Below, one piece after another: positions 1-64,000 of a stretch of 64,000 nt of DNA. A program made the translations under genes and the position numbers. Each line of letters begins with the position of its first letter. Positions within the stretch are counted from its first letter, which is position 1. The notes beneath the pieces were generated by a model. The model did no database searches. It was not told the origin of the DNA and was given only the letters and a program-made list of their open reading frames with translations. The stretch is from Sulfurospirillum sp. UCH001 (GTDB taxonomy: Bacteria; Campylobacterota; Campylobacteria; Campylobacterales; Sulfurospirillaceae). The DNA is taken from assembly GCF_001548035.1 (NCBI RefSeq), contig NZ_AP014723.1, positions 2,294,001 to 2,358,000 of the forward strand, written 5' to 3'.

Positions 1-208
1 TATACATGATGCCAACTAAAGAGAGGGTTAGCAAAAGCATCACCCCCTCATACCATGTAGCATCGTAAACCATTATTTTAGCGCTTGTTGTGTCGTAAAC
101 ACTCTCGATAAACGTAGCAACGCCTGCACCAAGCCCTAATAAAAACAACATGAAGAGCATAAATTTATACGAAAAAAATAATTTTTCTACAATGGATACG
201 TACTTCAT
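1..208 (-). CDS. ccsA1: CcsA1-type cytochrome c haem lyase, N-terminal part only
   Basis: The ATG lies at 206-208 and the frame stays open to the window edge, so only about the first 69 residues are present. They contain a hydrophobic segment (FMLFMLFLLGLGAGVATF), a polar stretch and the start of a second membrane segment, as in the ResB-like N-terminus of fused CcsBA haem lyases. It is the last visible gene of the mccABCD run. In Wolinella the equivalent position holds CcsA1, the lyase dedicated to the CX15CH haem site of MccA, and that motif is present in MccA here. The family assignment rests mainly on context. Confidence 0.75.
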   Translation of the reverse strand, partial: MKYVSIVEKLFFSYKFMLFMLFLLGLGAGVATFIESVYDTTSAKIMVYDATWYEGVMLLLTLSLVGIMY

Positions 209-240
209 GTTACACCTTTACATTCAAATCAATACTATTG

Positions 241-1203
241 TTAGACACCAAACGTTTGTCCTGCATATATAATAAACATCCTAAGACATAATACACCCAA
301 CACACTTGCCATACCTGAAAGATAAAACGCTGTGTGAGAATGCGCTACATGTTTGCCAAGCACAAAATTAAGCACCAAAGGAAGACCAAAACCAACACCC
401 ATTACACCAACCCAGAAAAGTGTTGCATAAACACCACTACTAAATGCTGCTGTCGTTGTTTGCTGAAACTCATTACCCACAAGTAAAGAGACAAACAGCA
501 TCGCAATGAGCATAATCTCAACCGCCATAATAGGCCACTCAATCGTATGTAATGTTTTAAGATCACCGGAATGAGTATCTTCTTTGAAAAAATACGAAGC
601 AACCATACTCGCTGACGCCGTTCCTGCTGAAAGACCAGAGACAACAAAAAGCGCAGGTAAAATAGCTGTATTTAAAATTGGGAAACGTACCAAAACAGAG
701 ATCAAGAAACCTGTATAGGCACAAATAACCACCGCAAAAACCACACTTAACACCTCAACCAATGGACGGATTTTTTTCAAAAGGGTCATGACCATTTCAA
801 AATAGCCCAAAATTTGAGCTTTTTTGGCGAGGATAGCTGAAATCTCTTTTTCAAACAGATACAAGCACATCACAAGTGTGAGAGGAATGTAAACAGAAAT
901 TGCTAAAACACCAATCGACATAACAGACGAAAAGTTATAATTAATCAAAATCTTCCAAAAATAGAGTGGTTTTTCCAAATCACCCACTAAGAAGACCATA
1001 CCAAAAGCAATCGTTGCAAAAGAAACCAATGACGCAGCTTTGAGTAGAGGCGTATCTTCGTGCTGTTTTTTGTAAAAACGAATCATCAATGCAACAATAA
1101 GCGCACCACCTGAAATACCTGCAAGCAAGAGATATACAGCAATCGGCCAACCCCATTCAACACCATGGGAAAATCCGTATGTAAAATTAATGGCACCATT
1201 CAT
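241..1203 (-). CDS. mccD: NrfD-like membrane subunit MccD
   Basis: A 320-residue polytopic membrane protein with about eight to ten hydrophobic segments, the first at residues 18-40 (WPIAVYLLLAGISGGALIVA). Size and the early GISGGA stretch fit the NrfD/PsrC family, which oxidises quinol and passes electrons to an iron-sulfur partner. The stop codon of mccC is one base upstream of this ATG, so the two are translationally coupled. With MccC it probably forms the quinol-oxidising module that feeds the periplasmic sulfite reductase MccA. The symbol follows the Wolinella locus of the same gene order. Confidence 0.88.
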   Translation of the reverse strand: MNGAINFTYGFSHGVEWGWPIAVYLLLAGISGGALIVALMIRFYKKQHEDTPLLKAASLVSFATIAFGMVFLVGDLEKPLYFWKILINYNFSSVMSIGVLAISVYIPLTLVMCLYLFEKEISAILAKKAQILGYFEMVMTLLKKIRPLVEVLSVVFAVVICAYTGFLISVLVRFPILNTAILPALFVVSGLSAGTASASMVASYFFKEDTHSGDLKTLHTIEWPIMAVEIMLIAMLFVSLLVGNEFQQTTTAAFSSGVYATLFWVGVMGVGFGLPLVLNFVLGKHVAHSHTAFYLSGMASVLGVLCLRMFIIYAGQTFGV

Positions 1204-1204
1204 A

Positions 1205-1876
1205 TCACACCCCCACCTTTACAACAGGTATATAGCGCAAACTTGGCTTTGTTCCAAAGGTTGGCTTCATACGTACTGCGTCTTTAACCTGTAATATTTG
1301 ATTGATATACGAACTCTCGTCATTCAAATCACCAAAAACAAGTGCTTTATATTTACATGCTTCTACACACGCTGGTTCATGTCCTTTTGCCAAATTGGTA
1401 TTCAGACAGAAGTTACAATTCTCAGCTGCTTTCGTTTTTTTATTGATAAAACGCACATCGTATGGACATGCTACGATGCAGTATTTACAGGCGATACAAT
1501 CATCAGGGTTCATTGTAACAATGCCCGTTTTTGCATCTCTATGACATGCTTTACTAGGGCACACTGCAACACACGGTGCATCTTCACACTGTTGGCACGA
1601 AACACGTACATATTTCTTTTCCATCGGTTTTGCAGGATCTGTTTTATTTTCAACATAAAGTCGCACTTGCCCCTGTGGAACTTCATTGACCTTTCGACAC
1701 GCTACTTCACAATCGCTGCATCCCACACATTTGTTCTGATCAAAGATCATCCCGTAGTGTGGTTTTTTTTCTGTTTTGCCTGTTTCAATGGCAACACTGT
1801 AACCCGCAGTGCCCAATGTCACAGAACCAAGACCTAAAACTTTTAGAAAAGTTCTTCTTTTCCCGTCATTTTCCAT
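1205..1876 (-). CDS. mccC: NrfC-like iron-sulfur protein MccC
   Basis: About 223 residues. The ATG at 1874-1876 is preferred over an upstream TTG because GGAGG lies six bases before it. The N-terminus has a Tat-like motif (KRRTFLKVLGLG), implying export of the folded protein. Four ferredoxin-type cysteine clusters follow, including CVGCSDCEVAC, CQQCEDAPCVAVC, CIACKYCIVAC and CNFCLNT, as in NrfC/PhsB/PsrB-type four-cluster subunits. It lies between mccB and mccD and probably passes electrons from MccD to MccA. Confidence 0.9.
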   Translation of the reverse strand: MENDGKRRTFLKVLGLGSVTLGTAGYSVAIETGKTEKKPHYGMIFDQNKCVGCSDCEVACRKVNEVPQGQVRLYVENKTDPAKPMEKKYVRVSCQQCEDAPCVAVCPSKACHRDAKTGIVTMNPDDCIACKYCIVACPYDVRFINKKTKAAENCNFCLNTNLAKGHEPACVEACKYKALVFGDLNDESSYINQILQVKDAVRMKPTFGTKPSLRYIPVVKVGV

Positions 1877-1912
1877 CTTCCCCTCCAATTCGTGTAGATG
1901 AATACTAAAGTC

Positions 1913-2701
1913 CTATAGTTTCTTTTTCTCAATGCCACCATGGACTTGTTTCATTTCTTCTTCGCTAAGTGGTTTTGCACTGTTTGCAAGTTCACCTGGC
2001 TTTAAAACCTTCACCAACTCTACCTCAAAAATAACTGTTGAACCAGCAGGAATCTCTTGCATATCTGCATTACCGTATGCTAATTCACTTGGAATGACCA
2101 ATTTGTATTTTGATCCCTCAGGCATTAGCATTAAACCTTCTTGCAAGCCATCGACAATATTAATCATCGAAAGATGGGATGGTGTTTTGCGCTCATAGGT
2201 GTCATCAAAAACTTTACCATCTACTAAATAGGCTTTATAGTTCATCATAACAATGCTCTCTTTTTGCGGTTTTGGACCAGCACCAAGAGTGAGCACTTCG
2301 TATTGCAATCCTGATTTCGTTGTAGTTACTTTTTTATTCTTGGCATTGTTTGCCATATATTTTTTGCCATCCGCGATATTTTTATCGAGGGCTTGTTTGA
2401 ATTGTTCTTGACTGATTTTATTTAACACTTCTGCACGATTATTCAAATGCGTTATAATCTCTTCATCTTTAAGCTTTTGTTGTTTTTTCAAGGCATCAAT
2501 AAATCCATCAATCACCGCTTCAATATCAGATTTTGCACCCATTTCAGACTGTTCAAAAAGTTGATTTGAGATATAGCTTCCTGTGGATACACCAATACTG
2601 TATGACTCTTTTTGTACTTGTGTTTTTAGCTCACCAGCAAGCGCCCCAGAAACCAAACAAATAAATACAAATAATCCTGTTGTGAGTTGTTTACGCATCA
2701 T
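1913..2701 (-). CDS. mccB: FKBP-type peptidyl-prolyl isomerase MccB
   Basis: 262 residues with a signal peptide (about 1-22, ending SGALA), an FkpA/Mip-like helical dimerisation region (about 25-125) and a C-terminal FKBP domain (about 130-235) containing TKSGLQYEVL, GKVFDDTYER, IPSELAYG and IPAGSTVIFEVEL. It probably acts in the periplasm on prolyl bonds during folding of MccA, directly upstream in the same unit. An ATG ATG pair makes the start ambiguous by one codon. A pair of hairpins separates it from mccA. Confidence 0.9.
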   Translation of the reverse strand: MMRKQLTTGLFVFICLVSGALAGELKTQVQKESYSIGVSTGSYISNQLFEQSEMGAKSDIEAVIDGFIDALKKQQKLKDEEIITHLNNRAEVLNKISQEQFKQALDKNIADGKKYMANNAKNKKVTTTKSGLQYEVLTLGAGPKPQKESIVMMNYKAYLVDGKVFDDTYERKTPSHLSMINIVDGLQEGLMLMPEGSKYKLVIPSELAYGNADMQEIPAGSTVIFEVELVKVLKPGELANSAKPLSEEEMKQVHGGIEKKKL

Positions 2702-2727
2702 CTTAATACCTTTACTTTTGAAATAAA

Positions 2728-2772
2728 TGGGCTATGAAATTCATAGCCCACTTGAAATTGCACTCAGTGCAA
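2728..2772 (-). promoter_or_regulatory. Tandem hairpins between mccA and mccB
   Basis: Two perfect inverted repeats fill the 74-bp gap: TGGGCTATGAA/TTCATAGCCCA at 2728-2750 and TTGCACT/AGTGCAA at 2758-2772. Neither is followed by a T-run on the minus strand, so they are more likely to stabilise the mccA mRNA or act as a leaky terminator than to end transcription fully. The effect would be much more MccA than MccB-D. Confidence 0.6.
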
Positions 2773-2775
2773 CAC

Positions 2776-4845
2776 CTATTTTAAATTTTTGTTCACGATT
2801 CTTTGCGCTTCATTAATATACTCAATCGCAGCATCTAGTCTTTGTTTGGTATATTTGAATCCATGCATACCCCATGAACCATCTTTTTCGACAAGATCAA
2901 CAGTTTGTTGCGCTTTTTCGATTAACTCATACACTCTGGTTTTATCTGAAGGCGATAGCTTTTTAACTTCAAGTAAAGAGTAAAGTCCTTGGATACCTAC
3001 TTTAACCTGTGTGAATTTATCTTTCACAGGAGTTTGCCATCCCATAACCTCATCATATGCTTGTTTCTGATCTTTAAAGTGTAGTGTCTCTTTAAGCTCA
3101 GATACAACTGGACTATGACAGCCTTTTGCTTCTACTTGCTCTTTATCTGCCCATGTTGTACGTGCACATGCCCACATAAGATCTAAGAAGTTACGTCCCT
3201 CATCATTACGCTCAAAATGCCAATCTTTAGCATCTCTTGGACCTGTTGCATTTGAACCTGGTACCAAAGATTTACGTTTAGGATCAACATCGATTTTCCA
3301 GATGTGTGAACGTCTTTGTGTATCCATACCCGCTTGGTCTTGGAATTGAACGGCATACCAGTTTTCACAGCTCATCATAAATGGCATGTGGCAGGTTTGA
3401 CATGAATTTTTACTATGTGTATCTGCTTTAGACTGGATATACGCTTGTTCTTTATGACAATCTTTACACTCTTTTTTGAGTTTTGGTTTTGTATAAAGTG
3501 AGCTTAAGTAACCTTGGTTCGCATTGTAATTGGTACCTTTAAGGTCTTTTTCGCCCGTTACAGGACCTGTTACGTCGTGTGGATCATGGCAGGTTGCACA
3601 ACGCATACCTTTTTCATAGTGCGCTGTAAAGTAGGTTTGAGAACCTTCACTACCACATCCTGGTCCCATTGATTTAAACTTAGAGCTCAAAGCAAGATCT
3701 GGTTTACCTACGTTTGCAGGATTTTTCGCAAGATCTGGGCTATAGTTAAATCGTTGGTGACAGCGTTCACAATTAGAAGTGAGTAACCCGGAGCCTCCTT
3801 CTAAGTGACCACCCGCGCCATGACACTCTTCACAAGAAACACCTTTAGAGATAGTGTGCTTTTGAAGCTCTTTTGGATTACCAAGGGCAGAGTAGAACTC
3901 GTTTTGGTTTTTAAAATCAAACTTCCAAGGGTGACATACTTCACAGTAAGAAGAACCCGCTTGGAAATCCATTGATTTTTTGTATTTAGCTGCATAAGAA
4001 GCCAAACCTCTTACATAACCACCATTATCACCATAGTCTGCTAATGTTACAGGAAAATCAGGAATCCATTTCTTGATTTTTTTCGCAACCTCAGGCGTTA
4101 GATTAAGTGCCCATGTTCTTTGCCATTGGTTTGCACCCGCAGTAATTTGACCTGTACCATTTTTAAGAAGACCACCTTCAACATGGTATGTTCCACGTAG
4201 CAACCACGCATCCAAAAAGCCTAATTTTGTTCTAACGTGACCTATAGTACAATAGATAACATCAGGGGTAATTCCTTTAGGTAGAATTGACGCTGTATCT
4301 TTATCAAAAACTGGATCAGTCAAGTTATTGTTAAATTCAGGGTGTTCACCTGGGAATCTGATTGTTGTTGAGTGTCGCGATCTGCCCCAAGTCTCATATT
4401 GTGCAGGGTGACACTCACCGCATTTCTCTGGTCCAATGAATTTGTTTGGAAACGCAAGTGTTGAAGTTCTTGCAACCCTATACATCATTGAACTTACACC
4501 TTCGCCGCCACTTCGTTTACTTGCTTTAGAGAAGTCTTTACCGTGACCCTCAGCTATAAACTCTTTACCGCGATCTGCAACATGCATTTCTCCAACCGTT
4601 TTACCACCGTACTTGGTAAAAATCGGATGGTTTTTAAAGAGCCAATCATACATAACTTGCTCTTCGACAATATAGTCTTGCAAAGAAGTAACGCCTCTGC
4701 TCTCCTTAGTACCCTTAGGATTAGCAATGATCGCCTTTGCATCTTTACTCATTTGCATTCCCTCCATACCTTCAGCATTTAAGCCTACAGTAAAGAGATT
4801 AACACATGTGAGTAAACCAAGTAACACTTTGTCCCAATTTTTCAT
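2776..4845 (-). CDS. mccA: Octahaem cytochrome c sulfite reductase MccA
   Basis: 689 residues with a signal peptide (about 1-24, VNLFTVGLNAEG). Seven CX2CH haem sites are visible in order: CGECH, CEVCH, CEECH, CERCH, CATCH, CKDCH and CQTCH. Near residue 560 there is an eighth, unusual site: a Cys in MWACART, exactly 15 residues, then CH in AKGCHSP. This CX15CH signature defines MccA, the periplasmic enzyme reducing sulfite to sulfide. Non-haem cysteines C397 (GPGCGSEG) and C493 (MMSCENW) match the two that hold Cu(I) beside the active haem in Wolinella MccA. Strong ribosome site (AAAGGAGG). It has its own 167-bp upstream region after mccS. Confidence 0.96.
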   Translation of the reverse strand: MKNWDKVLLGLLTCVNLFTVGLNAEGMEGMQMSKDAKAIIANPKGTKESRGVTSLQDYIVEEQVMYDWLFKNHPIFTKYGGKTVGEMHVADRGKEFIAEGHGKDFSKASKRSGGEGVSSMMYRVARTSTLAFPNKFIGPEKCGECHPAQYETWGRSRHSTTIRFPGEHPEFNNNLTDPVFDKDTASILPKGITPDVIYCTIGHVRTKLGFLDAWLLRGTYHVEGGLLKNGTGQITAGANQWQRTWALNLTPEVAKKIKKWIPDFPVTLADYGDNGGYVRGLASYAAKYKKSMDFQAGSSYCEVCHPWKFDFKNQNEFYSALGNPKELQKHTISKGVSCEECHGAGGHLEGGSGLLTSNCERCHQRFNYSPDLAKNPANVGKPDLALSSKFKSMGPGCGSEGSQTYFTAHYEKGMRCATCHDPHDVTGPVTGEKDLKGTNYNANQGYLSSLYTKPKLKKECKDCHKEQAYIQSKADTHSKNSCQTCHMPFMMSCENWYAVQFQDQAGMDTQRRSHIWKIDVDPKRKSLVPGSNATGPRDAKDWHFERNDEGRNFLDLMWACARTTWADKEQVEAKGCHSPVVSELKETLHFKDQKQAYDEVMGWQTPVKDKFTQVKVGIQGLYSLLEVKKLSPSDKTRVYELIEKAQQTVDLVEKDGSWGMHGFKYTKQRLDAAIEYINEAQRIVNKNLK

Positions 4846-5012
4846 GTATCCTCCTTTGAAAAATTGAATCTCAAATCATCTACTGTTTTTTCATGGGCAT
4901 AAAAAAACATCAATCATTTTAAGATCAACCAGCACGAATGCCTCATTGGAAATACTATCAGGAAAAAAGGGGGGAAAAGGGGGAAGTATTAAATTAGTGT
5001 TAAATATAAAAA
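4846..5012 (-). promoter_or_regulatory. mccA upstream region with homopurine tract
   Basis: A 167-bp gap between mccS and mccA on the same strand, where an MccR-controlled promoter would be expected. It contains a 27-base uninterrupted purine tract on the plus strand at 4960-4986 (GGGGGG-AAAA-GGGGG core). I could not assign -35/-10 boxes with confidence. Confidence 0.4.
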
Positions 5013-6428
5013 CTAAAAAATAATTGTAAAAATAACTCCATCATTATGGTTTTCAACACGCAGTGTTGCACTGTTTTTCTCAACAATCATTTTACTCATA
5101 TAAAGTCCTAGTCCACTGCTAGACTCTTTGGTTGTAAAATAAGGGTCAAAAATTTTCTCAATAATTGCATCATCAATATGCCCTGCATTGTTTTGCAACG
5201 TAATGACAGGAACACCATTGTGTAAAAAAGCGGTAATTTCAATCTTACGTTCTTTGATATTTTGTGCTAAGAATGCCTCTTTGGCATTGTTCATAATGTT
5301 AATAAGCACTTGCACGATCTCATTGGCATAGCCTAAACGCGTAAAGTTATTTTGTATATCTATGCGTACATCAATGGCATATTTTTCTAAAGAGGCACTG
5401 AGTAGCTTTTGAGCCCTAAAAATAACCTCTTGTGCACTAAACTCTTTGGCAGAGGTACTTGGCATAAAGAAGTTTTTAAAATCATCAATCGTGCTTGACA
5501 TAAAAGAGAGTTGTTCATTGGCCTCTTTGATCTTTTGTGTCAACTTCTCTTTGGTGAGTTTATCTTTGTCGCTATGAAGCTCAAGATTGATCAAGATAGC
5601 CCCTACTTGAGCAAGAGGCTGCCTCCACTGATGTGAAATATTGCCTATCATCTCGCCCATCGAAGCAAGACGGTTTTGACTCATCATCAGCATATTGGTT
5701 TTTTCTTTCAGGCGTTGGTCGTTTCTGTACAATTTATAGATAAACAAGATAAAAATAACAAAGACAATAAACATAACCGCTCCACCCACCACAAACTCTT
5801 TCACGTGATAGGTTAAGATGCTGTAGACGGGAATTTTAAACGTAATCATTGCAATAACATCGCCTACTTTGCTCTGAAAATCAGGAATTGTATGATACTG
5901 CTCTACCATACGCTTTGGCGCACTATTGGTCGTATGACATTGTAAACACGATGGATGCGAATTCTGAATAGGCAAGCCTACAAAAAAGTAAGGTTTGTTA
6001 TTTTCTTGAATGATGCGTGAGTATTCTTTATATTTTCCCTCTTTGAAATCATCCAAAATTTCATTTTCGAAATTATTGCCCTCATGCTCAGCGTTAAGAG
6101 GATTAGTGGCAATCAGTTTATAATCATAGTTGATATTCTTTTTAGCACGCTGAATATTGTAAATCTCACGTGTAATATAAGATGAAGAGAGCAATCTTGG
6201 ATCAAAAAAATCCTCTGCTAGCATCTTTTTTTCTTTGAGCTCTTCAATTAAAGGACGTTGTACGACTGAGACATAATCACGAATTGCATTCATCGTATCT
6301 AAAATAAAAATAGCCTCTTGCCTCGCATCTTTCATCGCAAGTTCACGGTAAAAATTAAAGAAGAGTAATGTAATGACCGCATAAAGAACAACAAAAAGGG
6401 CTACGATGATTTTGAAGCTATATTTCAT
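5013..6428 (-). CDS. mccS: Haem-binding sensor histidine kinase MccS
   Basis: With the start at MKYSFK (6428) the protein is 471 residues. It has a membrane anchor (about 5-27), a periplasmic domain of the Tll0287/DUF3365 type with one CLQCH haem-c motif (about residue 163), a second membrane segment (about 213-235), a HisKA box (ISHQWRQPLAQ) and an HATPase domain (ending GLGLYMSKMIVEK). A longer frame start at 6473 would overlap mccR heavily. The extracytoplasmic haem suggests sensing of sulfite, a related sulfur compound or redox state. It overlaps mccR by 11 bp. Confidence 0.88.
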   Translation of the reverse strand: MKYSFKIIVALFVVLYAVITLLFFNFYRELAMKDARQEAIFILDTMNAIRDYVSVVQRPLIEELKEKKMLAEDFFDPRLLSSSYITREIYNIQRAKKNINYDYKLIATNPLNAEHEGNNFENEILDDFKEGKYKEYSRIIQENNKPYFFVGLPIQNSHPSCLQCHTTNSAPKRMVEQYHTIPDFQSKVGDVIAMITFKIPVYSILTYHVKEFVVGGAVMFIVFVIFILFIYKLYRNDQRLKEKTNMLMMSQNRLASMGEMIGNISHQWRQPLAQVGAILINLELHSDKDKLTKEKLTQKIKEANEQLSFMSSTIDDFKNFFMPSTSAKEFSAQEVIFRAQKLLSASLEKYAIDVRIDIQNNFTRLGYANEIVQVLINIMNNAKEAFLAQNIKERKIEITAFLHNGVPVITLQNNAGHIDDAIIEKIFDPYFTTKESSSGLGLYMSKMIVEKNSATLRVENHNDGVIFTIIF

Positions 6429-7110
6429 AAAGATATCCAACACCGTAAAGATTTCGTATAAAGTTGTTATCAATCTTTTTGCGTAGTTCTTTGACGATGG
6501 ATTTTAATGCCTCTTTACTTGGTTGTTCAAATTCCCACATATAATCAAAAAGCTGCTCATACGTTACTGTTTGATTTGGGCGTTTGAGGAAATACTCTAA
6601 AAGCCTGCTCTCACTCTTAGAGAGATGGATCAAATCTCCATCAAGGTTGCAAATCGTTTTTTTACAAAAATCATATTTGCAAACAGGAGTTACCTGAAAC
6701 ATTGGGCTATGCCCACTAAGCTCTTTTGCTACATCTTCTAAGGCTTTAATAAGCGCATTTTTATCATAAGGTTTTGCTAGATAACGTGTAATTTTAAGCT
6801 CTACGGCACGCCATAAATACTCTTGCTCTGTATGTGCAGAGAGGATGATAATAGGTACTTTTTTATCAAACTCTCGGATTTTCTTTACGACTTCAAGTCC
6901 ATCCATGTGAGGAATAGAGATGTCAAGCATGATGACATCATACAAATTGCTTTTGGCTTCATCAAGTGCTTCAATGCCATCTTTAACACCTACAACTTTG
7001 CCAAAAAAAAGCTCCAAAGACTCCATAATGTTGTTTAAGATACACGCTTCATCTTCAACACAAAGGACTTTTTTATTGGAAAGGACATCTAAAAGATTGC
7101 ATTCATTCAT
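6418..7110 (-). CDS. mccR: OmpR-type response regulator MccR
   Basis: 230 residues: an N-terminal receiver domain (VLCVEDEACILNN, phospho-acceptor Asp in VIMLDISIPHMDG, conserved Lys in LAKPYD) and a C-terminal winged-helix DNA-binding domain ending RNLYGVGYLYEI. It is co-transcribed with mccS and points at mccA. In Wolinella the MccRS pair activates the mcc operon in response to sulfite, and the same role is inferred here. Promoter and binding sites were not resolved. Confidence 0.88.
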   Translation of the reverse strand: MNECNLLDVLSNKKVLCVEDEACILNNIMESLELFFGKVVGVKDGIEALDEAKSNLYDVIMLDISIPHMDGLEVVKKIREFDKKVPIIILSAHTEQEYLWRAVELKITRYLAKPYDKNALIKALEDVAKELSGHSPMFQVTPVCKYDFCKKTICNLDGDLIHLSKSESRLLEYFLKRPNQTVTYEQLFDYMWEFEQPSKEALKSIVKELRKKIDNNFIRNLYGVGYLYEI

Positions 7111-7221
7111 ATTTAATTAGCCTATTTTCACGATTTAAAGACATTGCTTGTCATTATATACTCATGACAAACTCGTTTGGTGGTATGGTAACCAAGCAAA
7201 GCTTAGAAAATATATTGCATT

Positions 7222-8532
7222 CTAAAAATGTGGTGTTATCGCATTATCTTGTTTCTCTACTCCACTTCGAATGATGTCAACTCCATACTTATCACGTAAT
7301 TTTGTGAGTTTTTCAGACAAGCGTTTTGATTTTTCATCATCATTTGCATGCAAAAGCGAAAAGGTTTTGGTTTGAGTCGGTGTGACAAAGTTTGAGACAG
7401 CAAGACTAAGAAAGTGGATGCCATAATGCGGATGAGAATCAAGTGTTTTAAAACTCTGCACAACCCATTCTCTGTACATACTTTCACTAAAAGAGCGATC
7501 GATCGTTTGTGAAATTTTAGATGCTATACCATTTTCGTATTTGATACCAAAATAATAGGTCGTAGGATGCAGATCTAGTTTTGCAATGGTATAGGAAAGA
7601 TGGCGTGAAAGGATAATAGCACGGCGCAAGACTTCATTGCGATTTTGTACCACTTGAAAATTGCGTGAAATGCCGATAGATCGGCGATCTCGTTTCGCAA
7701 CGACGGGTTCGTTATCTACTCCGCTGATACGCAAGAGTAGATCTTTACCTATAGTTCCCCATCCAGAGACAAGTTTTTGATGTTCTAACACTTCACCCAA
7801 AGTTTCTATGCCATAACTGGTGAACTTTTTTTGCAACACTTTTCCAATGCCTGGAAAACTTGCCACAGGCATATCTGCAATAAATGAACTCACCTCATTT
7901 TTTGGTACAAGTGTCAACCCATAAGGCTTGCGAAAATCCGTTGCAAGCTTTGCTATCCATTTGGAACTTGATGCTCCAATGGAAATAGGCAAATCAAACG
8001 TTTCTAAAATCTCTTTTTGCAATGAAGCCATAAATGCATACGTCTCTTCTTCTTTAACCCACCCTTTTAAATCACCCCAAAACTCATCGATGCTGTACTG
8101 CTCTAAAATAGGAATTTTCGTCTGCAAAAACGCTTTTAGTTTTGTTGAGAGGAGTTGGTAAAAAAGATGATCACTAGGTACAATAAGCAACTTAGGGCAC
8201 ATAGCAAGTGCATCACGAAGCGATGTTCCTGTTTTAATGCCATACTTTTTCGCCTCATAACTCTTCGCAATAACAATACCATGAATTCTGCCTCGTTCAT
8301 CTAAAAACTCTTTTTTCCATGCGTCTTTATCAAATCCTTTGAATGCTTTTTTGTGTTGTATCAGCCCATTAAAACCGCCTACGGACTCTGTCATCATGCT
8401 TTCGCTGTCATGCGTACTAAAGATTTTGGTGTCGCTGCTTTTGCACACAACGACAGGTCTGCCCTTAAGCTCTGGCATTCGTGTGCGCTCCGCGGAGACA
8501 AAAAAACAGTCCAAATCCAGATGAATAATCAT
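7222..8532 (-). CDS. Y-family (DinB-like) translesion DNA polymerase
   Basis: 436 residues. Family signatures are the N-terminal metal-binding MIIHLDLDCFFVSAE, the catalytic YSIDEFWGD, ISIGASSSKWIAKLA and the helix-hairpin-helix FPGIGKVLQKKF. The segment at about residues 33-85 (KSSDTKIFSTHDSESMMTES onward) is longer and more polar than in textbook DinB, an insertion in the palm/fingers region. The protein probably copies past lesions. No LexA-type operator was recognised upstream. It could equally be labelled UmuC-like or Pol IV; the family is secure, the subfamily is not. Confidence 0.88.
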   Translation of the reverse strand: MIIHLDLDCFFVSAERTRMPELKGRPVVVCKSSDTKIFSTHDSESMMTESVGGFNGLIQHKKAFKGFDKDAWKKEFLDERGRIHGIVIAKSYEAKKYGIKTGTSLRDALAMCPKLLIVPSDHLFYQLLSTKLKAFLQTKIPILEQYSIDEFWGDLKGWVKEEETYAFMASLQKEILETFDLPISIGASSSKWIAKLATDFRKPYGLTLVPKNEVSSFIADMPVASFPGIGKVLQKKFTSYGIETLGEVLEHQKLVSGWGTIGKDLLLRISGVDNEPVVAKRDRRSIGISRNFQVVQNRNEVLRRAIILSRHLSYTIAKLDLHPTTYYFGIKYENGIASKISQTIDRSFSESMYREWVVQSFKTLDSHPHYGIHFLSLAVSNFVTPTQTKTFSLLHANDDEKSKRLSEKLTKLRDKYGVDIIRSGVEKQDNAITPHF

Positions 8533-8854
8533 TTACAGCCTCTTAATCGTAACGTTAACATGTAGTATAGAATAATTTTTTTCAAAGATTTTAAACTATT
8601 TCACCCTGAAATATTCCCATTGTTTTTTTATTTACTTTAGGTTAACGACGCATTTAAACTATTACTTTATACTTTCACTACCAAGACAATTACCTCCTTT
8701 TTGTGTACAACCCAATCATTTTAAAAGATGCACTCAGATTGCCCGGTCTGAGTGCAAATCTTTGCTCTCTTCCCTTTCACATTTCATCGTTTTGTAATCA
8801 AAAAAATCTCTCTTTTATGTAGAATACACTTTTAAATCAACACAAACGGCACAC
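8533..8854. other. Intergenic region between divergent genes
   Basis: 322 bp without a recognisable gene, AT-rich, between the Y-family polymerase (minus) and the DedA gene (plus). It contains one strong hairpin (8730-8755) and, on the minus strand near 8688-8697, a perfect Shine-Dalgarno-like AAGGAGGT with no usable ORF behind it. A small RNA is possible but unproven. Confidence 0.5.
8730..8755. terminator. Orphan terminator-like hairpin
   Basis: Perfect 9-bp stem GCACTCAGA (8730-8738) and TCTGAGTGC (8747-8755) around an 8-base GC-rich loop. On the minus strand it is followed by ATCTTTT. Both flanking genes run away from it, so it does not end either of them and may end a short non-coding transcript. 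Confidence 0.45.
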
Positions 8855-9442
8855 ATGGAAGCATTTTTTATAGAAAGCATTAAAGAATATGGCTATATCA
8901 TCCTCTTTTTCTGGAGTATTTTAGAAGGTGAGAGCGGTTTAGTCATGGCAGGTCTTTTAAGCCATACTGGCGATATGAATCTTTTTCTTGCTATTTTTAT
9001 AGCGGGACTGGGTGGTTTTGCAGGAGATCAACTCTATTTTTACATTGGAAGATTCAACAAAAGCTATGTACATCGTAAACTCAAACAACAAAAACGCAAA
9101 CTGGCACTTGCGCATTTGCTGCTTAAAAAACATGGTTGGCCCATCATCTTTCTTCAACGCTACTTATATGGACTTCGTACGATTATTCCTATTGCCATTG
9201 GCCTTACAGGGTATAGTGCAAAAAAATATGCACTCATCAACCTTATCGCGGCATGGTGTTGGAGCAGTGTGATTATACTGCCTGTATGGTATTTTGGAAA
9301 CGAAATTCTAAGCGTTATCACATATGGGCGAGAACATTGGTACTTTGCATTACCTCTTGTCGCAATACTCATAAGCATAGTCTATTATTATATCAATAGC
9401 ATAGATACGAAAACCTTGAAAAACAAAGCACATCAAAATTAG
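8855..9442 (+). CDS. DedA family membrane protein
   Basis: 195 residues with four to five hydrophobic segments and the DedA/SNARE-associated core: LEGESGLVMAG near the N-terminus, GDQLYFYIGR (about 58-67) and FLQRYLYGLRTIIPIAIGLTGY (about 102-123), which carries the conserved R-x3-G-x-R motif. DedA proteins are inner-membrane proteins linked to lipid-carrier flipping and membrane energetics; the substrate here cannot be inferred. It stands alone, followed 88 bp later by the DUF4337 gene. Confidence 0.85.
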   Translation: MEAFFIESIKEYGYIILFFWSILEGESGLVMAGLLSHTGDMNLFLAIFIAGLGGFAGDQLYFYIGRFNKSYVHRKLKQQKRKLALAHLLLKKHGWPIIFLQRYLYGLRTIIPIAIGLTGYSAKKYALINLIAAWCWSSVIILPVWYFGNEILSVITYGREHWYFALPLVAILISIVYYYINSIDTKTLKNKAHQN

Positions 9443-9529
9443 CATTTTTTTTGATAAAATACGCGCGATTTATAAGGGTCTGTGTAAAATAGCACCCAAA
9501 AGTGATGTTTTGATTAAAAGGAGGAAGCA

Positions 9530-10108
9530 ATGGAAAGTAATGCTATTGAAGAGCATTTGAAACAAGTTGAAGAAGCGATGGAAGAGGTCAAACATAAAGA
9601 AAAAGAGATGGAAGGTTGGCTTTCGTATATTTCTCTTAGTACTGCCATTATTGCGATTTTAACAGCGCTTGTTGGTTTGTATGAATCTCAAATTACATCT
9701 AAAACCATTCTTACAAAAAACGAAGCTGTACTTTACCAAAGTCAAGCATCTGACCAGTGGAATTTTTACCAAGCGAAAAGTGTTAAATCACATATTTACG
9801 CTGTCAATGCTGAGCTTTTCCCTGAGAAAGCTGAAGAATTTAAGAAAAAAGTTGCTGTTTACAAAAAAGAGCAAGAAGAGATCAAAGCTGAAGCTGAGCG
9901 TATTGAAGCACTAAAAGAAGCGCGTAATGCGGCAAGTGATCACTACTACCATATTCACCACATTCTTAGCTTTGCGATTACGTTTTTGCAAATTTCAATT
10001 GCATTAGCTTCTATTTCAGCACTCACTCGCAATAAGAAATTTTGGTTAGGCTCTTTAGTACTTAGTGCTATTGGTGCAGCGATTGCCGGATATTGTCTTG
10101 TTAGTTAA
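9530..10108 (+). CDS. DUF4337 family membrane protein
   Basis: 192 residues: a charged helical N-terminus (EEHLKQVEEAMEEVKHKEKE), a membrane segment at about 30-50, a soluble coiled region with SQASDQWNFYQAKSVK (the signature stretch of DUF4337), a Lys/Glu-rich helix at about 105-135, and two C-terminal membrane segments. Function unknown. Excellent ribosome site (AAAAGGAGG). Four bases separate its stop from the Ppx/GppA-like gene, so the two are probably co-transcribed. Confidence 0.75.
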   Translation: MESNAIEEHLKQVEEAMEEVKHKEKEMEGWLSYISLSTAIIAILTALVGLYESQITSKTILTKNEAVLYQSQASDQWNFYQAKSVKSHIYAVNAELFPEKAEEFKKKVAVYKKEQEEIKAEAERIEALKEARNAASDHYYHIHHILSFAITFLQISIALASISALTRNKKFWLGSLVLSAIGAAIAGYCLVS

Positions 10109-10112
10109 ACAT

Positions 10113-11084
10113 ATGTTCCGTTCACTTCTTTTTCTCTTTATCTTTCTGTGCCATTCTGCCCTTATTGGGGCGGAGCACTATGGAGCCATTGAGATAGGAG
10201 GAAAAGGAGTGAAGGCATATGTCATTGATATAGACGCAAACCTTACAAAAATGACCTATCGAAACGGTCTTAACACCTCTCCACAAAGCGGTATATCTGA
10301 GCATCATCTCATGAATTCATCCATGATAAAACAAGTCACTTCAGACATTGTTGTACTCAAGAACGTTCTTTTAAACGAACAAAACGTCTTGGAAGATCAT
10401 CTGTTTATTATCGCAAGTAGCGCTATCAATAAAATCAAAAACAGACCAGAACTTGAAACAAGCATCAAAAATAGTACCCGTTTAACACTCCATTTTATCG
10501 ATGAATCCGAAGAGAGTCGTTTCGCTTTTTACGGTTCTGTTCCCAAAGATCAATGGAATAAAGCATCCATGATCGATATTGGTGGGGGCAATACAAAAGT
10601 AGCTTGGATGGGTTCAAACCATACGATAGATTTTTTTGAAGTACCACTTGGCACTGTTTCAACAACACAAAATGCTCATGCGCTTGATACAAATGCCTCT
10701 TTTGAGCAAAAATGCTTACGAATCATCAACAAAGAGCTCTCTTCAATAAAGTCTTTTGAAAACAAAGAGACACTTTTCGCGAGTGGCGGTATCTTTTGGG
10801 CAACAGCTTATTTGAAAACAAACGGTCATTTAGACTCGTTTGTACCATTAGAAAAAGCCGATTTTGAACATCTCATTGCCCTCTTCTCACAAGAACAGAG
10901 AAAAGAGTGTACTGAAGCAACAGCACAGTGCTATTTGCTAGGCTATTATGGTGCTAAAAATTTAGTTGCGGGTGGATTATTGGCAAAAGAGACCATAGAG
11001 GCTATGAAATTTTTTAACCAGAAAGTCTATTTTGTCAAAGATGGAGCGTGGGTTATTGGGTGGTTGTTAACAAACACCAAGTAA
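10113..11084 (+). CDS. Exported Ppx/GppA-like (ASKHA fold) protein
   Basis: 323 residues from the ATG at 10113; an earlier in-frame ATG at 10065 lies inside the upstream gene and would spoil a clear signal peptide (MFRSLLFLFIFLCHSALIGA). After it come ASKHA nucleotide-binding motifs: YGAIEIGGKGVKAYVID (phosphate 1), SMIDIGGGNTKVAW (phosphate 2) and FASGGIFWATAYL (adenosine region). The fold fits Ppx/GppA exopolyphosphatase/pppGpp phosphatase, but those are normally cytoplasmic and the usual leading DxGS is replaced by EIGG. Catalytic activity and substrate are uncertain. Confidence 0.65.
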   Translation: MFRSLLFLFIFLCHSALIGAEHYGAIEIGGKGVKAYVIDIDANLTKMTYRNGLNTSPQSGISEHHLMNSSMIKQVTSDIVVLKNVLLNEQNVLEDHLFIIASSAINKIKNRPELETSIKNSTRLTLHFIDESEESRFAFYGSVPKDQWNKASMIDIGGGNTKVAWMGSNHTIDFFEVPLGTVSTTQNAHALDTNASFEQKCLRIINKELSSIKSFENKETLFASGGIFWATAYLKTNGHLDSFVPLEKADFEHLIALFSQEQRKECTEATAQCYLLGYYGAKNLVAGGLLAKETIEAMKFFNQKVYFVKDGAWVIGWLLTNTK

Positions 11085-11086
11085 CG

Positions 11087-11425
11087 TCATACTACTTTTT
11101 TTAAAAAAGCACTTCCGCATTTTGGGCAATTCCCATCCCACTCTAAGAGATGGCTTCCATGGCATTTGTAGCATGAAGCTTTTTGCAAAATTTTAGAAGG
11201 ATTATGTTTACGTCCCTTTGATACAAAATGTTTCGCATTTAACCATAAAACTTTCAATGCTTGAAGAAAAAATCTTTTGGGGTGAGGTTTTTCTTGGAGT
11301 TGATGGCATTCCAGACACACCATCCATTTTCGTTGTAAACTGATGTGACGATAGGTTCGAGCGAGCGTGATATGCTCTGTTTCATAACTACAAAGAGGGC
11401 ACAACAGATAATATTTTGCTTCCAT
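11087..11425 (-). CDS. Small zinc-ribbon protein, function unknown
   Basis: 112 residues from the ATG at 11423-11425, chosen because AAAGGAG lies just upstream; the frame is open further but without a ribosome site. Four CxxC pairs (CPLC, CLEC, CYKC, CPKC) suggest two zinc ribbons, the last in the classic form CPKCGSAF. The middle is basic (KRFFLQALKVLWLNAKHF). The gene is convergent with the Ppx/GppA-like gene and ends two bases from it. Not a c-type cytochrome despite two CxxCH-like pairs, since there is no signal peptide. Confidence 0.65.
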   Translation of the reverse strand: MEAKYYLLCPLCSYETEHITLARTYRHISLQRKWMVCLECHQLQEKPHPKRFFLQALKVLWLNAKHFVSKGRKHNPSKILQKASCYKCHGSHLLEWDGNCPKCGSAFLKKVV

Positions 11426-11552
11426 AAAGTCTCCTTTACAAGCCATCCCTGCTTCTAAAAAGTAGTGTAGCACAAAAATGTTAAAGCATTTTAAATTCCA
11501 CAATTTTAAAAAATTTGCCGATATAGGTATAGCTCTTTATAAGGAGTAAAAT

Positions 11553-11741
11553 ATGGACGCACTAAGCAGTAGCATCCCTTCAAGCACAGAAATCTATGCA
11601 ATGAAGCAGGCTATGAAGGTTCAAGAACAGATGGTTTCAAAGATATTGGAATCTCTGCCTCAACCAACAGATACTGCATCAACGCAAGTCTCTGGGCTGG
11701 CATCAGAGGGCATTGGGTCAAACCTTGATCTCAAGGCGTAA
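11553..11741 (+). CDS. YjfB-like small putative motility protein
   Basis: 62 residues with a good ribosome site (AAGGAG). The pattern, a short N-terminus then a helix ISTEIYAMKQAMKVQEQM-like in residues 10-35 followed by a low-complexity Ser/Thr tail, resembles the YjfB putative motility family (PF14070), often controlled with flagellar genes. Assignment is by pattern only. A hairpin terminator follows 10 bp after the stop. Confidence 0.6.
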   Translation: MDALSSSIPSSTEIYAMKQAMKVQEQMVSKILESLPQPTDTASTQVSGLASEGIGSNLDLKA

Positions 11742-11750
11742 TCCAACTCA

Positions 11751-11775
11751 GAGATAACCCAACATGGGTTATCTC
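11751..11775. terminator. Bidirectional terminator hairpin
   Basis: Perfect 10-bp stem GAGATAACCC / GGGTTATCTC with a 5-base loop, between two convergent genes (YjfB-like and selD). There is no strong T-run on either side. Confidence 0.7.
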
Positions 11776-11778
11776 ATC

Positions 11779-12810
11779 TTATGTGTATGTTAATGGCTTT
11801 TCACCAAGAGGCATAATCTCAGCAATGATAGAACTATACCCTAACCCTTCATCTTTAAGATGCTGAAGCAGTTTTAGCGCGTCTTTTTGCGATACGGCTA
11901 TCAAAAGTCCTCCAGACGTTTGGGCATCATACAAAATAATCTCATCTTTATGCGGCACTTTCGCTTCCACTTTGGAACTTAAATAACTTTTGTTATTGTA
12001 CGCACCTGCTGGAATGATGCCCATATCTGCCAATGCTCTGGCTTTTTCTAAAATTGGAATGTTTTTCATCTCAAACGCAATGCTGACACGATTGAAACTC
12101 ATCTCATAGGCATGTCCAAAAAGACCAAAGCCCGTTACATCTGTACAAGCGCTTACATCGTATGTTCGCATGATGTGTGAAGCTTTATGATTCAGTGTTG
12201 CCAAGATGGCAGCCACTTTCTCAACCACATTAGCCTCTAGCATATCCGCTTTAATCGCTGTTGTAAGTATGCCCATTCCAAGCGGTTTGGTAAGAATAAG
12301 TACATCACCAACACGCGGTGTATTGTTGCGATAAATCTTCTTTGGATGGACAAAGCCTGTGACACTCATGCCATACGTCATTTCAGGTGCTTCGATGGTA
12401 TGCCCACCAATAATCACTCCTCCACATTCACGTACTTTACTTTCACCACCAGCGAGAATTTCTTTAAGAACAGAGCGAGGCTGATGACACCCATCAAATC
12501 CTACAATGTTCATCGCCGTGGCCACTTCGCCACCCATAGCAAAAACATCGCTTAAGGAGTTGGCTGCTGCAATTTGTCCGTACACAAATGGGTCATCCAC
12601 CACAGGGGTAATAATATCTACCGTTTGTACGAGTGCACGCTCCTCATCTAAGTAATAGACACTGGCATCGTCACTTTCATCCATTCCTACCAAAACGTTT
12701 TCATGCGTGCAGTTAAGACCGCCTATGGCTTCTGTGAGGTCTCCCGGACCCAGCTTGGCAGCACAACCAGCAGCTTTGACGTATTTGGTCAATTTTGCTT
12801 CGTTGTTCAT
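11779..12810 (-). CDS. selD: Selenide, water dikinase SelD
   Basis: 343 residues. The active-site region reads AAGCAAKLGPGDL, placing Cys16 and Lys19 where E. coli SelD has Cys17 and Lys20; the codon is TGT, so this is the cysteine form, not a selenoprotein. Further motifs are VGMDESDDASVY and QTSGGLLIAVS. SelD makes selenophosphate from selenide and ATP for charging tRNA-Sec. That fits the two Sec formate dehydrogenases and selAB in the window. Its ATG directly abuts the stop codon of a UGA-containing mini-ORF, and yedF lies upstream on the same strand. Confidence 0.95.
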   Translation of the reverse strand: MNNEAKLTKYVKAAGCAAKLGPGDLTEAIGGLNCTHENVLVGMDESDDASVYYLDEERALVQTVDIITPVVDDPFVYGQIAAANSLSDVFAMGGEVATAMNIVGFDGCHQPRSVLKEILAGGESKVRECGGVIIGGHTIEAPEMTYGMSVTGFVHPKKIYRNNTPRVGDVLILTKPLGMGILTTAIKADMLEANVVEKVAAILATLNHKASHIMRTYDVSACTDVTGFGLFGHAYEMSFNRVSIAFEMKNIPILEKARALADMGIIPAGAYNNKSYLSSKVEAKVPHKDEIILYDAQTSGGLLIAVSQKDALKLLQHLKDEGLGYSSIIAEIMPLGEKPLTYT

Positions 12811-12861
12811 TTAGTACCTTAAGTTCAAGGCTTCTTGAACATGAAATGATCAAGAAGCCAT
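12811..12861 (-). other. Candidate UGA-containing leader ORF of selD
   Basis: ATG at 12859-12861 with GGAAGG five bases upstream, codons M-A-S, then TGA at 12850-12852, then twelve sense codons to a TAA (12811-12813) that touches the selD ATG (TAAATG). If UGA is read as stop the peptide is three residues; if read as Sec it is 16 and translation would couple into selD. No homology is claimed; only the frame, ribosome site and abutting stop are observed. Confidence 0.35.
12823..12859 (-). promoter_or_regulatory. Mutually exclusive hairpins in the selD leader
   Basis: Segment 1 GGCTTCTTGA (12859-12850) pairs perfectly with segment 2 TCAAGAAGCC (12838-12829). Segment GTTCAAG (12840-12834), overlapping segment 2, pairs perfectly with CTTGAAC (12829-12823), next to the selD ribosome site AAGG. 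The two structures cannot coexist, the topology of an attenuator or switch. Confidence 0.45.
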
Positions 12862-12902
12862 ACGAGCCTTCCGCTGAGGAAAACCCAGTGTTAACGTAGC
12901 TT

Positions 12903-12923
12903 AAAAAGCTTTGCTTTCAAAGC
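12903..12923 (-). terminator. Rho-independent terminator downstream of yedF
   Basis: On the minus strand GCTTTG-AAAG-CAAAGC followed by TTTTT. A second hairpin, AATAACG/CGTTATT (12930-12954), begins in the yedF stop codon. Together they should reduce read-through from yedF into selD. Confidence 0.7.
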
Positions 12924-12952
12924 GTATTCAATAACGCTCTAAGAGAACGTTA

Positions 12953-13543
12953 TTATAATGATATTGTGCCTTCTCCACCAAATAACATCTCAATCGTTCC
13001 AAAAGCATTACCGATTTTGCCTACTTTGAGTTTATCCGTTACGCCGTAGAATTCTAAACAAACACCACACGAGTAAATCTCTACACCTTTTGCTTCCAGT
13101 GCTTTAAGGACTTCAATAATAGGCGCACTCTCTTCTGCTGTCGTTAAAAGAACTGCTTGATTCACACACACAATACGCTTTGGCAATTTTGGAAGTTCCA
13201 TAGTTGATTTTAAAAATCCGACAATCAGTTTTGCTCCAAGTTCACCCTCGCCTACTTTGTCGCTTTTGAGAAATAAGGTTTTATCTAAAAATTGTTCATC
13301 GCTCTCTTTTGCCACTACTGTGCATGCGAAACCTTTCACGATGGCAATAAGGCTTTTGCCTTCACCTGCATCCTCAACTCGTACTTCAAAGCCACCATTT
13401 TGAGCAAAACGGATGACATTCTCTTTTGAAGCAATATTATCAACCACTACTTCTAAAACAGAGTCATTTGGGAGTGTTTCTAATGCTTTTTTCGTTTGTA
13501 ATACAGGTTCTGGACATGCCAAACCACTGCAATCTAATTTCAT
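12953..13543 (-). CDS. yedF: YedF selenium-metabolism protein (TusA-DsrE fusion)
   Basis: 196 residues. The N-terminal TusA-like domain (about 1-70) has the sulfur-carrier motif CSGLACPEPVLQTKKAL with its Cys-Pro-x-Pro. The C-terminal DsrE-like half (about 95-196) carries a second cysteine motif (YSCGVCLEFYGV). This architecture is the YedF family that co-occurs with selD and probably carries or delivers selenium or sulfur. An inverted repeat GTCTAA-ACC-TTAGAC at 13572-13586 lies just upstream and could be an operator. Confidence 0.9.
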   Translation of the reverse strand: MKLDCSGLACPEPVLQTKKALETLPNDSVLEVVVDNIASKENVIRFAQNGGFEVRVEDAGEGKSLIAIVKGFACTVVAKESDEQFLDKTLFLKSDKVGEGELGAKLIVGFLKSTMELPKLPKRIVCVNQAVLLTTAEESAPIIEVLKALEAKGVEIYSCGVCLEFYGVTDKLKVGKIGNAFGTIEMLFGGEGTISL

Positions 13544-13624
13544 GATTTTCCTTTTGTGAGTAATTCAGTTAGTCTAAACCTTAGACCTAATAAAAAGAGG
13601 GAAGAGAAGCTAAAAATGCCTCTC

Positions 13625-13813
13625 TTATTTTGCGTTCATGATTTTTTCAACCCATGCACTCGCTTTTTCAACACTTTCAAATTTGTGGCTTTTAGCTACT
13701 TGATTTTGTCCCTCATAAAAACGTACACGAATACCATCTTGTACCTCATCGATCTTGATACGAGTGATACGATCTGCATTCAAATAGACTCTATCGTTAA
13801 GTTTAACAAACAT
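13625..13813 (-). CDS. Conserved-looking 62-residue protein, unknown function
   Basis: Good ribosome site (AAAGGAG) and a composition unlike a shadow frame. It is predicted mostly beta, then a C-terminal helix (ESVEKASAWVEKIMNAK). No motif recognised. The minus-strand 3' side has AGAGG...CCTCT followed by TTTTT at about 13600-13625, a plausible terminator. It reads towards yedF but is separated by this hairpin. Confidence 0.6.
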   Translation of the reverse strand: MFVKLNDRVYLNADRITRIKIDEVQDGIRVRFYEGQNQVAKSHKFESVEKASAWVEKIMNAK

Positions 13814-13933
13814 GTGTTGCTCCTTTATCTTTTAATGTTTTATTCTAGCACGATTTGGGTAAATAATGAATTTAGAAAATCGTTTTTGTGTTATACTATA
13901 AATCCTAATATTGTTAGTCTCAAAGGTCAGCGC

Positions 13934-14716
13934 ATGGCACGTACATTTTTGATCTTTATTATGACGATAACTTTAACAACTTCACTCTTTGCAGATGTGC
14001 TTTCTTCGATACTGGAGAGCAAAAAAATTCGTGTATGTATTTGGCCTGAGTACTATGGTATCTCCTATATCGATCCTAGAACGCAAGAACTAATTGGAAT
14101 CGATATTGATTTAGCTAAAGAGTTTGCAAAAGAGCTTGGTGTGAATGTCGCTTTTAAAGAGAGCTCTTTTGCTTCTCTCATCAAAGACATCACAACAAAA
14201 AATTGCGATATTGCTATGTTTGCCATTGGGCATACGGAGGAGCGAAAAAAGCACTTAAGTCTTACAACACCTCATCTTGCAAGTGATGTGTATGCCATCT
14301 CCTCTAAAAGCAATAGACGTATTAACGTCTGGGAAGATATTGACAAAGCAGGTATTGTCGTTGCTGTTGCAAAAGGAACCTATCATGTTTCATTAATGCA
14401 AAAAAGTCTTAAAAATGCTCAATTGCTCATTGTTGATTCACTCCATGCAAGGGAACAAGAGGTCGAAGCAGGACGTGCTGATGTCTTTATGAGTGATTAT
14501 CCTTTTGGCATTCGCATGGTAGAAGAGAAAGAATGGGCAAAACTCATTAAACCAACTTCTGTTTTTCATATGATGCCCTATGGTTGGGCTATCGCTCAAA
14601 ATGAACCTGCACTTTTAGAAAAAGTCGAGAGTTTCATCGCCGCGATCAAACATGATGGAAGGCTTTTAAGTGCGGCTAAACAGCATCATTTAGAGCCTAT
14701 TGTTCTAAGCGAGTAA
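13934..14716 (+). CDS. Periplasmic solute-binding (PBP2-like) protein
   Basis: 260 residues from the ATG at 13934; the longer open frame upstream has no ribosome site and runs through intergenic DNA, whereas this start gives a signal peptide (RTFLIFIMTITLTTSLFA). The family 3 solute-binding pattern follows: KKIRVCIWPEYYGISYID, LIGIDIDLAKEFAKELGV and DIAMFAIGHTEERKKHLSLT. No transporter genes are adjacent. Three bases later starts a PAS/GGDEF protein, so this may be a detached periplasmic sensor for it. Upstream TATACT near 13892 is a likely -10. Confidence 0.75.
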   Translation: MARTFLIFIMTITLTTSLFADVLSSILESKKIRVCIWPEYYGISYIDPRTQELIGIDIDLAKEFAKELGVNVAFKESSFASLIKDITTKNCDIAMFAIGHTEERKKHLSLTTPHLASDVYAISSKSNRRINVWEDIDKAGIVVAVAKGTYHVSLMQKSLKNAQLLIVDSLHAREQEVEAGRADVFMSDYPFGIRMVEEKEWAKLIKPTSVFHMMPYGWAIAQNEPALLEKVESFIAAIKHDGRLLSAAKQHHLEPIVLSE

Positions 14717-14719
14717 ACC

Positions 14720-16972
14720 ATGAGCTTCTTGGTCTCTCCTAAAAAAAAGGTGATACGCTATCTTTTCGTAACTCTTTTCATGGTAGGATTGATCATCGGT
14801 TTGATTATTGCAGCTTTGGCTAATTTGCGCCAAGACGCCATACAAACGCATCGCCACATCGCCACCCTTCATGCCTATACGCTTGAAGAGCACTTTTCAC
14901 AAATCCTTCAGCATATTAGCCTTACGATGGACCGCATTCCGCCTTTGAGTCATGAAGCACCTTTGCAAGAAAAGATATTCCCTGTCTTTATGGAACTTTT
15001 ATACAATGCACCTTATCTTCGTTCTTTATCGCTTCTGAATGATGAAGGCGTGATCGAAGTAAGCTCACACGAGCCTAATATTGGGAAAAGAATTCATTTA
15101 GAGAATTTTTTACCTACACCTTTTGGAGAGATGCCGCTATTGCGTATAGGGGTTCCATGGGAAGGACGGGACTTTGATAATGCACGCCCAAGTAATATAC
15201 AAAAACCTATTTCATCGGATAAAATCAGTTTTTTACCACTTCTAAAAAAAGTCTATTTTGAAAAACGAGCGTATTATATTGTTGCCAATCTCAATACAGA
15301 CTATCTGGCGAATCGCTACACAACCATGCTTCCTATAGAACAAGGTATAGTCTCTTTATGGCGCATGGATGGAATTTTACTTTTTTCAACCGATTATAAA
15401 AAAGAGCTGGGTTCTTCACACTATGGACCTACTCATCCACCAAAACCTGATGAAGATTTTTTTGAACACTTACAGTACCATACTCAAAACCCGTTAGATG
15501 TTTCAAAACTTGCAAAATTTTTACCGTTTATTGTTGAGATTCAAACGAATGAAGCGAATGCTCTTGGCTCTTGGGATAAAGAGCGCCAAAAATTAGTAGG
15601 GATTACAACTATATTGATCCTTCTTTCCGGAGGATTGGCGCTGGTGTTGATTGTGAGGTATTATCTTGAAAACGAGCGTCAAAAAAATCAACTCTCTTAT
15701 GAAAAACAGTTTCGTGTTGCCATGGAAGCCACACAAACAGGTTTATGGACATGGGATTTGCACACCAATTACCTTACATGGGATTCTCAATGCTTCCTAC
15801 TTTTAGGCTATGAACCCAATGCGTTTGAGCCATCATGGGATAAAATCGTTGAACTCACGCATCCTGATGATGCGAAAAATATGCTCATATCCATACAAGA
15901 GCAAATTACTGCGCATTCCAGTTTTTTGATCGAACGTCGCATGAGAACAGCCCTAAAAGAGTGGGTTTGGATACAAGTACGTGGTAAAGTTATCGAGTTT
16001 TCACAAGAACATGAACCACTTTTTTTAACGGGTGTTTACATCAATATCGACGCACAGAAAAAAGCAGAACAACTCCATCTCTCCGCTGTTGCATTTGAAA
16101 CACAAGAGGCTATCTTAATTACCGATGCGAAAGAAAAAATTGTTAAAGTCAATGAAGCCTTCACACGCATTACAGGGTATAGTGACCATGAAATCATTGG
16201 TCAAACACCTCGTGTTTTAAAGTCAGGTTATCACGATAAAGCATTTTATGAAACCATGTGGAAAGCACTCCATGAAAAGGGTTTTTGGCAAGGAGAGCTT
16301 TGGAATAAACGCAAAAATGGTGAAATTTATGCAGAGTTTATTACCATCACCACCATTCGCGATGCACACAATAAAACAACCCATTTTATTGCTAACTTCA
16401 ACGATATCACAACCCATAAAGCAGCACAACAACAGATCCAAGAACTTGCATATTATGACCCCCTCACGCATCTTGCAAATCGAAGGCTCTTTGATGAAAC
16501 ACTTCACGACATACTTTGTGAATGCAGTGATGAAAAGCATTTTAGCGCGCTTCTTTTCATCGATCTTGACCGTTTTAAAGAACTCAATGATACCTACGGA
16601 CACGATGCAGGTGATATGTTACTCATTCAAGTAGCGTCCAGACTTAAAGAGGGCATCCGAGAGAGTGACCTCGTCGCGCGTCTTGGCGGTGATGAATTTG
16701 TCATCTTACTCAAAAAGTTAGGCAATCAACAAAATGCTGCTCACCATCTTACCCAAAGCATCGCACGAAAAATTCTTTCATTACTTTCCAAACCATACGC
16801 GCTTGCTCATGGAAATTATATGCTTGGTGCGAGTATTGGATGTACCATCTTCAATAATCAAATAACCTCTACCAATGGAGCGGCTCTTCTTAAAGAGGCT
16901 GATCTTGCAATGTACAAAGCCAAAGAAAAAGGGCGAAATCAGATCTATTTTTACGATAAAACAGCCAAATAA
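14720..16972 (+). CDS. Membrane PAS-PAS-GGDEF diguanylate cyclase
   Basis: 750 residues: membrane helix (about 12-35), periplasmic Cache-like region (about 40-290), second helix (about 291-313), a PAS/PAC pair (about 325-450, with WTWDLHTNYLTWDSQ), a second PAS (about 453-570, with ITGYSDHEIIGQTP) and a C-terminal GGDEF domain (LTHLANRRLFDETL, RLGGDEFVILL, CTIFN). The GGDEF motif is intact, so it should make c-di-GMP; no EAL domain. Co-transcribed with the preceding binding protein, which may present its ligand. Confidence 0.88.
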   Translation: MSFLVSPKKKVIRYLFVTLFMVGLIIGLIIAALANLRQDAIQTHRHIATLHAYTLEEHFSQILQHISLTMDRIPPLSHEAPLQEKIFPVFMELLYNAPYLRSLSLLNDEGVIEVSSHEPNIGKRIHLENFLPTPFGEMPLLRIGVPWEGRDFDNARPSNIQKPISSDKISFLPLLKKVYFEKRAYYIVANLNTDYLANRYTTMLPIEQGIVSLWRMDGILLFSTDYKKELGSSHYGPTHPPKPDEDFFEHLQYHTQNPLDVSKLAKFLPFIVEIQTNEANALGSWDKERQKLVGITTILILLSGGLALVLIVRYYLENERQKNQLSYEKQFRVAMEATQTGLWTWDLHTNYLTWDSQCFLLLGYEPNAFEPSWDKIVELTHPDDAKNMLISIQEQITAHSSFLIERRMRTALKEWVWIQVRGKVIEFSQEHEPLFLTGVYINIDAQKKAEQLHLSAVAFETQEAILITDAKEKIVKVNEAFTRITGYSDHEIIGQTPRVLKSGYHDKAFYETMWKALHEKGFWQGELWNKRKNGEIYAEFITITTIRDAHNKTTHFIANFNDITTHKAAQQQIQELAYYDPLTHLANRRLFDETLHDILCECSDEKHFSALLFIDLDRFKELNDTYGHDAGDMLLIQVASRLKEGIRESDLVARLGGDEFVILLKKLGNQQNAAHHLTQSIARKILSLLSKPYALAHGNYMLGASIGCTIFNNQITSTNGAALLKEADLAMYKAKEKGRNQIYFYDKTAK

Positions 16973-17031
16973 AGGGATCAAAAATTGCTTAATATGTTTA
17001 ACATCTTACTTCAAAAAGGAAGTCATCTATC

Positions 17032-17652
17032 ATGAAACGTTATAGTATAGTCGCGCTACTTCTCACAACTTGGTTGATGGCTGATCTTTCCTATTTTGAT
17101 CGTGATGTTAATGGTGCGCAGTTAGAACAGTGCAAAGCTTTTTTTACCAAAGAGAAAGATGTAAAAATCATTCATCTCCTCAATGGTCAAAACATAGAAT
17201 TAAAAGATGAATTTTTAGGCGATGACAAAGAGTACAAAACCCTACTCTACACGCTCAAAGGCTGTTTTTTTAACGAAAAATACCTTATTTACAGTGACTT
17301 CATGCCAGATAGTGAAGCGTACCACGCCCTTGACATGCATGATGGTACCGATATGATCTTAGAAGGAATGCCTTATCTTTCACCTAAACAGTACTTTTTT
17401 ACTACCAATGCAGAAGCATCGAATACGTTAAGCCTCTACACCTTTATAGATCAAAAAATCATCACTGTTTTTACCAAAAAATACCCTGAACATTGCCTTG
17501 TTCAATACCCTATGTGGTTAGATGAATCTTCATTGAGTTTTGTTGTAAGTTGTGAGAGAATGTTTAATAGCGATACCAATACCACTAAACCAGCAACCAA
17601 AGAGGTCTTTAAACTCATTCGTACAGGAACAACGTGGAATGTTGTTCCCTAA
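17032..17652 (+). CDS. Exported hypothetical protein
   Basis: 206 residues with a signal peptide (MKRYSIVALLLTTWLMA) and a ribosome site AAAAAGGAAG. Four cysteines lie in the mature part (around residues 29, 78, 148 and 163), compatible with two disulfides. No family recognised. It ends eight bases from the convergent tupC gene. Confidence 0.6.
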   Translation: MKRYSIVALLLTTWLMADLSYFDRDVNGAQLEQCKAFFTKEKDVKIIHLLNGQNIELKDEFLGDDKEYKTLLYTLKGCFFNEKYLIYSDFMPDSEAYHALDMHDGTDMILEGMPYLSPKQYFFTTNAEASNTLSLYTFIDQKIITVFTKKYPEHCLVQYPMWLDESSLSFVVSCERMFNSDTNTTKPATKEVFKLIRTGTTWNVVP

Positions 17653-17660
17653 AAAATCTT

Positions 17661-18701
17661 TTATGCCTCTTTAGAAGGTACTTTTATCGCTGATTTGGCA
17701 AAGTTTACTGTAACACTTTGCGAAGGATAGAAGTGATAGCGCTCAAAATACTCAAAGCTTTCGATGCACTCTAAAACATGATTGCCAATGACAACTTTGA
17801 GCGAAATTTCATTGGTTTTTGTCACGTGCAACACATCTCGAATGATGCCACGAAGATAAACAGTATCTTCTTTTCGTAGCTCTGGTTCATGCAATGAAAT
17901 GGAAATATCTCTTGGATTAATCGCTACACCCCGTTTTTCACCGATGCGGTAGCTTTTTGGAAGCGACATACTTTGTGTTTCATCAAAGTCAAAAAAGCGT
18001 TCATCACCCTTCTCTCTCCATTTACCCACAATAAGATTGGTCGTAGAGAAATCCATCAGACGTCCAAAATGAAGCCCTATTTTTCGTGTTGCAATCTCAC
18101 TAAGCCATAAAAGATCATGACTCGCGATAATCACAGTTGTGCCCCATTCGCGGTTAGCATGTAAAATTGCATCGGTAAATTGAGGAATACCACTGTAATC
18201 AAGGCTATTGGTTGGCTCATCCAAAAGCAATGTCTTGGGATGTAACACAAGCCTAGAAGCCAGTGCTACCCGTTGCGTTTCTCCACTAGAGAGTTCATGC
18301 CAAGCACGGTGCATAAACTTTTTGGGCAATAATCCTACAAGGTCTAACGCTTCATGGATACGAGGTTCTATATTGCGCGTTTCTCCTCGTACTTTTAAAC
18401 CAAACAGTATATTCTCTCTTACGGTGCGTTTAAGCAAATACGGCTCAGGCAATAAAATACTAATATCACGTCTGGTTGCAAGAGGTAAAGAAGAAGCATC
18501 AAAGCCACAATAGTGAAGTTTTCCACTTTGATGTGCTTCTAAAAAAGCGAGATGGCGTAATAAGGTACTTTTACCGCTACCATTTGCTCCCACTAAGCCT
18601 AAAATTTCGCCCTCTTCGACCTTAAGAGAATGAATATCTAAAACAGGTTTTTCACCATAAAGGGTTCGTAAATTTTGAAGTTCATACACAAAAGGTTTCA
18701 T
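17661..18701 (-). CDS. tupC: Tungstate ABC transporter ATPase TupC
   Basis: 346 residues. Walker A GANGSGKSTLLRHL (about 41-54), signature LSSGETQRVALASRL, Walker B TLLLDEPTNSLD and switch His in IIASHDLLWL. The C-terminal ~110 residues form a beta-rich TOBE-like regulatory domain. Its ATG overlaps the tupB stop by four bases (ATGA). Tungstate uptake fits the bis-MGD formate dehydrogenases nearby. Molybdate cannot be excluded as an additional substrate. Confidence 0.88.
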   Translation of the reverse strand: MKPFVYELQNLRTLYGEKPVLDIHSLKVEEGEILGLVGANGSGKSTLLRHLAFLEAHQSGKLHYCGFDASSLPLATRRDISILLPEPYLLKRTVRENILFGLKVRGETRNIEPRIHEALDLVGLLPKKFMHRAWHELSSGETQRVALASRLVLHPKTLLLDEPTNSLDYSGIPQFTDAILHANREWGTTVIIASHDLLWLSEIATRKIGLHFGRLMDFSTTNLIVGKWREKGDERFFDFDETQSMSLPKSYRIGEKRGVAINPRDISISLHEPELRKEDTVYLRGIIRDVLHVTKTNEISLKVVIGNHVLECIESFEYFERYHFYPSQSVTVNFAKSAIKVPSKEA

Positions 18702-19399
18702 ACAGCAATTCTCGCACGTTTTTTTAAAAAATAAAGCATAAAATTAAGTAAAAACGCTATGCTGATAAGCACGATACCAAGCGCTATACCCATTGCAAAT
18801 TCACCTTTATTGGTCTCAAGCGAAATGGCTGTTGTGATGGTACGTGTAAACCACTTAATATTTCCACCTATCATCATCGCGATACCCACTTCTGCCACCA
18901 CTCTACCATACGCAGCAACAGCTACAGCGACCAAAGCATGGCGAAGTTCCCACACAACGCTTTGAATCATCTGCGTTGTCGTTAAACCAAAAGACGCCAA
19001 TGTAAAATAGAGTTTTTTCTCCATTCCCTCAACTGCCGTAGCCGTTAAAGAAACGATGATAGGTAAAGCCAAAATCGTTTGACCAATCACAATTCCAGGT
19101 AACGTATAGAGCAGTTCATAACTTCCAAAAGGTCCACGGTTGGAAATGAACGCATAGACAATAAGTCCAACAACAACCGTAGGAATAGCTAAAAGTGTGT
19201 CAGAAAGTAGTTTAAGTGCTTTACGCCCTGGAAAGTTAAAGAAGCCTAAACAAAAACCTAAAGGGAGCCCTATAATAAGACTAAAAATAATTGATAATGT
19301 TGAGCTTTTAAGCGTCACGTCAATGGCTGAAATCGTTTCAGGATCCAGGTTAATCAGTAACCCAAATGCCTCTTTTAAGCCCGATAAAATAAAATCCAA
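18698..19399 (-). CDS. tupB: Tungstate ABC transporter permease TupB
   Basis: 233 residues with five to six membrane segments and the BPD-permease EAA-like loop (LRHALVAVAVAAYGRVVAEVG). The sequence TLKSSTLSIIFSLIIGLPLGF at the first helices is typical of TupB/WtpB permeases. It is divergent from tupA, so the transporter is split over two units sharing one 83-bp intergenic region. Confidence 0.88.
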   Translation of the reverse strand: MDFILSGLKEAFGLLINLDPETISAIDVTLKSSTLSIIFSLIIGLPLGFCLGFFNFPGRKALKLLSDTLLAIPTVVVGLIVYAFISNRGPFGSYELLYTLPGIVIGQTILALPIIVSLTATAVEGMEKKLYFTLASFGLTTTQMIQSVVWELRHALVAVAVAAYGRVVAEVGIAMMIGGNIKWFTRTITTAISLETNKGEFAMGIALGIVLISIAFLLNFMLYFLKKRARIAV

Positions 19400-19445
19400 A
19401 AATTCTTCCTTTTTTACATTAATTTAAAAAAGATACGCTACACTA

Positions 19446-19474
19446 CTAATATGCTAAAAAAACATATTAGGAGG
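19446..19474 (+). promoter_or_regulatory. Inverted repeat touching the tupA ribosome site
   Basis: CTAATATG (19446-19453) and CATATTAG (19463-19470), a perfect 8-bp repeat with a 9-base spacer; the second arm runs into AGGAGG (19469-19474). It could be a repressor operator between the divergent tupA and tupB, or an RNA hairpin limiting tupA translation. Confidence 0.5.
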
Positions 19475-19482
19475 ATTATTCA

Positions 19483-20322
19483 ATGTTTTCAGTAAAGAAC
19501 CGCTTAAAAGGTAAAGTACTCTTTTCCCTTCTTGCCCTAAGCTCACTTATATGTGCAGCTGACCTTAAGATGGCAACAACAACCAGTACAGGCGACACGG
19601 GTCTTCTTGATGTTCTTGTACCAAAATACAAAGCCGATACAGGCGTTGACCTTAAATGGGTCGCAGTAGGTACAGGCAATGCACTCAAACTTGGTGAAAA
19701 CTGCGATGTTAGCGTTGTTTTCGTTCACTCTCCATCATCAGAAAAAACCTATGTTGAAAAAGGTTTTGGCGTAGAGCGTACCCCTGTCATGTACAACGAT
19801 TTCGTACTCATCGGTACTCCAGAGATGAAAGCAAAATTTGCTGGCAAAAACATCACTGAAGCATTTAAAATCATCGAAACAGAACAAATTAAATTCGTCA
19901 GTCGCGGCGATAAATCAGGAACACACGATAAAGAAAAAAGTGTCTGGTCTGCAGCTTTAGGCAAAGTGCCTGAAAAAGCACCTTGGTATTTGGAAGCGGG
20001 TCAAGGTATGATCGCAACCATCAACATCGCTGCTGAGCAAAAAGGTGTGACTTTAACGGATCGTGGAACATTTATCAAATATGAAGCAAACCACAAAGGC
20101 AATCCACCACTCGTTATCGTTTATGAAGGTGCAGATGCTTTGAAAAACTTCTATTCTGTTATGGCAGTTAACCCACAAAGATGTGCAAACACCGATTATA
20201 AAGGTGCTTTGAAATTCATCGAGTGGATTACATCTGACAAGATTCAGACTGAAATCGCTAACTTCAAACTTTTAGATAAACAACTCTTCTATCCAGACTT
20301 TAAAACACGCGCTAGAAACTAA
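19483..20322 (+). CDS. tupA: Tungstate-binding periplasmic protein TupA
   Basis: 279 residues with a signal peptide (about 1-25, ALSSLICAA). Immediately after is the TupA ligand signature MATTTSTGDTGLLDVLVPKY, whose TTTS residues contact the oxyanion in the family. SRGDKSGTHDKE around residue 145 is the second conserved block. Captures tungstate for TupBC. It is divergent from tupB and followed by a hairpin. Confidence 0.92.
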   Translation: MFSVKNRLKGKVLFSLLALSSLICAADLKMATTTSTGDTGLLDVLVPKYKADTGVDLKWVAVGTGNALKLGENCDVSVVFVHSPSSEKTYVEKGFGVERTPVMYNDFVLIGTPEMKAKFAGKNITEAFKIIETEQIKFVSRGDKSGTHDKEKSVWSAALGKVPEKAPWYLEAGQGMIATINIAAEQKGVTLTDRGTFIKYEANHKGNPPLVIVYEGADALKNFYSVMAVNPQRCANTDYKGALKFIEWITSDKIQTEIANFKLLDKQLFYPDFKTRARN

Positions 20323-20332
20323 ATAACACGTA

Positions 20333-20356
20333 AGGTTGCCTTTTTCAAGGCAACCT
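20333..20356 (+). terminator. Hairpin after tupA
   Basis: AGGTTGCC / GGCAACCT around an 8-base loop, 11 bp after the tupA stop; the T-run lies inside the loop rather than after the stem, so termination strength is uncertain. Confidence 0.6.
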
Positions 20357-20452
20357 ATACAAACTTCACAAAAATGCTAATTGACCTACCCTTTAAATCC
20401 GACTAGCATAGAAATCTTACATTAGATTCGTAGCATCAAAATAGCTTACACT

Positions 20453-21190
20453 TTACTCTTTAAACTCTTTTTTATTACGCGGTTTTAGAAACAACTCTTT
20501 AAAACGCTCATTTGCGTAGTTTTCGATATCTGCTTGAAGTTTGCGATAATTATCCATAAACTCTCTTGCGACAGGCGTCAATGTAGTTCCTGCATCTTCA
20601 CCACCACCTTGCTTGGTTTGCACCATAGTATCGTTGATGTTACGTTGCAAGATTTTGATGTGTGTCCATGCTTTTTTATAGTTCATGCCGATTTTTTCAG
20701 ATGCTTTAGAGATAGAACCCTCTTGCTCAATGAGCTCTAAGATTTCTGTTTTCCCTTTGCCAAAAAGCAGTTCACCCTCAGCATTTTCAATCCACGTTTT
20801 TGTTTTTACATATAAACGTGGACGTAATTTCTCTTTAAAACATCCCAGTTCACAAAACGTTACATCATAGTTTTTCTCTTTGAGCGTGCCACGGATTTTT
20901 TTAAGACCAATACCCGCAGCTGCTGCACGTGCCGCTTTGCACGTCACACGATTTTTTTCATCTAACAAAGGCTTTAGGCGATTTTCTGCCTCAAGATCGT
21001 AAATACCGCCTTCTAACTTACCAAATTGCCCTAATTCGCACGAGTCAATGCGTATATCCATTGCTTTGGCACATTCACCCACTTCTAGAGGAGAACATTT
21101 AAGTTTTGCTGCAATTTTAAAGCCATCGGAGCAATCAAGTTTACCTTTTTCATTCAAATACTTCTTGATCAACTCTTCCATATCAGACAT
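20453..21190 (-). CDS. ModE-like DNA-binding regulator with duplicated N-terminal module
   Basis: 245 residues from MSDMEE (ATG 21188-21190, AAGGAGA upstream). The C-terminal half (about 130-215) is a ModE/LysR-type winged helix: GKGKTEILELIEQEGSISKA, MNYKKAWTHIKILQ and KQGGGEDAGTTLT. The N-terminal half holds two related units, about 5-55 and 73-122, each ending CELGxF; there are no Mop/TOBE ligand domains. It overlaps fdhD by 8 bp and so belongs to the fdh/fdhD neighbourhood; probably a molybdate/tungstate- or cofactor-linked regulator. Confidence 0.75.
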   Translation of the reverse strand: MSDMEELIKKYLNEKGKLDCSDGFKIAAKLKCSPLEVGECAKAMDIRIDSCELGQFGKLEGGIYDLEAENRLKPLLDEKNRVTCKAARAAAAGIGLKKIRGTLKEKNYDVTFCELGCFKEKLRPRLYVKTKTWIENAEGELLFGKGKTEILELIEQEGSISKASEKIGMNYKKAWTHIKILQRNINDTMVQTKQGGGEDAGTTLTPVAREFMDNYRKLQADIENYANERFKELFLKPRNKKEFKE

Positions 21191-21965
21191 GAATTCTCCT
21201 TGGGTGGCGGTAAACATTCATGGTATCGCCTCTAACAAATCCAATAAGTGTAAGTCCAAATTTCTCAGCGATCATCAAGCCTAAACAGGTTGATGCGGTA
21301 CGAGACGCAAGAATTGGAATCTGATGCATAACCGCTTTTGCCACCATCTCAGAAGAAAGTCGACCACTGACCATCAAAAAGGCATTTCTAACATCGATGC
21401 CTGCCATTTGAGCTTTACCAACAACTTTATCGATCGTATTGTGCTGAGCGATATCTTCTCCGATAAAAAAGGTCTTCTCGTCTGTAAAAAGCTTCGCCGT
21501 ATGGACACAGCCTGTTTGTTCATATAAAGGACACTCTGTATAAAATTGTCCCATTTCTCTACACAATACATCTGCACTCAATGTAAAATCGCTTTTAATA
21601 ACTTTAGCTTCAATCGCTTCAGGGTCAATGTTTGCTGTCATACTTTTACCACAACCGCTAATCACAACACCCTCGGCACTCAGTTTTTTAATATTATCTT
21701 CATTCACTTTGGCTTCAATTTCAACACGCATACCATCATTTAGAAGCTTGATAGAAGTGACATCTTTAAAATTTTCTATAATGTTTTCACTCATCAAGTA
21801 ACCGATTGCAAGGGCTTCTTGATCCACAGGGGTTGCCATCACCGCACCTACTTTTGCGCCATTGACATAGAGTTCTAACTTAATTTCACGCACTAACGTA
21901 TCTTCTCTCTCAAACTTCTCTTTGCCTTTAATCTTGGTAATCGTCGTTTTAAAAACTGGCTCCAT
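21183..21965 (-). CDS. fdhD: FdhD, sulfurtransferase for formate dehydrogenase
   Basis: About 260 residues. The start at MEPVFK (21965) has AAAGGA six bases upstream; two ATGs further out are less well placed. Family motifs include REIKLELYVNG, DQEALAIGYLMSE, VISGCGKS and GEDIAQHNTIDKVVGKA. FdhD transfers sulfur to the Mo-bis-MGD of FdhA. E. coli FdhD uses a CxxC pair in the loop; here the second position is Ser (CGKS), leaving one cysteine. It lies behind the fdh cluster 1 terminator. Confidence 0.92.
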   Translation of the reverse strand: MEPVFKTTITKIKGKEKFEREDTLVREIKLELYVNGAKVGAVMATPVDQEALAIGYLMSENIIENFKDVTSIKLLNDGMRVEIEAKVNEDNIKKLSAEGVVISGCGKSMTANIDPEAIEAKVIKSDFTLSADVLCREMGQFYTECPLYEQTGCVHTAKLFTDEKTFFIGEDIAQHNTIDKVVGKAQMAGIDVRNAFLMVSGRLSSEMVAKAVMHQIPILASRTASTCLGLMIAEKFGLTLIGFVRGDTMNVYRHPRRIHV

Positions 21966-22006
21966 TTCCATTCCTTTAACGTGCTTATTTTGCATATTTT
22001 AACACT

Positions 22007-22049
22007 AAAAAAATTGTAGCGCACTAAAGTAAATAGTACGCTACAATTT
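22007..22049 (-). terminator. Rho-independent terminator of fdh cluster 1
   Basis: On the minus strand AAATTGTAGCG pairs perfectly with CGCTACAATTT (22039-22049 with 22011-22021) and a seven-base T-run follows, about 22 bp after the fdhC stop. FdhD and the ModE-like gene must then be read-through or have their own promoter. Confidence 0.85.
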
Positions 22050-22071
22050 AGTTGCAATGATCAAAAAAGTG

Positions 22072-22974
22072 TTAAAACTTACCTTGATCTTTGAGTTTTT
22101 TATACCACGTGCTGTGAAGAATTTTAACTTCTTCTTCTTCAACATAACCTGTGATAATGCTATGAACCGCACCTTTAATGGCGAACATAGACATATACAC
22201 GTGGGTAATAAAGAGCGCTACAACGGCAAAGCCCATAACGTTATGGATAATTGCTGCTGCTCTTAGAAGATCGATTTGACTCATGCCTGTTAAGTTATGG
22301 AGCATCTCCATCTTAAAGTCCAAGAAGTACATCATCGCACCACTAAGAATCATGGTGATACCACCTAGTATTGCTACCCAGTACCACATTTTTTGACCCG
22401 CATTAAACTTACCTGCTAAGATAGGCTTTTTCTCTTTTGATAAGTATCCACCTAGGATCATAAACCATTTAATATCATCCATATTAAACAGTGCTTCTTT
22501 CAGCCACATAAGTGCCATTGGAATAACAACAATCGTGAATGGAATTGTAAAGAGTCCATGAAGGTTCTTTGCCATTCTCACAAGTGTGCCACCGCCAAAG
22601 AAATCACCAAAAACGATGATAAATCCTGTTGGAATAATGACCAAAAAGCTAACAGCTGCTACTTGGTGAACAATACGGTTATACAGATTAAAGGCATAAT
22701 ATTTTTTCTCACTGTGAGGAAATACTTTAGGACCAATAATCTTATAATGAAGAAAAAATGCTCCAGGTACACCTATGAGGACAGCTAAAAATATCCATGC
22801 AAAGTATTTATGCTGTAACATGGTAAACAAGGGTCCCAATTTTAAAGACTCTTCTTGTCCGTATCCCAAGATATTTTGAATGCGCATCTCACCCCAGATT
22901 TGGCTATCCGTAGCAGCAAATGCTACGGTAGCTAAACCTAGAAGCGCAATGAGTGCGTAGATATACTTTCTCAT
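22072..22974 (-). CDS. fdhC: Formate dehydrogenase cytochrome b subunit FdhC (copy 1)
   Basis: About 300 residues from MRKYIY (22974), which has AAAGGAG five bases upstream; a longer frame start overlaps fdhB. It has a signal-like N-terminus (ALIALLGLATVAFA) and four core membrane segments containing histidines for two b haems (FNLYNRIVHQVAAVSF, AKNLHGLF, LHNLTGMSQ, IIHNVMGF, FITHVYMSM). It anchors the periplasmic enzyme and passes electrons to the quinone pool. Confidence 0.9.
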   Translation of the reverse strand: MRKYIYALIALLGLATVAFAATDSQIWGEMRIQNILGYGQEESLKLGPLFTMLQHKYFAWIFLAVLIGVPGAFFLHYKIIGPKVFPHSEKKYYAFNLYNRIVHQVAAVSFLVIIPTGFIIVFGDFFGGGTLVRMAKNLHGLFTIPFTIVVIPMALMWLKEALFNMDDIKWFMILGGYLSKEKKPILAGKFNAGQKMWYWVAILGGITMILSGAMMYFLDFKMEMLHNLTGMSQIDLLRAAAIIHNVMGFAVVALFITHVYMSMFAIKGAVHSIITGYVEEEEVKILHSTWYKKLKDQGKF

Positions 22975-22985
22975 TGCTGCTCCTT

Positions 22986-23588
22986 TCATTTATTTTTATA
23001 TGCTTTATCCCATCCGTAAGGAGAGTTGGAGCCTTTTCCACCACGAGCCATAACACGCGCTCTAAAGACGTTAGAAACTGATTCAGCATCACCAACAAGA
23101 AGTGCTTTTGTTGAACACATTGCAGCACACACTGGTACTTTTCCTTCAGCGATTCTGTTTTGACCGTAAAGGTGTCTCTCTTTTTCAGAGTTAGTCTCCA
23201 ATGGTCCACCTGCACACATAGTACATTTATCCATCGCTCCCTTAGCACCGAATGCGCCATCTCTTGGGAACTGTGGAGCACCAAATGGACATGCATACAA
23301 GCAGTAACCACAACCGATACATTTATCTTTATCATGAAGAACGATACCGTCTTCTCTGATATAGAAACAATCGACTGGACAAACTTGCTCACATGGTGCA
23401 TCAGTACAATGCATACATGCGATTGATGTACTCATCTCACGACCTGGAATTCCTTCATTGATAGTAACAACTTTACGTCTGCTAATACCAACTGGAAGTT
23501 CATGCGCTTCTGCACACGCTACTGAACAACCATCACACTCTATACATCTGCTCTCATCGCAGTAAAATTTCATTCTTGCGTAATCCAT
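22986..23588 (-). CDS. fdhB: Formate dehydrogenase iron-sulfur subunit FdhB (copy 1)
   Basis: 200 residues with four 4Fe-4S cysteine groups: CDESRCIECDGCSVAC, CMHCTDAPCEQVC, CIGCGYCLYAC and CTMCAGG with a later CAAMC. It links FdhA to FdhC. There is no export signal, so it is presumably carried across with FdhA through Tat. Ribosome site in a G-rich stretch (GGGGGGTGAG). The partner in cluster 2 is very similar over most of its length. Confidence 0.93.
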   Translation of the reverse strand: MDYARMKFYCDESRCIECDGCSVACAEAHELPVGISRRKVVTINEGIPGREMSTSIACMHCTDAPCEQVCPVDCFYIREDGIVLHDKDKCIGCGYCLYACPFGAPQFPRDGAFGAKGAMDKCTMCAGGPLETNSEKERHLYGQNRIAEGKVPVCAAMCSTKALLVGDAESVSNVFRARVMARGGKGSNSPYGWDKAYKNK

Positions 23589-23600
23589 CTCTCACCCCCC

Positions 23601-26459
23601 CTACGCTTTTTCGATGCGACACAAGCCGCCCTTAGTTTCAGGAATCTGAGTAATGATGTCATAACCATAGTTAGTGACGGTATTGACACTCTCGCCATTA
23701 GCATAAGGCTTTGTTCCTGCTGGGAAATTACCCGTTCTATCTGCTCCTTGGAAGTAACCAGCAAAGTGGAACGGCATAAAGACCATATCTGGCAATACCG
23801 TAAGCGAATGCTTTGCCTTCACCTTAATCTTTGTACCTTCAGGAGAATGTACCCACATCATATCACCATTTCTAATACCATGTCTCAATGCTAAATCAGG
23901 ATGAATACTACAGAACATCTCTGGTGTTAACGCTGTTAGATACTTAGATGCACGATTTTCAACACCAGCACCGTTCATGTTAACTAAACGTCCTGTGACC
24001 ATGTTGATTGGGAAGTCTTTTGCATAATCAGCCGCACTTTGAACTGAAATGTATTTTGTCAATACACGGAAGTGATTTGCTTTGTCTGGATACGCTGGAT
24101 ATTTTTGTGCCAAATCCGTACGTGGTGAGTGCAATGGCTCACGGTGTAATGGAATATGGTCAGGGAAGTTCCACACAATCGCTCTCGCTTTTGCATTACC
24201 GTATGGACAAACACCTGCTTCCATACATTTTTCAACGATTAAGTTCGAGTTGTCTACTTTCCAGTTTGCACCCATTGCCGCTTTTTCTTCTTCGCTTAGT
24301 GTAATACCAAGTACTTTTTCAATGTTCTCTTTAGTAATTTCTGGATATCCACCATCAATTTTTGAGCCCACTGGTTGTGAACCTTTTTCAGCGAGGAGAT
24401 TGACACCTTCTCTCTCTAAACCAAAGTTATTTCTAAAGCCCATACCGCCTTGGCTTACAGGAATTGAAATATCATAAAGATTTGGAGAACCACCATGTTT
24501 TTTAGTCCAACAAGGCCATGGAAGTCCGTAGAATTCACCTTTCATTGGTCCCATACCCGCACCTGTAACTTCATCAAACATATGCCAGTTATCGGTGTGT
24601 TTTTTAACACGTTCAGCTGTCCAACCTGTTAAACCAATCGTTTTGATAATACGAGCGATTTCATTGGTCGCATCTTCTGGCCATTGGAAGGTTTTCTTTT
24701 CAGGAATCATCTCTAACTTACCATCTTTAGTCTCTCGCATCAACATACCTTTGGTATATTGCTCATAGAAACCTAAACGCTTTGCAAGTTCAAACATGAT
24801 GTCTTGATCTGGTTTGCTCTCATAAAGAGGCTCAACAACTTTATATCTCCATTGTGCACTTCTGTTGGTTGCTACAACTAAACCGCTGGTTTCAAACTGA
24901 GTCGCAGCTGGAAGGATGAAGACGTTGTCTTTTTTATCCGTTAAAATCGCTGCTTCGTTTACAAACGGATCTGCAAGAACGATCATTTCTAGGTTATCAA
25001 GACCCTCTTTGATTTTTGCTTGTTGTGCAACAGAGGTAATACCATTACCCATTACAATGAGTGCTTTTAGAGTTGTGCCTGCATTTTCGATTTTCTCGTC
25101 ATTCTTAACACCAGCAACACCTGCCCACCAACGAGCTAAAGTGAAACCATTCTTTTCCATCCATGAAGCATCTTTAAATTGTGAAACAAGGTAGTCATAC
25201 TCTACACCCCATTGTTTTGCAAAGTATTTCCATGAGCCTGCTGCTAGACCATAATAGCCTGGAAGTGAGTCAGATAAACATCCCATATCGGTCGCACCTT
25301 GAACGTTGTCGTGACCTCTTAGAATATTACAACCACCACCTGCAACACCCATGTTTCCAAGAGAGAGCTGAAGAATTGGAGCAAGACGAGTATTACTTGT
25401 ACCAATAGTATGCTGTGTTAGACCCATCGCCCAAATAAGCGTACCTGGTCTATTCTTAGCATAAATTGTCGTAATTTGAATAAGTTTTTCTGCAGGAACA
25501 CCTGTAACATCAGCAACAACTTCTGGCGTCCACTTAAGTGCTTCTTCTCTGATTTTATCCATACCATAAACACGGTTTGTAATAAATTCTTTATCTTCCC
25601 AACCATTTTTGAAAATGAGGTGAAGCATACCATACATAAATGGAATGTCAGTACCTGGACGAATTTGTGCATAAATATCTGCTTTTGCAGCACTTTTTGT
25701 AAAACGTGGATCAATAACGATCAATTGAGAGTTGTTTCTCTCTTTTGCCTTCAAGAAATGTTGGAAACCAACAGGGTGATTAACCGCTGGGTTTGCTCCA
25801 AAAATGATAATTGCTTTAGACTTTTGAATATCTCCAAGAGAGTTTGTCATCGCTCCGTAACCCCATGTATTCGCCACACCGGCGACTGTGGAAGAGTGTC
25901 AAATTCTCGCTTGATGATCTGTATTATTGGTACCAAAGAATGCAGCAAACTTTCTAAAGTAATATGCTTGCTCATTGCTCATTTTTGCTGATCCTAAGAA
26001 CTGAACAGCATCTGGACCATCTTTTTTCTTCAAATCTGCTAATTTGGTTGCAATACGATTAAGCGCATCATCCCAAGAAAGACGTTTCCATTGACCATTT
26101 TCTTTGACCATTGGATACTTAAGGCGTACTTCTGATTTGACCATATCGATCATATCAGCACCTTTACAGCAGTGTCCACCAAGGCTGATTGGGTGATCTT
26201 GAGCAACTTCTTGACGAACCCATACTCCATTTTGAACTTCTGCAATCACACCACAACCTACTGAACATGATGTACAGATAGTTTTAACTTTTTTGCTTCC
26301 AGGAAATGGGTTTTTAACCTCTTCCTCTGTTGCAGGACGTGTTACTTTCTCACTAGCAAATGCTGAAGTGGCGCCAAATGCACCAGCAACCGCTGCCATT
26401 TTAAGAAAAGAACGACGACCGACAGTCGTACTTAAAGCACGTTCTGTTGTTTTTTCCAT
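23601..26459 (-). CDS. fdhA: Selenocysteine formate dehydrogenase catalytic subunit FdhA (copy 1)
   Basis: 952 residues when the TGA at 25899-25901 is read as selenocysteine 187 (ARI-U-HSS). It has a Tat signal (GRRSFLKMAAVAGAFG), the 4Fe-4S motif CTSCSVGCGV (about residue 55), GGHCCKGADMID, the bis-MGD domains (TWGYGAMTNS, GANPAVNHPVGF, GGGCNILRGHDNVQGATDMG) and a C-terminal molybdopterin-binding domain. It oxidises formate to CO2 in the periplasm with Mo or W. A stem-loop begins 13 bases after UGA. The two half-frames would look like a broken gene to software that treats UGA as stop. Confidence 0.96.
25871..25901 (-). promoter_or_regulatory. bSECIS element of fdhA copy 1
   Basis: The UGA (25899-25901) is followed after 13 bases by TCGCC-GGTGT-GGCGA (25885 to 25871 on the minus strand), a perfect 5-bp stem with a GGU-containing loop, the type recognised by SelB. 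The copy-2 element has the same spacing with a compensatory base-pair change. Confidence 0.85.
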
Positions 26460-26477
26460 AACGTTACGCCTCCTCTT

Positions 26478-26675
26478 TTATAGGGCAGATTTGTAATAAT
26501 CTTCCCATGCTTGTGTTTTAGTATAAGTAATCTCTTTCTTTTTAGATTTACCTACAACAACGCCGTTTGAACCTTTTGAACCAGAAGAACTTGCCTGTGC
26601 ACCCACTACACCAACGGTAGCAACAGCACCAACAAGAGCAGCTTTTTTAACAAAGCCACGTCTACTCTCATTCAT
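26478..26675 (-). CDS. Small Tat-signal protein of the formate dehydrogenase operon (copy 1)
   Basis: About 65 residues. Tat motif SRRGFVKKAAL, hydrophobic stretch (VGAVATVGVVGAQA), then a short mature part containing GSNGVVVGKSKKKEITY. The cluster-2 homologue shares GSNGVV-GKS-KKEI-Y, so the tail is under selection. It is immediately upstream of fdhA in both clusters; probably a small accessory subunit or assembly factor of the exported enzyme. ATG at 26675 preferred over 26678 by ribosome-site spacing. Confidence 0.75.
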   Translation of the reverse strand: MNESRRGFVKKAALVGAVATVGVVGAQASSSGSKGSNGVVVGKSKKKEITYTKTQAWEDYYKSAL

Positions 26676-26716
26676 CATGAACTCCTTTCTTACAACGTAT
26701 CCCTTTTACAAGAGAT

Positions 26717-26745
26717 TGCTCAAAGCTGCAAAACAGCCTTGAGCA
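26717..26745 (-). promoter_or_regulatory. Intercistronic hairpin upstream of fdhA cluster 1
   Basis: GCTCAAAGCTG (26718-26728) pairs with CAGCCTTGAGC (26734-26744) with one mismatch around CAAAA. It sits between the chaperone gene and the small Tat protein gene. No T-run follows, so a processing or mRNA-stability role is likely. Confidence 0.5.
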
Positions 26746-26760
26746 ACCTCTCTTTGGTTG

Positions 26761-27498
26761 CTATGCTTCTATTGCTTTTTTAGCCTTATCAGCATCTCTT
26801 TTGGCTTTATTTTCTGCACGTCTTCTCGCTTCAGCACCAGAGATGACTTCCACAGGTTTTTCAACACGCACTTTCTCTTTTAATGGCGGCTTTGCTACTT
26901 CAAAATACATACGCTCAAACGCCATAAATGCATTTAACACAATCGCTACAGATTTGTATGCTTTCGACATTGGATGTTCATACACATTGATGGTAAACTC
27001 ATCCATAAAAGGATTGATCACTTCGGTAAATAAACAGTGCTGAAGGTTGTCGTATTCTTTATTTCCTTGCATAATGAGCTCAATAAGCTCATGCATAAAG
27101 GTGAAGATAAAACCAACGCTGTCTTCATTCTCTTTGAAATGGTTTTCATCACGTCTGATTTTTGTTTTGGCTAGGAAGTTTTTAACGGCTAAGCGTTGGT
27201 GACCGCTTTCAACGCCTTCATCATAATATGAAGCGGTATTGCGAACAACTTTATACGCTGGGTTGTGGAAAATATCATCATACTCTTGAATGAGTGCATC
27301 TTGACCGTAGGTTGTTAAAAAAGCATGAATTTCTTTGAGTGCTTCCTCTGAATTTTCATCCATCGGATTTTTAATCATTACATCAAGTGCTTCATTCATT
27401 CCGGCATAGCGTTGTTCACTTGTCGTAAAAACAAACATTTTGCTCAAAAAACCATAGTAGAGTGAGCGGGCTTTATTAACGGATTCTTTATTTATCAT
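26761..27498 (-). CDS. TorD-family chaperone (copy 1)
   Basis: 245 residues from MINKES (27498; GAGGAA seven bases upstream). All-helical; the conserved QEYDDIFHNP (about 95) and ASYYDEG motifs of TorD/DmsD-type redox enzyme maturation proteins are present. The C-terminal ~30 residues are highly charged (GAEARRRAENKAKRDADKAKK-type). It probably binds the Tat signal or apoprotein of FdhA until the cofactor is inserted. First gene of cluster 1. Confidence 0.85.
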   Translation of the reverse strand: MINKESVNKARSLYYGFLSKMFVFTTSEQRYAGMNEALDVMIKNPMDENSEEALKEIHAFLTTYGQDALIQEYDDIFHNPAYKVVRNTASYYDEGVESGHQRLAVKNFLAKTKIRRDENHFKENEDSVGFIFTFMHELIELIMQGNKEYDNLQHCLFTEVINPFMDEFTINVYEHPMSKAYKSVAIVLNAFMAFERMYFEVAKPPLKEKVRVEKPVEVISGAEARRRAENKAKRDADKAKKAIEA

Positions 27499-28026
27499 GT
27501 TTTTATTCCTCATTTCTTAAAGTCAACAAATGCAGACCGATTTAGTCTCAATTCGTTGAAACAGTTTAAAAAGCTCGAAAATAAGGGGAAAACACGGTAT
27601 CTTTGTAGAAACAATACCCTTTTTTTACGATACATTATGTTATATCAGTAAACAACTGTTTACCGATTTTTGGAAAATGTACCACAGATTTGCTTAGGTG
27701 AAAATGGGGTAAAAAAAGTAATTCCAAAACTTAAATATTACTTAAATATGCATTTTAAGCATATTGCTCGGAGAACAAAAGCGGATTGCGAAGTATAGTT
27801 CAGAGAACTTTAAAGCTCCCTGAACTCTCTTTGTATAAAAAGGCTAGAATTTATACTTAACGTTGCTGTAAAATACCCTTCCTGCCTCTGAATAACCATA
27901 ATAGCTAAGAAAATGACACCTGCGTCAAAATTAAACAAAATATTTATAATACACTTCTCTTCTACGAAAACACGATTTCTACACCTTTTGTGTTATACTT
28001 GTTCTTAGATTACTGCTAGGAAAACC
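27499..28026. other. Divergent regulatory region of fdh cluster 1 and modE
   Basis: 528 bp without a gene. Visible signals: dyad GTAAAC-AACT-GTTTAC at 27648-27663; inverted repeat AATATGC/GCATATT at 27745-27765; an imperfect hairpin GTTCAG...CTGAAC at 27798-27825; and a -10-like TATACT at 27994-27999 just upstream of modE. No convincing small ORF was found. Confidence 0.55.
27644..27667. promoter_or_regulatory. Palindrome upstream of fdh cluster 1
   Basis: ATC-A-GTAAAC-AACT-GTTTAC-C-GAT: a perfect 6+6 dyad with 4-bp spacer, extended by ATC/GAT after one mismatch. A related GGTAAAT-N4-ATTTACC lies upstream of cluster 2. On the minus strand TATAAC and CATAAT follow it, possible -10 boxes. Confidence 0.5.
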
Positions 28027-28800
28027 ATGTTAGAAGCACGATTGTGGATGAAAAAAAGCAATAAAAACTATCTGGGCAAAGGGCGCATTGAACTCTTAGA
28101 ACGTATCCGTGAACACGGTTCCATTCACGCTGCTGCAAAAGCTATGAAGATGAGTTATAAAGCCGCTTGGGATTCCGTCGATGCTATGAATAATCTCTCA
28201 GAAACGCCACTTGTTGAAAAAGTCAGTGGTGGCAAAGGTGGTGGTGGAACGTTTCTTACAGCCAAAGGGGAAGAAGTCATCGCCGCATTTCACAATCTTC
28301 AGGTGAAACATCAACAATTTTTAGACCTTTTTGCAAGCAGTGATGATCTACCAACCATCGTTCAAACGCTCAGTCGTCTCTCATTAAAACTCAGCGCTCG
28401 CAATCAACTTATCGGCACCATTAGCGCCATTCAGGAAGATACGGTCAATGTTGCCATAGAATTAACGATAAAAGAATCCGATAAAATTTATTCCAGCATT
28501 ACCAAAAACAGTTATCAAGAATTAGGACTTCACCTTGGGGAAAGTGCGATTGCTATTATTAAGGCAAGTTCTGTATTGCTCTCAAAAACAAAGCCAACCA
28601 TCGCATGTGAGAATCTCTTAAAAGGTAAAATTATTCAAATTTTAAGTGATACTTCCAACACCGAAGTAACGCTAGAACTTAAAAGTCAAAGTACCATTAC
28701 AGCCACCATTGCCAATGATGCGTTTGAACCGTTAGGATTAAAAATCAACGAAGAAGCATACGCTTTCTTTAAAGCCTCAAACGTTATTTTAGGTGTTTAA
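28027..28800 (+). CDS. modE: ModE molybdate/tungstate-responsive regulator with two Mop domains
   Basis: 257 residues: N-terminal winged helix (about 10-110: GKGRIELLERIREHGSIHAA, MKMSYKAAWDSVDAMN, VSGGKGGGGTFLT) and two C-terminal Mop/TOBE repeats (about 125-190 starting LSARNQLIGTISAIQ, and about 195-257 starting ENLLKGKIIQIL). This is full ModE architecture, sensing molybdate or tungstate. It faces away from fdh cluster 1 across a shared 528-bp region and may control it or tup. Confidence 0.9.
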   Translation: MLEARLWMKKSNKNYLGKGRIELLERIREHGSIHAAAKAMKMSYKAAWDSVDAMNNLSETPLVEKVSGGKGGGGTFLTAKGEEVIAAFHNLQVKHQQFLDLFASSDDLPTIVQTLSRLSLKLSARNQLIGTISAIQEDTVNVAIELTIKESDKIYSSITKNSYQELGLHLGESAIAIIKASSVLLSKTKPTIACENLLKGKIIQILSDTSNTEVTLELKSQSTITATIANDAFEPLGLKINEEAYAFFKASNVILGV

Positions 28801-28895
28801 TTTTTAGTATGTATGAAAATGAAGCACTCCTCTCTTGCACTTCGATTTATTTTTCGTTATAGTTTCAAGTATATAACGACTTAAAGGATATGTCT

Positions 28896-29660
28896 ATGGA
28901 ACCTACTTTTAATTTTTGGGACAATATGGCAAAGCGTTATCCACGCTTTAACGATGCTTCTATGAGCAAAGACGTGGGTCACATCTTAAATTGGTGCCAA
29001 AATAAAAATGTCTCATTTGAAGGCGCTTCCATTTTAGATATTGGAGCAGGAACGGGTGCTATTGCTATTCCATTAGCGCAAAAGGGTGCTCAGGTTGTGG
29101 CAATGGATATATCAGAAGGCATGTTAGCAGCCCTCAACGAGGATGCGAAAGAAGAAGGTTTGAGTTCAAAAATACAGACATATCAAAGTGATTGGGATGC
29201 ATTTCCTGTAAATCAAAAGTTTGACATCGTCATCGCTTCTATGACCCCAGCCATTAGTGATAACCAAAAAATCGACAAGATGTTGAGCGCCACTAGAGGG
29301 CTTGGTATCTATGTTGGATGGGGAAAATACCGTATCAATAAACTCGTTGAAGCATTAGTGGAAGCGCATAAAGTGGTTGAAGAGGATTGCGCATCGGCTG
29401 GTTGCATCAAAGCGTATCAATTTATGGAAATCCTCAAAGAGAAAAATATTCCTTTTGAGAGCGATTTTTTTGCAACCGCATGGACCGATACATACACATT
29501 TGATGAAGCAAAAGAGTACGCCTATGATCAACTGAAGCGTAAAGATATCACTCCAAATGAAGCGATTGTTGAGTCTATTTTAGCTACTTTTATGAAAGAT
29601 GGTAAAGTACACGTAACCACAGAAGCCGAAAAAGGGATGATTTTGTGGAAAGCAGCTTAA
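28896..29660 (+). CDS. Class I SAM-dependent methyltransferase
   Basis: 254 residues from MEPTFN (28896; AAAGGA seven bases upstream; an ATG two codons earlier is too close). Motif I ILDIGAGTGAIAIPLA (about 46-61), motif II VVAMDISEGMLAAL, and a further FDIVIASMTPAI. Substrate unknown. Its position between modE and the sulfate importer gives no clear hint. Confidence 0.82.
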   Translation: MEPTFNFWDNMAKRYPRFNDASMSKDVGHILNWCQNKNVSFEGASILDIGAGTGAIAIPLAQKGAQVVAMDISEGMLAALNEDAKEEGLSSKIQTYQSDWDAFPVNQKFDIVIASMTPAISDNQKIDKMLSATRGLGIYVGWGKYRINKLVEALVEAHKVVEEDCASAGCIKAYQFMEILKEKNIPFESDFFATAWTDTYTFDEAKEYAYDQLKRKDITPNEAIVESILATFMKDGKVHVTTEAEKGMILWKAA

Positions 29661-29687
29661 GAAAACGCCCTATATTAGGGCATTTTC
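29661..29687. terminator. Bidirectional terminator
   Basis: GAAAACGCCCT-ATATT-AGGGCATTTTC, one internal mismatch, with A-rich and T-rich flanks inside the stem itself. It separates the methyltransferase gene from the convergent cysA. Confidence 0.8.
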
Positions 29688-29701
29688 TTGCATTAAAAAC
29701 A

Positions 29702-30781
29702 TTAAATCACGTAGTCATTCCATAAAGCCTCACCTGTATAGATGCGGGCACTCTCAAAATGTACAAACAATGACTCATTTTCGTGCGCTTTGATGTTTTG
29801 CCACTCGCTTTTAGAAATCTCCGCTTCTACTTTTTGATGCTCTTTGAGCGTTTCAAGCTCAACTCTCACTCTAGGTCCTACCAATCGCCAGCCGATCAGT
29901 TTTGCTTCGATGCCACTTCCTTCTGCATTGTCCACACTGATGTTGATCTCATGCGGGCGAACAAACAGTGATGCTTCTTTAGAACTTCCTAGATCTGGTG
30001 TGTTAAGTGCTGTATTTTCAAGATGGAGTGAGCCTTGTTCCACGCGCGCATGAAAGAGGTTGACATTACCCAAAAAGCTATAGACAAAGGGATTGGCAGG
30101 TCTGTCGTACACCTCTTCGGGAGTCCCTATTTGTTCGATTTTGCCTTGGTTCATCACTACAATTTTATCGGACACCTCAAGCGCTTCTTCTTGGTCATGG
30201 GTCACAAACACACTGGTGATGTGAATCTCATCATGCAAGCTTCTTAGCCACTGACGAAGCTCTTGACGTACTTTGGCATCCAATGCTCCAAAAGGCTCAT
30301 CCAGTAACAACACTTTAGGCTCAACGGCAAGGGCGCGCGCTAAGGCGACACGTTGGCGTTGCCCACCTGAGAGTTGCGATGGATAACGGTTCGCGATCCA
30401 GTCAAGTTGAATGAGCTTTAAGAGTTTATGCACCCGCTCTTTGATCTCCTCTTCACTCGGACGTGTCTCTTTAGGTCTAACACGAAGCCCAAAAGCGACA
30501 TTTTCAAACACACTCATGTGACGAAAAAGCGCGTAGTGCTGAAACACAAACCCCACACCTCGGTCACGCACATGTGTAGCCGTAGTATCTTCTCCATTAA
30601 AATAGATTGTTCCGCTATCGGCTTGTTCCAGTCCTGCGATGATGCGAAGCAAGGTCGTTTTACCTGAACCTGAAGGTCCAAGAAGGGCTACTAGTTCGCC
30701 ATCGGGGATGGTTAAATTAATGTCACTCAGTGCTGTAAAATTTTCAAAACGTTTATTGATATGTGCTATTTCTATACTCAT
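29702..30781 (-). CDS. cysA: Sulfate ABC transporter ATPase CysA
   Basis: 359 residues. Walker [15 protein letters not shown] (about 34-47), signature [15 protein letters not shown], Walker [13 protein letters not shown], switch [12 protein letters not shown], and a C-terminal TOBE-like domain of about 120 residues. Ten bases separate it from cysW. Energises sulfate/thiosulfate import with CysT and CysW. Confidence 0.93.
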
Positions 30782-30790
30782 TATTTATCC

Positions 30791-31627
30791 TTAGTGAACA
30801 GACGAGCGTTTTTTACCGATACGCCACTCAATGAAACTTTTGAGCACCAACGTCAATAGTGCTAAAAGTGTTAAAAGCGAAGCAACCGCAAAGGCCGCAG
30901 TGAAAAGGTACTCGCCATATAAAATCTCAACATGTAAAGGCATCGTTGTTGTTACACCTCTGATGTGACCCGAAACAACGGCAACCGCTCCAAACTCACC
31001 CATGGCCCTGGCATTGCTGAGAATGACACCATAAAGCAAGCCCCATTTAATGTTAGGCAAGGTTACTTTCCAAAACGTTTGCCAACCTGTTGCACCAAGC
31101 GTTAGGGCTGATTCTTCCTCATCCGTGCCTTGCTCTTGCATAAGAGGAATAATCTCACGCGCAACGAAGGGCGAAGTGATAAACAGTGTCGCAAGAATGA
31201 TACCTGGTGTCGCAAACACGATGCGAATATCATGCTCACCAAGCCATGCTCCCAACCACCCTGAACTTCCAAATAAAAGGACAAAAATCAAACCTGCGAT
31301 GACAGGTGAAACAGCAAACGGAAGATCAATCAATGTGATGAGAAGCCCTTTACCACGAAATTCAAACTTTGCAATGAGCCAAGCGGTGGCAACGCCAAAA
31401 ATGGTGTTAAGAGGTACAGTAATGATAACAACTAAAAGGGTCAGTTTAATCGCCGCAAGTGCATCAGGCTCACTGATGGATTCAAAGTACACTTTCCATC
31501 CTTTAGCCAGTGCTTCACTAAAAACAACGCCCAAAGGAAGGGCTAAAAAAACACCTAGGAAAAGAAGCGTTGTGCCCAATAAGAGGGGTTTTAGCCATTT
31601 TGGCTCTAAACGATGTTCGGTTTGCAT
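30791..31627 (-). CDS. cysW: Sulfate ABC transporter permease CysW
   Basis: 278 residues, six membrane segments, EAA loop [20 protein letters not shown] (about 165-185) and [13 protein letters not shown] typical of CysW. It pairs with CysT from the next gene upstream. Confidence 0.92.
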
Positions 31628-31636
31628 CTTCTTTTC

Positions 31637-32467
31637 CTATAAACTTTTTTCGCGACTGTAAATCTGAATGGCATTGATAAAAAACAGAATGACAAAGGTT
31701 GCTAGCAACATCACGGTTCCAACCGCCGTTGCACCCACATAATCAAACTGAGAAAGTTTGGTCACGATAATGAGTGGAACGATTTCACTCACATAGGGCA
31801 TATTGCTCGAGATGAAGATGATAGAGCCATACTCACCCAGTGCCCGTGCAAACGAGAGCGCAAAGCCCGTCAAAAGTGCTGGAAGCAAAGAGGGTAAAAT
31901 GACTCTGCTAAACGTCTGCCACCACGAAGCGCCAAGGCTTGTAGATGCTTCTTCAAACTCTTTTTCAAACTCTTCAATCACAGGCTGAACGGTACGTACC
32001 ACAAAGGGTAACCCAATGAAAATAAGTGCGACTACGACGCCTGCCCTAGAATAGGCAATTTGGATACCTAAAGGCTCTAAAAATGAGCCTATCCAACCAT
32101 TGCTCGCAAAGATAGCCGCAAGTGCGATACCTGCAACCGCCGTAGGAAGCGCAAAAGGCAGATCGACCAATGCATCGACAATTTTTTTACCAAAAAAGTT
32201 ATAACGTGCCAATGTCCATGCGACAATGAGTCCAAAAAAGAGATTGATGAGTGCAGCAATAAAACTTGCACCAAAACTAAGTTTAAACGAAGCCAAAACT
32301 CTAGGATCAAGGATGACCGCACCAAACTCACTCCATGAAAGTTTGGTTGTATAAAGGAGTAATCCTCCTAGTGGTATGAGCACTAGAAGGGTTACATAGG
32401 TTAGACTAAAGCCGAGCGTTAAGCCAAAACCTGGCAAGACACTCGGTTTTCTAAACTGCGACTTCAT
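31637..32467 (-). CDS. cysT: Sulfate ABC transporter permease CysT (CysU)
   Basis: 276 residues, N-terminal [15 protein letters not shown] as in CysT, six membrane segments and EAA loop [21 protein letters not shown] (split here by position, about 170-190), followed by [15 protein letters not shown]. Overlaps the binding-protein gene by four bases (ATGA). Confidence 0.92.
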
Positions 32468-33480
32468 CGCTTAATTGAAGCGAAGATTTTGTCAAATTCG
32501 CCACCATCAGCAAAGTGTTTCTTCTGAGCTTCGCCCCAACCATTAAAGACTTTATCAATGGTAAAGAGTTTAAGTTTAGGGAATGTTGCTTCACTCTCTT
32601 TAGTAATTTCAGGATCGGTTGGACGGTAATAGTTTTTCGCCGCAATTCTCTGACCTTCTTTAGAGTAAAGGTACTCTAAGTAAGCAGTAGCTACCTCTTT
32701 GGTTCCTTTTTTCTCTACGTTTTTATCGACAATGCTGACACTAGGTTCTGCTAGGATGCTAATACTTGGAACGACAATTTCAAATTTATCACGACCTAGT
32801 TCATTGATAGACAGGAAGGCTTCATTTTCCCATGCCAGTAGCACGTCACCAAGTCCACGTTGAACAAAGGTATTGGTTGCTCCACGAGCTCCTGAGTCAA
32901 GTACGGGGACATTCGCATAGATTTTAGAGACAAACTCTCTGGCTTTCTCTTCACTACCGTATTTTTCAAGTCCATAACCCCAAGCTGCTAAATGATTCCA
33001 ACGTGCACCACCTGACGTTTTAGGGTTTGGAGTAATGACTTTAATGTCGCTTCGTGCTAAATCATCCCAGTCTTTAATGCCTTTTGGGTTACCTTTACGA
33101 ACAAGAAAGACGATGGTAGAAGTATACGGGGCACTGTTATGAGTAAAGCGTTTTTGCCAGTTAGGATCAATTGCTTTTGCTTTTTCAGCAATGGCATCGA
33201 CATCATACGCAAGGGCTAGTGTCACGACATCCGCATCCAATCCATCGATCACACTTCTGGCTTGAGCACCTGAACCTCCATGAGATTGACGAATAGTGAT
33301 GTTATCGCCTTTCTTTTCTTTCCAATGTTTAGCAAATGCTTGGTTGTACTCTTTATAGAACTCTCTTGTTGGGTCGTATGAGACGTTGAGTAAAGAGATG
33401 TCTGCTGCGTGAATAAAAGGCGCTACAAGCGCCAAAACTGCTATGGTTAATCCAAAGAGGCTTGATTTTAAACTTTTCAT
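32464..33480 (-). CDS. Periplasmic sulfate-binding protein
   Basis: 338 residues from MKSLKSS (33480), which has AAAGGA upstream and gives a signal peptide ending FIHAA; a longer frame from 33555 overlaps the leader peptide ORF and lacks a ribosome site. Family motifs: [30 protein letters not shown] and [19 protein letters not shown], typical of Sbp/CysP. Sulfate versus thiosulfate preference cannot be told. First structural gene of the importer; probably regulated by the upstream leader ORF. Confidence 0.92.
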
Positions 33481-33491
33481 ATTTTTTCCTT

Positions 33492-33547
33492 TGTGTTGTT
33501 GATTTGAACTATATATATGTGGTGAAAGACGTTTTTTTAGCAACACA
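33492..33547 (-). promoter_or_regulatory. Complementary segments linking leader Cys codons and the downstream ribosome site
   Basis: On the minus strand TGTGTTG (33547-33541) covers the last Cys codons of the leader ORF, and CAACACA (33498-33492) is its exact complement, directly abutting the AAAGGA of the sulfate-binding gene (33492-33487). Pairing would bury or crowd that ribosome site; a ribosome stalled on the Cys codons would prevent it. Confidence 0.55.
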
Positions 33548-33602
33548 TCAGACAAAAAACACGAGTACTCTTCCCATGAATAAGGGAAATATTAGACTTC
33601 AT
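33537..33602 (-). CDS. Cysteine-codon leader peptide of the sulfate importer
   Basis: A 21-codon ORF: perfect AAGGAGGT five bases before ATG (33600-33602), stop TAA at 33537-33539. The peptide starts MKSNISL and ends VFCLMCC, with Cys codons TGT, TGT and TGC at positions 17, 20 and 21, the last two just before the stop. It lies 25-35 bp after a near-consensus promoter and 57 bp before the sulfate-binding gene. This is the layout of an amino-acid-sensing leader; here the amino acid would be cysteine, the end product of sulfate assimilation. No published homologue is claimed. Confidence 0.7.
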
Positions 33603-33631
33603 GGTTTACCTCCTTGTTTTAAAGTGACGAA

Positions 33632-33660
33632 ATAATAGCAGATTCTTTTTTTATTGTCAA
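33632..33660 (-). promoter_or_regulatory. Sigma-70-type promoter of the sulfate operon
   Basis: On the minus strand TTGACA (33660-33655), 17-bp spacer, TATTAT (33637-33632). About 30 bp later comes the leader ribosome site. Confidence 0.8.
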
Positions 33661-33745
33661 GAATATATATCGATTTAGTAGTGTATAAAAATAGTCAAGA
33701 TTCTTTTATGGTATAATCTCATCAAAGTCTATAAAAGGTTTTGGG

Positions 33746-34135
33746 ATGCTTTATACCATTTTGGCTATTTTTTCAGGTGCTGGTTTTGGTGCTCTTTTGC
33801 GTTTCTTTTTAGGTACAAAACTCAATGCACTTTATCCTACTATTCCACTAGGAACCTTGAGTGCTAATCTCATTGGGGGTTATCTCATCGGATTATTTAT
33901 CGCTTTTTTTGCTTCAAATACCGCTCTTGCGCCCGAATGGCGCTTGTTCATCATCACAGGATTTTTAGGTGGACTCACTACGTTTAGTACGTTTAGTGCG
34001 GAGATCGTCACCCTCATTCAGGAAGGGCGCATCAGCATGAGTCTTGTGGCTGTTTTTTTACATGTTATAGGCTCTATCGTCATGACACTGCTTGGCATTG
34101 CCAGTTACACCCTACTTCAAAAAGGATCATTATGA
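33746..34135 (+). CDS. crcB: Fluoride ion channel CrcB/FluC
   Basis: 129 residues, four membrane segments. Family motifs: [13 protein letters not shown] (about 11-23), [15 protein letters not shown] (about 37-51) with the conserved Asn, and [16 protein letters not shown] (about 76-91). Dual-topology fluoride exporter. Promoter TATAAT near 33712. No fluoride riboswitch consensus was found upstream. It overlaps the DUF190 gene by four bases (ATGA). Confidence 0.93.
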
Positions 34136-34443
34136 AAGGTTTTCAACTTGTATTTTCAACCTTACAAAGCCGCAAGCATCCTAATGGCGAGCGACTTAGC
34201 CACTGGCTTGTTGAAGTTGCTGAAAAAATCGGCATTAAAGGTGTGACTATCCTACAGGCAACTCAAGGTATCGGACGAGATGGTAAATTGCACTCTTCCA
34301 CCTTCTTTGAACTGGCAGATGAACCACTTGAGATCATTATGAATGTAGATGAAAAAGAGTGCGAGAAGCTTTTTGCGCTTTTAAGTGAAAAAAAACTAGG
34401 GCTTTTTTATACCAAAACTGCCATTGAGTACGGTACTATTTAA
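34132..34443 (+). CDS. DUF190 family protein
   Basis: 103 residues with the DUF190 core ([20 protein letters not shown]), a PII-like ferredoxin fold. DUF190 proteins are often paired with CrcB; a regulatory or accessory role in fluoride export is inferred from that. Translationally coupled to crcB. Confidence 0.88.
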
Positions 34444-34453
34444 AAACATATTC

Positions 34454-34477
34454 AATGCCATTTACTATAGTGGCATT
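34454..34477 (+). terminator. Hairpin after the crcB operon
   Basis: AATGCCA-N10-TGGCATT followed by TATAAATTT, ten bases after the DUF190 stop. Confidence 0.65.
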
Positions 34478-34933
34478 TATAAATTTAACGATCTTTTATA
34501 TAAATGACGAATAAATTATAGTAAATCTTTAAACAATTTTCTTTTCATATTTATAATTTATTTTTTACTATTCCATCATACGCTCACTTATAAAAAGAGA
34601 TAATTTGTAATAAAAAATATATTTCATCACCGTTACGTAAAAATACAAAGTTGCACTCTTATGCTTCAAAACACCATTATTTAGCTACAAAATACACTAT
34701 TTTGACACAAAAAAGACATTTTTTGAACAGATTAAGTCGTAAAAGTACAATCATTTACCCTTAAAATCCATTTATATACGCCTTAGTCATCTGATATACT
34801 TTCTCAAAGTTTGGATTTCTTAAGGTTTATTATTTTTATTCGTTTTCGTCAGATGTCTCAAAATATGACGAAAAAACGATTTAAATTTTAATTTTATCCT
34901 TACAGCCTATATTTTTTCTAAAAAGGAGTTACT
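34478..34933 (+). other. Long AT-rich region and leader of the first AraC gene
   Basis: About 456 bp with no gene. It contains the first copy of the 31-bp element (34741-34771), a -10 TATACT (34795-34800), and in the resulting ~125-base leader an inverted repeat TCGTTTTCGTCA / TGACGAAAAAACGA (34840-34851 and 34866-34879). AAAAAGGAG precedes the AraC start. Confidence 0.6.
34741..34771 (+). promoter_or_regulatory. 31-bp activator box, copy A (first AraC gene)
   Basis: AAAAGTACAAT, 11 variable bases, then TAAAATCCAT, ending 23 bp before TATACT (34795-34800). Same internal spacing as copies B and C. Confidence 0.7.
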
Positions 34934-35746
34934 ATGACAGCACCTTTTTTCAATTTTGCCAAAGAGACGTTTAGAATCGAAAAAATAGATTTTTATCCGC
35001 CTATTCCAAGGCATAAACACTCTTGTTATGAGCTATTCTTTATCGTGGGTGGTTCAGGAACATTTTACATTGATTGTCAAAGCTACGATATTCAAAAAAA
35101 TACACTTTTTCTCGTCTCTCCAGAACGCATTCATGGATGGGAAAGAACCAATAATCTCCAAGCTTACTTGATAAAATTTGATCTTTCCATCTTTCCAGAG
35201 AACTCATTTAGTGATCACTTATCTATTTTCCATTTAGACACTGTTCAAGTTCAAGAAAATGAATTTAAATCGATAGAAAATATTTTAGCTACTCTTTTAG
35301 AAGAGTACCAAGCAACACGTTCTTTTAAAGAATGTACCATTTTAAATTTGCTCAATATTTTACTTATCTATGTAAAAAGAACACTTCCTGCTGTGCCATC
35401 ATCTTTTACAACTAACACACTTTTTCTACAACTTAATGATCTTATGCAACAAAATAATTATCAACTTACACCAACGACCTATTATGCGAAAAAATTAAAA
35501 ACGAGTGTCAAACTACTCAACCAAGCTATTAAAGAAATTACAGGACTTAACAGCAGTGATTACATTCGTTCAAAAACTATTTTAGAGGCGAAAAGACTTC
35601 TAAAATATGACACCATGACATGCAATGAAATTGCCGATCATCTCGGATTTGTAGACCCTGCATACTTTAGTCGATTCTTTAAAAGAGAAGTTGGAATTGC
35701 TGCGAAACACTTTCGAACTGCAACGGACGAAAAGTACAATTTTTAA
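34934..35746 (+). CDS. AraC-family transcriptional regulator (first)
   Basis: 270 residues. N-terminal cupin-type sensor domain (RHKHSCYELFFIVGGSGTF, VSPERIHGW) and C-terminal double helix-turn-helix (about 170-268: TTYYAKKLKTSVKLLNQAIKE, CNEIADHLGFVDPAYFSRFF, KREVGIAAKHFR). It is related to the second AraC gene at 38361. Its last codons (EKYNF stop) overlap copy B of the 31-bp element. It likely activates the porin-YceI and DoxX units and perhaps itself. Confidence 0.88.
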   Translation: MTAPFFNFAKETFRIEKIDFYPPIPRHKHSCYELFFIVGGSGTFYIDCQSYDIQKNTLFLVSPERIHGWERTNNLQAYLIKFDLSIFPENSFSDHLSIFHLDTVQVQENEFKSIENILATLLEEYQATRSFKECTILNLLNILLIYVKRTLPAVPSSFTTNTLFLQLNDLMQQNNYQLTPTTYYAKKLKTSVKLLNQAIKEITGLNSSDYIRSKTILEAKRLLKYDTMTCNEIADHLGFVDPAYFSRFFKREVGIAAKHFRTATDEKYNF

Positions 35747-35760
35747 TAATGAAAATCCAT
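35730..35760 (+). promoter_or_regulatory. 31-bp activator box, copy B (porin-like gene)
   Basis: AAAAGTACAAT, 10 variable bases, GAAAATCCAT; ends exactly 22 bp before TATAAT (35783-35788) and overlaps the end of the AraC coding sequence. Confidence 0.75.
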
Positions 35761-35820
35761 TTTAAAAAGAAAAACTAGTTGTTATAATTTATCTGAAATT
35801 TAACTTTCGGAGGAATTATT

Positions 35821-37095
35821 ATGAAAAAAATCGCTGTCGTACTTTTAAGTACCGTTGTTTGTGGCACTTTGGCGAGTGCTAAGATTGTTCAACAATTTGA
35901 ACCAGAAAAAGACACTTCTGCTTTTAAAGGTAAGCCTGAAGTAAGTTTTAACACGGATTTAACATTTAATTATCAAGGGTTAAGTCAACAATATGAACTT
36001 GGTAACCCAGGAACTACTAGAGAAGTGACTTTACAGCAGGGGTTGTCTTTACCACAAGCTAATTTTGATATTAATGCAAAAGTTATGAGTGGATTTAATG
36101 TTAAGTTAGAAACAATGCTTTCTTCTCACCACCACAATGAGACTTATGTTAAAGGTGGTTATGCAACGATTGATAATCTAGATTTTATTGCACCAGGTTT
36201 TGCATCTGATTTAATGCGCAATATGACCATTAAAGTTGGTGTTGACGATATTAACTTTGGTGATGACCAATACAGAAGAAGCGATAATGCAGATGTTATG
36301 AGAAATCCATTTGTTCATAATATGGGTGTTGAATCTTATATGCAAGCACCACATATTGAGATATATTATAGAATTCCAGCCATCAGTTCACTTGTCATGG
36401 TTGGTATCACTAATGGACAAGTAAATCCTGATGATGTTACAGAATCTCATACAGCAGGTAGCTCAAATCGTCCTGCAGGCTATGCTAAATTTGCATTTGA
36501 CAACCAACTTAATGATACTCTTCGTATAAGACTTTCTGAATCAGTTTATTATGTTAGTGGAACAAATAAAGGAAGCAGTTTATATAGTGGTGATAAAGCA
36601 GGTACTGTTTCAAGAAAAATTTTCGACTCTGATACATTTGCTAATGGTAAATGGACTAATAATGACAATGACTTTGGAGCATTGTGGAATGCTATGTCAG
36701 GATTTTCGGATTTAACTGTTTCAAAAACAAACTTTTTCACACGATTCTATGATACAGAATTTTATGCAATGTTAGAAATAGCTGATGGTGCTGATGCAAG
36801 TGATAAAGATATGAAAATGACCCATTATGCCCTTGACTTAGTTCAACGCTTCAATAATGATAAATTCTGGGTAGCAGGCCGTTATGAGAATGCTGTTGTT
36901 GAATATGCAGATGCAACTAATGATTTAGGTGATGCTGAAATGACTCAATGGCAGCTAGGTCTGGGTTGGTTTCTCTCTAAAAATGCAGTAGCAAAACTTG
37001 AATATATTGATCATAAGCGAGAGAAAAACTCAACATTTGTTGGTGGTAATGCAGAATTTAAAGGTTACATGATTTCAACAGCGCTTAGCTTCTAA
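35821..37095 (+). CDS. Outer-membrane beta-barrel-like protein
   Basis: 424 residues with a signal peptide (about 1-20, CGTLASA), then alternating short hydrophobic strands rich in Asn, Asp, Tyr and Gly, ending in an aromatic C-terminus (FKGYMISTALSF), as in outer-membrane porins. No named family recognised. Strong ribosome site (GGAGG). Eighteen bases later the YceI gene starts, so they form one unit under the copy B element. Confidence 0.7.
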   Translation: MKKIAVVLLSTVVCGTLASAKIVQQFEPEKDTSAFKGKPEVSFNTDLTFNYQGLSQQYELGNPGTTREVTLQQGLSLPQANFDINAKVMSGFNVKLETMLSSHHHNETYVKGGYATIDNLDFIAPGFASDLMRNMTIKVGVDDINFGDDQYRRSDNADVMRNPFVHNMGVESYMQAPHIEIYYRIPAISSLVMVGITNGQVNPDDVTESHTAGSSNRPAGYAKFAFDNQLNDTLRIRLSESVYYVSGTNKGSSLYSGDKAGTVSRKIFDSDTFANGKWTNNDNDFGALWNAMSGFSDLTVSKTNFFTRFYDTEFYAMLEIADGADASDKDMKMTHYALDLVQRFNNDKFWVAGRYENAVVEYADATNDLGDAEMTQWQLGLGWFLSKNAVAKLEYIDHKREKNSTFVGGNAEFKGYMISTALSF

Positions 37096-37112
37096 TTTGA
37101 TAAGGATTTAAT

Positions 37113-37595
37113 GTGAAAAAATTGATTTGTAGCCTTTTGCTTTTATCAGGCTTAGTTTACGCTGAAAATGTTGAAATTCATGGAACATCAACACTCCATG
37201 ATTGGAAAATGGTATCAAACGAAACACAAACTGTTTTCGAAAATGATGGTTCAAAAATTACAAAATTGAACGTTTCAGTTCAAATTAAAACACTTAAAAG
37301 TGGTGATTCAGGCTTAGATGAGAAAGCCTATGAGACACTTAAAATTGATAGAAACAATGTTATCACCTTCAAACTTCTTGAAGCAGATTTAGCAGCTGGA
37401 ACTATCAAGGGTGTTTTCAAAGTTCTTGATAAAGAGCGAACAGAAACTTTAAAACCAGAAGTACTAACACTTGATCGTGTTGCTGGTAATTTTAAAGTCA
37501 AAATGACTGAATTTGGACTTGAAGTTCCTTCTGTTATGTTTGGTGCTATCAAATCAGGTGATGAAGTAACTGTTAAGTACGACATCAAAAAATAA
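37113..37595 (+). CDS. YceI family periplasmic protein (first)
   Basis: 160 residues with a GTG start (AAGG seven bases upstream; the overlapping ATG is followed directly by TGA). Signal peptide (LICSLLLLSGLVYA) and YceI/lipocalin-like features: IHGTSTLHDWKM near the mature N-terminus and KVKMTEFGLEVPSVMFGAIKSGDEV at the end. YceI proteins bind isoprenoid or lipid-like ligands in the periplasm. Cotranscribed with the porin-like gene. Confidence 0.8.
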   Translation: MKKLICSLLLLSGLVYAENVEIHGTSTLHDWKMVSNETQTVFENDGSKITKLNVSVQIKTLKSGDSGLDEKAYETLKIDRNNVITFKLLEADLAAGTIKGVFKVLDKERTETLKPEVLTLDRVAGNFKVKMTEFGLEVPSVMFGAIKSGDEVTVKYDIKK

Positions 37596-37611
37596 GATCT
37601 TTTTACCCATG

Positions 37612-37647
37612 AAGAGAGGACAAGTGCCGCCAAGCTTCCTCTCTTCT
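37612..37647 (+). terminator. Terminator-like hairpin after the YceI gene
   Basis: GAAGAGAGG (37612-37620) and CCTCTCTTC (37639-37647), perfect 9-bp stem, 18-base loop. Confidence 0.65.
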
Positions 37648-37764
37648 ATCTCCTTGAATAATAGATAAAAGCATGGCTATATTTTAGTATATAGTCATGG
37701 TTTTGTCATATTATTATGATATAGTTTATCAATTTTATTGTACTATTTCATTCTTTATTGTCCT

Positions 37765-37795
37765 AAAAGTACAATAATTTGCGATGAAAATCTAT
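37765..37795 (+). promoter_or_regulatory. 31-bp activator box, copy C (DoxX gene)
   Basis: AAAAGTACAAT, 10 variable bases, GAAAATCTAT; ends exactly 22 bp before TATACT (37818-37823). The upstream ~100 bp hold further imperfect palindromes, e.g. ATGGCTATAT...ATATAGTCAT. Confidence 0.75.
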
Positions 37796-37853
37796 GGATA
37801 CATTGAGCAAAAGCCATTATACTTCGTACATGTAATACAACAAGGAGTATAGT

Positions 37854-38285
37854 GTGTTCTATGTAGAAAAAAAATTAGCCAAGTATATGACGGATGAAAG
37901 AGGTAAATTGCTGTTACGCTCTAGCATTGCTATCTTGATGCTTTTTCATGGATTTAAAAAATTAAATTATGGCATTAGTGGAGTCAAGGCATTGGTACTT
38001 CAAGCAGGGTTACCAGAGTTTTTAGCTTATGGCGTTTATATGGGAGAGCTTATTATCCCTTTTTTATTGATTGCTGGGCTTTTTACACGTTTCAGCGCAC
38101 TCATCCTAAGCTCAACAATGGGTGTTGCCATCTATCTTGGCTTTACCGATAAACTTTTAATGTTAGATGCTAAAACAGGAGGTCCGTTAATCGAACTTCC
38201 ATTACTCTACCTTTTAGTATCACTTAGTATTGTTTTTTTAGGTGCTGGAAAATACAGCTTAGATCGAAAATTACATCTTACATAA
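37854..38285 (+). CDS. DoxX family membrane protein
   Basis: 143 residues, GTG start after AAGGAG. Four membrane segments; SSIAILMLFHGFKKLNYGISG and GVYMGELIIPFLLIAGLFTRFSAL match the DoxX/DoxD-like family (terminal-oxidase-associated or quinone-linked membrane proteins). Single gene driven from the copy C element, followed by the second AraC gene. Confidence 0.82.
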   Translation: MFYVEKKLAKYMTDERGKLLLRSSIAILMLFHGFKKLNYGISGVKALVLQAGLPEFLAYGVYMGELIIPFLLIAGLFTRFSALILSSTMGVAIYLGFTDKLLMLDAKTGGPLIELPLLYLLVSLSIVFLGAGKYSLDRKLHLT

Positions 38286-38360
38286 AGATAAAGATATAAC
38301 GTATGAAGGAGTGAGAGCAGTGTTTCTACTTCTTCTGTTTTTGAGTATTAAGGAGATTAA

Positions 38361-39203
38361 ATGAACACTGAAGTTAAAATTTTTCATGATATGGACCCTA
38401 ATAGTCCTAATGAAGAAAAGAATTTCTTCATTGGAAAAATAAAACATTATGCCCCACCAACAGGCACACCACCGCCACTTCCACATAGGCATCCTTTTTA
38501 CGAAATTATTTTTGTTACACAGGGAGAAGGCATTATGAGAATCGACTTTGTCGATAGACCTATGCAAAAAGGTTCGTTATACTTGATGCTACCTTCCCAA
38601 ATCCATCTGCCTATTTATACTGGAGAGTTCCAAGGATTTTTGCTCCGTTTTGATCTCTCTATTTTTGCGGATAAAGCCTTTATGGAAAATCTCTCTATTT
38701 TCAATTTCGATTATCTTGCCGTCGAAGAACCTACATATAGTAATTTGGAAAATTTGCTTTTAAGTCTGCACGATGAATTCGTTACACAGCAAGCACTCAA
38801 ACAGTGCACGATCAACAATTTACTCAAACTCTTTTTAATCCAAGTTCAAAGATTATTGCCTGAGGTAGTGAATGAGACAGCGCAAACAACACTTTTTGGC
38901 GCCTTCAATACACTTTTAGAAGAAAATAATTATAAAATAAACACACCTATTTATTATGCTAAAAAACTAAAAATTTCTATTAAAACACTCAATCAGGTTG
39001 TCAAAGAGTATACGGGTATTCCTTGTGGTGAATATGTACGTTCTAAAACGATTATTGAAGCAAAAAGACTTTTATGCTATACCAATATGAACTCTAATGA
39101 AATTGCCACAACATTAGGATTTGAAGATGCCGCTTACTTTAGTCGCTTTTTTAAAAGAGAGACAGGATATTCACCTATTCATTACAGAAAACATTCCGCG
39201 TAA
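38361..39203 (+). CDS. AraC-family transcriptional regulator (second)
   Basis: 280 residues. N-terminal cupin region (PLPHRHPFYEIIFVTQGEG, LPSQIHLPIYTGEF) and C-terminal HTH pair (YYAKKLKISIKTLNQVVKE, SNEIATTLGFEDAAYFSRFF, KRETGYSPIHYR). Clearly paralogous to the first AraC protein, including the recognition helices, so both may bind the same element. Probably co-transcribed with doxX (75-bp gap, no terminator seen). Confidence 0.87.
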   Translation: MNTEVKIFHDMDPNSPNEEKNFFIGKIKHYAPPTGTPPPLPHRHPFYEIIFVTQGEGIMRIDFVDRPMQKGSLYLMLPSQIHLPIYTGEFQGFLLRFDLSIFADKAFMENLSIFNFDYLAVEEPTYSNLENLLLSLHDEFVTQQALKQCTINNLLKLFLIQVQRLLPEVVNETAQTTLFGAFNTLLEENNYKINTPIYYAKKLKISIKTLNQVVKEYTGIPCGEYVRSKTIIEAKRLLCYTNMNSNEIATTLGFEDAAYFSRFFKRETGYSPIHYRKHSA

Positions 39204-39204
39204 A

Positions 39205-39241
39205 TAAAAAAGATAGAAGCTCTTTTAAGGAACTTCTATCT
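39205..39241 (-). terminator. Rho-independent terminator of fdh cluster 2
   Basis: On the minus strand AGATAGAAG pairs with CTTCTATCT (39233-39241 with 39211-39219), followed by six T. It also lies behind the convergent second AraC gene. Confidence 0.82.
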
Positions 39242-39264
39242 CTAAAATAAAGGATGAGTAAGGA

Positions 39265-40164
39265 TTAAACCTTACCCTCCTCTTTAAGCTGTTTATACCA
39301 AGAGCTATGAAGAATAGCCACTTCCTCTTCCTCTTTGTACCCTGTAATCATCGAATGAATAGCGCCTTTAATGGCAATGGCTGCCATGTAGACATGTACC
39401 ATGAAGAACGTTGCTACTACCATTCCTAAGATATTGTGGACAATCGCGCAGACTCTTAGAACATCAATTTGACTCATTCCTAAGAAAGTAGCAATTGATG
39501 AAAGGTCTTTGTTTAAGAAGAACATCAAAACACCCGTGAGAATCATGACAATACCACCAGGCATTGCAATCCAGAACCATGCTTTTTGTCCTGCATTAAA
39601 CTTACCAGCAGGAACAGGTCTTTTCTCTTTTGAGAGATATCCACCCACGATCATCATCCATTTGATGTCATCACTGTTTGGGAACATATCACGTATCCAA
39701 GCGATAATCATCGGAAGAACCGTAATCGCAAAGACAGGTGTCGCTAAACCATGAAGGTTTTTAGCAATGCGCACAAATGTGCCACCACCAAAGAAGTCAC
39801 CAAATGCCATGATAAAGCCTGTTGGAGCAATCACTAAGAAAGAGATGGCTGCTAGATTATGCATAACGCGCATTAAAACGCTAAATGCAAAGATCTTTTT
39901 GCCATCATGCGAAAAGACTTTAGGGCCAATCATCCTATAGTGAATACCACCAGCGACAGGAACTAAAAAGAGTGCAATCAAAAACCCTTTCCAAAACCAT
40001 TCACGTTGGAGAAAGGTAAAAACCTCTCCAAACGCAGGATAATGAGAAATGGCATTAAGCATTGCAGTTCCATACAAAGGATCATCATATGTTCCTGTAC
40101 TCACAGCATATAACGATGAGACCGATAGAAACACGCTGCTTAAGAGCACAAGGTATTTTTTCAT
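39265..40164 (-). CDS. fdhC: Formate dehydrogenase cytochrome b subunit FdhC (copy 2)
   Basis: 299 residues, signal-like N-terminus (VFLSVSSLYA), four core membrane segments with haem-ligand-type histidines (VLMRVMHNLAAISF, AKNLHGLATPV, IVHNILGM, FMVHVYMA). Close paralogue of copy 1 (DWKWMMIVGGYLSKEKRPVP-like loop and C-terminus HSSWYKQLKEEGKV). Overlaps fdhB by four bases (ATGA). Confidence 0.9.
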   Translation of the reverse strand: MKKYLVLLSSVFLSVSSLYAVSTGTYDDPLYGTAMLNAISHYPAFGEVFTFLQREWFWKGFLIALFLVPVAGGIHYRMIGPKVFSHDGKKIFAFSVLMRVMHNLAAISFLVIAPTGFIMAFGDFFGGGTFVRIAKNLHGLATPVFAITVLPMIIAWIRDMFPNSDDIKWMMIVGGYLSKEKRPVPAGKFNAGQKAWFWIAMPGGIVMILTGVLMFFLNKDLSSIATFLGMSQIDVLRVCAIVHNILGMVVATFFMVHVYMAAIAIKGAIHSMITGYKEEEEVAILHSSWYKQLKEEGKV

Positions 40165-40793
40165 TGTGTTAGCCCTTTTCTACCTTGTTTACCATAGGCA
40201 AGGTTCCAAATATATGAATTACTCGCTTCTTTGCTCTGACCACGTGCCAATACTCTGGTGCGATATAGCTCAGAAACTTTCTCAGATGTTCCAATCATAA
40301 GCGCATTGGTTGCACACATTGCCGCACATGCAGGTACTTTTCCCTCAGCAATTCTATTTTGACCATAAGTATGGCGTTCTTTTTCAGAGTTAGTCTCCAA
40401 TGGTCCACCTGCACACATCGTACATTTATCCATCGCCCCTTTAGCACCAAAAACACCATCTCTTGGGAACTGTGGAGCACCAAATGGACATGCATACAAG
40501 CAGTAGCCACAACCGATACATTTGTTTTTATCGTGAAGAACAACACCGTCTTCTCTGATATAGAAACAATCGACAGGGCATACTTGAGAACATGGAGCAT
40601 CAGAGCAGTGCATACATGCAATAGAAACTGAAGTCTCTTTGCCTTCAACACCATCATTAAGAGTAACGACTTTACGACGTGCTACGCCAACAGGGAGTTC
40701 ATGCGCATTTTGGCACGAAACCACACATGCAAAACACTCAATACATCTATCGGTATCACAATAGAATTTTAATCTGCTATTGATATTTTCCAT
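40161..40793 (-). CDS. fdhB: Formate dehydrogenase iron-sulfur subunit FdhB (copy 2)
   Basis: 210 residues, four 4Fe-4S groups (CIECFACVVSC, CMHCSDAPCSQVC, CIGCGYCLYAC, CTMCAGG plus CAAMC). The central part is almost identical to copy 1, while the N-terminus (MENINSRLK) and C-terminus differ. Ribosome site AAGGAGA. Confidence 0.93.
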   Translation of the reverse strand: MENINSRLKFYCDTDRCIECFACVVSCQNAHELPVGVARRKVVTLNDGVEGKETSVSIACMHCSDAPCSQVCPVDCFYIREDGVVLHDKNKCIGCGYCLYACPFGAPQFPRDGVFGAKGAMDKCTMCAGGPLETNSEKERHTYGQNRIAEGKVPACAAMCATNALMIGTSEKVSELYRTRVLARGQSKEASNSYIWNLAYGKQGRKGLTQ

Positions 40794-40802
40794 GGTCTCT
40801 CC

Positions 40803-43667
40803 TTACGCTTTCTCTACGCGACATAAACCCGCGTTGAACTCTGAAATTTGGGTAATTGGGTCAAATCCGTAGTTAACAATCGTATTTGAACTCTCACCAA
40901 TGGTATACGGACGTGTTCCTTCTGGATAGTTTGCACTCAAATCTACACCTTGCATAATACCTGCAAAGTTGTACGGCATACAGATACGATCAGGAGTTAC
41001 GCTACGGTTGTAGTGTGCTCTAACCTTAATCTTTGTGCCTTGAGGTGCGTGAATCCACATCATGCCCTTATCTTCGATGCCATACTTGGATGCCAAGTCT
41101 GGGTGAATATTGGCAAACATCTCTGGTGTGATGCTTGAGAGGTATTTACTGGTTCGCTCTAACATACCAGCACCACTTAAGTTAACCAAACGCATACTGG
41201 TCATAACGGTTGGGAAATCTTTTGACCAATCTTGTTTTGTTTGCTCCGTGATGTAGCGCGTTGCAACCCTAAAGTTATTCGCTTGATCAGGCAATGCTGG
41301 GTATTTTTGTACCAAATCCCAACGTGGCGAGTGAATTGGCTCTCTATGAACAGGTACTGGATCTGGGAATTCCCAAACGATCGTACGCGCTCTTGCATTT
41401 CCGTAAACACACACACCGTATTCACGTGCATATTTTTGAATAAGTCCGCTAAAGTCCATCGCCCAGCTTGGTCCCATTTGCGCTTTCTCTTCTTCAGAGA
41501 GCGTAATGCCAAGAACTTTTTCAATATTTGCTTTAGTGAGTTGCGGGTAACCACCTTTGATTTTTTGACCTGGTAATGTTACAGTCTCATCGGCGATTTG
41601 GCTCACACCATTGTGCTCTAGTCCAAAACGATTTCTAAAGCCCATACCACCTTCATTGACTGGTTTGGAGACATCGTAAAGAACTGGTGAACCTGGATGT
41701 TTTTCATCCCAACATGGCCATGGAAGTCCATAGTATTCACCTTCCATCTCACCACGACCTTTAAGGGTTAATGGATCAAACAGATGCCAGTTTGCTTGAT
41801 GTTTACGTAAACGCTCTGGTGTCCAACCTGAAAGACCAATACTTTTTACCGTACGAGCGATTTCGCGAACTGCATCATCTGGCCATACAAAGTCATTTTT
41901 GTACTGAACAACGTTACCGCCTTCAACACGCATTTTCATGCCCTTAACGTACTCGTCATAGAAACCAAATTTTTTCGCGAATTCAAACATGACTTCATGA
42001 TCCGCTTTACTCTCATACAGTGGCTCAACAACTTGTGAACGCCATTGCGCTGAACGATTGGTCGCAGAGAGGGTTCCTTCACATTCAAACTGTGTAGCAA
42101 CAGGAAGAATGTAAACACCATCTTTTCTATCGGTAATAATCGCTGCTTCATTCACAAATGGCTCTGCAATAACCAGCATATCGAGTTTATCAATCGCTTC
42201 TTTGATTTTCACTTGCTGAGACATAGAGGTAATTCCCGTTCCTTGTACCCAAAGAACACGGATTGGTGCAGAAGAGGTTGTTTTTTCCTCTTGAAGAACA
42301 CCTTGCCACCATTTAGCAAGTGAGAAACCTTTAGCGTGCATCCATTTGCGTTCACCTTTATCATCAAGTTCAGGATGGAAACGATTTTGGAGATACTCTA
42401 AACTCACACCCCATGTTTTTGCATAGTATTGCCATGCCGCTTTATCCAAGCCGTAGTATCCAGGAAGTGAATCTGCAAGGTTTGCCATATCGGTAGCACC
42501 TTGAACGTTATCATGACCACGAATAATTTGACAACCGCCACCTGGTTTACCTGCATTACCTGTAACAAGAGCAAGGATTGGAAGCACACGTGTATTTGAA
42601 CTACCAACAGAGTGTTGTGTAATACCAAGTGACCATGCAATAGCAGCAGGTTTAGTTTTTGCATAAAGCTCAGCAACTTCAAGGATTTGAGCGACAGGAA
42701 CACCGCTAACATCTGAAGCAACTTCAGGTGTCCATTTCGCAGCTTCTGCTCTGATTTGATCCATTGCATAGGTTCTATGATCAATAAAATCTTTATCTTC
42801 CCAACCATTTTTGAAAATGACATGTAATAAGCCATATGCAAATGCAATATCTGTGCCCGGGCGTAGACGAACATAAATATCAGCTTTAGCAGCACTTCTA
42901 GTAAAGATAGGATCAACGACGATCAACTTCGCGCCTCTATCTTTGGCTTGTAAGAAATGTTTAAATCCAATTGGATTGGCTACTGCGGAGTTGGCTCCGA
43001 CCATCATAATTAACTTAGAATTTGCAACAACGTCACCAAAGTGATTTGTCATAGCACCATAACCCCATGTATTTGCCGCACCGGCAACAGAAGCGCTATG
43101 TCAGATTCTAGCTACGTGATCGATATTGTTTGTCCCCATAAAAGCGGCAAATTTTCTAAAGTAGTAAGACTGTTGATTATTGAATTTTGCTGAACCTAAC
43201 ATCATAAGTGTATCAGGACCATTCTCTTCTCTGATTTTTAACATTTTAGAAGAGATCTCATTAATCGCTTGCTCCCATGTTAAACGTTTCCATTGTCCGT
43301 TTTCTTTTTTCATTGGATATTTGATACGTTGTTTAGACTTGGTCAAATCGATTTGATCGGTTCCTTTACAACAATGGCTACCCTCACTGATCGGATGGTC
43401 ATGTGCTGGTTCTTGTCTTACCCATACACCGTTTTGCACTTCTGCAACAATACCACAACCTGCTGAACAAATCGAACAGATGGTTTTAACTTTTTTACTT
43501 CCTGGGAATGGGTTTTTTACCTCTTCCGCAGTCGCAGCTCTTATATTTTCTTCTTTTGCAAGAAGATTCCCTGCTCCAAAACTAGCACTTCCAAGAGCCG
43601 CCATTTTTAAAAATGAACGTCTTCCTATTTTGCTAGAGGAGAGTATTGGGTTTTCGCTTTTACTCAT
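40803..43667 (-). CDS. fdhA: Selenocysteine formate dehydrogenase catalytic subunit FdhA (copy 2)
   Basis: 954 residues with TGA at 43101-43103 read as selenocysteine 189 (ARI-U-HSA). Tat signal (GRRSFLKMAALGSASFG), 4Fe-4S motif CSICSAGCGIVAEV, GSHCCKGTDQID, bis-MGD motifs (TWGYGAMTNH, GANSAVANPIGF, GGGCQIIRGHDNVQGATDMA). Same overall length as copy 1 but clearly diverged, so this is an old paralogue or separately acquired isoenzyme, not a recent duplication. A bSECIS hairpin follows the UGA at the same 13-base distance. Confidence 0.96.
43073..43103 (-). promoter_or_regulatory. bSECIS element of fdhA copy 2
   Basis: UGA at 43101-43103, 13 bases, then TTGCC-GGTGC-GGCAA (43087 to 43073 on the minus strand). 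Relative to copy 1 one C-G pair has become U-A by two synonymous changes. Confidence 0.85.
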
Positions 43668-43681
43668 ATCTTCTCCTAGTG

Positions 43682-43885
43682 TTAATAGGTTCTCTTATAG
43701 TAGAGTTCCCATTCTTTTGTCTCTTTATAGACAATCTCTTTTTTTGGAGATTTGCCATAAACGACACCGTTACTGCCTTTTGCATCGCTTTTAGCACTTG
43801 CTAAAGCCACGCTCGTTCCAGCTGTTGCTACAACAGCGGTTGTTCCAAGGGCTTTTTTCAAAAAGTCCCTTCTGTTTTCTTGCAT
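43682..43885 (-). CDS. Small Tat-signal protein of the formate dehydrogenase operon (copy 2)
   Basis: 67 residues. Tat motif NRRDFLKKALG, hydrophobic TTAVVATAGTSVALASA, mature tail with KGSNGVVYGKSPKKEIVYKE. It has the same position before fdhA and the same tail pattern as copy 1, which supports a real functional partner of FdhA. Ribosome site GGAGG. Confidence 0.75.
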   Translation of the reverse strand: MQENRRDFLKKALGTTAVVATAGTSVALASAKSDAKGSNGVVYGKSPKKEIVYKETKEWELYYKRTY

Positions 43886-43984
43886 ACTCTACGCCTCCTT
43901 TTCCCGTTCAGGAATCAGTTTTTCACTCTAAAAAGAGTTACTCAAAAACGTTGATACGCTCTTTGGTAACCCTTTTTAGCATTG

Positions 43985-44040
43985 TGCAAAATTTGCATAT
44001 TTCAAGAGATAAAAAGTCTCTATTTATGCAAATTTTGCAT
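43985..44040. promoter_or_regulatory. Two palindromes 42 bp apart upstream of the fdh cluster 2 enzyme genes
   Basis: TGCAAAATTTGCA (43985-43997) and TGCAAATTTTGCA (44027-44039), centres 42 bp apart (about four helical turns), each followed by TATTT; between them lies AGAGA...TCTCT (44005-44021). Looks like a pair of regulator sites for a promoter before the small Tat protein gene. Confidence 0.55.
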
Positions 44041-44046
44041 ATTTAT

Positions 44047-44757
44047 CTACAAAACAATTTCGTCTAAATTTCGTCTGACTCGTTGAGTGAGTGGCTTACG
44101 ATCTCGTTGAATTGCAGCACTAACTCTCTCTGCACTCTCCACTTTTTGAGATGGAGCTACGTTTAAATAGAGTCTTTCAAAATCAATAAATGCTCTTAAA
44201 ATAATGGCAGTATTTTTATAGAAGAATGTTTGTTCATGTTGGGAGAGATGATCAATAAATTCATCGATACAATCATTGATAACATCCGCAAAAACTTCAC
44301 GTGAAAGTGTTAAGCTCTCAACATCTCCCTCAACGCCAGCTTGAATGAGTTTATTCATAAAGCGGAAGAGAAAAAGGATTTGATCTTCTGAATCATTGCA
44401 GATAGGCTTATTTTTTCTAAATTTTGAACGAAGTACTAATCCTGCAGCTTTGACTCTTTTTTGACCATCATCTCTGCCTTCGTCGTAATATGACGCGCTG
44501 AGAGGAATAAAAGAGCTCTCAGGAGAGACAAAGACATCGTCGTACTCCTGTTTTAAAGCAGTAAAACCTTCTGTTTTTAAATGGTTTTTAATTGATAAAA
44601 ATGCCTCTAGCGTGCTTTCATCTAAAGGATTTGCACTAAAAATATCTAACAATGTTTCAATATCAGCGTAAGCTTCTTCTTTTTCAACAAAATCCAATAT
44701 CTTTGCAAAAAAAGCGTAGTAGAGTAACCTTGCTTGATTAATTGCTTCTTGGTTCAT
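44047..44757 (-). CDS. TorD-family chaperone (copy 2)
   Basis: 236 residues, all-helical, with KQEYDDVFVSP (about 76) and SASYYDEG as in copy 1. Overlaps the upstream 4Fe-4S gene by four bases (ATGA). Presumed chaperone for FdhA copy 2. Confidence 0.83.
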   Translation of the reverse strand: MNQEAINQARLLYYAFFAKILDFVEKEEAYADIETLLDIFSANPLDESTLEAFLSIKNHLKTEGFTALKQEYDDVFVSPESSFIPLSASYYDEGRDDGQKRVKAAGLVLRSKFRKNKPICNDSEDQILFLFRFMNKLIQAGVEGDVESLTLSREVFADVINDCIDEFIDHLSQHEQTFFYKNTAIILRAFIDFERLYLNVAPSQKVESAERVSAAIQRDRKPLTQRVRRNLDEIVL

Positions 44758-46436
44758 CCATCAATTCCTTTCTTTTCGTTTTCCATATGTGCCTTAAACA
44801 TGACTTTTGGTTTACATGACGCACAGCAGTAGAGTGTTTTTAGCTTTACTTCGTCATTGCCAAAGAGTGGCGTCATCATTGTTGCAATTTTTTCAACAGC
44901 TTTGACTGTTGCAAATGGCATCCCACACTCGATACAGGTAAAGAGTTCGTCTTTTGCCATTGTGCGCTGTGAAAACCAGCTTGGTTTTAAACTGATCTCA
45001 TCTTTGATGACAGTAAGGCACTCTTTCTCAGGACAGGTGACCTCACAATACCCACAGTTAGTACAAATGGAAGCGTTAAAGCGAAGCGAATTGTCTTCAG
45101 GATGTGCTGTTAAAGCGCGTACATTACAAGCACCTACACAGCTTAAGCAGAGAGTACAGTTACTTTCATTGATCTTGATATCACCATAGTGAACATGCTC
45201 ACCCGTTTTTACCACACCCAAATCTTCATTGCCCACGAGATGCGCTAGGCGTGCGGAGAAAATCTCTCGTTTGCGAAGTCCCTCTTCATTGATGCCATAC
45301 ATGCATTCAGGAATGCTCTCTAGACTTTCAAAAATACGTGCTAAATCTGCACTATTTTCACAGACATAAATTGCTTTTTTGTGGTATTTTTTCTCAAAGA
45401 TTTCATTGAGAATGCGAATGACATCACCCGTACCTTTAGAGATGAAGTCTGTATAGAAAATGACCGGATTTCCGCTGGTTTGAAGCAGATTTAACAGGTG
45501 TGCTTCATGAAGGTATTTTTCACCCTCAATCATCAAAGGTAATACGCCTTCTTTCAGAGGTGTATCGATCAAGTTCAAATCCATCTTATGAGGAATAATC
45601 AATGCGGTTGAGCCTTTGAAATAATCGCTCAAATGTGAAAAAGCGATACGTGGCATTTGGGTATAGTCAATCGCTCCACTAGGGCATACACTGACACATC
45701 CACCACAACCATGGCAATCAATATGAGAAAACGCTAGGTGCTTCTCTTCATCTTCTTTTAAAATAGCAACCGTTGGGCAAACCTCAGCACATTTACCACA
45801 CACCTCAACACGTCTTTCATGGTACTGACAAATGGAAGGATCATAGTTGATATAGTTTTTATAGTGGTACTCGCCTTTGTTGTCACGCAGTTTTTTTAAT
45901 GCGCCCTCTAATCCGATAACGGAAGGATCATACACACCGCTTTGTTTCATCGCAAAAACGGGAGCATTCCACCACATAATCTGATCACATTCAAGATCAA
46001 GCAACTCATCTTCTTTTTTGAGAGTTACACTAAGAGCACCAATGTGACCGTTAACATCAAGGATCATAGAAGGAGAAAGAAGAATGACCGTAAACTCTTC
46101 GTTACTGAGTTCGGTTTTGAGCGCTTCATGACCTGCATCATCGCTGACGATTAAAACCCTATTGCCGACTTCTTGCGTATAGTCCATATCTTGGGCAAAA
46201 TCAAAACCAAGTGCACGCATAGCGTATAATTTAGTTACATTATTAATTTTGTGAGCAATACTATCACGAGATTTTTGAAGATAAAAATTGATCTCAGGCG
46301 CATAAATAATTGCTTCTGCTTCAGGGTGGTTCGAGACCAAAAAGTCACCATGACATGGGCTTTTAACCAGTTCTATCGCTTCATTAAGAGGGAAATCAAT
46401 ACCAACGGTATCGTAGAAAACGTACTCTTTTTGCAT
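44754..46436 (-). CDS. Multi-cluster 4Fe-4S protein of fdh cluster 2
   Basis: 560 residues, no signal peptide. N-terminal ~190 residues lack cysteine motifs; then CQYHERRVEVCGKCAEVC and CHGCGGCVSVC (about 205-255), an iron-free middle (about 265-420), CTLCLSCVGAC (about 435) and CTNCGYCEVTC (about 465), and a C-terminal zinc-type CIECG...CCASC (about 505-550). It resembles the soluble ferredoxin-like proteins found beside Campylobacterota formate dehydrogenases. Role unknown: electron transfer in the cytoplasm or maturation. Cluster 1 has no equivalent. Confidence 0.75.
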   Translation of the reverse strand: MQKEYVFYDTVGIDFPLNEAIELVKSPCHGDFLVSNHPEAEAIIYAPEINFYLQKSRDSIAHKINNVTKLYAMRALGFDFAQDMDYTQEVGNRVLIVSDDAGHEALKTELSNEEFTVILLSPSMILDVNGHIGALSVTLKKEDELLDLECDQIMWWNAPVFAMKQSGVYDPSVIGLEGALKKLRDNKGEYHYKNYINYDPSICQYHERRVEVCGKCAEVCPTVAILKEDEEKHLAFSHIDCHGCGGCVSVCPSGAIDYTQMPRIAFSHLSDYFKGSTALIIPHKMDLNLIDTPLKEGVLPLMIEGEKYLHEAHLLNLLQTSGNPVIFYTDFISKGTGDVIRILNEIFEKKYHKKAIYVCENSADLARIFESLESIPECMYGINEEGLRKREIFSARLAHLVGNEDLGVVKTGEHVHYGDIKINESNCTLCLSCVGACNVRALTAHPEDNSLRFNASICTNCGYCEVTCPEKECLTVIKDEISLKPSWFSQRTMAKDELFTCIECGMPFATVKAVEKIATMMTPLFGNDEVKLKTLYCCASCKPKVMFKAHMENEKKGIDG

Positions 46437-46451
46437 TTTACATCCATAAGT

Positions 46452-46469
46452 GGTAAATGAGAATTTACC
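46452..46469. promoter_or_regulatory. Dyad upstream of fdh cluster 2
   Basis: Perfect GGTAAAT-GAGA-ATTTACC, 16 bp before the 4Fe-4S gene start. Resembles the cluster 1 dyad at 27644-27667. Confidence 0.45.
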
Positions 46470-46525
46470 GAATTGTAAAATGAATTGGTTTAAATGGTTC
46501 TTAACAAGAGAAATTTTATCTATGT

Positions 46526-46561
46526 GTAATACGTTGTATAATAATTTATATAACGTATTAC
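46526..46561. promoter_or_regulatory. 36-bp palindrome in the divergent region
   Basis: GTAATACGTT (46526-46535) and AACGTATTAC (46552-46561), perfect 10-bp arms, inner bases also partly symmetric (TATA...TATA). Sits midway between fdh cluster 2 and the sensor-selAB operon, so it is a good candidate operator for both. Confidence 0.6.
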
Positions 46562-46639
46562 AGGCTCGTTTTTACAATTAGGTTGCGTTAATCTTCTTAG
46601 GCTATAATAACTATCATCAACTGTTGAAGGTCACTCATT

Positions 46640-47803
46640 TTGGTAAACAAAAACTTTCTGATCATGAGCTTTATAGCCCTATTCATCTTGATATTCTCCT
46701 TTTTTTATGCTTCATCGTATAAAAATATGGAAAAAAATACGATTTTACTAGGAGCTTCTCTACCCCTCACAGGTATCAATAGCCATTTGGGGCGTGATGT
46801 CGTTGTCGGTGCCAATACCTATTTCAGTCACACCAATGCAAGAGGTGGCATTCAAGGGAAAAAAATTGAATTTATCCAATATGACGATAAATATGAACCT
46901 GAAAATACGCTCAGTAACACCATTAAACTGATTAGCAAAGATGATGTTTTTGCGCTCTTTGGTTTTGTGGGAACACCTACAGTCAAACGTGTGCTTCCAC
47001 TTATCTCTGAAACCAATATTCCTTTTATAGCACCTTATACAGGAGCTTCTTTTCTTCGTACCAAAGATACGCCCAATATTGTCAATTTTAGAAGTTCTTA
47101 CAATGAAGAACTTGATGCCCTTGTCGAATATCTCACCAAGCAAAAAAACATTACCCGTTTTGCTATTTTTTATCAAAATGATGATTATGGTGAGGAAGGC
47201 TACATTGCACTCTCAAACGCTCTTGCCAAACGCAATCTCACACTGAGCGCTGAGGGAACCTATAAACGTAATACGCTCTCCATTCGTCATGCCATTCATG
47301 AAATTGAAGCGGCAAAACCAGAGGCAATCGTCCTAGTAGGATCTTACAAACCCACTGCTCGTTTTATTGAAAAGGTCAAAGAGCACATTCCTTCTAAAAT
47401 GATTTTCTGTCCTATTTCATTTGTCAATGCTGATGCGTTAATCGGGGAATTACACGGTCAAGGCGAAAATATTCTTTTCTCTCAAACGATTCCTTCCTAC
47501 GATGATTTTTATTCAAAAGAAGCCGTGGAGTACCTAAAAAACCTTACATTTTATTATCCTGAAGAAAAACCTTCTTTGGTCTCTTATGAATCCTATTTAG
47601 CCGCAAAGTCCGTAGTAACAGCGCTCAAAGCGATTAATGGAGCAATTACGCCTAGTAAATTTTTAGACAAGCTCAAAAATCTTTCACCTAAAACACTTGA
47701 TAACATTCCTTTAAAATACAATCATGCACAACTTTTAAACCAAGTCTATCTCTCAAACTATGTGAATGGCAAATTTGAGATCATCCAAAAGTATGAGTAC
47801 TAA
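46640..47803 (+). CDS. LivK-like periplasmic binding protein, presumed sensor component
   Basis: 387 residues, probable TTG start with GAAGG nine bases upstream (an ATG eight codons later is an alternative). N-terminal membrane anchor or uncleaved signal (FLIMSFIALFILIFSFFYAS), then the type I binding fold: ILLGASLPLTGINSHLG, FFGFVGTPTVKRVLPLI-type loop and RFAIFYQNDDYGEEGYIAL. No transporter genes nearby; instead the kinase gene follows, suggesting a ligand presenter for that kinase. Confidence 0.78.
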   Translation: MVNKNFLIMSFIALFILIFSFFYASSYKNMEKNTILLGASLPLTGINSHLGRDVVVGANTYFSHTNARGGIQGKKIEFIQYDDKYEPENTLSNTIKLISKDDVFALFGFVGTPTVKRVLPLISETNIPFIAPYTGASFLRTKDTPNIVNFRSSYNEELDALVEYLTKQKNITRFAIFYQNDDYGEEGYIALSNALAKRNLTLSAEGTYKRNTLSIRHAIHEIEAAKPEAIVLVGSYKPTARFIEKVKEHIPSKMIFCPISFVNADALIGELHGQGENILFSQTIPSYDDFYSKEAVEYLKNLTFYYPEEKPSLVSYESYLAAKSVVTALKAINGAITPSKFLDKLKNLSPKTLDNIPLKYNHAQLLNQVYLSNYVNGKFEIIQKYEY

Positions 47804-47804
47804 G

Positions 47805-49436
47805 ATGACATTTGTAGAATTTATTAACCAAAAACTCGAAACCATTAAGTTTTCCAATAAAACAAAAATTCTTATTTTCATTATTCTCAGTGGAACAATC
47901 ACTATTGGTTTTTTGATGTTCGTTTCCATTTTTGCACTCAAATATGACTACGAAACCTTATTTCAAAAACACACGCAACCCCAAGTCGATTTAGAAGAGA
48001 TAAAGGATAATTACCGCGTCAATATTGCAGAAACTCTTCGCGATATTCGTGAAAAGCAGATCAGCAATAATGATGCTATTGAGGTTATTTATCTTGCCCA
48101 GCAGATCATACACAAACAATGGAACAGCTACCAATTTGCAACCAATCGCCAAATTGGAGGGCTTCCTTATTTTGCAAGCAAATGGCTGAGCCTCTTTTTA
48201 GTCACACCTGAAATTCCTGAAAAGACCATTTTCCAAAAAGGCATTGTGGATAAAATCAGTGTTAAAATGCAAAGTATCGACAGCAAAATCAACATCATGC
48301 TTGATCTTTTAAAATACTCAAAAACCGAACAAGCAGCTTTTTTAATCGATGATATTACGCTAGAAGCTAATTCACTCAATATCTATCTTTCAAGCCTGAT
48401 TACCACGCATCTCAAACAAGCAATTACTGAAAAGCAGGTAAACGATAGCCTCTTTCAAACCAGTACCGTTATGCTCATTCTTCTTATTGGTATGATTTTC
48501 TTTTTTATCACGATGGTACTGCTTATCATCATTAACCACTTTAAAAACTTGCATAACTATCTTGAAGAAAACGTACTCATTAAAACCAAAGAGTTACGGG
48601 ACCTCAACGACTCACTAGAACTTCGTATTAAACGCGAAGTTGAAAATAGCCGTAAAAAAGACAATATCATGTTTCAACAAGCGAGGCTTGCGAGTCTTGG
48701 AGAGATGCTTCAAAATATCGCGCATCAGTGGAGACAGCCACTGGGTTCACTCATGATGATTATTCAAAGTTTTGAAAGCAAATTTTTAGCAGGTAAGTTG
48801 GATGAAGCTTTTATCTCATCTCGCGTAAAAGATGCTCAGCTGCTCTCTTCAAATATGTCAGATACGCTAGAAGACTTCCGAACCTTCTTTAACCCGAACA
48901 AAAGCAAAAAAGCATTTCGTATCAAAGAGGTTATTCAAAAAGCGGTGGATCTCTCTAAATACCAATTAGAAAAAGAAGAGATTACGTTAGAACTCTTGAT
49001 CAAAGATGATCTTGAGGTGTTTGGTTTTAAAAATGAGCTCATTCATGTTTTGCTCAATCTCATTGGTAACTCTAAAGATATTTTAGCCAGTAAAACAGAG
49101 CAAACACACAAGATTATTCACATCATTGCAAAGCAAAATACACAGAGTATTTTCATCAATGTTATCGACAATGGCGGTGGTATAAAAAGTGATATAATAC
49201 CCAAAGTTTTCGACCCCTACTTCACGACAAAGCACAAAAGTGTGGGAACAGGCATCGGTCTTTATATGTCCAAACAAATGGTTGAAAAACACATGCACGG
49301 CAAAATAAGCTGTAAAAACATTCGCCACAAACTAGGAACAAAACTCTTTTGGGCATGTACGATGTTTACAATAGAAATACCAAAAAATTACATCAATACA
49401 AACGAGGGTGATGAAGATGAACAAGCGCAATTTTGA
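47805..49436 (+). CDS. Membrane sensor histidine kinase
   Basis: About 543 residues. Start ambiguous between ATG 47793 and 47805. Membrane segments at about 18-38 and 230-255 enclose an extracytoplasmic region of ~190 residues; then a coiled region, HisKA (IAHQWRQPLGSLMM) and HATPase (VIDNGGGIKSDIIPKVFDPY, GTGIGLYMSKQMVEK). Cognate to the response regulator that overlaps its end. Likely part of a three-component system with the preceding binding protein. Confidence 0.85.
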   Translation: MTFVEFINQKLETIKFSNKTKILIFIILSGTITIGFLMFVSIFALKYDYETLFQKHTQPQVDLEEIKDNYRVNIAETLRDIREKQISNNDAIEVIYLAQQIIHKQWNSYQFATNRQIGGLPYFASKWLSLFLVTPEIPEKTIFQKGIVDKISVKMQSIDSKINIMLDLLKYSKTEQAAFLIDDITLEANSLNIYLSSLITTHLKQAITEKQVNDSLFQTSTVMLILLIGMIFFFITMVLLIIINHFKNLHNYLEENVLIKTKELRDLNDSLELRIKREVENSRKKDNIMFQQARLASLGEMLQNIAHQWRQPLGSLMMIIQSFESKFLAGKLDEAFISSRVKDAQLLSSNMSDTLEDFRTFFNPNKSKKAFRIKEVIQKAVDLSKYQLEKEEITLELLIKDDLEVFGFKNELIHVLLNLIGNSKDILASKTEQTHKIIHIIAKQNTQSIFINVIDNGGGIKSDIIPKVFDPYFTTKHKSVGTGIGLYMSKQMVEKHMHGKISCKNIRHKLGTKLFWACTMFTIEIPKNYINTNEGDEDEQAQF

Positions 49437-50091
49437 ATTACTTGGTAGTTTTACCATTCTTTATATCGAAGATGAAGCAGACCTGCTAAAACACACCACT
49501 TCTGTTTTAGAAGATTTTGTGAAAAAAATCTACCCTGTTCAAACCATCGATGAAGCTCTCGAAATCATTAAAAACGAAAAAATCGACGTTATTATCGCAG
49601 ACATCCATCTCAAATACAGCAATGGACTCGACTTCTTACGCACCGTCAAAAATGACCTTGAAATGGAACTCCCCTCCATTGTTACAACAGCATTTACCGA
49701 TACAGAGTACCTTTTAGATGCGATTAAACTGCATGTCGATAACTACATTATCAAGCCTGTCAACATCAAAGAATTGCTCAACTCCTTACATGATGTGCTT
49801 TTACCTAAAATTCAAGCCAAAGAGATTGAGCGCTCTTACAACATCATCAAAACTATCTCAGCAGTCACCGATAGTAAACAAGTAGAAATCATTCGTTTCA
49901 TCATCAAAAACTTAGACCATGAAAATATGCTCAACTACTCTTACAGCGAGATTATGGAGCAAGTTGATGTCAGTAAACCTACAGTGATTAAACTTTTTAA
50001 ACAATTAGGAGATCAAGGTATCCTTACCAAAATTCAAAACAAAAAATATCTCTTTGACGAGACAAAACTTCCGCTTCCGGAGAACGCATGA
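49417..50091 (+). CDS. Response regulator with C-terminal HTH
   Basis: About 224 residues from MNKRNF (49417). Receiver domain (TILYIEDEADLLKH, Asp in VIIADIHLKYSNG, Lys in YIIKPVN) and a C-terminal helix-turn-helix (YSEIMEQVDVSKPTVIKLF) unlike OmpR or NarL types. Overlaps selA by four bases (ATGA). Probable targets are the divergent fdh cluster 2 and its own operon. Confidence 0.82.
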   Translation: MNKRNFELLGSFTILYIEDEADLLKHTTSVLEDFVKKIYPVQTIDEALEIIKNEKIDVIIADIHLKYSNGLDFLRTVKNDLEMELPSIVTTAFTDTEYLLDAIKLHVDNYIIKPVNIKELLNSLHDVLLPKIQAKEIERSYNIIKTISAVTDSKQVEIIRFIIKNLDHENMLNYSYSEIMEQVDVSKPTVIKLFKQLGDQGILTKIQNKKYLFDETKLPLPENA

Positions 50092-51428
50092 ATGCTTTAA
50101 GAACACTTCCTAAGGTTGACAAGTGCCTTACACATCCTCTTTTTGAAGGCTGTAATGCAACCTTAGTGATGAAAATTGCGAGAGCTCACATCGAAGAGCT
50201 ACGCCAAGCACTGATTCATAAAGAGATTGAAACTTTTGATGAAGAGACGTTGATGAGAGAGATTAAAGAGGCATATGATGCCCTTTTTGAGCCATCTTTA
50301 AAACCACTTATCAATGCCACAGGTGTTATTTTACACACCAATATGGGCAGAAGCCTTATCTCTAAAACCCTCTTAGAGCGTGCGAGTAACGTCATTTGCA
50401 ACTACTCAAATTTAGAGTACAACCTAGAATTGGGCAGTCGTGGGGAACGTTATGAGCATGTAAGCACGCATCTGAAAGAGCTTTTAAATGTTGAAGATGT
50501 TTTAGTAGTCAATAACAACGCTTCAGCGGTTTTTTTAATTCTCAATACCTTTGCTAAAGATCAAGAAGTGATTGTCTCTCGTGGTGAACTGGTTGAGATA
50601 GGAGGAAGTTTTCGTATTCCTGAAGTGATGAAACAAAGTGGTGCAAAACTTGTTGAAGTAGGTGCTACAAACAAAACAAAAATCACCGACTATGCTAACG
50701 CCATCAACGAAAATACTGTCATGCTGATGAAAGTGCATCAATCAAACTTCTCCATTGAAGGCTTTAGCGAAGATGTAGCCTATGAAAATCTTAAACTCTT
50801 AGCAGATCAAAACAACCTCTTGGACTACTATGACCTAGGCAGCGGTTATGTACCAAAACTTCCCTACAACTTAGGCAACCGCGAACACTCTTTGAGTGAA
50901 ATTTTGGAGTGTTCTCCTTCACTGATTAGCTTTAGTGGCGACAAACTCTTTGGCAGCGTACAAGCAGGTATCATCGCTGGGCGTACGGATTTGATCGCAA
51001 AGCTTAAAAAGAACCAACTGCTACGCATGCTCAGAGTCGATAAAATCACACTCAGTCTGCTTGAGGAGAGCATTAAAGCCTATCTCAAAGAAGAGTATGA
51101 GCAAATCCCTACATTGTGGCTGCTGTTTAGAAGTGTTGAAGAACTCTCACAAAGAGCCTTAATGTTCCAAGAAAAAATAGGTGCAGATTACTGTGAAATC
51201 ATCCAAAGTGAAACCTATATGGGAGGAGGCACATTGCCCAATCGCCGCTTTCCAACCATTGCTTTACATATCAAAGGCAAAGCAACGACTTTAGAGAAAA
51301 AATTTCGTAAAGCTCATGTCATTGGACGTATTGAAAATGAACAATTTTTACTCGATTTTCGCACCATCCTTCCAAGTGTGGAAGAAAAACTTATCACTAT
51401 CATTGAAACTATCATAGGCAAGAAATAA
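50088..51428 (+). CDS. selA: L-seryl-tRNA(Sec) selenium transferase SelA
   Basis: 446 residues. PLP-dependent enzyme: INATGVILHTNMGRSLIS, VVNNNASAVFLILNTF, GSRGERYEHV and the Schiff-base lysine in SFSGDKLFGSVQAGII. Converts Ser-tRNA(Sec) to Sec-tRNA(Sec) with selenophosphate. Translationally coupled at both ends: ATGA overlap with the response regulator and TAATG overlap with selB. Confidence 0.97.
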   Translation: MNALRTLPKVDKCLTHPLFEGCNATLVMKIARAHIEELRQALIHKEIETFDEETLMREIKEAYDALFEPSLKPLINATGVILHTNMGRSLISKTLLERASNVICNYSNLEYNLELGSRGERYEHVSTHLKELLNVEDVLVVNNNASAVFLILNTFAKDQEVIVSRGELVEIGGSFRIPEVMKQSGAKLVEVGATNKTKITDYANAINENTVMLMKVHQSNFSIEGFSEDVAYENLKLLADQNNLLDYYDLGSGYVPKLPYNLGNREHSLSEILECSPSLISFSGDKLFGSVQAGIIAGRTDLIAKLKKNQLLRMLRVDKITLSLLEESIKAYLKEEYEQIPTLWLLFRSVEELSQRALMFQEKIGADYCEIIQSETYMGGGTLPNRRFPTIALHIKGKATTLEKKFRKAHVIGRIENEQFLLDFRTILPSVEEKLITIIETIIGKK

Positions 51429-53263
51429 TGGAATATATTATCGTAGGAACCGCAGGTCACGTCGACCATGGTAAAACGGCTCTCATCACTGCCCTAACAG
51501 GCTTTGAAGGAGATAGCTTAGAGGAAGAAAAACGCAGAGGCATTACCATCAACCTTAGCTTCTCTTCCATGCAAAATGAGACAAAGAATGTTGCATTTAT
51601 CGATGTCCCAGGACATGAGAAACTCTTAAAAAATATGATTGCTGGCGCATTTGGGTTTGATGCGAGTTTGGTTGTTATTGATACCAATGAAGGCATTATG
51701 CCCCAAACCAGAGAGCATTTGGAGATTTTAAATCTTTTACACGTCAAAAACATCATCGTTGCACTCACTAAAAAAGATCTTGCAACTTCTGATGTGATAG
51801 AACAAAGAACATACGAAATTACTGAGCATCTAAAATCACTTAAAAATCTTCATTTGGTTGAAATTATTCCTGTGAGTATTTACGAGGCTTCATCGATTCA
51901 AGCCCTAAAAAAGGCACTTTTTGATCTTCCTGCAACACCTAAAAAAAGTAACGGACTCTTTCGTTACTATGTTGATCGCTCTTTTTCCATCGCAGGTGCA
52001 GGAACGGTTGTCACAGGAACCGTATTAGATGGAACCATTAAAGTGGGTGAGAAGCTCTTTGCCCCAGAGTTAGAAAAAGAGTTTGTTATCCGAAATCTTC
52101 AGGTACACGACCATGATGTGGAAGCGGCGTATTCGTCTCAAAGAACGGCCATTAACCTCCAAAATGCGCAAAAAACCTCTTTTGAAAAAGGAGCATTGCT
52201 CTGTAAAAAAGGATTTATTCGTGGTTTTGACTGTGCTGATGTGTGGTTGGAAAGTATTGGCGGACATACACTTAAACATAACAGTAAAGTGATACTTTAC
52301 GTCGGAACCAAGCAGGTTGAAGCACGCATTTTATTTTATGAAAATGAAGACAAAGCGGACAAAGGCTATGCAAAACTGCAGTTCAACCATAAACTCTTTT
52401 TAATACATGATGAGCCTTTCATCATCTGCTCAAGTGGTCGTACGATTGGTGGTGGACGCATCCTCAATCCTATCAACGATCCGATGAAAAAAAGAGTGAA
52501 ATTAGAGCTTCTAAAAGCCCTTGACTGCAAAGATTTTAAAAGTGCTTTTACCATTTTAGTTGAAATGCACAAACATGGTTTTGGTCTCATCTCTTCTAAC
52601 CAACGCTTTGGTTTAAACCATGATGAAGCTATTGCGATTGCGAATGAAATGAATGATGTTTTTGTTGATGAAAAAGGCTTAGTTCTCTACCCGATTTCCA
52701 TGAAAAATGAATTAGAACGTATCATCCAAGCCATTTATGCAAAAAACGCGTATGCCCTACTTTCGGCGAATTCACTCTCTTTAAAACTCAAATGGGCGAG
52801 TGTCGCTTTGGTAGAAAGTGTGCTTCAAAAACTCTGTGAAGAAGGGATGCTTGATTTTGTCAATGGTATATATAAAAATGCTCAAATTGACATTGATAAC
52901 ATTGAAACACTGATCGAAGATAAGATTTATGACATTTTACTAAAAGCTGAATTTACGCCTGACGCGCCTTACAATATCTATGATGATCTCGACATTGATC
53001 GCAAAATGGGAGATGATGCACTCAAAAGTCTCACACGCTCCAAAAAAGTCGTACGCTTAGAGCATAATCTCTTTGTAACGACTCTTGCGCTCAGTGCCAT
53101 TGTTGCCCATATGCGTGACATTATGCGCAAAGAGAACGGTATTGATATTAAAGCCTTTAAAGATCACTTCGATATGAGCCGAAAATACTTAGTGGCGTAT
53201 CTTGATTATCTTGATAATTTTGAAGATGTTAAAAAAGAGGGAAACAGAAGAGTACTTCTCTAA
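51428..53263 (+). CDS. selB: Selenocysteine-specific elongation factor SelB
   Basis: 611 residues. GTPase domain with G1 GHVDHGKTALI, RRGITINLSF, G3 DVPGHEKLLKNM and G4 TKKDL; EF-Tu-like beta domains (about 175-340); C-terminal winged helices (about 370-611) that bind the SECIS hairpin. Needed for UGA decoding in the two fdhA genes. tRNA-Sec was not found in the window. Confidence 0.96.
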   Translation: MEYIIVGTAGHVDHGKTALITALTGFEGDSLEEEKRRGITINLSFSSMQNETKNVAFIDVPGHEKLLKNMIAGAFGFDASLVVIDTNEGIMPQTREHLEILNLLHVKNIIVALTKKDLATSDVIEQRTYEITEHLKSLKNLHLVEIIPVSIYEASSIQALKKALFDLPATPKKSNGLFRYYVDRSFSIAGAGTVVTGTVLDGTIKVGEKLFAPELEKEFVIRNLQVHDHDVEAAYSSQRTAINLQNAQKTSFEKGALLCKKGFIRGFDCADVWLESIGGHTLKHNSKVILYVGTKQVEARILFYENEDKADKGYAKLQFNHKLFLIHDEPFIICSSGRTIGGGRILNPINDPMKKRVKLELLKALDCKDFKSAFTILVEMHKHGFGLISSNQRFGLNHDEAIAIANEMNDVFVDEKGLVLYPISMKNELERIIQAIYAKNAYALLSANSLSLKLKWASVALVESVLQKLCEEGMLDFVNGIYKNAQIDIDNIETLIEDKIYDILLKAEFTPDAPYNIYDDLDIDRKMGDDALKSLTRSKKVVRLEHNLFVTTLALSAIVAHMRDIMRKENGIDIKAFKDHFDMSRKYLVAYLDYLDNFEDVKKEGNRRVLL

Positions 53264-53266
53264 AAG

Positions 53267-53290
53267 AGAGTCGATTTTAATCGGCCCTCT
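53267..53290. terminator. Hairpin between selB and psiE
   Basis: GAGAGTCGAT-TTTA-ATCGGCCCTC with one mismatch and one G-T pair, spanning the ends of two convergent genes. Confidence 0.45.
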
Positions 53291-53786
53291 TCTCTTCACA
53301 TTTCTCTTTCGCCCATTTGTGTTTCAATCCATGAATATAGACAATCAAGATAAAAAACATCGCTGATGTGATGCCAAGTACCAATAAAATCATTGTCTCT
53401 GATGGGTCGGTCTCCAATAAAATGAGCTTTCTGACTAACACAACAAATGAGATTTCAAGAAAGGTAATCGCATAGTCAAACCCATCTTGAATAAAAAGTG
53501 TTTTTACAATCGCTAAAACAATCAAGACAAACAAACTATCGGTTAAAATGATTTTAATCGAATCAAAATCAAGAGCTCCTTGAGAAATCGTAAATGCGAC
53601 CATTTTATATCCGAGGCTTACAAAACACTGCCCCAAATAGACAATCATCATCACGATAAAAATATACCGCGCGATATTGAGTATCTTAAGGAGCATACTC
53701 TCAACTTTTTGCTCTAAAAATTGATTAAATGTTGAAACTTTCGTTAACAGATTCTCTTCCGATTTGGGTTTTATATCATTTTCCAC
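53277..53786 (-). CDS. psiE: PsiE-like membrane protein
   Basis: 169 residues with four membrane segments and a charged N-terminus; the layout and TLFIQDGFDYAITFLEISFVVLVRKLIL stretch (cut by position, about 95-125) fit the phosphate-starvation-inducible PsiE family. Role unknown; here it is divergent from the MarR unit and convergent with selB. Confidence 0.7.
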   Translation of the reverse strand: MENDIKPKSEENLLTKVSTFNQFLEQKVESMLLKILNIARYIFIVMMIVYLGQCFVSLGYKMVAFTISQGALDFDSIKIILTDSLFVLIVLAIVKTLFIQDGFDYAITFLEISFVVLVRKLILLETDPSETMILLVLGITSAMFFILIVYIHGLKHKWAKEKCEEKRAD

Positions 53787-53906
53787 ACGCTACTCCACAA
53801 TTCATCATGCCCTAAAATAGGCGCGAAATTATATAACAATCTCACCTATTTGTTGACTAAATTGATGACATTTTTGTTTCTTTTTCAAAAAAAATCTATT
53901 TTGCTC

Positions 53907-53935
53907 TTGACATTATTACTAATTAGTAGTATTAT
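53907..53935 (+). promoter_or_regulatory. marR promoter with embedded operator
   Basis: TTGACA (53907-53912), 17-bp spacer, TATTAT (53930-53935). The spacer contains the perfect palindrome TACTAATTAGTA (53917-53928), ideal for repression. Confidence 0.8.
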
Positions 53936-53954
53936 TTCGGCAAAGGAAAGAAAA

Positions 53955-54410
53955 ATGAAACTTAGATCAGATGTTAAAAGCTACGGTGAGCGCACAGACA
54001 AAAGTATGCAGACGTGGATTCAAATTCTACGAGCATTTCAAAAGATCCGTGCAAAAGAGTTGAAGTATATCAACGAAAGTGGCCTAACAATGAATCAGTT
54101 TGAAGTTCTTGAAGTCCTTTACCATCGTGGAGACCTCTCCGTAGGTGCTATTACGAAGTTAATTATGAGTACCCCTGGAAATGTCACCGTTGTTGTAAAA
54201 AACCTCACCCGTGATGGTTTGGTGGCAACAGAGCCTTCAGCTGAAGACTCACGTGTTCGTATTATGAGCATCACAGAAGCAGGGAAAGCCCTTATTGGCG
54301 GTATGTTTACAAACCATGCAGCGAATTTAAAGAGCTATTTCGATGTTTTAAGTGATGATGAGTTGGTCGTATTGTACGACTTGTTACGCAAATTGCAAAA
54401 AGCACAATAA
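53955..54410 (+). CDS. MarR-family regulator
   Basis: 151 residues from MKLRSD (53955; AAAGGA upstream); a longer frame would start before the promoter. Winged helix core MNQFEVLEVLYHRGDLSVGA, GNVTVVVKNLTRDGLV and wing EDSRVRIMSITEAG. It probably represses itself and the following YceI gene through identical palindromes. No cysteine is present, so a thiol switch of the OhrR type is unlikely. Confidence 0.88.
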   Translation: MKLRSDVKSYGERTDKSMQTWIQILRAFQKIRAKELKYINESGLTMNQFEVLEVLYHRGDLSVGAITKLIMSTPGNVTVVVKNLTRDGLVATEPSAEDSRVRIMSITEAGKALIGGMFTNHAANLKSYFDVLSDDELVVLYDLLRKLQKAQ

Positions 54411-54426
54411 TTTTTTGCACAAATAT

Positions 54427-54438
54427 TACTAATTAGTA
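54427..54438 (+). promoter_or_regulatory. Second MarR-type operator, before yceI
   Basis: TACTAATTAGTA again, within TATTACTAATTAGTAAAAAGG, so the palindrome directly abuts the ribosome site of the YceI gene. Shares 15 of 15 central bases (TATTACTAATTAGTA) with the marR site. Confidence 0.75.
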
Positions 54439-54451
54439 AAAAGGAACTGTT

Positions 54452-55018
54452 ATGAAAATCAAATCTTTACTCGCGTCATCTTTGTTGGCAGGAACTGCCC
54501 TATTTGCTGGAAACTACACTGTCGATCCAATGCACTCAAGCACAGACTTTAGCGTCAAACACGCAATGATTTCAACCGTAAAAGGTAATTTTGGAAAATT
54601 CAACGGTAGTTTTGAGTATGACGAAGCAACCAAAACACTTAAGTCTCTTAAAGGTACTATCGAAGCGACATCTATCGATACAGGCATTAAAGATAGAGAT
54701 GATCATTTACGTTCAGCTGATCTTTTTGATGTAGCAAAATACCCAACAATCACATTTGTTCTTGATGAAATCAAAGGTGACAAAGCGTATGGTAAACTGA
54801 CAATGAAAGGTGTTACAAAACCAGTTGTTCTCGCTTTTGAAAACGGTGGTGCGGCAACAGACCTTTATGGTAACAAACGTGTAGGACTTGGACTTAGCGG
54901 TAAAATTAACAGAACAGATTTTGGTATCTCTTGGAACAAAGCACTTGAGACTGGTGGTGTGATCGTTGGTGAAGAAGTAAAACTTGACGTCGCATTAGAA
55001 GGTATTTTACAAAAATAA
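54452..55018 (+). CDS. yceI: YceI family periplasmic protein (second)
   Basis: 188 residues with signal peptide (LLASSLLAGTALFA), then YTVDPMHSSTDFSVKHAM and LSGKINRTDFGISWN, the classic YceI blocks. Binds a polyisoprenoid-type ligand in the family. First gene after marR; pirin and CDGSH genes follow on the same strand with short gaps. Confidence 0.93.
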   Translation: MKIKSLLASSLLAGTALFAGNYTVDPMHSSTDFSVKHAMISTVKGNFGKFNGSFEYDEATKTLKSLKGTIEATSIDTGIKDRDDHLRSADLFDVAKYPTITFVLDEIKGDKAYGKLTMKGVTKPVVLAFENGGAATDLYGNKRVGLGLSGKINRTDFGISWNKALETGGVIVGEEVKLDVALEGILQK

Positions 55019-55047
55019 TTTTATAAAGAACACCAAAGGAGCCAACC

Positions 55048-55755
55048 ATGTCATTCATAATTCATAAAGCCGACCAAAGAGGCACTGCAGAGCATGGTTG
55101 GCTGCATAGCCGTTTTAGTTTTTCATTTGCAGAGTATTATAATCCAAACCGTATGGGCTTTGGTGCCCTTCGTGTCATCAATGATGATGTCATAGAAGCG
55201 GGACTTGGTTTTGGGATGCACCCGCATCGTGATATGGAAATCGTATCTATTGTCACCAAGGGTGTTTTAGTGCATACCGATTCATTTGGCAATCATGGCG
55301 AAATTCACGCAGGTGAAATTCAGTATATGAGCGCAGGAGAAGGTGTTTTGCACTCCGAATTTGCTTCTAAAGAAGAAGATGCCGCACTATTTCAGATTTG
55401 GATCAAACCAAATGAAAAAGGTGGCAAACCACTTTACAATCAACGTGATTTTAGAGATGTCACCAAAAACAATCAGTGGGTAACACTGGTTTCGCCTGAT
55501 GGTAGAGATAACTCCATAGCGATCAATCAAGAGGCGTTTATTCTTACGACTGAACTCTCTGAAGGTAAAACGATTTCCATAGCTTCTTCAAGCCCAGATC
55601 GTGGTAAACTTTTATTGGTGGTTGAAGGAAGTGTAAAGATCGATGGCGTCATACTTGATAAACGAGACGAAGTACAAATTACTGAAGAAAAAATCTATGA
55701 ACTTGAAGCGTTGAAACCCTCTTGGGTTTTAGTATTTGATGTGCCCATGCACTAA
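55048..55755 (+). CDS. Pirin-like bicupin protein
   Basis: 235 residues. N-terminal cupin with metal-ligand pattern MHPHRDMEIVSIV...HTDSFGN and SAGEGVLHSEF; C-terminal cupin lacking those ligands. YhhW/pirin family, some members quercetin dioxygenases. Ribosome site AAAGGAG. Member of the MarR-controlled unit. Confidence 0.9.
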   Translation: MSFIIHKADQRGTAEHGWLHSRFSFSFAEYYNPNRMGFGALRVINDDVIEAGLGFGMHPHRDMEIVSIVTKGVLVHTDSFGNHGEIHAGEIQYMSAGEGVLHSEFASKEEDAALFQIWIKPNEKGGKPLYNQRDFRDVTKNNQWVTLVSPDGRDNSIAINQEAFILTTELSEGKTISIASSSPDRGKLLLVVEGSVKIDGVILDKRDEVQITEEKIYELEALKPSWVLVFDVPMH

Positions 55756-55772
55756 AAAATAAAGGAACTATC

Positions 55773-55985
55773 ATGTCACCCGTTAAAATGTCACTCGAAG
55801 CCAATAAAACTTACCACTTCTGTACCTGTGGAAAGAGTTCTAGCACCGTTTTATGCGATGGAAGTCATAAAGGTTCAGGTTTTACACCTAAAGCATTTAC
55901 GGTGACTGAGAGTAAAGAGTACTACCTTTGCGCCTGTAAAAAAAGTGCAAATTCACCATTTTGCGATGGAAGCCACTCCAAATAA
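55773..55985 (+). CDS. CDGSH iron-sulfur domain protein
   Basis: 70 residues with two CDGSH motifs: YHFCTCGKSSSTVLCDGSHK and YYLCACKKSANSPFCDGSHS. Each should hold a 2Fe-2S cluster by three Cys and one His. Likely a small electron or cluster carrier. Last gene of the MarR unit; strong terminator follows. Confidence 0.93.
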   Translation: MSPVKMSLEANKTYHFCTCGKSSSTVLCDGSHKGSGFTPKAFTVTESKEYYLCACKKSANSPFCDGSHSK

Positions 55986-56000
55986 TGCAATACCCTTTGA

Positions 56001-56033
56001 AAGAGCAGTGAAAAATTTTTCACTGCTCTTTTT
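56001..56033 (+). terminator. Rho-independent terminator
   Basis: AAGAGCAGTGAAAAA / TTTTTCACTGCTCTT, perfect 15-base arms, followed by TTTCG. A TATAAT-like -10 for the next gene follows at about 56036. Confidence 0.92.
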
Positions 56034-56072
56034 CGTGTATAATGACGAAAAATAATCAAAGGCTACTTTTTT

Positions 56073-56987
56073 ATGTCAAAACACCCTACTCTACTACACC
56101 ATTTTCGCTCTTTTTACCTTCAAAACAGACTTGATGATCTTGAAATTGCGATTGAATATTTCACCGTTTTTGGAGGAACCAGTTGGAATGTCGATACCAC
56201 AAAACCTCTTTTTGAGCTCATTTCCAACAAGATTTTAAAAAACTACACTTACATTCACACCGACATTACCAAACAAACTCATAGCAACAAACTTGTCCAT
56301 ACTCTCTTAAGCGCATGTGCCACAGGGGATCGTCGTGTTTTTTCCTCCTATAAACGCGCTCGCCTAAGCCGTGAAGAAGGTAATGAAGCGCTTCATGCAC
56401 TTTTGCGCAGTGAACTCATTGAGCTTGAATATTCACTTGAACGCCCTATGAGAGAAGAAGATGATAACTCCGATAAATTGAGCTTTACAACTCCTTTTAT
56501 GCGTTTTTGGTTTGCCTTTGTGTCACCTTACTATAAAACGATTAAAGAGGGTGATTTTAGTGAAGTTGAAAAAGCATTTACGAATCGAGAACAAGGCTTT
56601 AGCGATCTGATTTTTGAAAAACTCTGCCAATCATTTTTGAAAAAAAGTTTTAGTGAAGATCCTATCGTCGAGATCGGAAGTTATTGGGACAAAAATGCAG
56701 AGATTGATATTTTGGCAAAAACAAAGTCTGGTAAACTGATTGCAGGAAGTTGTAAATACACCAACGCAAAAGTGAAAAAAACAGAACTGACACGGTTAAA
56801 AGAAAAATGTGCATTAGCGGAATTTGAACCCGATATGTTCGTTATTTTTGGTAAAAATGGCTTTAGCTCAGAGCTTAAAGCCCTCAAAGGTAATGATCTT
56901 AAACTCTATACACTCAAAAGTCTAAAACCACTTGTAGAAGAGATAAAAGAAAAAGAACTCATCCCTTGTCAAGGGAAAAAATACTAA
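56073..56987 (+). CDS. DUF234 protein without ATPase domain, PD-(D/E)XK-like C-terminus
   Basis: 304 residues. The N-terminal half is helical (winged-helix region with LLSACATGDRRVFSSYKRA); the C-terminal half matches the DUF234 tail of archaeal-type ATPases, with a nuclease-like pattern EIGSYWDKNAEIDILA then AGSCKYTNAKV (Asp, about 15 residues, then Cys-Lys where Glu-x-Lys is usual). The AAA+ ATPase normally fused in front is absent and no ATPase gene is adjacent. Function unknown. Confidence 0.7.
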   Translation: MSKHPTLLHHFRSFYLQNRLDDLEIAIEYFTVFGGTSWNVDTTKPLFELISNKILKNYTYIHTDITKQTHSNKLVHTLLSACATGDRRVFSSYKRARLSREEGNEALHALLRSELIELEYSLERPMREEDDNSDKLSFTTPFMRFWFAFVSPYYKTIKEGDFSEVEKAFTNREQGFSDLIFEKLCQSFLKKSFSEDPIVEIGSYWDKNAEIDILAKTKSGKLIAGSCKYTNAKVKKTELTRLKEKCALAEFEPDMFVIFGKNGFSSELKALKGNDLKLYTLKSLKPLVEEIKEKELIPCQGKKY

Positions 56988-57010
56988 GAAAGGGAGAAAA
57001 TCTCCCTTTC
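56988..57010. terminator. Terminator hairpin
   Basis: GAAAGGGAGA-AAA-TCTCCCTTTC, perfect 10-bp stem starting at the DUF234 stop; on the minus strand it also follows the small membrane peptide gene. Confidence 0.82.
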
Positions 57011-57026
57011 TCAAACCCCTAAAAAC

Positions 57027-57107
57027 CTACCTTGCTAAAACAACACAAGTTGCAACAAAGGCGATGATCTCAGGGGTGTATCTGAAGTAACTCATCCAAA
57101 TACGCAT
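57027..57107 (-). CDS. 26-residue putative membrane peptide
   Basis: ATG at 57105-57107 with AAAAGGA seven bases upstream; stop TAG at 57027-57029. Basic, aromatic N-terminus (MRIWMSYFRYTPE) then one hydrophobic stretch (IIAFVATCVVLA) and a final Arg. The layout is like CydX-type small subunits, though the sequence is not a match. It lies 54 bp after the HD-domain gene on the same strand and just before a terminator. Confidence 0.55.
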   Translation of the reverse strand: MRIWMSYFRYTPEIIAFVATCVVLAR

Positions 57108-57161
57108 GATGTCATCCTTTTGCTATGTGATACGCAAAAGAAGCATTCTTCGTTCCACAGT

Positions 57162-58136
57162 TTACATATACTGTTCGTACGCCTCAATTTTCTCTTGAAG
57201 CTTCTTCGCAAGGTACGAATGAGCATAACCAAGTTCACTCAAAATGAGTTTTGCCTCATCAAGGTATTTTCGTTTTTTTTCATCATCCCAATGCTTTGGC
57301 GGGACTCCAAGATTGGTGATGCGATCGGCAAGTTTGACCATTGCCACACAGTTTTGACGTTTTTTCAGCCGTTCTAAACTGTCTCTCATCTGAGCCTCTT
57401 TTGAAGGCAGGGTTTTATCTTTCGTAAGGGCAGCAACTCCTTTAGCGATCACTTCCGCATTACCAGCTAAAAAAGTCTCTTTTCTAATCGTAGTAGATGT
57501 ATCTTCATTGACATCGTGTAACAGTGCACACGCAATAGCAACATTGTTTTCATCATAACTCAAAGGCTCACACGTGATGGCATTGATAATTTCGCCTGCA
57601 ACACTTAAAAGGTGCATAGAGTATGGTAAACCATGAGGTGTTTTTTGCTCACCATGAGCGCGAAGAGCAAAGGCAAGATGATCTTTAAACTCTTCCACGC
57701 TAAAAAGCTCTTTTGGTAAAGAAAAGTCCATTTTTAGGGCTTTTTGTAAACTAGGAGCTTTTCCTTTTTCTATCTTCGCATAATGCGCTTCTTCTTCATT
57801 GTCACTAAAATAAAATAAATATGTGCTATTCTCACACACCAATTCAAGCTCTTCATAATGCTCATGCTCATTGACATTGGTATACAGATTGACTTGTACA
57901 ACTTTACCAATGGCATCGCTGAGTGTATGTTTGATTTTAGCAGGCGGTAGAGGAATGGAGTCTAACTGAAAACACTCCACATAGCCCATAGACCCACCTG
58001 CTACATGGAAGTTAATGGTAAGACTTTTCTGTTTTTCTTCTTTAGAATAAACTATTTCTACGAGATTATGAAGCGTATAAAGCGCAACGACATCACACCC
58101 CTCAATATCATTTAAGTACGCCCACTTTTCAGACAT
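57162..58136 (-). CDS. SpoT/MESH1-like HD phosphohydrolase
   Basis: 324 residues. The C-terminal ~180 residues resemble the (p)ppGpp hydrolase domain of Rel/SpoT: HGEQKTPHGLPYSMHLLSVA (about 166), CALLHDVNEDTST (HD motif, about 210), GVAALTKDKTL and VKLADRITNLG. The N-terminal ~140 residues are not recognised and contain no synthetase domain. A stand-alone alarmone hydrolase is inferred; another nucleotide is possible. Confidence 0.78.
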   Translation of the reverse strand: MSEKWAYLNDIEGCDVVALYTLHNLVEIVYSKEEKQKSLTINFHVAGGSMGYVECFQLDSIPLPPAKIKHTLSDAIGKVVQVNLYTNVNEHEHYEELELVCENSTYLFYFSDNEEEAHYAKIEKGKAPSLQKALKMDFSLPKELFSVEEFKDHLAFALRAHGEQKTPHGLPYSMHLLSVAGEIINAITCEPLSYDENNVAIACALLHDVNEDTSTTIRKETFLAGNAEVIAKGVAALTKDKTLPSKEAQMRDSLERLKKRQNCVAMVKLADRITNLGVPPKHWDDEKKRKYLDEAKLILSELGYAHSYLAKKLQEKIEAYEQYM

Positions 58137-58162
58137 GATGAACCTTTCAATAGATAATTTAA

Positions 58163-58369
58163 CTATTTTTTACACAACTCATCAAACCATTTTTCATTCT
58201 CAGCAGAGCGATTGTTTTTTGAGCGCAAAAGTGTTCCGCGTACCGAAACCAAATCTTCGACTTCTAAAAACTCTAGCATTGAAAATGAGGAAATAGGAGC
58301 ATTTGGATCAGATTCTATTAGTTTTTCAATCTCTTCTATAAGTGCCATTTTATCGGCATTCTCTTGCAT
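58163..58369 (-). CDS. Small acidic hypothetical protein
   Basis: 68 residues from MQENAD (58369; AAAGGT six bases upstream); the longer open frame is unlikely. Mostly helical and acidic at the start (IEEIEKLIESDPNAPIS). No family recognised. It precedes the HD-domain gene by 26 bp and is divergent from the thiol-disulfide gene. Confidence 0.55.
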   Translation of the reverse strand: MQENADKMALIEEIEKLIESDPNAPISSFSMLEFLEVEDLVSVRGTLLRSKNNRSAENEKWFDELCKK

Positions 58370-58463
58370 CCGTTGACCTTTCGTTAACAAACTATGACTC
58401 TTTTTATTGTATAATACCTTACATTTCATGCAGATTATATTCTGTAACTTACAAGGAAAATGA

Positions 58464-59183
58464 ATGAAAAAACAACTTTTATGGTTTGTTGCGCTTATTT
58501 CTAGCACACTTTTTGCAGCAACCGACGCACAAATTGTTGAACACTTTAAATCAACGATTCAAGTACCTAATATTACTATCGAAGTCGTTTCTCGCAAAGG
58601 CGTTGAAGGCATCGATGGCATGGATTTCGTGACTTTAAATCTTAGCGATGGTTCACGTTCACAAAAACTCAGCATCTTTACTAAGGATGATTTGATCTTC
58701 CCAGATGTTATTAGCATCAAACAAGGTGGAAGCATTAAAGAGATGATGGAAATGGCAGAGCTTCAGAAAAAGCTTTCAGCTCTCTATAAAAAAGAGGAGA
58801 AGAAAAACATCGTCACTTTAGGAAATGATCCTAAAAAAGACACATTAGTCGTTTTTACAGATCCTGAGTGTCCTTACTGTAGACAAGAGCTTGCTCAAAT
58901 TGAGCAAAGACTCACTACCAATAACCTCAAGCTTGTGTTTACTCCAGTTCATGAGAGAAGCTCACTTGAAAAATCTGTTTTGATTTATAATGAGACCGCT
59001 AAAGTAAAAAGCGATGCTGAGAAAATCAAAATCTTGAAAAAATACTACGATGAAAACGTCAAGTATGAGCAAAAAGTCAGCGATGCTGAAGTGGCTCGCA
59101 TTGATGAACTCAAAACAAAATACTTTGGTGCTGGCATCAAAGGTGTACCGTTTATCGTAAAAGAGAAAGAACTTTTAAAATAA
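58464..59183 (+). CDS. Periplasmic thioredoxin-fold protein (DsbC/DsbG-like)
   Basis: 239 residues with a signal peptide (LWFVALISSTLFAA). Mature N-terminal region (about 20-100) as a possible dimerisation domain, then the catalytic domain with TDPECPYCRQEL (CPYC, about 138) and the cis-Pro loop GIKGVPFIV near the end. Likely isomerase or reductase for periplasmic disulfides; a link to cytochrome c maturation is possible given the many haem proteins here. Confidence 0.85.
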   Translation: MKKQLLWFVALISSTLFAATDAQIVEHFKSTIQVPNITIEVVSRKGVEGIDGMDFVTLNLSDGSRSQKLSIFTKDDLIFPDVISIKQGGSIKEMMEMAELQKKLSALYKKEEKKNIVTLGNDPKKDTLVVFTDPECPYCRQELAQIEQRLTTNNLKLVFTPVHERSSLEKSVLIYNETAKVKSDAEKIKILKKYYDENVKYEQKVSDAEVARIDELKTKYFGAGIKGVPFIVKEKELLK

Positions 59184-59193
59184 TTCGCCTTCC

Positions 59194-59218
59194 TATCCCG
59201 TCTTTTCAAGGCGGGATA
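59194..59218 (+). terminator. Hairpin after the thioredoxin-fold gene
   Basis: TATCCCG-N11-CGGGATA with an inner CTT/AAG pairing, 11 bp after the stop. Confidence 0.6.
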
Positions 59219-59240
59219 ACCCCACTTCAAAGAGGTTTGT

Positions 59241-60377
59241 ATGCTACAAATCGTCCTTTTTGCCATTATTGCTCTTTTGTTGATTATCTCTCTTACACTC
59301 TTTTTTCGTCTTCAAAAACTTCAATCTAAACCAAACACATCGCAACGCTCTACCCTCGATGAAGAAGAGATATTTCAAACGCTTCCTTTGCCTATCATTT
59401 ATAAAAAAAATGGCCACTGGCAAACCAATAAAGCTTTTTCACATGCTTTTGGTGTGATGAGTAAAGACAATAGCGAACTTTTAAGCATGCTTCCTAAATG
59501 CGGTGAACATACCTGCGAACTTCAATTTGACAATGGCATTATCAAACCAACACTGATCTATACAGCACCTCTTTTAGGTGCATCGGGGGATTTTGTAGCA
59601 ATCGTTGTAGACATCTCACATTTGCAAAAAAGTAAAGCACTTTTATTGCAGCAAAAAGAGCGTTTAGAACTCGCTCTTGAAGGGTGTAATGAAGCGCTAT
59701 GGGATTGGGATATGAAAAGCGAAAGCGTCTTTTATTCCCAAAAATGGAAACAGCTTATGGGGTATGAAATAACAGAAACTCCTTCAACCCTTTCTTCTTG
59801 GCTCAATTTAGTTCATTCTAAAGATATGGCACTGGTTAACGAGCGCCTAAAAGCTCATCTTGATGGTAAAAGTGACTACTTTGAAGTCGATCATCGAATC
59901 CGCCAAAGTGCCCCTCTCCAATGGGTCAAAGTTCGAGGAAAAGCTATCCGAGGAAAAAATGAACAACCTATCCGTATGGTTGGAACCATTCGCAATGTAA
60001 CGGCCGATAAAGCAGAAGAGATGAAAGAACGTTTTGAACATGAACGTTTTATCGCTTTTGTAGAACATATTCCAGCACTTTCATTTATCAAAAATAGACA
60101 CGGAAACTATCTGTATATCAACCAAGCGTATCAGCAATTTCTAGGGTTTAAAACATGGAAAAATAAAACTGCTAAAGATCTTTTTGATGCCCATACAGCT
60201 GAGAAAATTGCTGAAATGGATCGCCTTTCATTGTATGAAGGCTTGACTCAGCATGAAATTACTCTTCCAACATCTGAGGGACTCAAAAGTTATTTTTCTC
60301 TTCATCAATTTATTATCGAAGAGGAAGGTGAAAAATTACTCTGTGGTATTTGCATTAACAAACCATTCAGAGAGTAG
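59241..60377 (+). CDS. Membrane-anchored PAS-domain protein without output domain
   Basis: 378 residues: N-terminal membrane helix (about 3-24), a short PAS-like region (about 45-130), a full PAS/PAC (about 140-265; ALWDWDMKSESVFYSQKWKQL, cut by position) and a third PAS (about 268-375; IPALSFIKNRHGNYLYINQAY). No kinase, GGDEF or HTH domain follows and the stop is clean, so it may signal by protein contact with the ArsRS-like pair just downstream (38-bp gap). Confidence 0.75.
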   Translation: MLQIVLFAIIALLLIISLTLFFRLQKLQSKPNTSQRSTLDEEEIFQTLPLPIIYKKNGHWQTNKAFSHAFGVMSKDNSELLSMLPKCGEHTCELQFDNGIIKPTLIYTAPLLGASGDFVAIVVDISHLQKSKALLLQQKERLELALEGCNEALWDWDMKSESVFYSQKWKQLMGYEITETPSTLSSWLNLVHSKDMALVNERLKAHLDGKSDYFEVDHRIRQSAPLQWVKVRGKAIRGKNEQPIRMVGTIRNVTADKAEEMKERFEHERFIAFVEHIPALSFIKNRHGNYLYINQAYQQFLGFKTWKNKTAKDLFDAHTAEKIAEMDRLSLYEGLTQHEITLPTSEGLKSYFSLHQFIIEEEGEKLLCGICINKPFRE

Positions 60378-60415
60378 GTGTATCATTGTTTAAGACAAAT
60401 TTTCAGGACACAATC

Positions 60416-61096
60416 ATGCAACCTAATCTTTTAATGATCGAAGATGATGTCGAATTAGCAGAAATTTTATGTAATTTTTTAAAACGCTATAACATCACCG
60501 TAACCAATTATGACGACCCGTACCTTGGCATTAGTGCTTTGAGCCTCACAAAATATGATTTACTCATTTTAGATCTTTCTTTACCAGGGATGGACGGACT
60601 TGAGATATGCAAAGAAGTACGTACGAAAAGCGATATACCCATTATTATCTCCTCCGCACGCAGTGATTTGGAAGATAAAATCGTAGGATTAGAACTTGGT
60701 GCCGATGACTACCTTCCAAAACCGTATGAACCTAAAGAGCTTTATGCTCGCATTATGAGTGTGCTAAGACGTTACAAAAAGAGTAATTCACCTCATGAGG
60801 AGACACCCAATACATTGCTTGTTCTCAAAGAAGAGAGCCACACGATTTTTTTTAACAACGTCCCACTGACACTCACTCCAGCAGAATACGATGTTTTAGC
60901 TCATCTTATCAAAAAAAATAACTGTGTCGTTTCAAGAACAGAACTGCTTAACAGTGCACTGAGTCTCAATGAAGACAATGAAAGCAGAAGTTTAGATGTG
61001 CTTATAAGCCGTATTCGTACAAAGCTTGGAGAAAGTTCTAAAGAGCCAAAACTCATTCATTCGGTGCGTGGCATAGGCTATAGGCTTCAAGCATGA
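60416..61096 (+). CDS. ArsR-type (OmpR family) response regulator
   Basis: 226 residues from MQPNLL (60416; AGGA seven bases upstream; a TTG start 30 bp earlier is less likely). Receiver with LLMIEDDVELAEIL, Asp in LLILDLSLPGMDG and Lys in YLPKPYEP; C-terminal winged helix ending HSVRGIGYRLQA. Overlaps the kinase gene by four bases (ATGA). Confidence 0.88.
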   Translation: MQPNLLMIEDDVELAEILCNFLKRYNITVTNYDDPYLGISALSLTKYDLLILDLSLPGMDGLEICKEVRTKSDIPIIISSARSDLEDKIVGLELGADDYLPKPYEPKELYARIMSVLRRYKKSNSPHEETPNTLLVLKEESHTIFFNNVPLTLTPAEYDVLAHLIKKNNCVVSRTELLNSALSLNEDNESRSLDVLISRIRTKLGESSKEPKLIHSVRGIGYRLQA

Positions 61097-62322
61097 GGTG
61101 GTATCACTCCATCATTACACGCATTACGCTTATCTTTGCTTTGGCACTTTTAGGCATCGCTGCGATCTTTTTTTCACTCTCAATCCATGAGAGAGATAGT
61201 ACTTTAAGACGTATGCATGACTATACACATCTAGCCGTCCGCTCTGCTTTCGATCCTTTGGCAAAACAGCTTGACTATGAAAAACTAGCAGAAATGGGTT
61301 TTACCCGCGTAGAAGATGCAAAACTACAAGAGAGAATTTTAGAGATACCTAAACCTCCACGACCTTTTCCAATGAAACAGATGGAAGAAAAGTTACGATT
61401 TGGCTTGTATGTCGTACCGCATGGTATGCACATTTATGCTGTTTTGTTTAGACGTGATGATAAACCTACTATTTTGCAAGTTCCGTTTGAAAAAGAGCTT
61501 TTTCCACAAATTCTCTTTCCATTATTGACCTTTGCCTTCGTCATTGTGCTTTATATTGGCATTATCCGAAGTATTTTGCCACTTAAAACCTTGCGTGAGA
61601 AAATCAAACATTTTGCCAATGGAGATTATGACATCACGTGTAAAAGTAGTAAAAAAGATGAAATCGCAGCCCTTGCCAATGAATTTGACAGCGCCGTTAT
61701 TAAGATCAAATCTCTTAGAGATTCTAGACAGCTTTTTTTACGTAACATTATGCATGAGCTTAAAACACCCATCACTAAAGGAAAGCTTGCCGCTGAGATG
61801 ATCGAAGATGCAACCTACACGAGTATTCTTCAAAATGTTTTCAAACGCCAAGAGGCTCTTTTAGAAGAGTTTTCACGTATTGAAAAACTCAGTGCAGATG
61901 AGCTAAAACTTGACATCAAACGCTATCATATTGAAGATGTTGTCGATTATGCACTCGATATTTTAGATGATAAACATGAAAATATTACATGTCACTTAAC
62001 ACCTGTCGAACTCAAGGTCGATTTTGAACTCTTTGGTGTTGTTTTGAAAAATCTTTTAGACAATGGTGTAAATTATGCTCATGATCACCGAGTTACTTTG
62101 AGTAATGACCTCCATACCATCACCGTGTCTAACCATGCCCCTGCATTAGAATTCTCTCTTGAGCGCTATGCTGAACCTTACTTTTTAGAGGGTAAAAAGC
62201 AAAAAAGTGCCCGTGGACTTGGCTTTGGATTGTTTATCACATGGCATGTGATTCGTCTCCATGGTATGCGATTGGAGTACAAACGTGAGGGTGAAATGAA
62301 CCATTTCATCATTTATATATAA
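61093..62322 (+). CDS. ArsS-family sensor histidine kinase
   Basis: 409 residues. Membrane segments at about 8-28 and 145-165, HAMP-like linker, HisKA of the ArsS form (FLRNIMHELKTPITKGKLAAE, cut by position), and a C-terminal ATPase domain (VLKNLLDNGVNYA, ARGLGFGLFITW). ArsS proteins are the epsilonproteobacterial kinases known from the Helicobacter acid response; the signal here is unknown. Confidence 0.88.
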   Translation: MRWYHSIITRITLIFALALLGIAAIFFSLSIHERDSTLRRMHDYTHLAVRSAFDPLAKQLDYEKLAEMGFTRVEDAKLQERILEIPKPPRPFPMKQMEEKLRFGLYVVPHGMHIYAVLFRRDDKPTILQVPFEKELFPQILFPLLTFAFVIVLYIGIIRSILPLKTLREKIKHFANGDYDITCKSSKKDEIAALANEFDSAVIKIKSLRDSRQLFLRNIMHELKTPITKGKLAAEMIEDATYTSILQNVFKRQEALLEEFSRIEKLSADELKLDIKRYHIEDVVDYALDILDDKHENITCHLTPVELKVDFELFGVVLKNLLDNGVNYAHDHRVTLSNDLHTITVSNHAPALEFSLERYAEPYFLEGKKQKSARGLGFGLFITWHVIRLHGMRLEYKREGEMNHFIIYI

Positions 62323-62334
62323 AACATCTCGACA

Positions 62335-62359
62335 GGTATAGAGATAGTATCTCTATACC
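62335..62359. terminator. Bidirectional terminator
   Basis: GGTATAGAGA-TAGTA-TCTCTATACC, perfect 10-bp stem between convergent genes. Confidence 0.85.
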
Positions 62360-62373
62360 TTCTACATTCGATA

Positions 62374-63417
62374 TTAAGAGTTTGGTTGAGTTTTTAAATC
62401 TACAATATTTTCAACCTGGAAATAGTACTTTCCATTTTCTTCACTATATGGGATCGTCCCATCTTTTTCCGTATAAACAAACACTTTTTTCCCATTTGCT
62501 AACAAATAAGGAAATCCATTTTCATACTGAAAAAATCTATTTCTCAAAAACTTCTTACCATTAATTTCTTGAGTCACATAGTAATTGGGATAACCATTAT
62601 GTTTGAATATATTGAGATTATTTACAGGAAATGCAAAATACCCCTTTTGATATTGGCGTACAGTAAGTGGTACTTTTTCTTCTTTCTTAAGCCCAGAAAT
62701 AAAATATTCATCCACATACAATCTGCCATCTTCAAGTTTTGCACTATCCAAGATTGCAATTTTTTCGTCCATATCTTTATGATACGCTCTTCCATAAGCA
62801 CCTTGTGGAAGTTGCTTAGAACCTACATTATTCGCTGTATAAGCCAATGCTGTGTAGTCTGTACCTGTATTTGCAGCTGTTACAACAGCTGAGACCAATA
62901 ATCCTACAAGACCATTGTTCCCATCAAGCCCTTGGTACGAATAGGCATACGCATTATTTTGCCAAATTTCTTCTCCACTATTCGCGTCTACCAAAGAGAA
63001 CGATAAGCCAACATCAACGTTGCTGCTAAATACGGTATAACCCGTATCCCATGTATTAATATCAACATATAAAATTGCATCCGCATCAAAAATTTCTTTA
63101 AGCTTTTTAACTGGGATTTGACGAATCATTTCAGGATCGCTGATATTTTCGCTTTTGAAAAAAGCATCAACAAGATGAACAGGAAAAACATAATATCCCT
63201 GTTCAGCTAAAGGTTTTGTAATGGTATAACGAAAGTGATCTGTTGCATCAACAGAAGTTGTTGTATTTCTTGCAGGAAGTACCAAAATTGATTTTGGCTG
63301 ATGAGCATATACTTTTGGATAAAATTCTCCCTTACTCACTTGCGATACACTTTGAGCACATCCTGTCAATAAAAAAGCAGTTAACGCTAAAAATCCTAAA
63401 TAAAGTAATCGTTGCAT
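62374..63417 (-). CDS. DUF799 (GNA1162-like) lipoprotein
   Basis: 347 residues with a lipobox (FLLTGCAQS, Cys20). The first ~215 residues match the DUF799 lipoprotein type: KSILVLPARNTTTSVDATDH, DADAILYVDINTWDTGY and ANSGEEIWQNNAY. The last ~120 residues contain repeated short Tyr/Asn-rich strands of the YENGFPYLLANGK kind (three similar units: YQKGYFAFPVNN, YENGFPYLLANG, YSEENGKYYFQV), not part of usual DUF799. One-base overlap with the DUF4810 gene (TAATG). Confidence 0.82.
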   Translation of the reverse strand: MQRLLYLGFLALTAFLLTGCAQSVSQVSKGEFYPKVYAHQPKSILVLPARNTTTSVDATDHFRYTITKPLAEQGYYVFPVHLVDAFFKSENISDPEMIRQIPVKKLKEIFDADAILYVDINTWDTGYTVFSSNVDVGLSFSLVDANSGEEIWQNNAYAYSYQGLDGNNGLVGLLVSAVVTAANTGTDYTALAYTANNVGSKQLPQGAYGRAYHKDMDEKIAILDSAKLEDGRLYVDEYFISGLKKEEKVPLTVRQYQKGYFAFPVNNLNIFKHNGYPNYYVTQEINGKKFLRNRFFQYENGFPYLLANGKKVFVYTEKDGTIPYSEENGKYYFQVENIVDLKTQPNS

Positions 63418-63785
63418 TAGGCTTCTCCGTATAATTTTTTCATAATTTGATTGATGAATTTTTCAGATTCAGGATATGTTTTTTTCTCAAGCAAAAAGTA
63501 CTGTTTTGCATCTTCTTTTTTACCTGTTTCAAACAAAATTTGCCCATATTCTGCATAAATACCAGGAGCTACTTTTTGCTTATTCATATCAGATTCATCA
63601 ATAATTTTTTTAAGCTCCGCGCTATGTTGTTCTAAAACCTCTTTATTATGTCCATCCATTCCATATTTTGTTGAACTCTTTACATAGTCACCCCAACTAT
63701 AAAGTGGTGGCTGTGGTGCATTTGCACATCCTACTAATAGTAATGAAACACTTAATGATAAAAAAATATGTTTTAATTGCATCAT
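63417..63785 (-). CDS. DUF4810 lipoprotein
   Basis: 122 residues with a lipobox (LLLVGCANA, Cys20) and the DUF4810 block (PLYSWGDYVKSSTKYG) then a TPR-like helical pair (APGIYAEYGQILFETGKKED). Regularly found next to DUF799 lipoproteins. Overlaps the upstream gene by four bases (ATGA); AAGGAG eleven bases before. Confidence 0.85.
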   Translation of the reverse strand: MMQLKHIFLSLSVSLLLVGCANAPQPPLYSWGDYVKSSTKYGMDGHNKEVLEQHSAELKKIIDESDMNKQKVAPGIYAEYGQILFETGKKEDAKQYFLLEKKTYPESEKFINQIMKKLYGEA

Positions 63786-64000
63786 GGTAATGTGATCTCC
63801 TTAGTATTTGTAGAGCCTAAATAAATTTCATCTTTATAAATTAATTTCTTAGTTGCATCAAATACTTTAATTGCAACCAAACCACTACTTACTTCAAATA
63901 ATTTATCCGATGTTGTATCTTGGCATTGACCAACAGCTTGTTGTTCTGCACATTGATCAAGCATAAACTCGTATTTATCATTAATAACGACACGATACCC
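63782..64000 (-). CDS. C-terminal fragment of an envelope protein, possibly CsgG-like
   Basis: Open from the window edge to TGA at 63782-63784, 72 residues visible (starting GYRVVINDKYEFM). It contains CAEQQAVGQC and a beta-rich end (IYKDEIYLGSTNTKEITLP). In related operons a CsgG/HfaB-type lipoprotein precedes DUF4810 and DUF799; that is the only basis for the suggestion. The start is outside the window. Confidence 0.4.
   Translation of the reverse strand, partial: GYRVVINDKYEFMLDQCAEQQAVGQCQDTTSDKLFEVSSGLVAIKVFDATKKLIYKDEIYLGSTNTKEITLP

Follow-up and report, generated by a model that had tools for sequence, protein, structure and literature searches.

What controls sulfate uptake at this locus of Sulfurospirillum sp. 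UCH001, and does the short reading frame in front of the importer genes take part in it? The window, by which we mean the whole 64,000-nucleotide stretch analysed (2,294,001–2,358,000 within a 2.6 Mb genome), contains the operon sbp-cysT-cysW-cysA (33480–29702, minus strand), named by NCBIfam. A PAPS/sulfate reduction cluster is carried by the same genome. A gene for a ModE-type molybdenum regulator (window 28027–28800) is found near the far end of the importer operon.

For the region preceding the gene of the sulfate-binding protein (SBP), a first-pass annotation had listed a promoter, a ribosome site, a 21-codon ORF with Cys codons at positions 17, 20 and 21, the complementarity TGTGTTG:CAACACA and the repeat CCATGAA/TTCATGG. 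All of these are present, on the minus strand (Table 1). Comparative evidence and predicted folds indicate that the 5' leader of the importer is probably a ribosome-mediated translational attenuator which senses cysteine via Cys-tRNA.

Table 1. Features of the importer operon and its leader region (window coordinates).
Feature	Position	Strand	Remark
Candidate transcription-factor element TATACACTACTAAA, immediately 5' of -35	33674..33687	-	common to cysHDN promoters of the genus
Sigma-70-type promoter TTGACA-17-TATTAT	33632..33660	-	kept in 8/8 genomes
Shine-Dalgarno AAGGAGGT of leader ORF	33608..33615	-	invariant in 8 genomes
CCATGAA at leader start, partner of 33580-33574; possible occlusion of leader start	33598..33604	-	7 pairs in 8/8 genomes
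Leader ORF, 21 codons; Cys at codons 17, 20, 21	33537..33602	-	
TTCATGG (end of codon 8, His9, start of Gly10), pairs with leader start	33574..33580	-	
Leader arm of predicted occluding helix TCGTGTTTTTT (leader nt 39-49)	33554..33564	-	
Cys17 codon TGT	33552..33554	-	varies: His or Phe in two relatives
TGTGTTG over last Cys codons	33541..33547	-	
Leader arm over Cys codons TGTGTTGC, partner 33498-33492	33540..33547	-	
Cys20-Cys21 codons TGT TGC, adjoining stop	33540..33545	-	invariant
CAACACA, partner of Cys codons, abuts SBP ribosome site	33492..33498	-	
SBP ribosome site AAAGGA	33487..33492	-	
SBP ribosome site, spacer and start codon AAAGGAAAAAATATGA, occluded in predicted fold	33477..33492	-	
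SBP gene, 338 aa	32464..33480	-	NF008022 545 bits, TIGR00971 500 bits
CysT sulfate permease	31637..32467	-	TIGR02139 above cut-off
CysW sulfate permease	30791..31627	-	TIGR02140 above cut-off
CysA sulfate ATPase	29702..30781	-	TIGR00968 above cut-off

Conservation of the leader ORF

The promoter matches the consensus at 11 of 12 positions and has a TG preceding the -10 box; the 5' UTR of the leader is about 27 nt long. The upstream ORF has a ribosome site of its own, and the presence of a single promoter suggests that it shares a transcript with the importer. Neither Pfam nor NCBIfam gave a match to the leader, and nothing in the window reached the Rfam gathering threshold, which leaves the leader without a known RNA family or riboswitch.

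Conservation in relatives had been proposed as a check of the leader. In a sample of 24 genomes of the genus, the ORF was detected in all eight which carry an SBP gene (HMM E-values 1e-13 to 1e-15) and in none of the 16 which lack it. A weak match in G013 was dropped as it contains a stop codon, and those in G024, G042 and G032 as they lie inside longer reading frames or in ordinary sequence. All eight importer leaders, the eighth being MKSSKAIIHGKSTHVFCLMCC, have 21 codons and end with Leu-Met-Cys-Cys-stop, and in each of them pairing with the SBP start region is predicted. Invariant residues are MKS, HG, VF and the LMCC before the stop codon. Of the three Cys codons to which a sensing role had been assigned, Cys20 and Cys21 are kept in 8/8 genomes but the third is not: residue 17 is Cys in six genomes and differs in G001 (His) and G008 (Phe).

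Conservation extends to the nucleotide level. Codons 15, 16 and 18–22 and about 8 nt past the stop codon do not vary at all, and the leader end CTGATGTGTTGCTAAAAAAA is identical in the eight genomes. The four-fold sites of the SBP gene differ from G000 by 43–54%, which is near saturation, and its longest run of identical codons across the eight genomes does not exceed three. The leader is therefore constrained as RNA as well as peptide.

Pairing of RNA could by itself keep TGTTGC conserved. Two observations argue that the Cys codons matter as such. G004 and G005 are devoid of the CAACACA partner yet retain both Cys codons. The other observation comes from a second copy of the leader (MTFYHAPFHGKTTLVLCLMRCC and variants), which four genomes carry in front of a GGDEF-EAL gene (L126–L129 in G004, G005, G001 and G011), 2–8 kb from the cysHD cluster. 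This copy ends with LMRCC*: it has CGT (Arg) in place of TGT, and an extra TGC restores Cys-Cys-stop. When the duplicated leaders were tested for an occlusion switch by folding, none was predicted. In G001 the promoter upstream of the duplicate is replaced by unrelated sequence.

The best explanation, thus refined, is that Cys20-Cys21 would be the sensing codons and that Cys17 would be dispensable.

A predicted helix over the SBP start

The TGTGTTG:CAACACA pairing noticed earlier turned out to be one end of a longer predicted helix which extends to the SBP start codon. Leader nucleotides 39–49 (UCAUGUUUUUU) are predicted to pair with positions +4 to -7 of the SBP gene, that is with the start codon and the spacer. 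The exact heptamer itself does not hold throughout: CAACACA is found in only two genomes, is altered in four and is replaced by AUCAGA in two. The segment over the Cys codons meets CAACACA, AACACA, AGCACACA or AGCACA 5' of the SBP ribosome site, depending on the genome, while UCUGAU:AUCAGA stands in for this second part of the helix in G004 and G005.

Unconstrained folding of each transcript, which is prediction only, gave a common architecture in the eight genomes. The helix has an identical register in seven of them; it is weakest in G017, where the register is shifted and core pairs are mostly below 0.6. In the 10-pair core, 97.5% of the cells are standard pairs, compared with 44–71% when the strands are slid by 1–3 columns. 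The predicted helix persists over leader-to-SBP gaps of 56–198 nt, a range which arises because four genomes hold long, partly palindromic inserts. These inserts (L003, L085, L088, L089, L090) consist of about 70–140 nt of unrelated sequence.

Controls on the pairing were run for each genome; the genomes being related, these are not independent tests. The numbers of dinucleotide shuffles of the leader body and of synonymous recodings, respectively, which reached the observed pairing per 100 were 0 and 10 (G000), 8 and 17 (G001), 0 and 3 (G008), 14 and 40 (G017), 13 and 26 (G011), 0 and 0 (G005), 0 and 0 (G004), and 3 and 15 (G012). Synonymous recodings thus often pair nearly as well as the observed leader. 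When the G000 leader was set against the start sites of 44 long ORFs of the window, that of SBP among them, only one other site paired better. Folded alone, the leader region shows no exceptional stability in G000 (z -0.54); the pairing at the SBP start, in contrast, is significant against shuffles. No compensatory change was found in the eight genomes, either in CCATGAA:TTCATGG or in the occluding helix, whose leader arm is nearly constant and whose other arm includes a start codon that cannot change. The occluding helix is therefore supported by conservation, register and shuffles rather than by covariation.

We modelled the effect of a ribosome on the leader. For the SBP start region, folding predicts a mean pairing of 0.57–0.93 in the free transcripts of the eight genomes versus 0.26–0.55 with the ribosomal A-site at codon 17, 20 or 21. 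The Cys codons are not the only positions at which the site opens, as a ribosome at any point from about codon 13 onward already exposes the SBP start; the Cys specificity of the switch would thus come from the dwell time at these codons. In G001, G008, G011 and G012 the SBP start partly re-closes once the A-site holds the stop codon, so that in these four genomes the Cys codons would be the last open position. The earlier suggestion of a stalled ribosome gains support from these folds and from the comparative evidence, a ribosome at the Cys codons being predicted to open the SBP start.

We propose the following mechanism. With ample cysteine, the ribosome would finish the leader and depart, the helix would close and SBP would be poorly translated. 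When Cys-tRNA is scarce, the ribosome would wait at Cys20/Cys21 and cover the leader arm, leaving the SBP start open and raising sulfate uptake. The second helix, CCATGAA:TTCATGG, none of whose pairs varies among the genomes, may limit re-initiation on the leader. The direction of the response, with low cysteine opening the start, is suggested by the anatomy of the leader and by analogy to the mycobacterial precedent (PMC9031893, PMC13236596).

Level of control and nature of the signal

Alternatively, attenuation could act on transcription, with the waiting ribosome preventing premature termination at a Rho-dependent site or a weak hairpin. Rho-dependent attenuation has been proposed for mycobacterial cys leaders (PMC1262725), and inside the leader ORF of G000 lies a hairpin which, with its U run, resembles a terminator. 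Since the Cys codons come after this hairpin, the polymerase would already have passed it by the time a ribosome could sense cysteine. No terminator-like site was found between leader and SBP in G000; among the relatives this gap contains no conserved sequence and no conserved terminator, and in 4/8 genomes it is occupied by unrelated extra sequence. A classical transcription attenuator was rejected on account of this terminator-free gap, and we regard control by premature termination in general as improbable. Transcription may be controlled further upstream by a factor binding at the promoter, with the leader being of little weight and its ORF conserved for other reasons. The sequence TATACAYTASTA is positioned just 5' of -35 in the importer promoters, and a related form occurs at cysHDN-linked promoters in 5/6 genomes read. 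Taken alone, such a factor explains neither why a 21-codon ORF with a CC* end is conserved codon by codon nor why leader and SBP strictly co-occur, and we judge it improbable as the sole control. The two tiers can coexist.

The leader could also be translated and regulatory while responding to a signal other than Cys-tRNA, if its Cys-Cys end bound a metal or sensed the redox state, or if the HG...VF.LMCC peptide arrested the ribosome. Residues H9, G10, V15, F16, L18 and M19 are indeed as conserved as the Cys pair, and Cys-containing nascent-chain regulators of copper genes are reported for other Proteobacteria. Against this, those non-Cys codons that are conserved fall within paired segments of the RNA, and pairing explains their conservation, since the first variable positions lie directly at the borders of TTCATGG. 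The target is a sulfate importer and not a metal gene. Finally, Cys residues encoded by the last two codons would still be deep in the ribosome. We consider such a signal unlikely, and attenuation of translation by Cys-tRNA supply remains our preferred explanation.

A transcription factor could nevertheless provide a second tier to this attenuator, as suggested by the promoter element in common with cysHDN. TATACAYTASTAAA adjoins the -35 box of the leader promoter on its 5' side. A variant, TATACATTASTA, was found 5' of the cysHDN-linked promoter in G000, G001, G004, G011 and G017, and is not evident in G008. In its own genome the exact element occurs only twice, the second copy preceding the gene for an ABC-transporter binding protein. 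It is plausible that genes of sulfur assimilation share a transcription factor which acts at this element. Occurrences of TATACAYTASTA at window 33674–33687, at L002 and upstream of cysH (L168–L173) make it a candidate site of a sulfur regulon. Directly 5' of cysH, the gene that comes first after the cysHDN promoter encodes a small conserved membrane-type protein (MVEHKKRSI.KAISWRTLGTVDTMLISF...; L168–L173).

Known attenuators and other leaders in Campylobacterota

Translational attenuators of the erm type (ermCL/ermBL) rely on a ribosome stalled on the leader to open a hairpin which hides the downstream ribosome site. The opening logic proposed here is the same, but the signal is a macrolide in the erm systems and would be uncharged Cys-tRNA in Sulfurospirillum. 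Polycysteine leader ORFs of mycobacteria are described by Canestrari et al. (2020; doi 10.1111/mmi.14498), as cited in PMC9031893 and PMC13236596; mycobacterial cys leaders had been predicted earlier (PMC1262725). The Sulfurospirillum leader resembles these: it is a short ORF, has adjacent Cys codons close to its stop codon (CC* in 8/8 importer leaders) and lies 5' of genes for sulfur assimilation. The mycobacterial type is proposed to act via cysteine-dependent ribosome speed and downstream initiation, and we propose the same here. The mycobacterial ORFs are leaderless, whereas the Sulfurospirillum leader has a strong Shine-Dalgarno sequence and a 5' UTR; it would thus work like the mycobacterial type and not be a member of that sequence family. 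It further differs by belonging to another phylum, by having no recognisable sequence similarity, by its target, the sulfate importer, and by the conserved predicted helix over the downstream start codon.

Within the phylum, Leu, Trp and Met leader peptides are reported from the translatome of Campylobacter jejuni, where Ribo-seq showed them to be translated (PMC11955535). They are of the same amino-acid-codon type but involve other amino acids, and the text of that study contains no Cys leader. The mechanism is thus of a known kind and, according to the searchable literature, new to Campylobacterota, which agrees with the earlier remark that no Cys leader is described for sulfate operons of this group.

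Outside Campylobacterota, only one of 78 SBP loci has an ATG ORF of 8–30 codons with a Shine-Dalgarno sequence and two Cys within 300 nt. Within the phylum, leaders of other types were found. In family f7, all 24 SBP genes are preceded, at a distance of about 110–120 nt (L152–L167, L176–L199), by a leader of the form M-M-[CSY]-x-M-[mostly C], for example MMCDMCKKIKYKNKKKVRFF. In this MMCDMC type, Cys3 is present in 21/24 and Cys6 in 20/24 cases, with at least one of them in every leader; Met codons 1, 2 and 5 are invariant, and synonymous changes occur at Cys3 and Asp4. Consensus folding of the f7 leader region gave only a 4-pair hairpin and no conserved occluding structure. Some genomes of L176–L199 have two copies of an operator-like sequence, TTCACxxATTTAGTGTATATT, one 5' of the leader and the other 5' of SBP. 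Two genomes of genus g6 in family f2 (L150, L151) have Cys-rich leaders, MAQMCSDCYCQYNMYFK and MAQMCYKYCCQYNMYLTRICA, of the type MAQMC...C about 175 nt 5' of SBP. No such leader was found at other Campylobacterota SBP loci (L145–L149, L158, L161, L164).

The leaders of the other families share only Met-Cys with that of Sulfurospirillum, which suggests repeated origin. Leaders with codons for sulfur amino acids may have arisen independently at least three times before sulfate importers of Campylobacterota (HG..V..LMCC, MMCDMC and MAQMC...C), and sulfate uptake in this phylum may repeatedly rely on translation-based sensing of cysteine or methionine; we put this forward tentatively, from sequence comparison. 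As different families have Cys/Met leaders without sequence relationship before the same gene, it can be tested whether nutrient sensing by leader ORFs evolved convergently. If our explanation for Sulfurospirillum is correct, cysteine-sensing attenuation, known from Actinobacteria, would reach Campylobacterota, sulfate uptake of Sulfurospirillum-type bacteria would have a concrete mode of control, and a small, well-delimited element would be at hand for reporter work.

Follow-up and report, generated by a model that had tools for sequence, protein, structure and literature searches.

The closest described counterpart of the locus reported here is the arabinose system of Escherichia coli, in which paired AraC operators at araI recruit RNA polymerase (PMC4760080). 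In the araI region, as taken from genome records, the distance from I1 to I2 at pBAD is 21 bp, and the end of I2 lies 20 bp from the -10 box. The exact 17-bp half-sites in this region are those which we take to be I1 and I2. Within the Campylobacterota, PsrR of Wolinella succinogenes is described as an AraC family protein required for the synthesis of polysulfide reductase (PMC6682613). By that description it resembles the regulators considered below in family and phylum, but differs from them in its targets.

The DNA analyzed (64,000 nucleotides of Sulfurospirillum sp. UCH001, hereafter the window) contains a gene cluster encoded entirely on the forward strand in the order crcB (33746), a DUF190 gene (34132), araC1 (34934–35746), a gene for a porin-like outer-membrane protein (35821–37095), yceI (37113–37595), doxX (37854–38285) and araC2 (38361–39203), beyond which a formate dehydrogenase operon lies on the opposite strand. 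The yceI-like gene encodes a periplasmic protein with the Pfam domain YceI, the doxX-like gene a membrane protein with the domain DoxX, and araC2 is a paralog of araC1 (approximately 46–47% identical). The porin-like protein has a signal peptide and a C-terminal Phe, no Pfam match and a weak, sub-cut-off match to the LbtU porin. Its structure model (pLDDT 39), in which beta strands are confined to the C-terminal half, was of too low confidence to be used.

The exact pattern AAAAGTACAAT-N11-AAAATCYAT is present three times, always on the forward strand: at 34741–34771 (site A, AAAAGTACAATCATTTACCCTTAAAATCCAT) before araC1, at 35730–35760 (site B, AAAAGTACAATTTTTAATAATGAAAATCCAT) before the porin gene and at 37765–37795 (site C, AAAAGTACAATAATTTGCGATGAAAATCTAT) before doxX. 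The initial annotation had reported three 31-bp copies at these positions, ahead of an AraC gene, a porin-YceI unit and a doxX unit, and both the coordinates and the length were borne out on re-checking, as was the partial location of copy B within the coding end of the AraC gene, since it starts in the last codons of araC1 and includes the stop. Only the variable spacer, given there as 10–11 bases, had to be corrected to 11 bp in all three copies. The suggested search of the whole genome (2.61 Mb, single contig) returned these three exact copies, all at the cluster, against an expectation of about 1e-4 per whole genome calculated for both strands from the base composition, and no further copy with one or two mismatches. 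At three mismatches, the genome gave eight matches vs. two for the reversed control. When a weight matrix was applied to fetched loci, the off-locus three-mismatch matches scored no more than 7, apart from a single one at 16 (L008), as opposed to 31.9–51.3 for the 23 distinct training sites. Off-locus near matches (2–3 mismatches) were thus not accepted as regulon members, those examined lying mostly in reading frames and having low matrix scores. Among the 199 genomes searched, no exact copy was present outside the AraC1-bearing Sulfurospirillum clusters; other genera had scattered matches with 1–2 mismatches, as expected from such an A+T-rich pattern. Moreover, second YceI paralogs and doxX genes located elsewhere had no site in the loci examined.

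Comparison of the aligned columns of the element with themselves gave the best self-match at an offset of 21 in each of A, B and C (column permutation, p = 0.011 over offsets 12–29 and p = 0.0006 at 21 alone). The half-site approximates C-N-T-N-AAARTMCAWT, so the element amounts to about AAARTMCAWT written twice, and in site A the tandem half-sites fall at about 34742–34751 and 34763–34772, with a period of 21. The repeat is imperfect, with two clearly mismatched columns, and is partly driven by A-tracts. Reading the element as an inverted repeat produced weak scan matches and was abandoned. A pair of tandem half-sites describes the element better than a single 31-bp word does, and a direct repeat with half-sites about 21 bp apart is what characterizes AraC-type class II activator operators.

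Further elements were seen upstream of the main sites. A degenerate copy at 34667–34697 on the forward strand, 74 bp before site A, is a candidate accessory operator with a weak matrix score in this genome (9.8), and several relatives have a similar upstream copy at a distance of 74–75 bp. Upstream of site C, an inverted half-site AATAGTACAAT on the reverse strand (37737–37747), another accessory candidate, falls short of the reporting score here; the same offset of -26 at site C exceeded the score used in the other three of the four genomes concerned. At site A, inverted half-sites 26–27 bp upstream of the left half-site were detected in several genomes. With moderate confidence, these accessory elements could serve looping or additional binding.

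The promoters downstream of the three sites have good -10 boxes and poor -35 regions. The -10 boxes, all on the forward strand, are TATACT at 34795–34800 for araC1, TATAAT at 35783–35788 for porin-yceI and TATACT at 37818–37823 for doxX, which begin 23, 22 and 22 bp after sites A, B and C, respectively, in agreement with the 22 or 23 bp noted previously. The promoters at A (with TGA preceding the box) and B are of the extended -10 type (TGN). At A and C the -35-like hexamer starts on the final base of the site, and at B it starts one base after the site, so that the promoter-proximal half-site adjoins the -35 position, again as in class II activator operators. In a table of 29 sites from different genomes, the distance to the -10 box was 22 bp in 13 of 13 B sites and 4 of 4 C sites, while TATACT stood at 23 bp in 9 of 12 A sites. 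The exceptions among the A sites included genomes G021 and G022, with no clean TATACT at the usual distance; the A site of G014 has a spacer shorter by 1 bp with the -10 distance kept, and that of G023 is degenerate and weak. The sigma70 promoters of Campylobacter jejuni are generally without a -35 box (PMC3847290), and a poor -35 region alone is therefore no sign of activation. The evidence for activation is the fixed placement of the sites, not the weakness of the -35.

Orthologs of AraC1 (58–100% identity) were found in 14 of 24 Sulfurospirillum genomes, and the sites recur at the cluster in the same 14 genomes, at the same places and with the same spacing. Site C precedes doxX in the four genomes with doxX in the cluster, and no site precedes araC2 in genomes without a local doxX. 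Genome G004 has crcB, DUF190, doxX and the formate dehydrogenase genes, in this order, at the same locus and is devoid of an AraC1 ortholog, of a close yceI ortholog and of a site before doxX. The sites, then, follow AraC1 and its targets. Beyond the genus, the only further matches among 398 genomes searched in the order were AraC1 relatives of at most 35% identity. An extension of the regulon to other genera was rejected, as no comparable site was found near these relatives apart from one weak match (9.0, L084).

Both AraC1 and AraC2 exceed the gathering scores of the Pfam families AraC_binding and of HTH_18 and HTH_AraC, indicating an N-terminal cupin sensor and dimerization domain and a C-terminal AraC-type helix-turn-helix. 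In Foldseek, the N-terminal domain of the AraC1 structure model, which has a modest confidence (pLDDT 66), matches the regulatory domains of AraC (2ARC) and RhaR (5U93). The AraC1 alignment shows no variation at the HxH-x3-E positions and a downstream His of the cupin site. Such HxH-x3-E positions are common in AraC-type sensors, and their invariance does not prove metal binding. HpaA (4-hydroxyphenylacetate) and RhaS/RhaR are among the best matches of the two proteins to NCBIfam equivalogs; since all scores are far below the curated cut-offs (97 vs. 275 bits for HpaA), neither protein is an equivalog of HpaA, AraC, RhaS or RhaR.

Each 31-bp element is most probably an operator of AraC1 (we put the probability at roughly 0.8), through which the regulator would activate its own gene (positive autoregulation), porin-yceI and doxX-araC2. 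In this mechanism, an AraC1 dimer, probably with a ligand held in its cupin domain, would sit across the two half-sites from one face of the DNA and, like AraC at pBAD, would recruit RNA polymerase. The second half-site ends at -35, and the promoter there combines a good -10 with a poor -35. The activator-site geometry and the local regulon proposed in the initial annotation are both supported, by the constancy of spacing across species, the end of the sites at -35, the 21-bp direct repeat typical of AraC family operators, the presence of the sites in 14 of 14 genomes having AraC1 and the missing site before doxX in the genome without AraC1. With E. coli AraC/araBAD, the system shares two direct-repeat half-sites at 21 bp, a downstream half-site ending about 20–23 bp before the -10, a TCCAT block that is also present in I1, a regulator with cupin and AraC-type helix-turn-helix domains encoded beside its targets, and a possible distal operator. 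In contrast, AraC1 is only about 22% identical to AraC, the half-site sequence is different, araC1 points in the same direction as its targets, and these targets are a porin, YceI and DoxX instead of sugar catabolism. In the literature searched, no paper combined Sulfurospirillum with YceI, or YceI with DoxX, AraC and a porin. The proposed local control circuit is newly described, although its kind is well known and the general picture of AraC regulation is unchanged. It provides an operator definition for an AraC-type regulator of the Campylobacterota (half-site, period and promoter spacing), names a target set of porin, YceI, DoxX and a second regulator, and offers a pattern usable for predicting regulation in new Sulfurospirillum genomes.

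Of the two paralogs, AraC2 might also bind the sites, alongside AraC1 or in its place, since the pair is generally found together and differs very little in the second recognition helix (YFSRFFKRE). Binding by AraC2, or by both proteins in competition or as a mixed dimer, is possible, if somewhat doubtful. The cupin motif HxH-x3-E is also common to both, and most genomes with AraC1 have araC2 in the cluster as well. In the window, araC2 is probably transcribed together with doxX from the promoter at site C and is thus probably itself a target. Against AraC2 speaks the position of the sites: A is always before araC1, and araC2 has no site of its own when doxX is missing from the cluster. Moreover, genome G005, which has no araC2, keeps exact copies of A and B, albeit this argument is weak because the loss of araC2 may be recent. 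Since the sites track AraC1 and the local doxX, we infer from these sequence patterns that AraC1 is the better candidate.

If AraC1 is the binder, it might still act in the opposite sense, keeping the promoters silent until it is released by an inducer. Without arabinose, AraC itself forms a repressing loop (PMC4760080), and a loop would be compatible with both the degenerate copy 74–75 bp upstream of A and the inverted half-sites that several genomes have 26 bp upstream of A and C. The main sites, however, end at -35, the usual place of an activator, and do not cover the -10 or the start site, which makes operators devoted to repression quite unlikely; activation and loop repression can coexist. 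Another explanation would be that copy B is kept only as the code for the C-terminus of AraC1, A and C being chance resemblances or recent duplications. Indeed, in the nearer genomes B encodes the conserved AraC1 tail EKYNF. In four genomes (G014, G021, G022 and G023), however, the araC1 stop codon precedes site B or coincides with its start, while the site and its -10 are conserved; maintenance outside the reading frame points to selection on the DNA and not on the protein tail. In addition, A and C lie in non-coding DNA and have been conserved together with their -10 spacing, the spacers and flanks differ among the three copies, and the number of chance matches expected per genome is far too small, so this explanation has practically nothing left to recommend it. 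Activation by AraC1 remains our preferred reading.

A more ambitious version of this reading is conceivable, in which AraC1 would drive its own expression along with that of YceI and a variable outer-membrane porin and of DoxX and the second AraC, in a previously undescribed envelope-remodeling circuit confined to part of Sulfurospirillum among the genomes searched, with araC1 feeding araC2 in a two-regulator cascade and a conserved hairpin of the porin-yceI transcript yielding a 3'UTR small RNA. Taken as a whole, we consider it rather unlikely. The hairpin follows yceI at 37611–37646 and has an invariant loop, CCGCCAAGC, replaced by CCGCTAAGC in G014. In a hand alignment, all nine stem pairs were kept in the 10 genomes tabulated, covarying with 2–4 pair types each. 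It is followed by TCTCCTTGAA and then by a second hairpin resembling a terminator. No credible Rfam family was found for the yceI 3' hairpin, which is a candidate for a small RNA of the 3'UTR or for a protein-binding element. Of 19 places in the genome with the loop motif CCGCYAAGC, only one other has a similar fold (L137, where a histidine kinase gene ends), and this was judged to be chance.

The porin of the window (35821–37095) is about 57–63% identical to those of most relatives (L069–L081) whose YceI is 88–96% identical, and 77–81% identical to those of G021 and G023, where YceI is at 78–79%. This mismatch suggests that porin alleles have been exchanged between lineages. The insertion sequence that interrupts the porin gene of G005 (L071, 4768–6732) carries a transposase-like gene as well as an IstB-like ATPase, and the cluster there has no yceI, doxX or araC2, with sites A and B intact and exact. 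At the other end of the cluster, several genomes (loci L070, L073, L074 and L077) have palindromes TTACATGTAA, sometimes in tandem, 3' of araC2 and close to the formate dehydrogenase operon. The gene for the formate dehydrogenase alpha subunit is split by an in-frame TGA at 43101–43103 on the reverse strand (DHVARI-TGA-HSASVAG), which is probably a selenocysteine codon.
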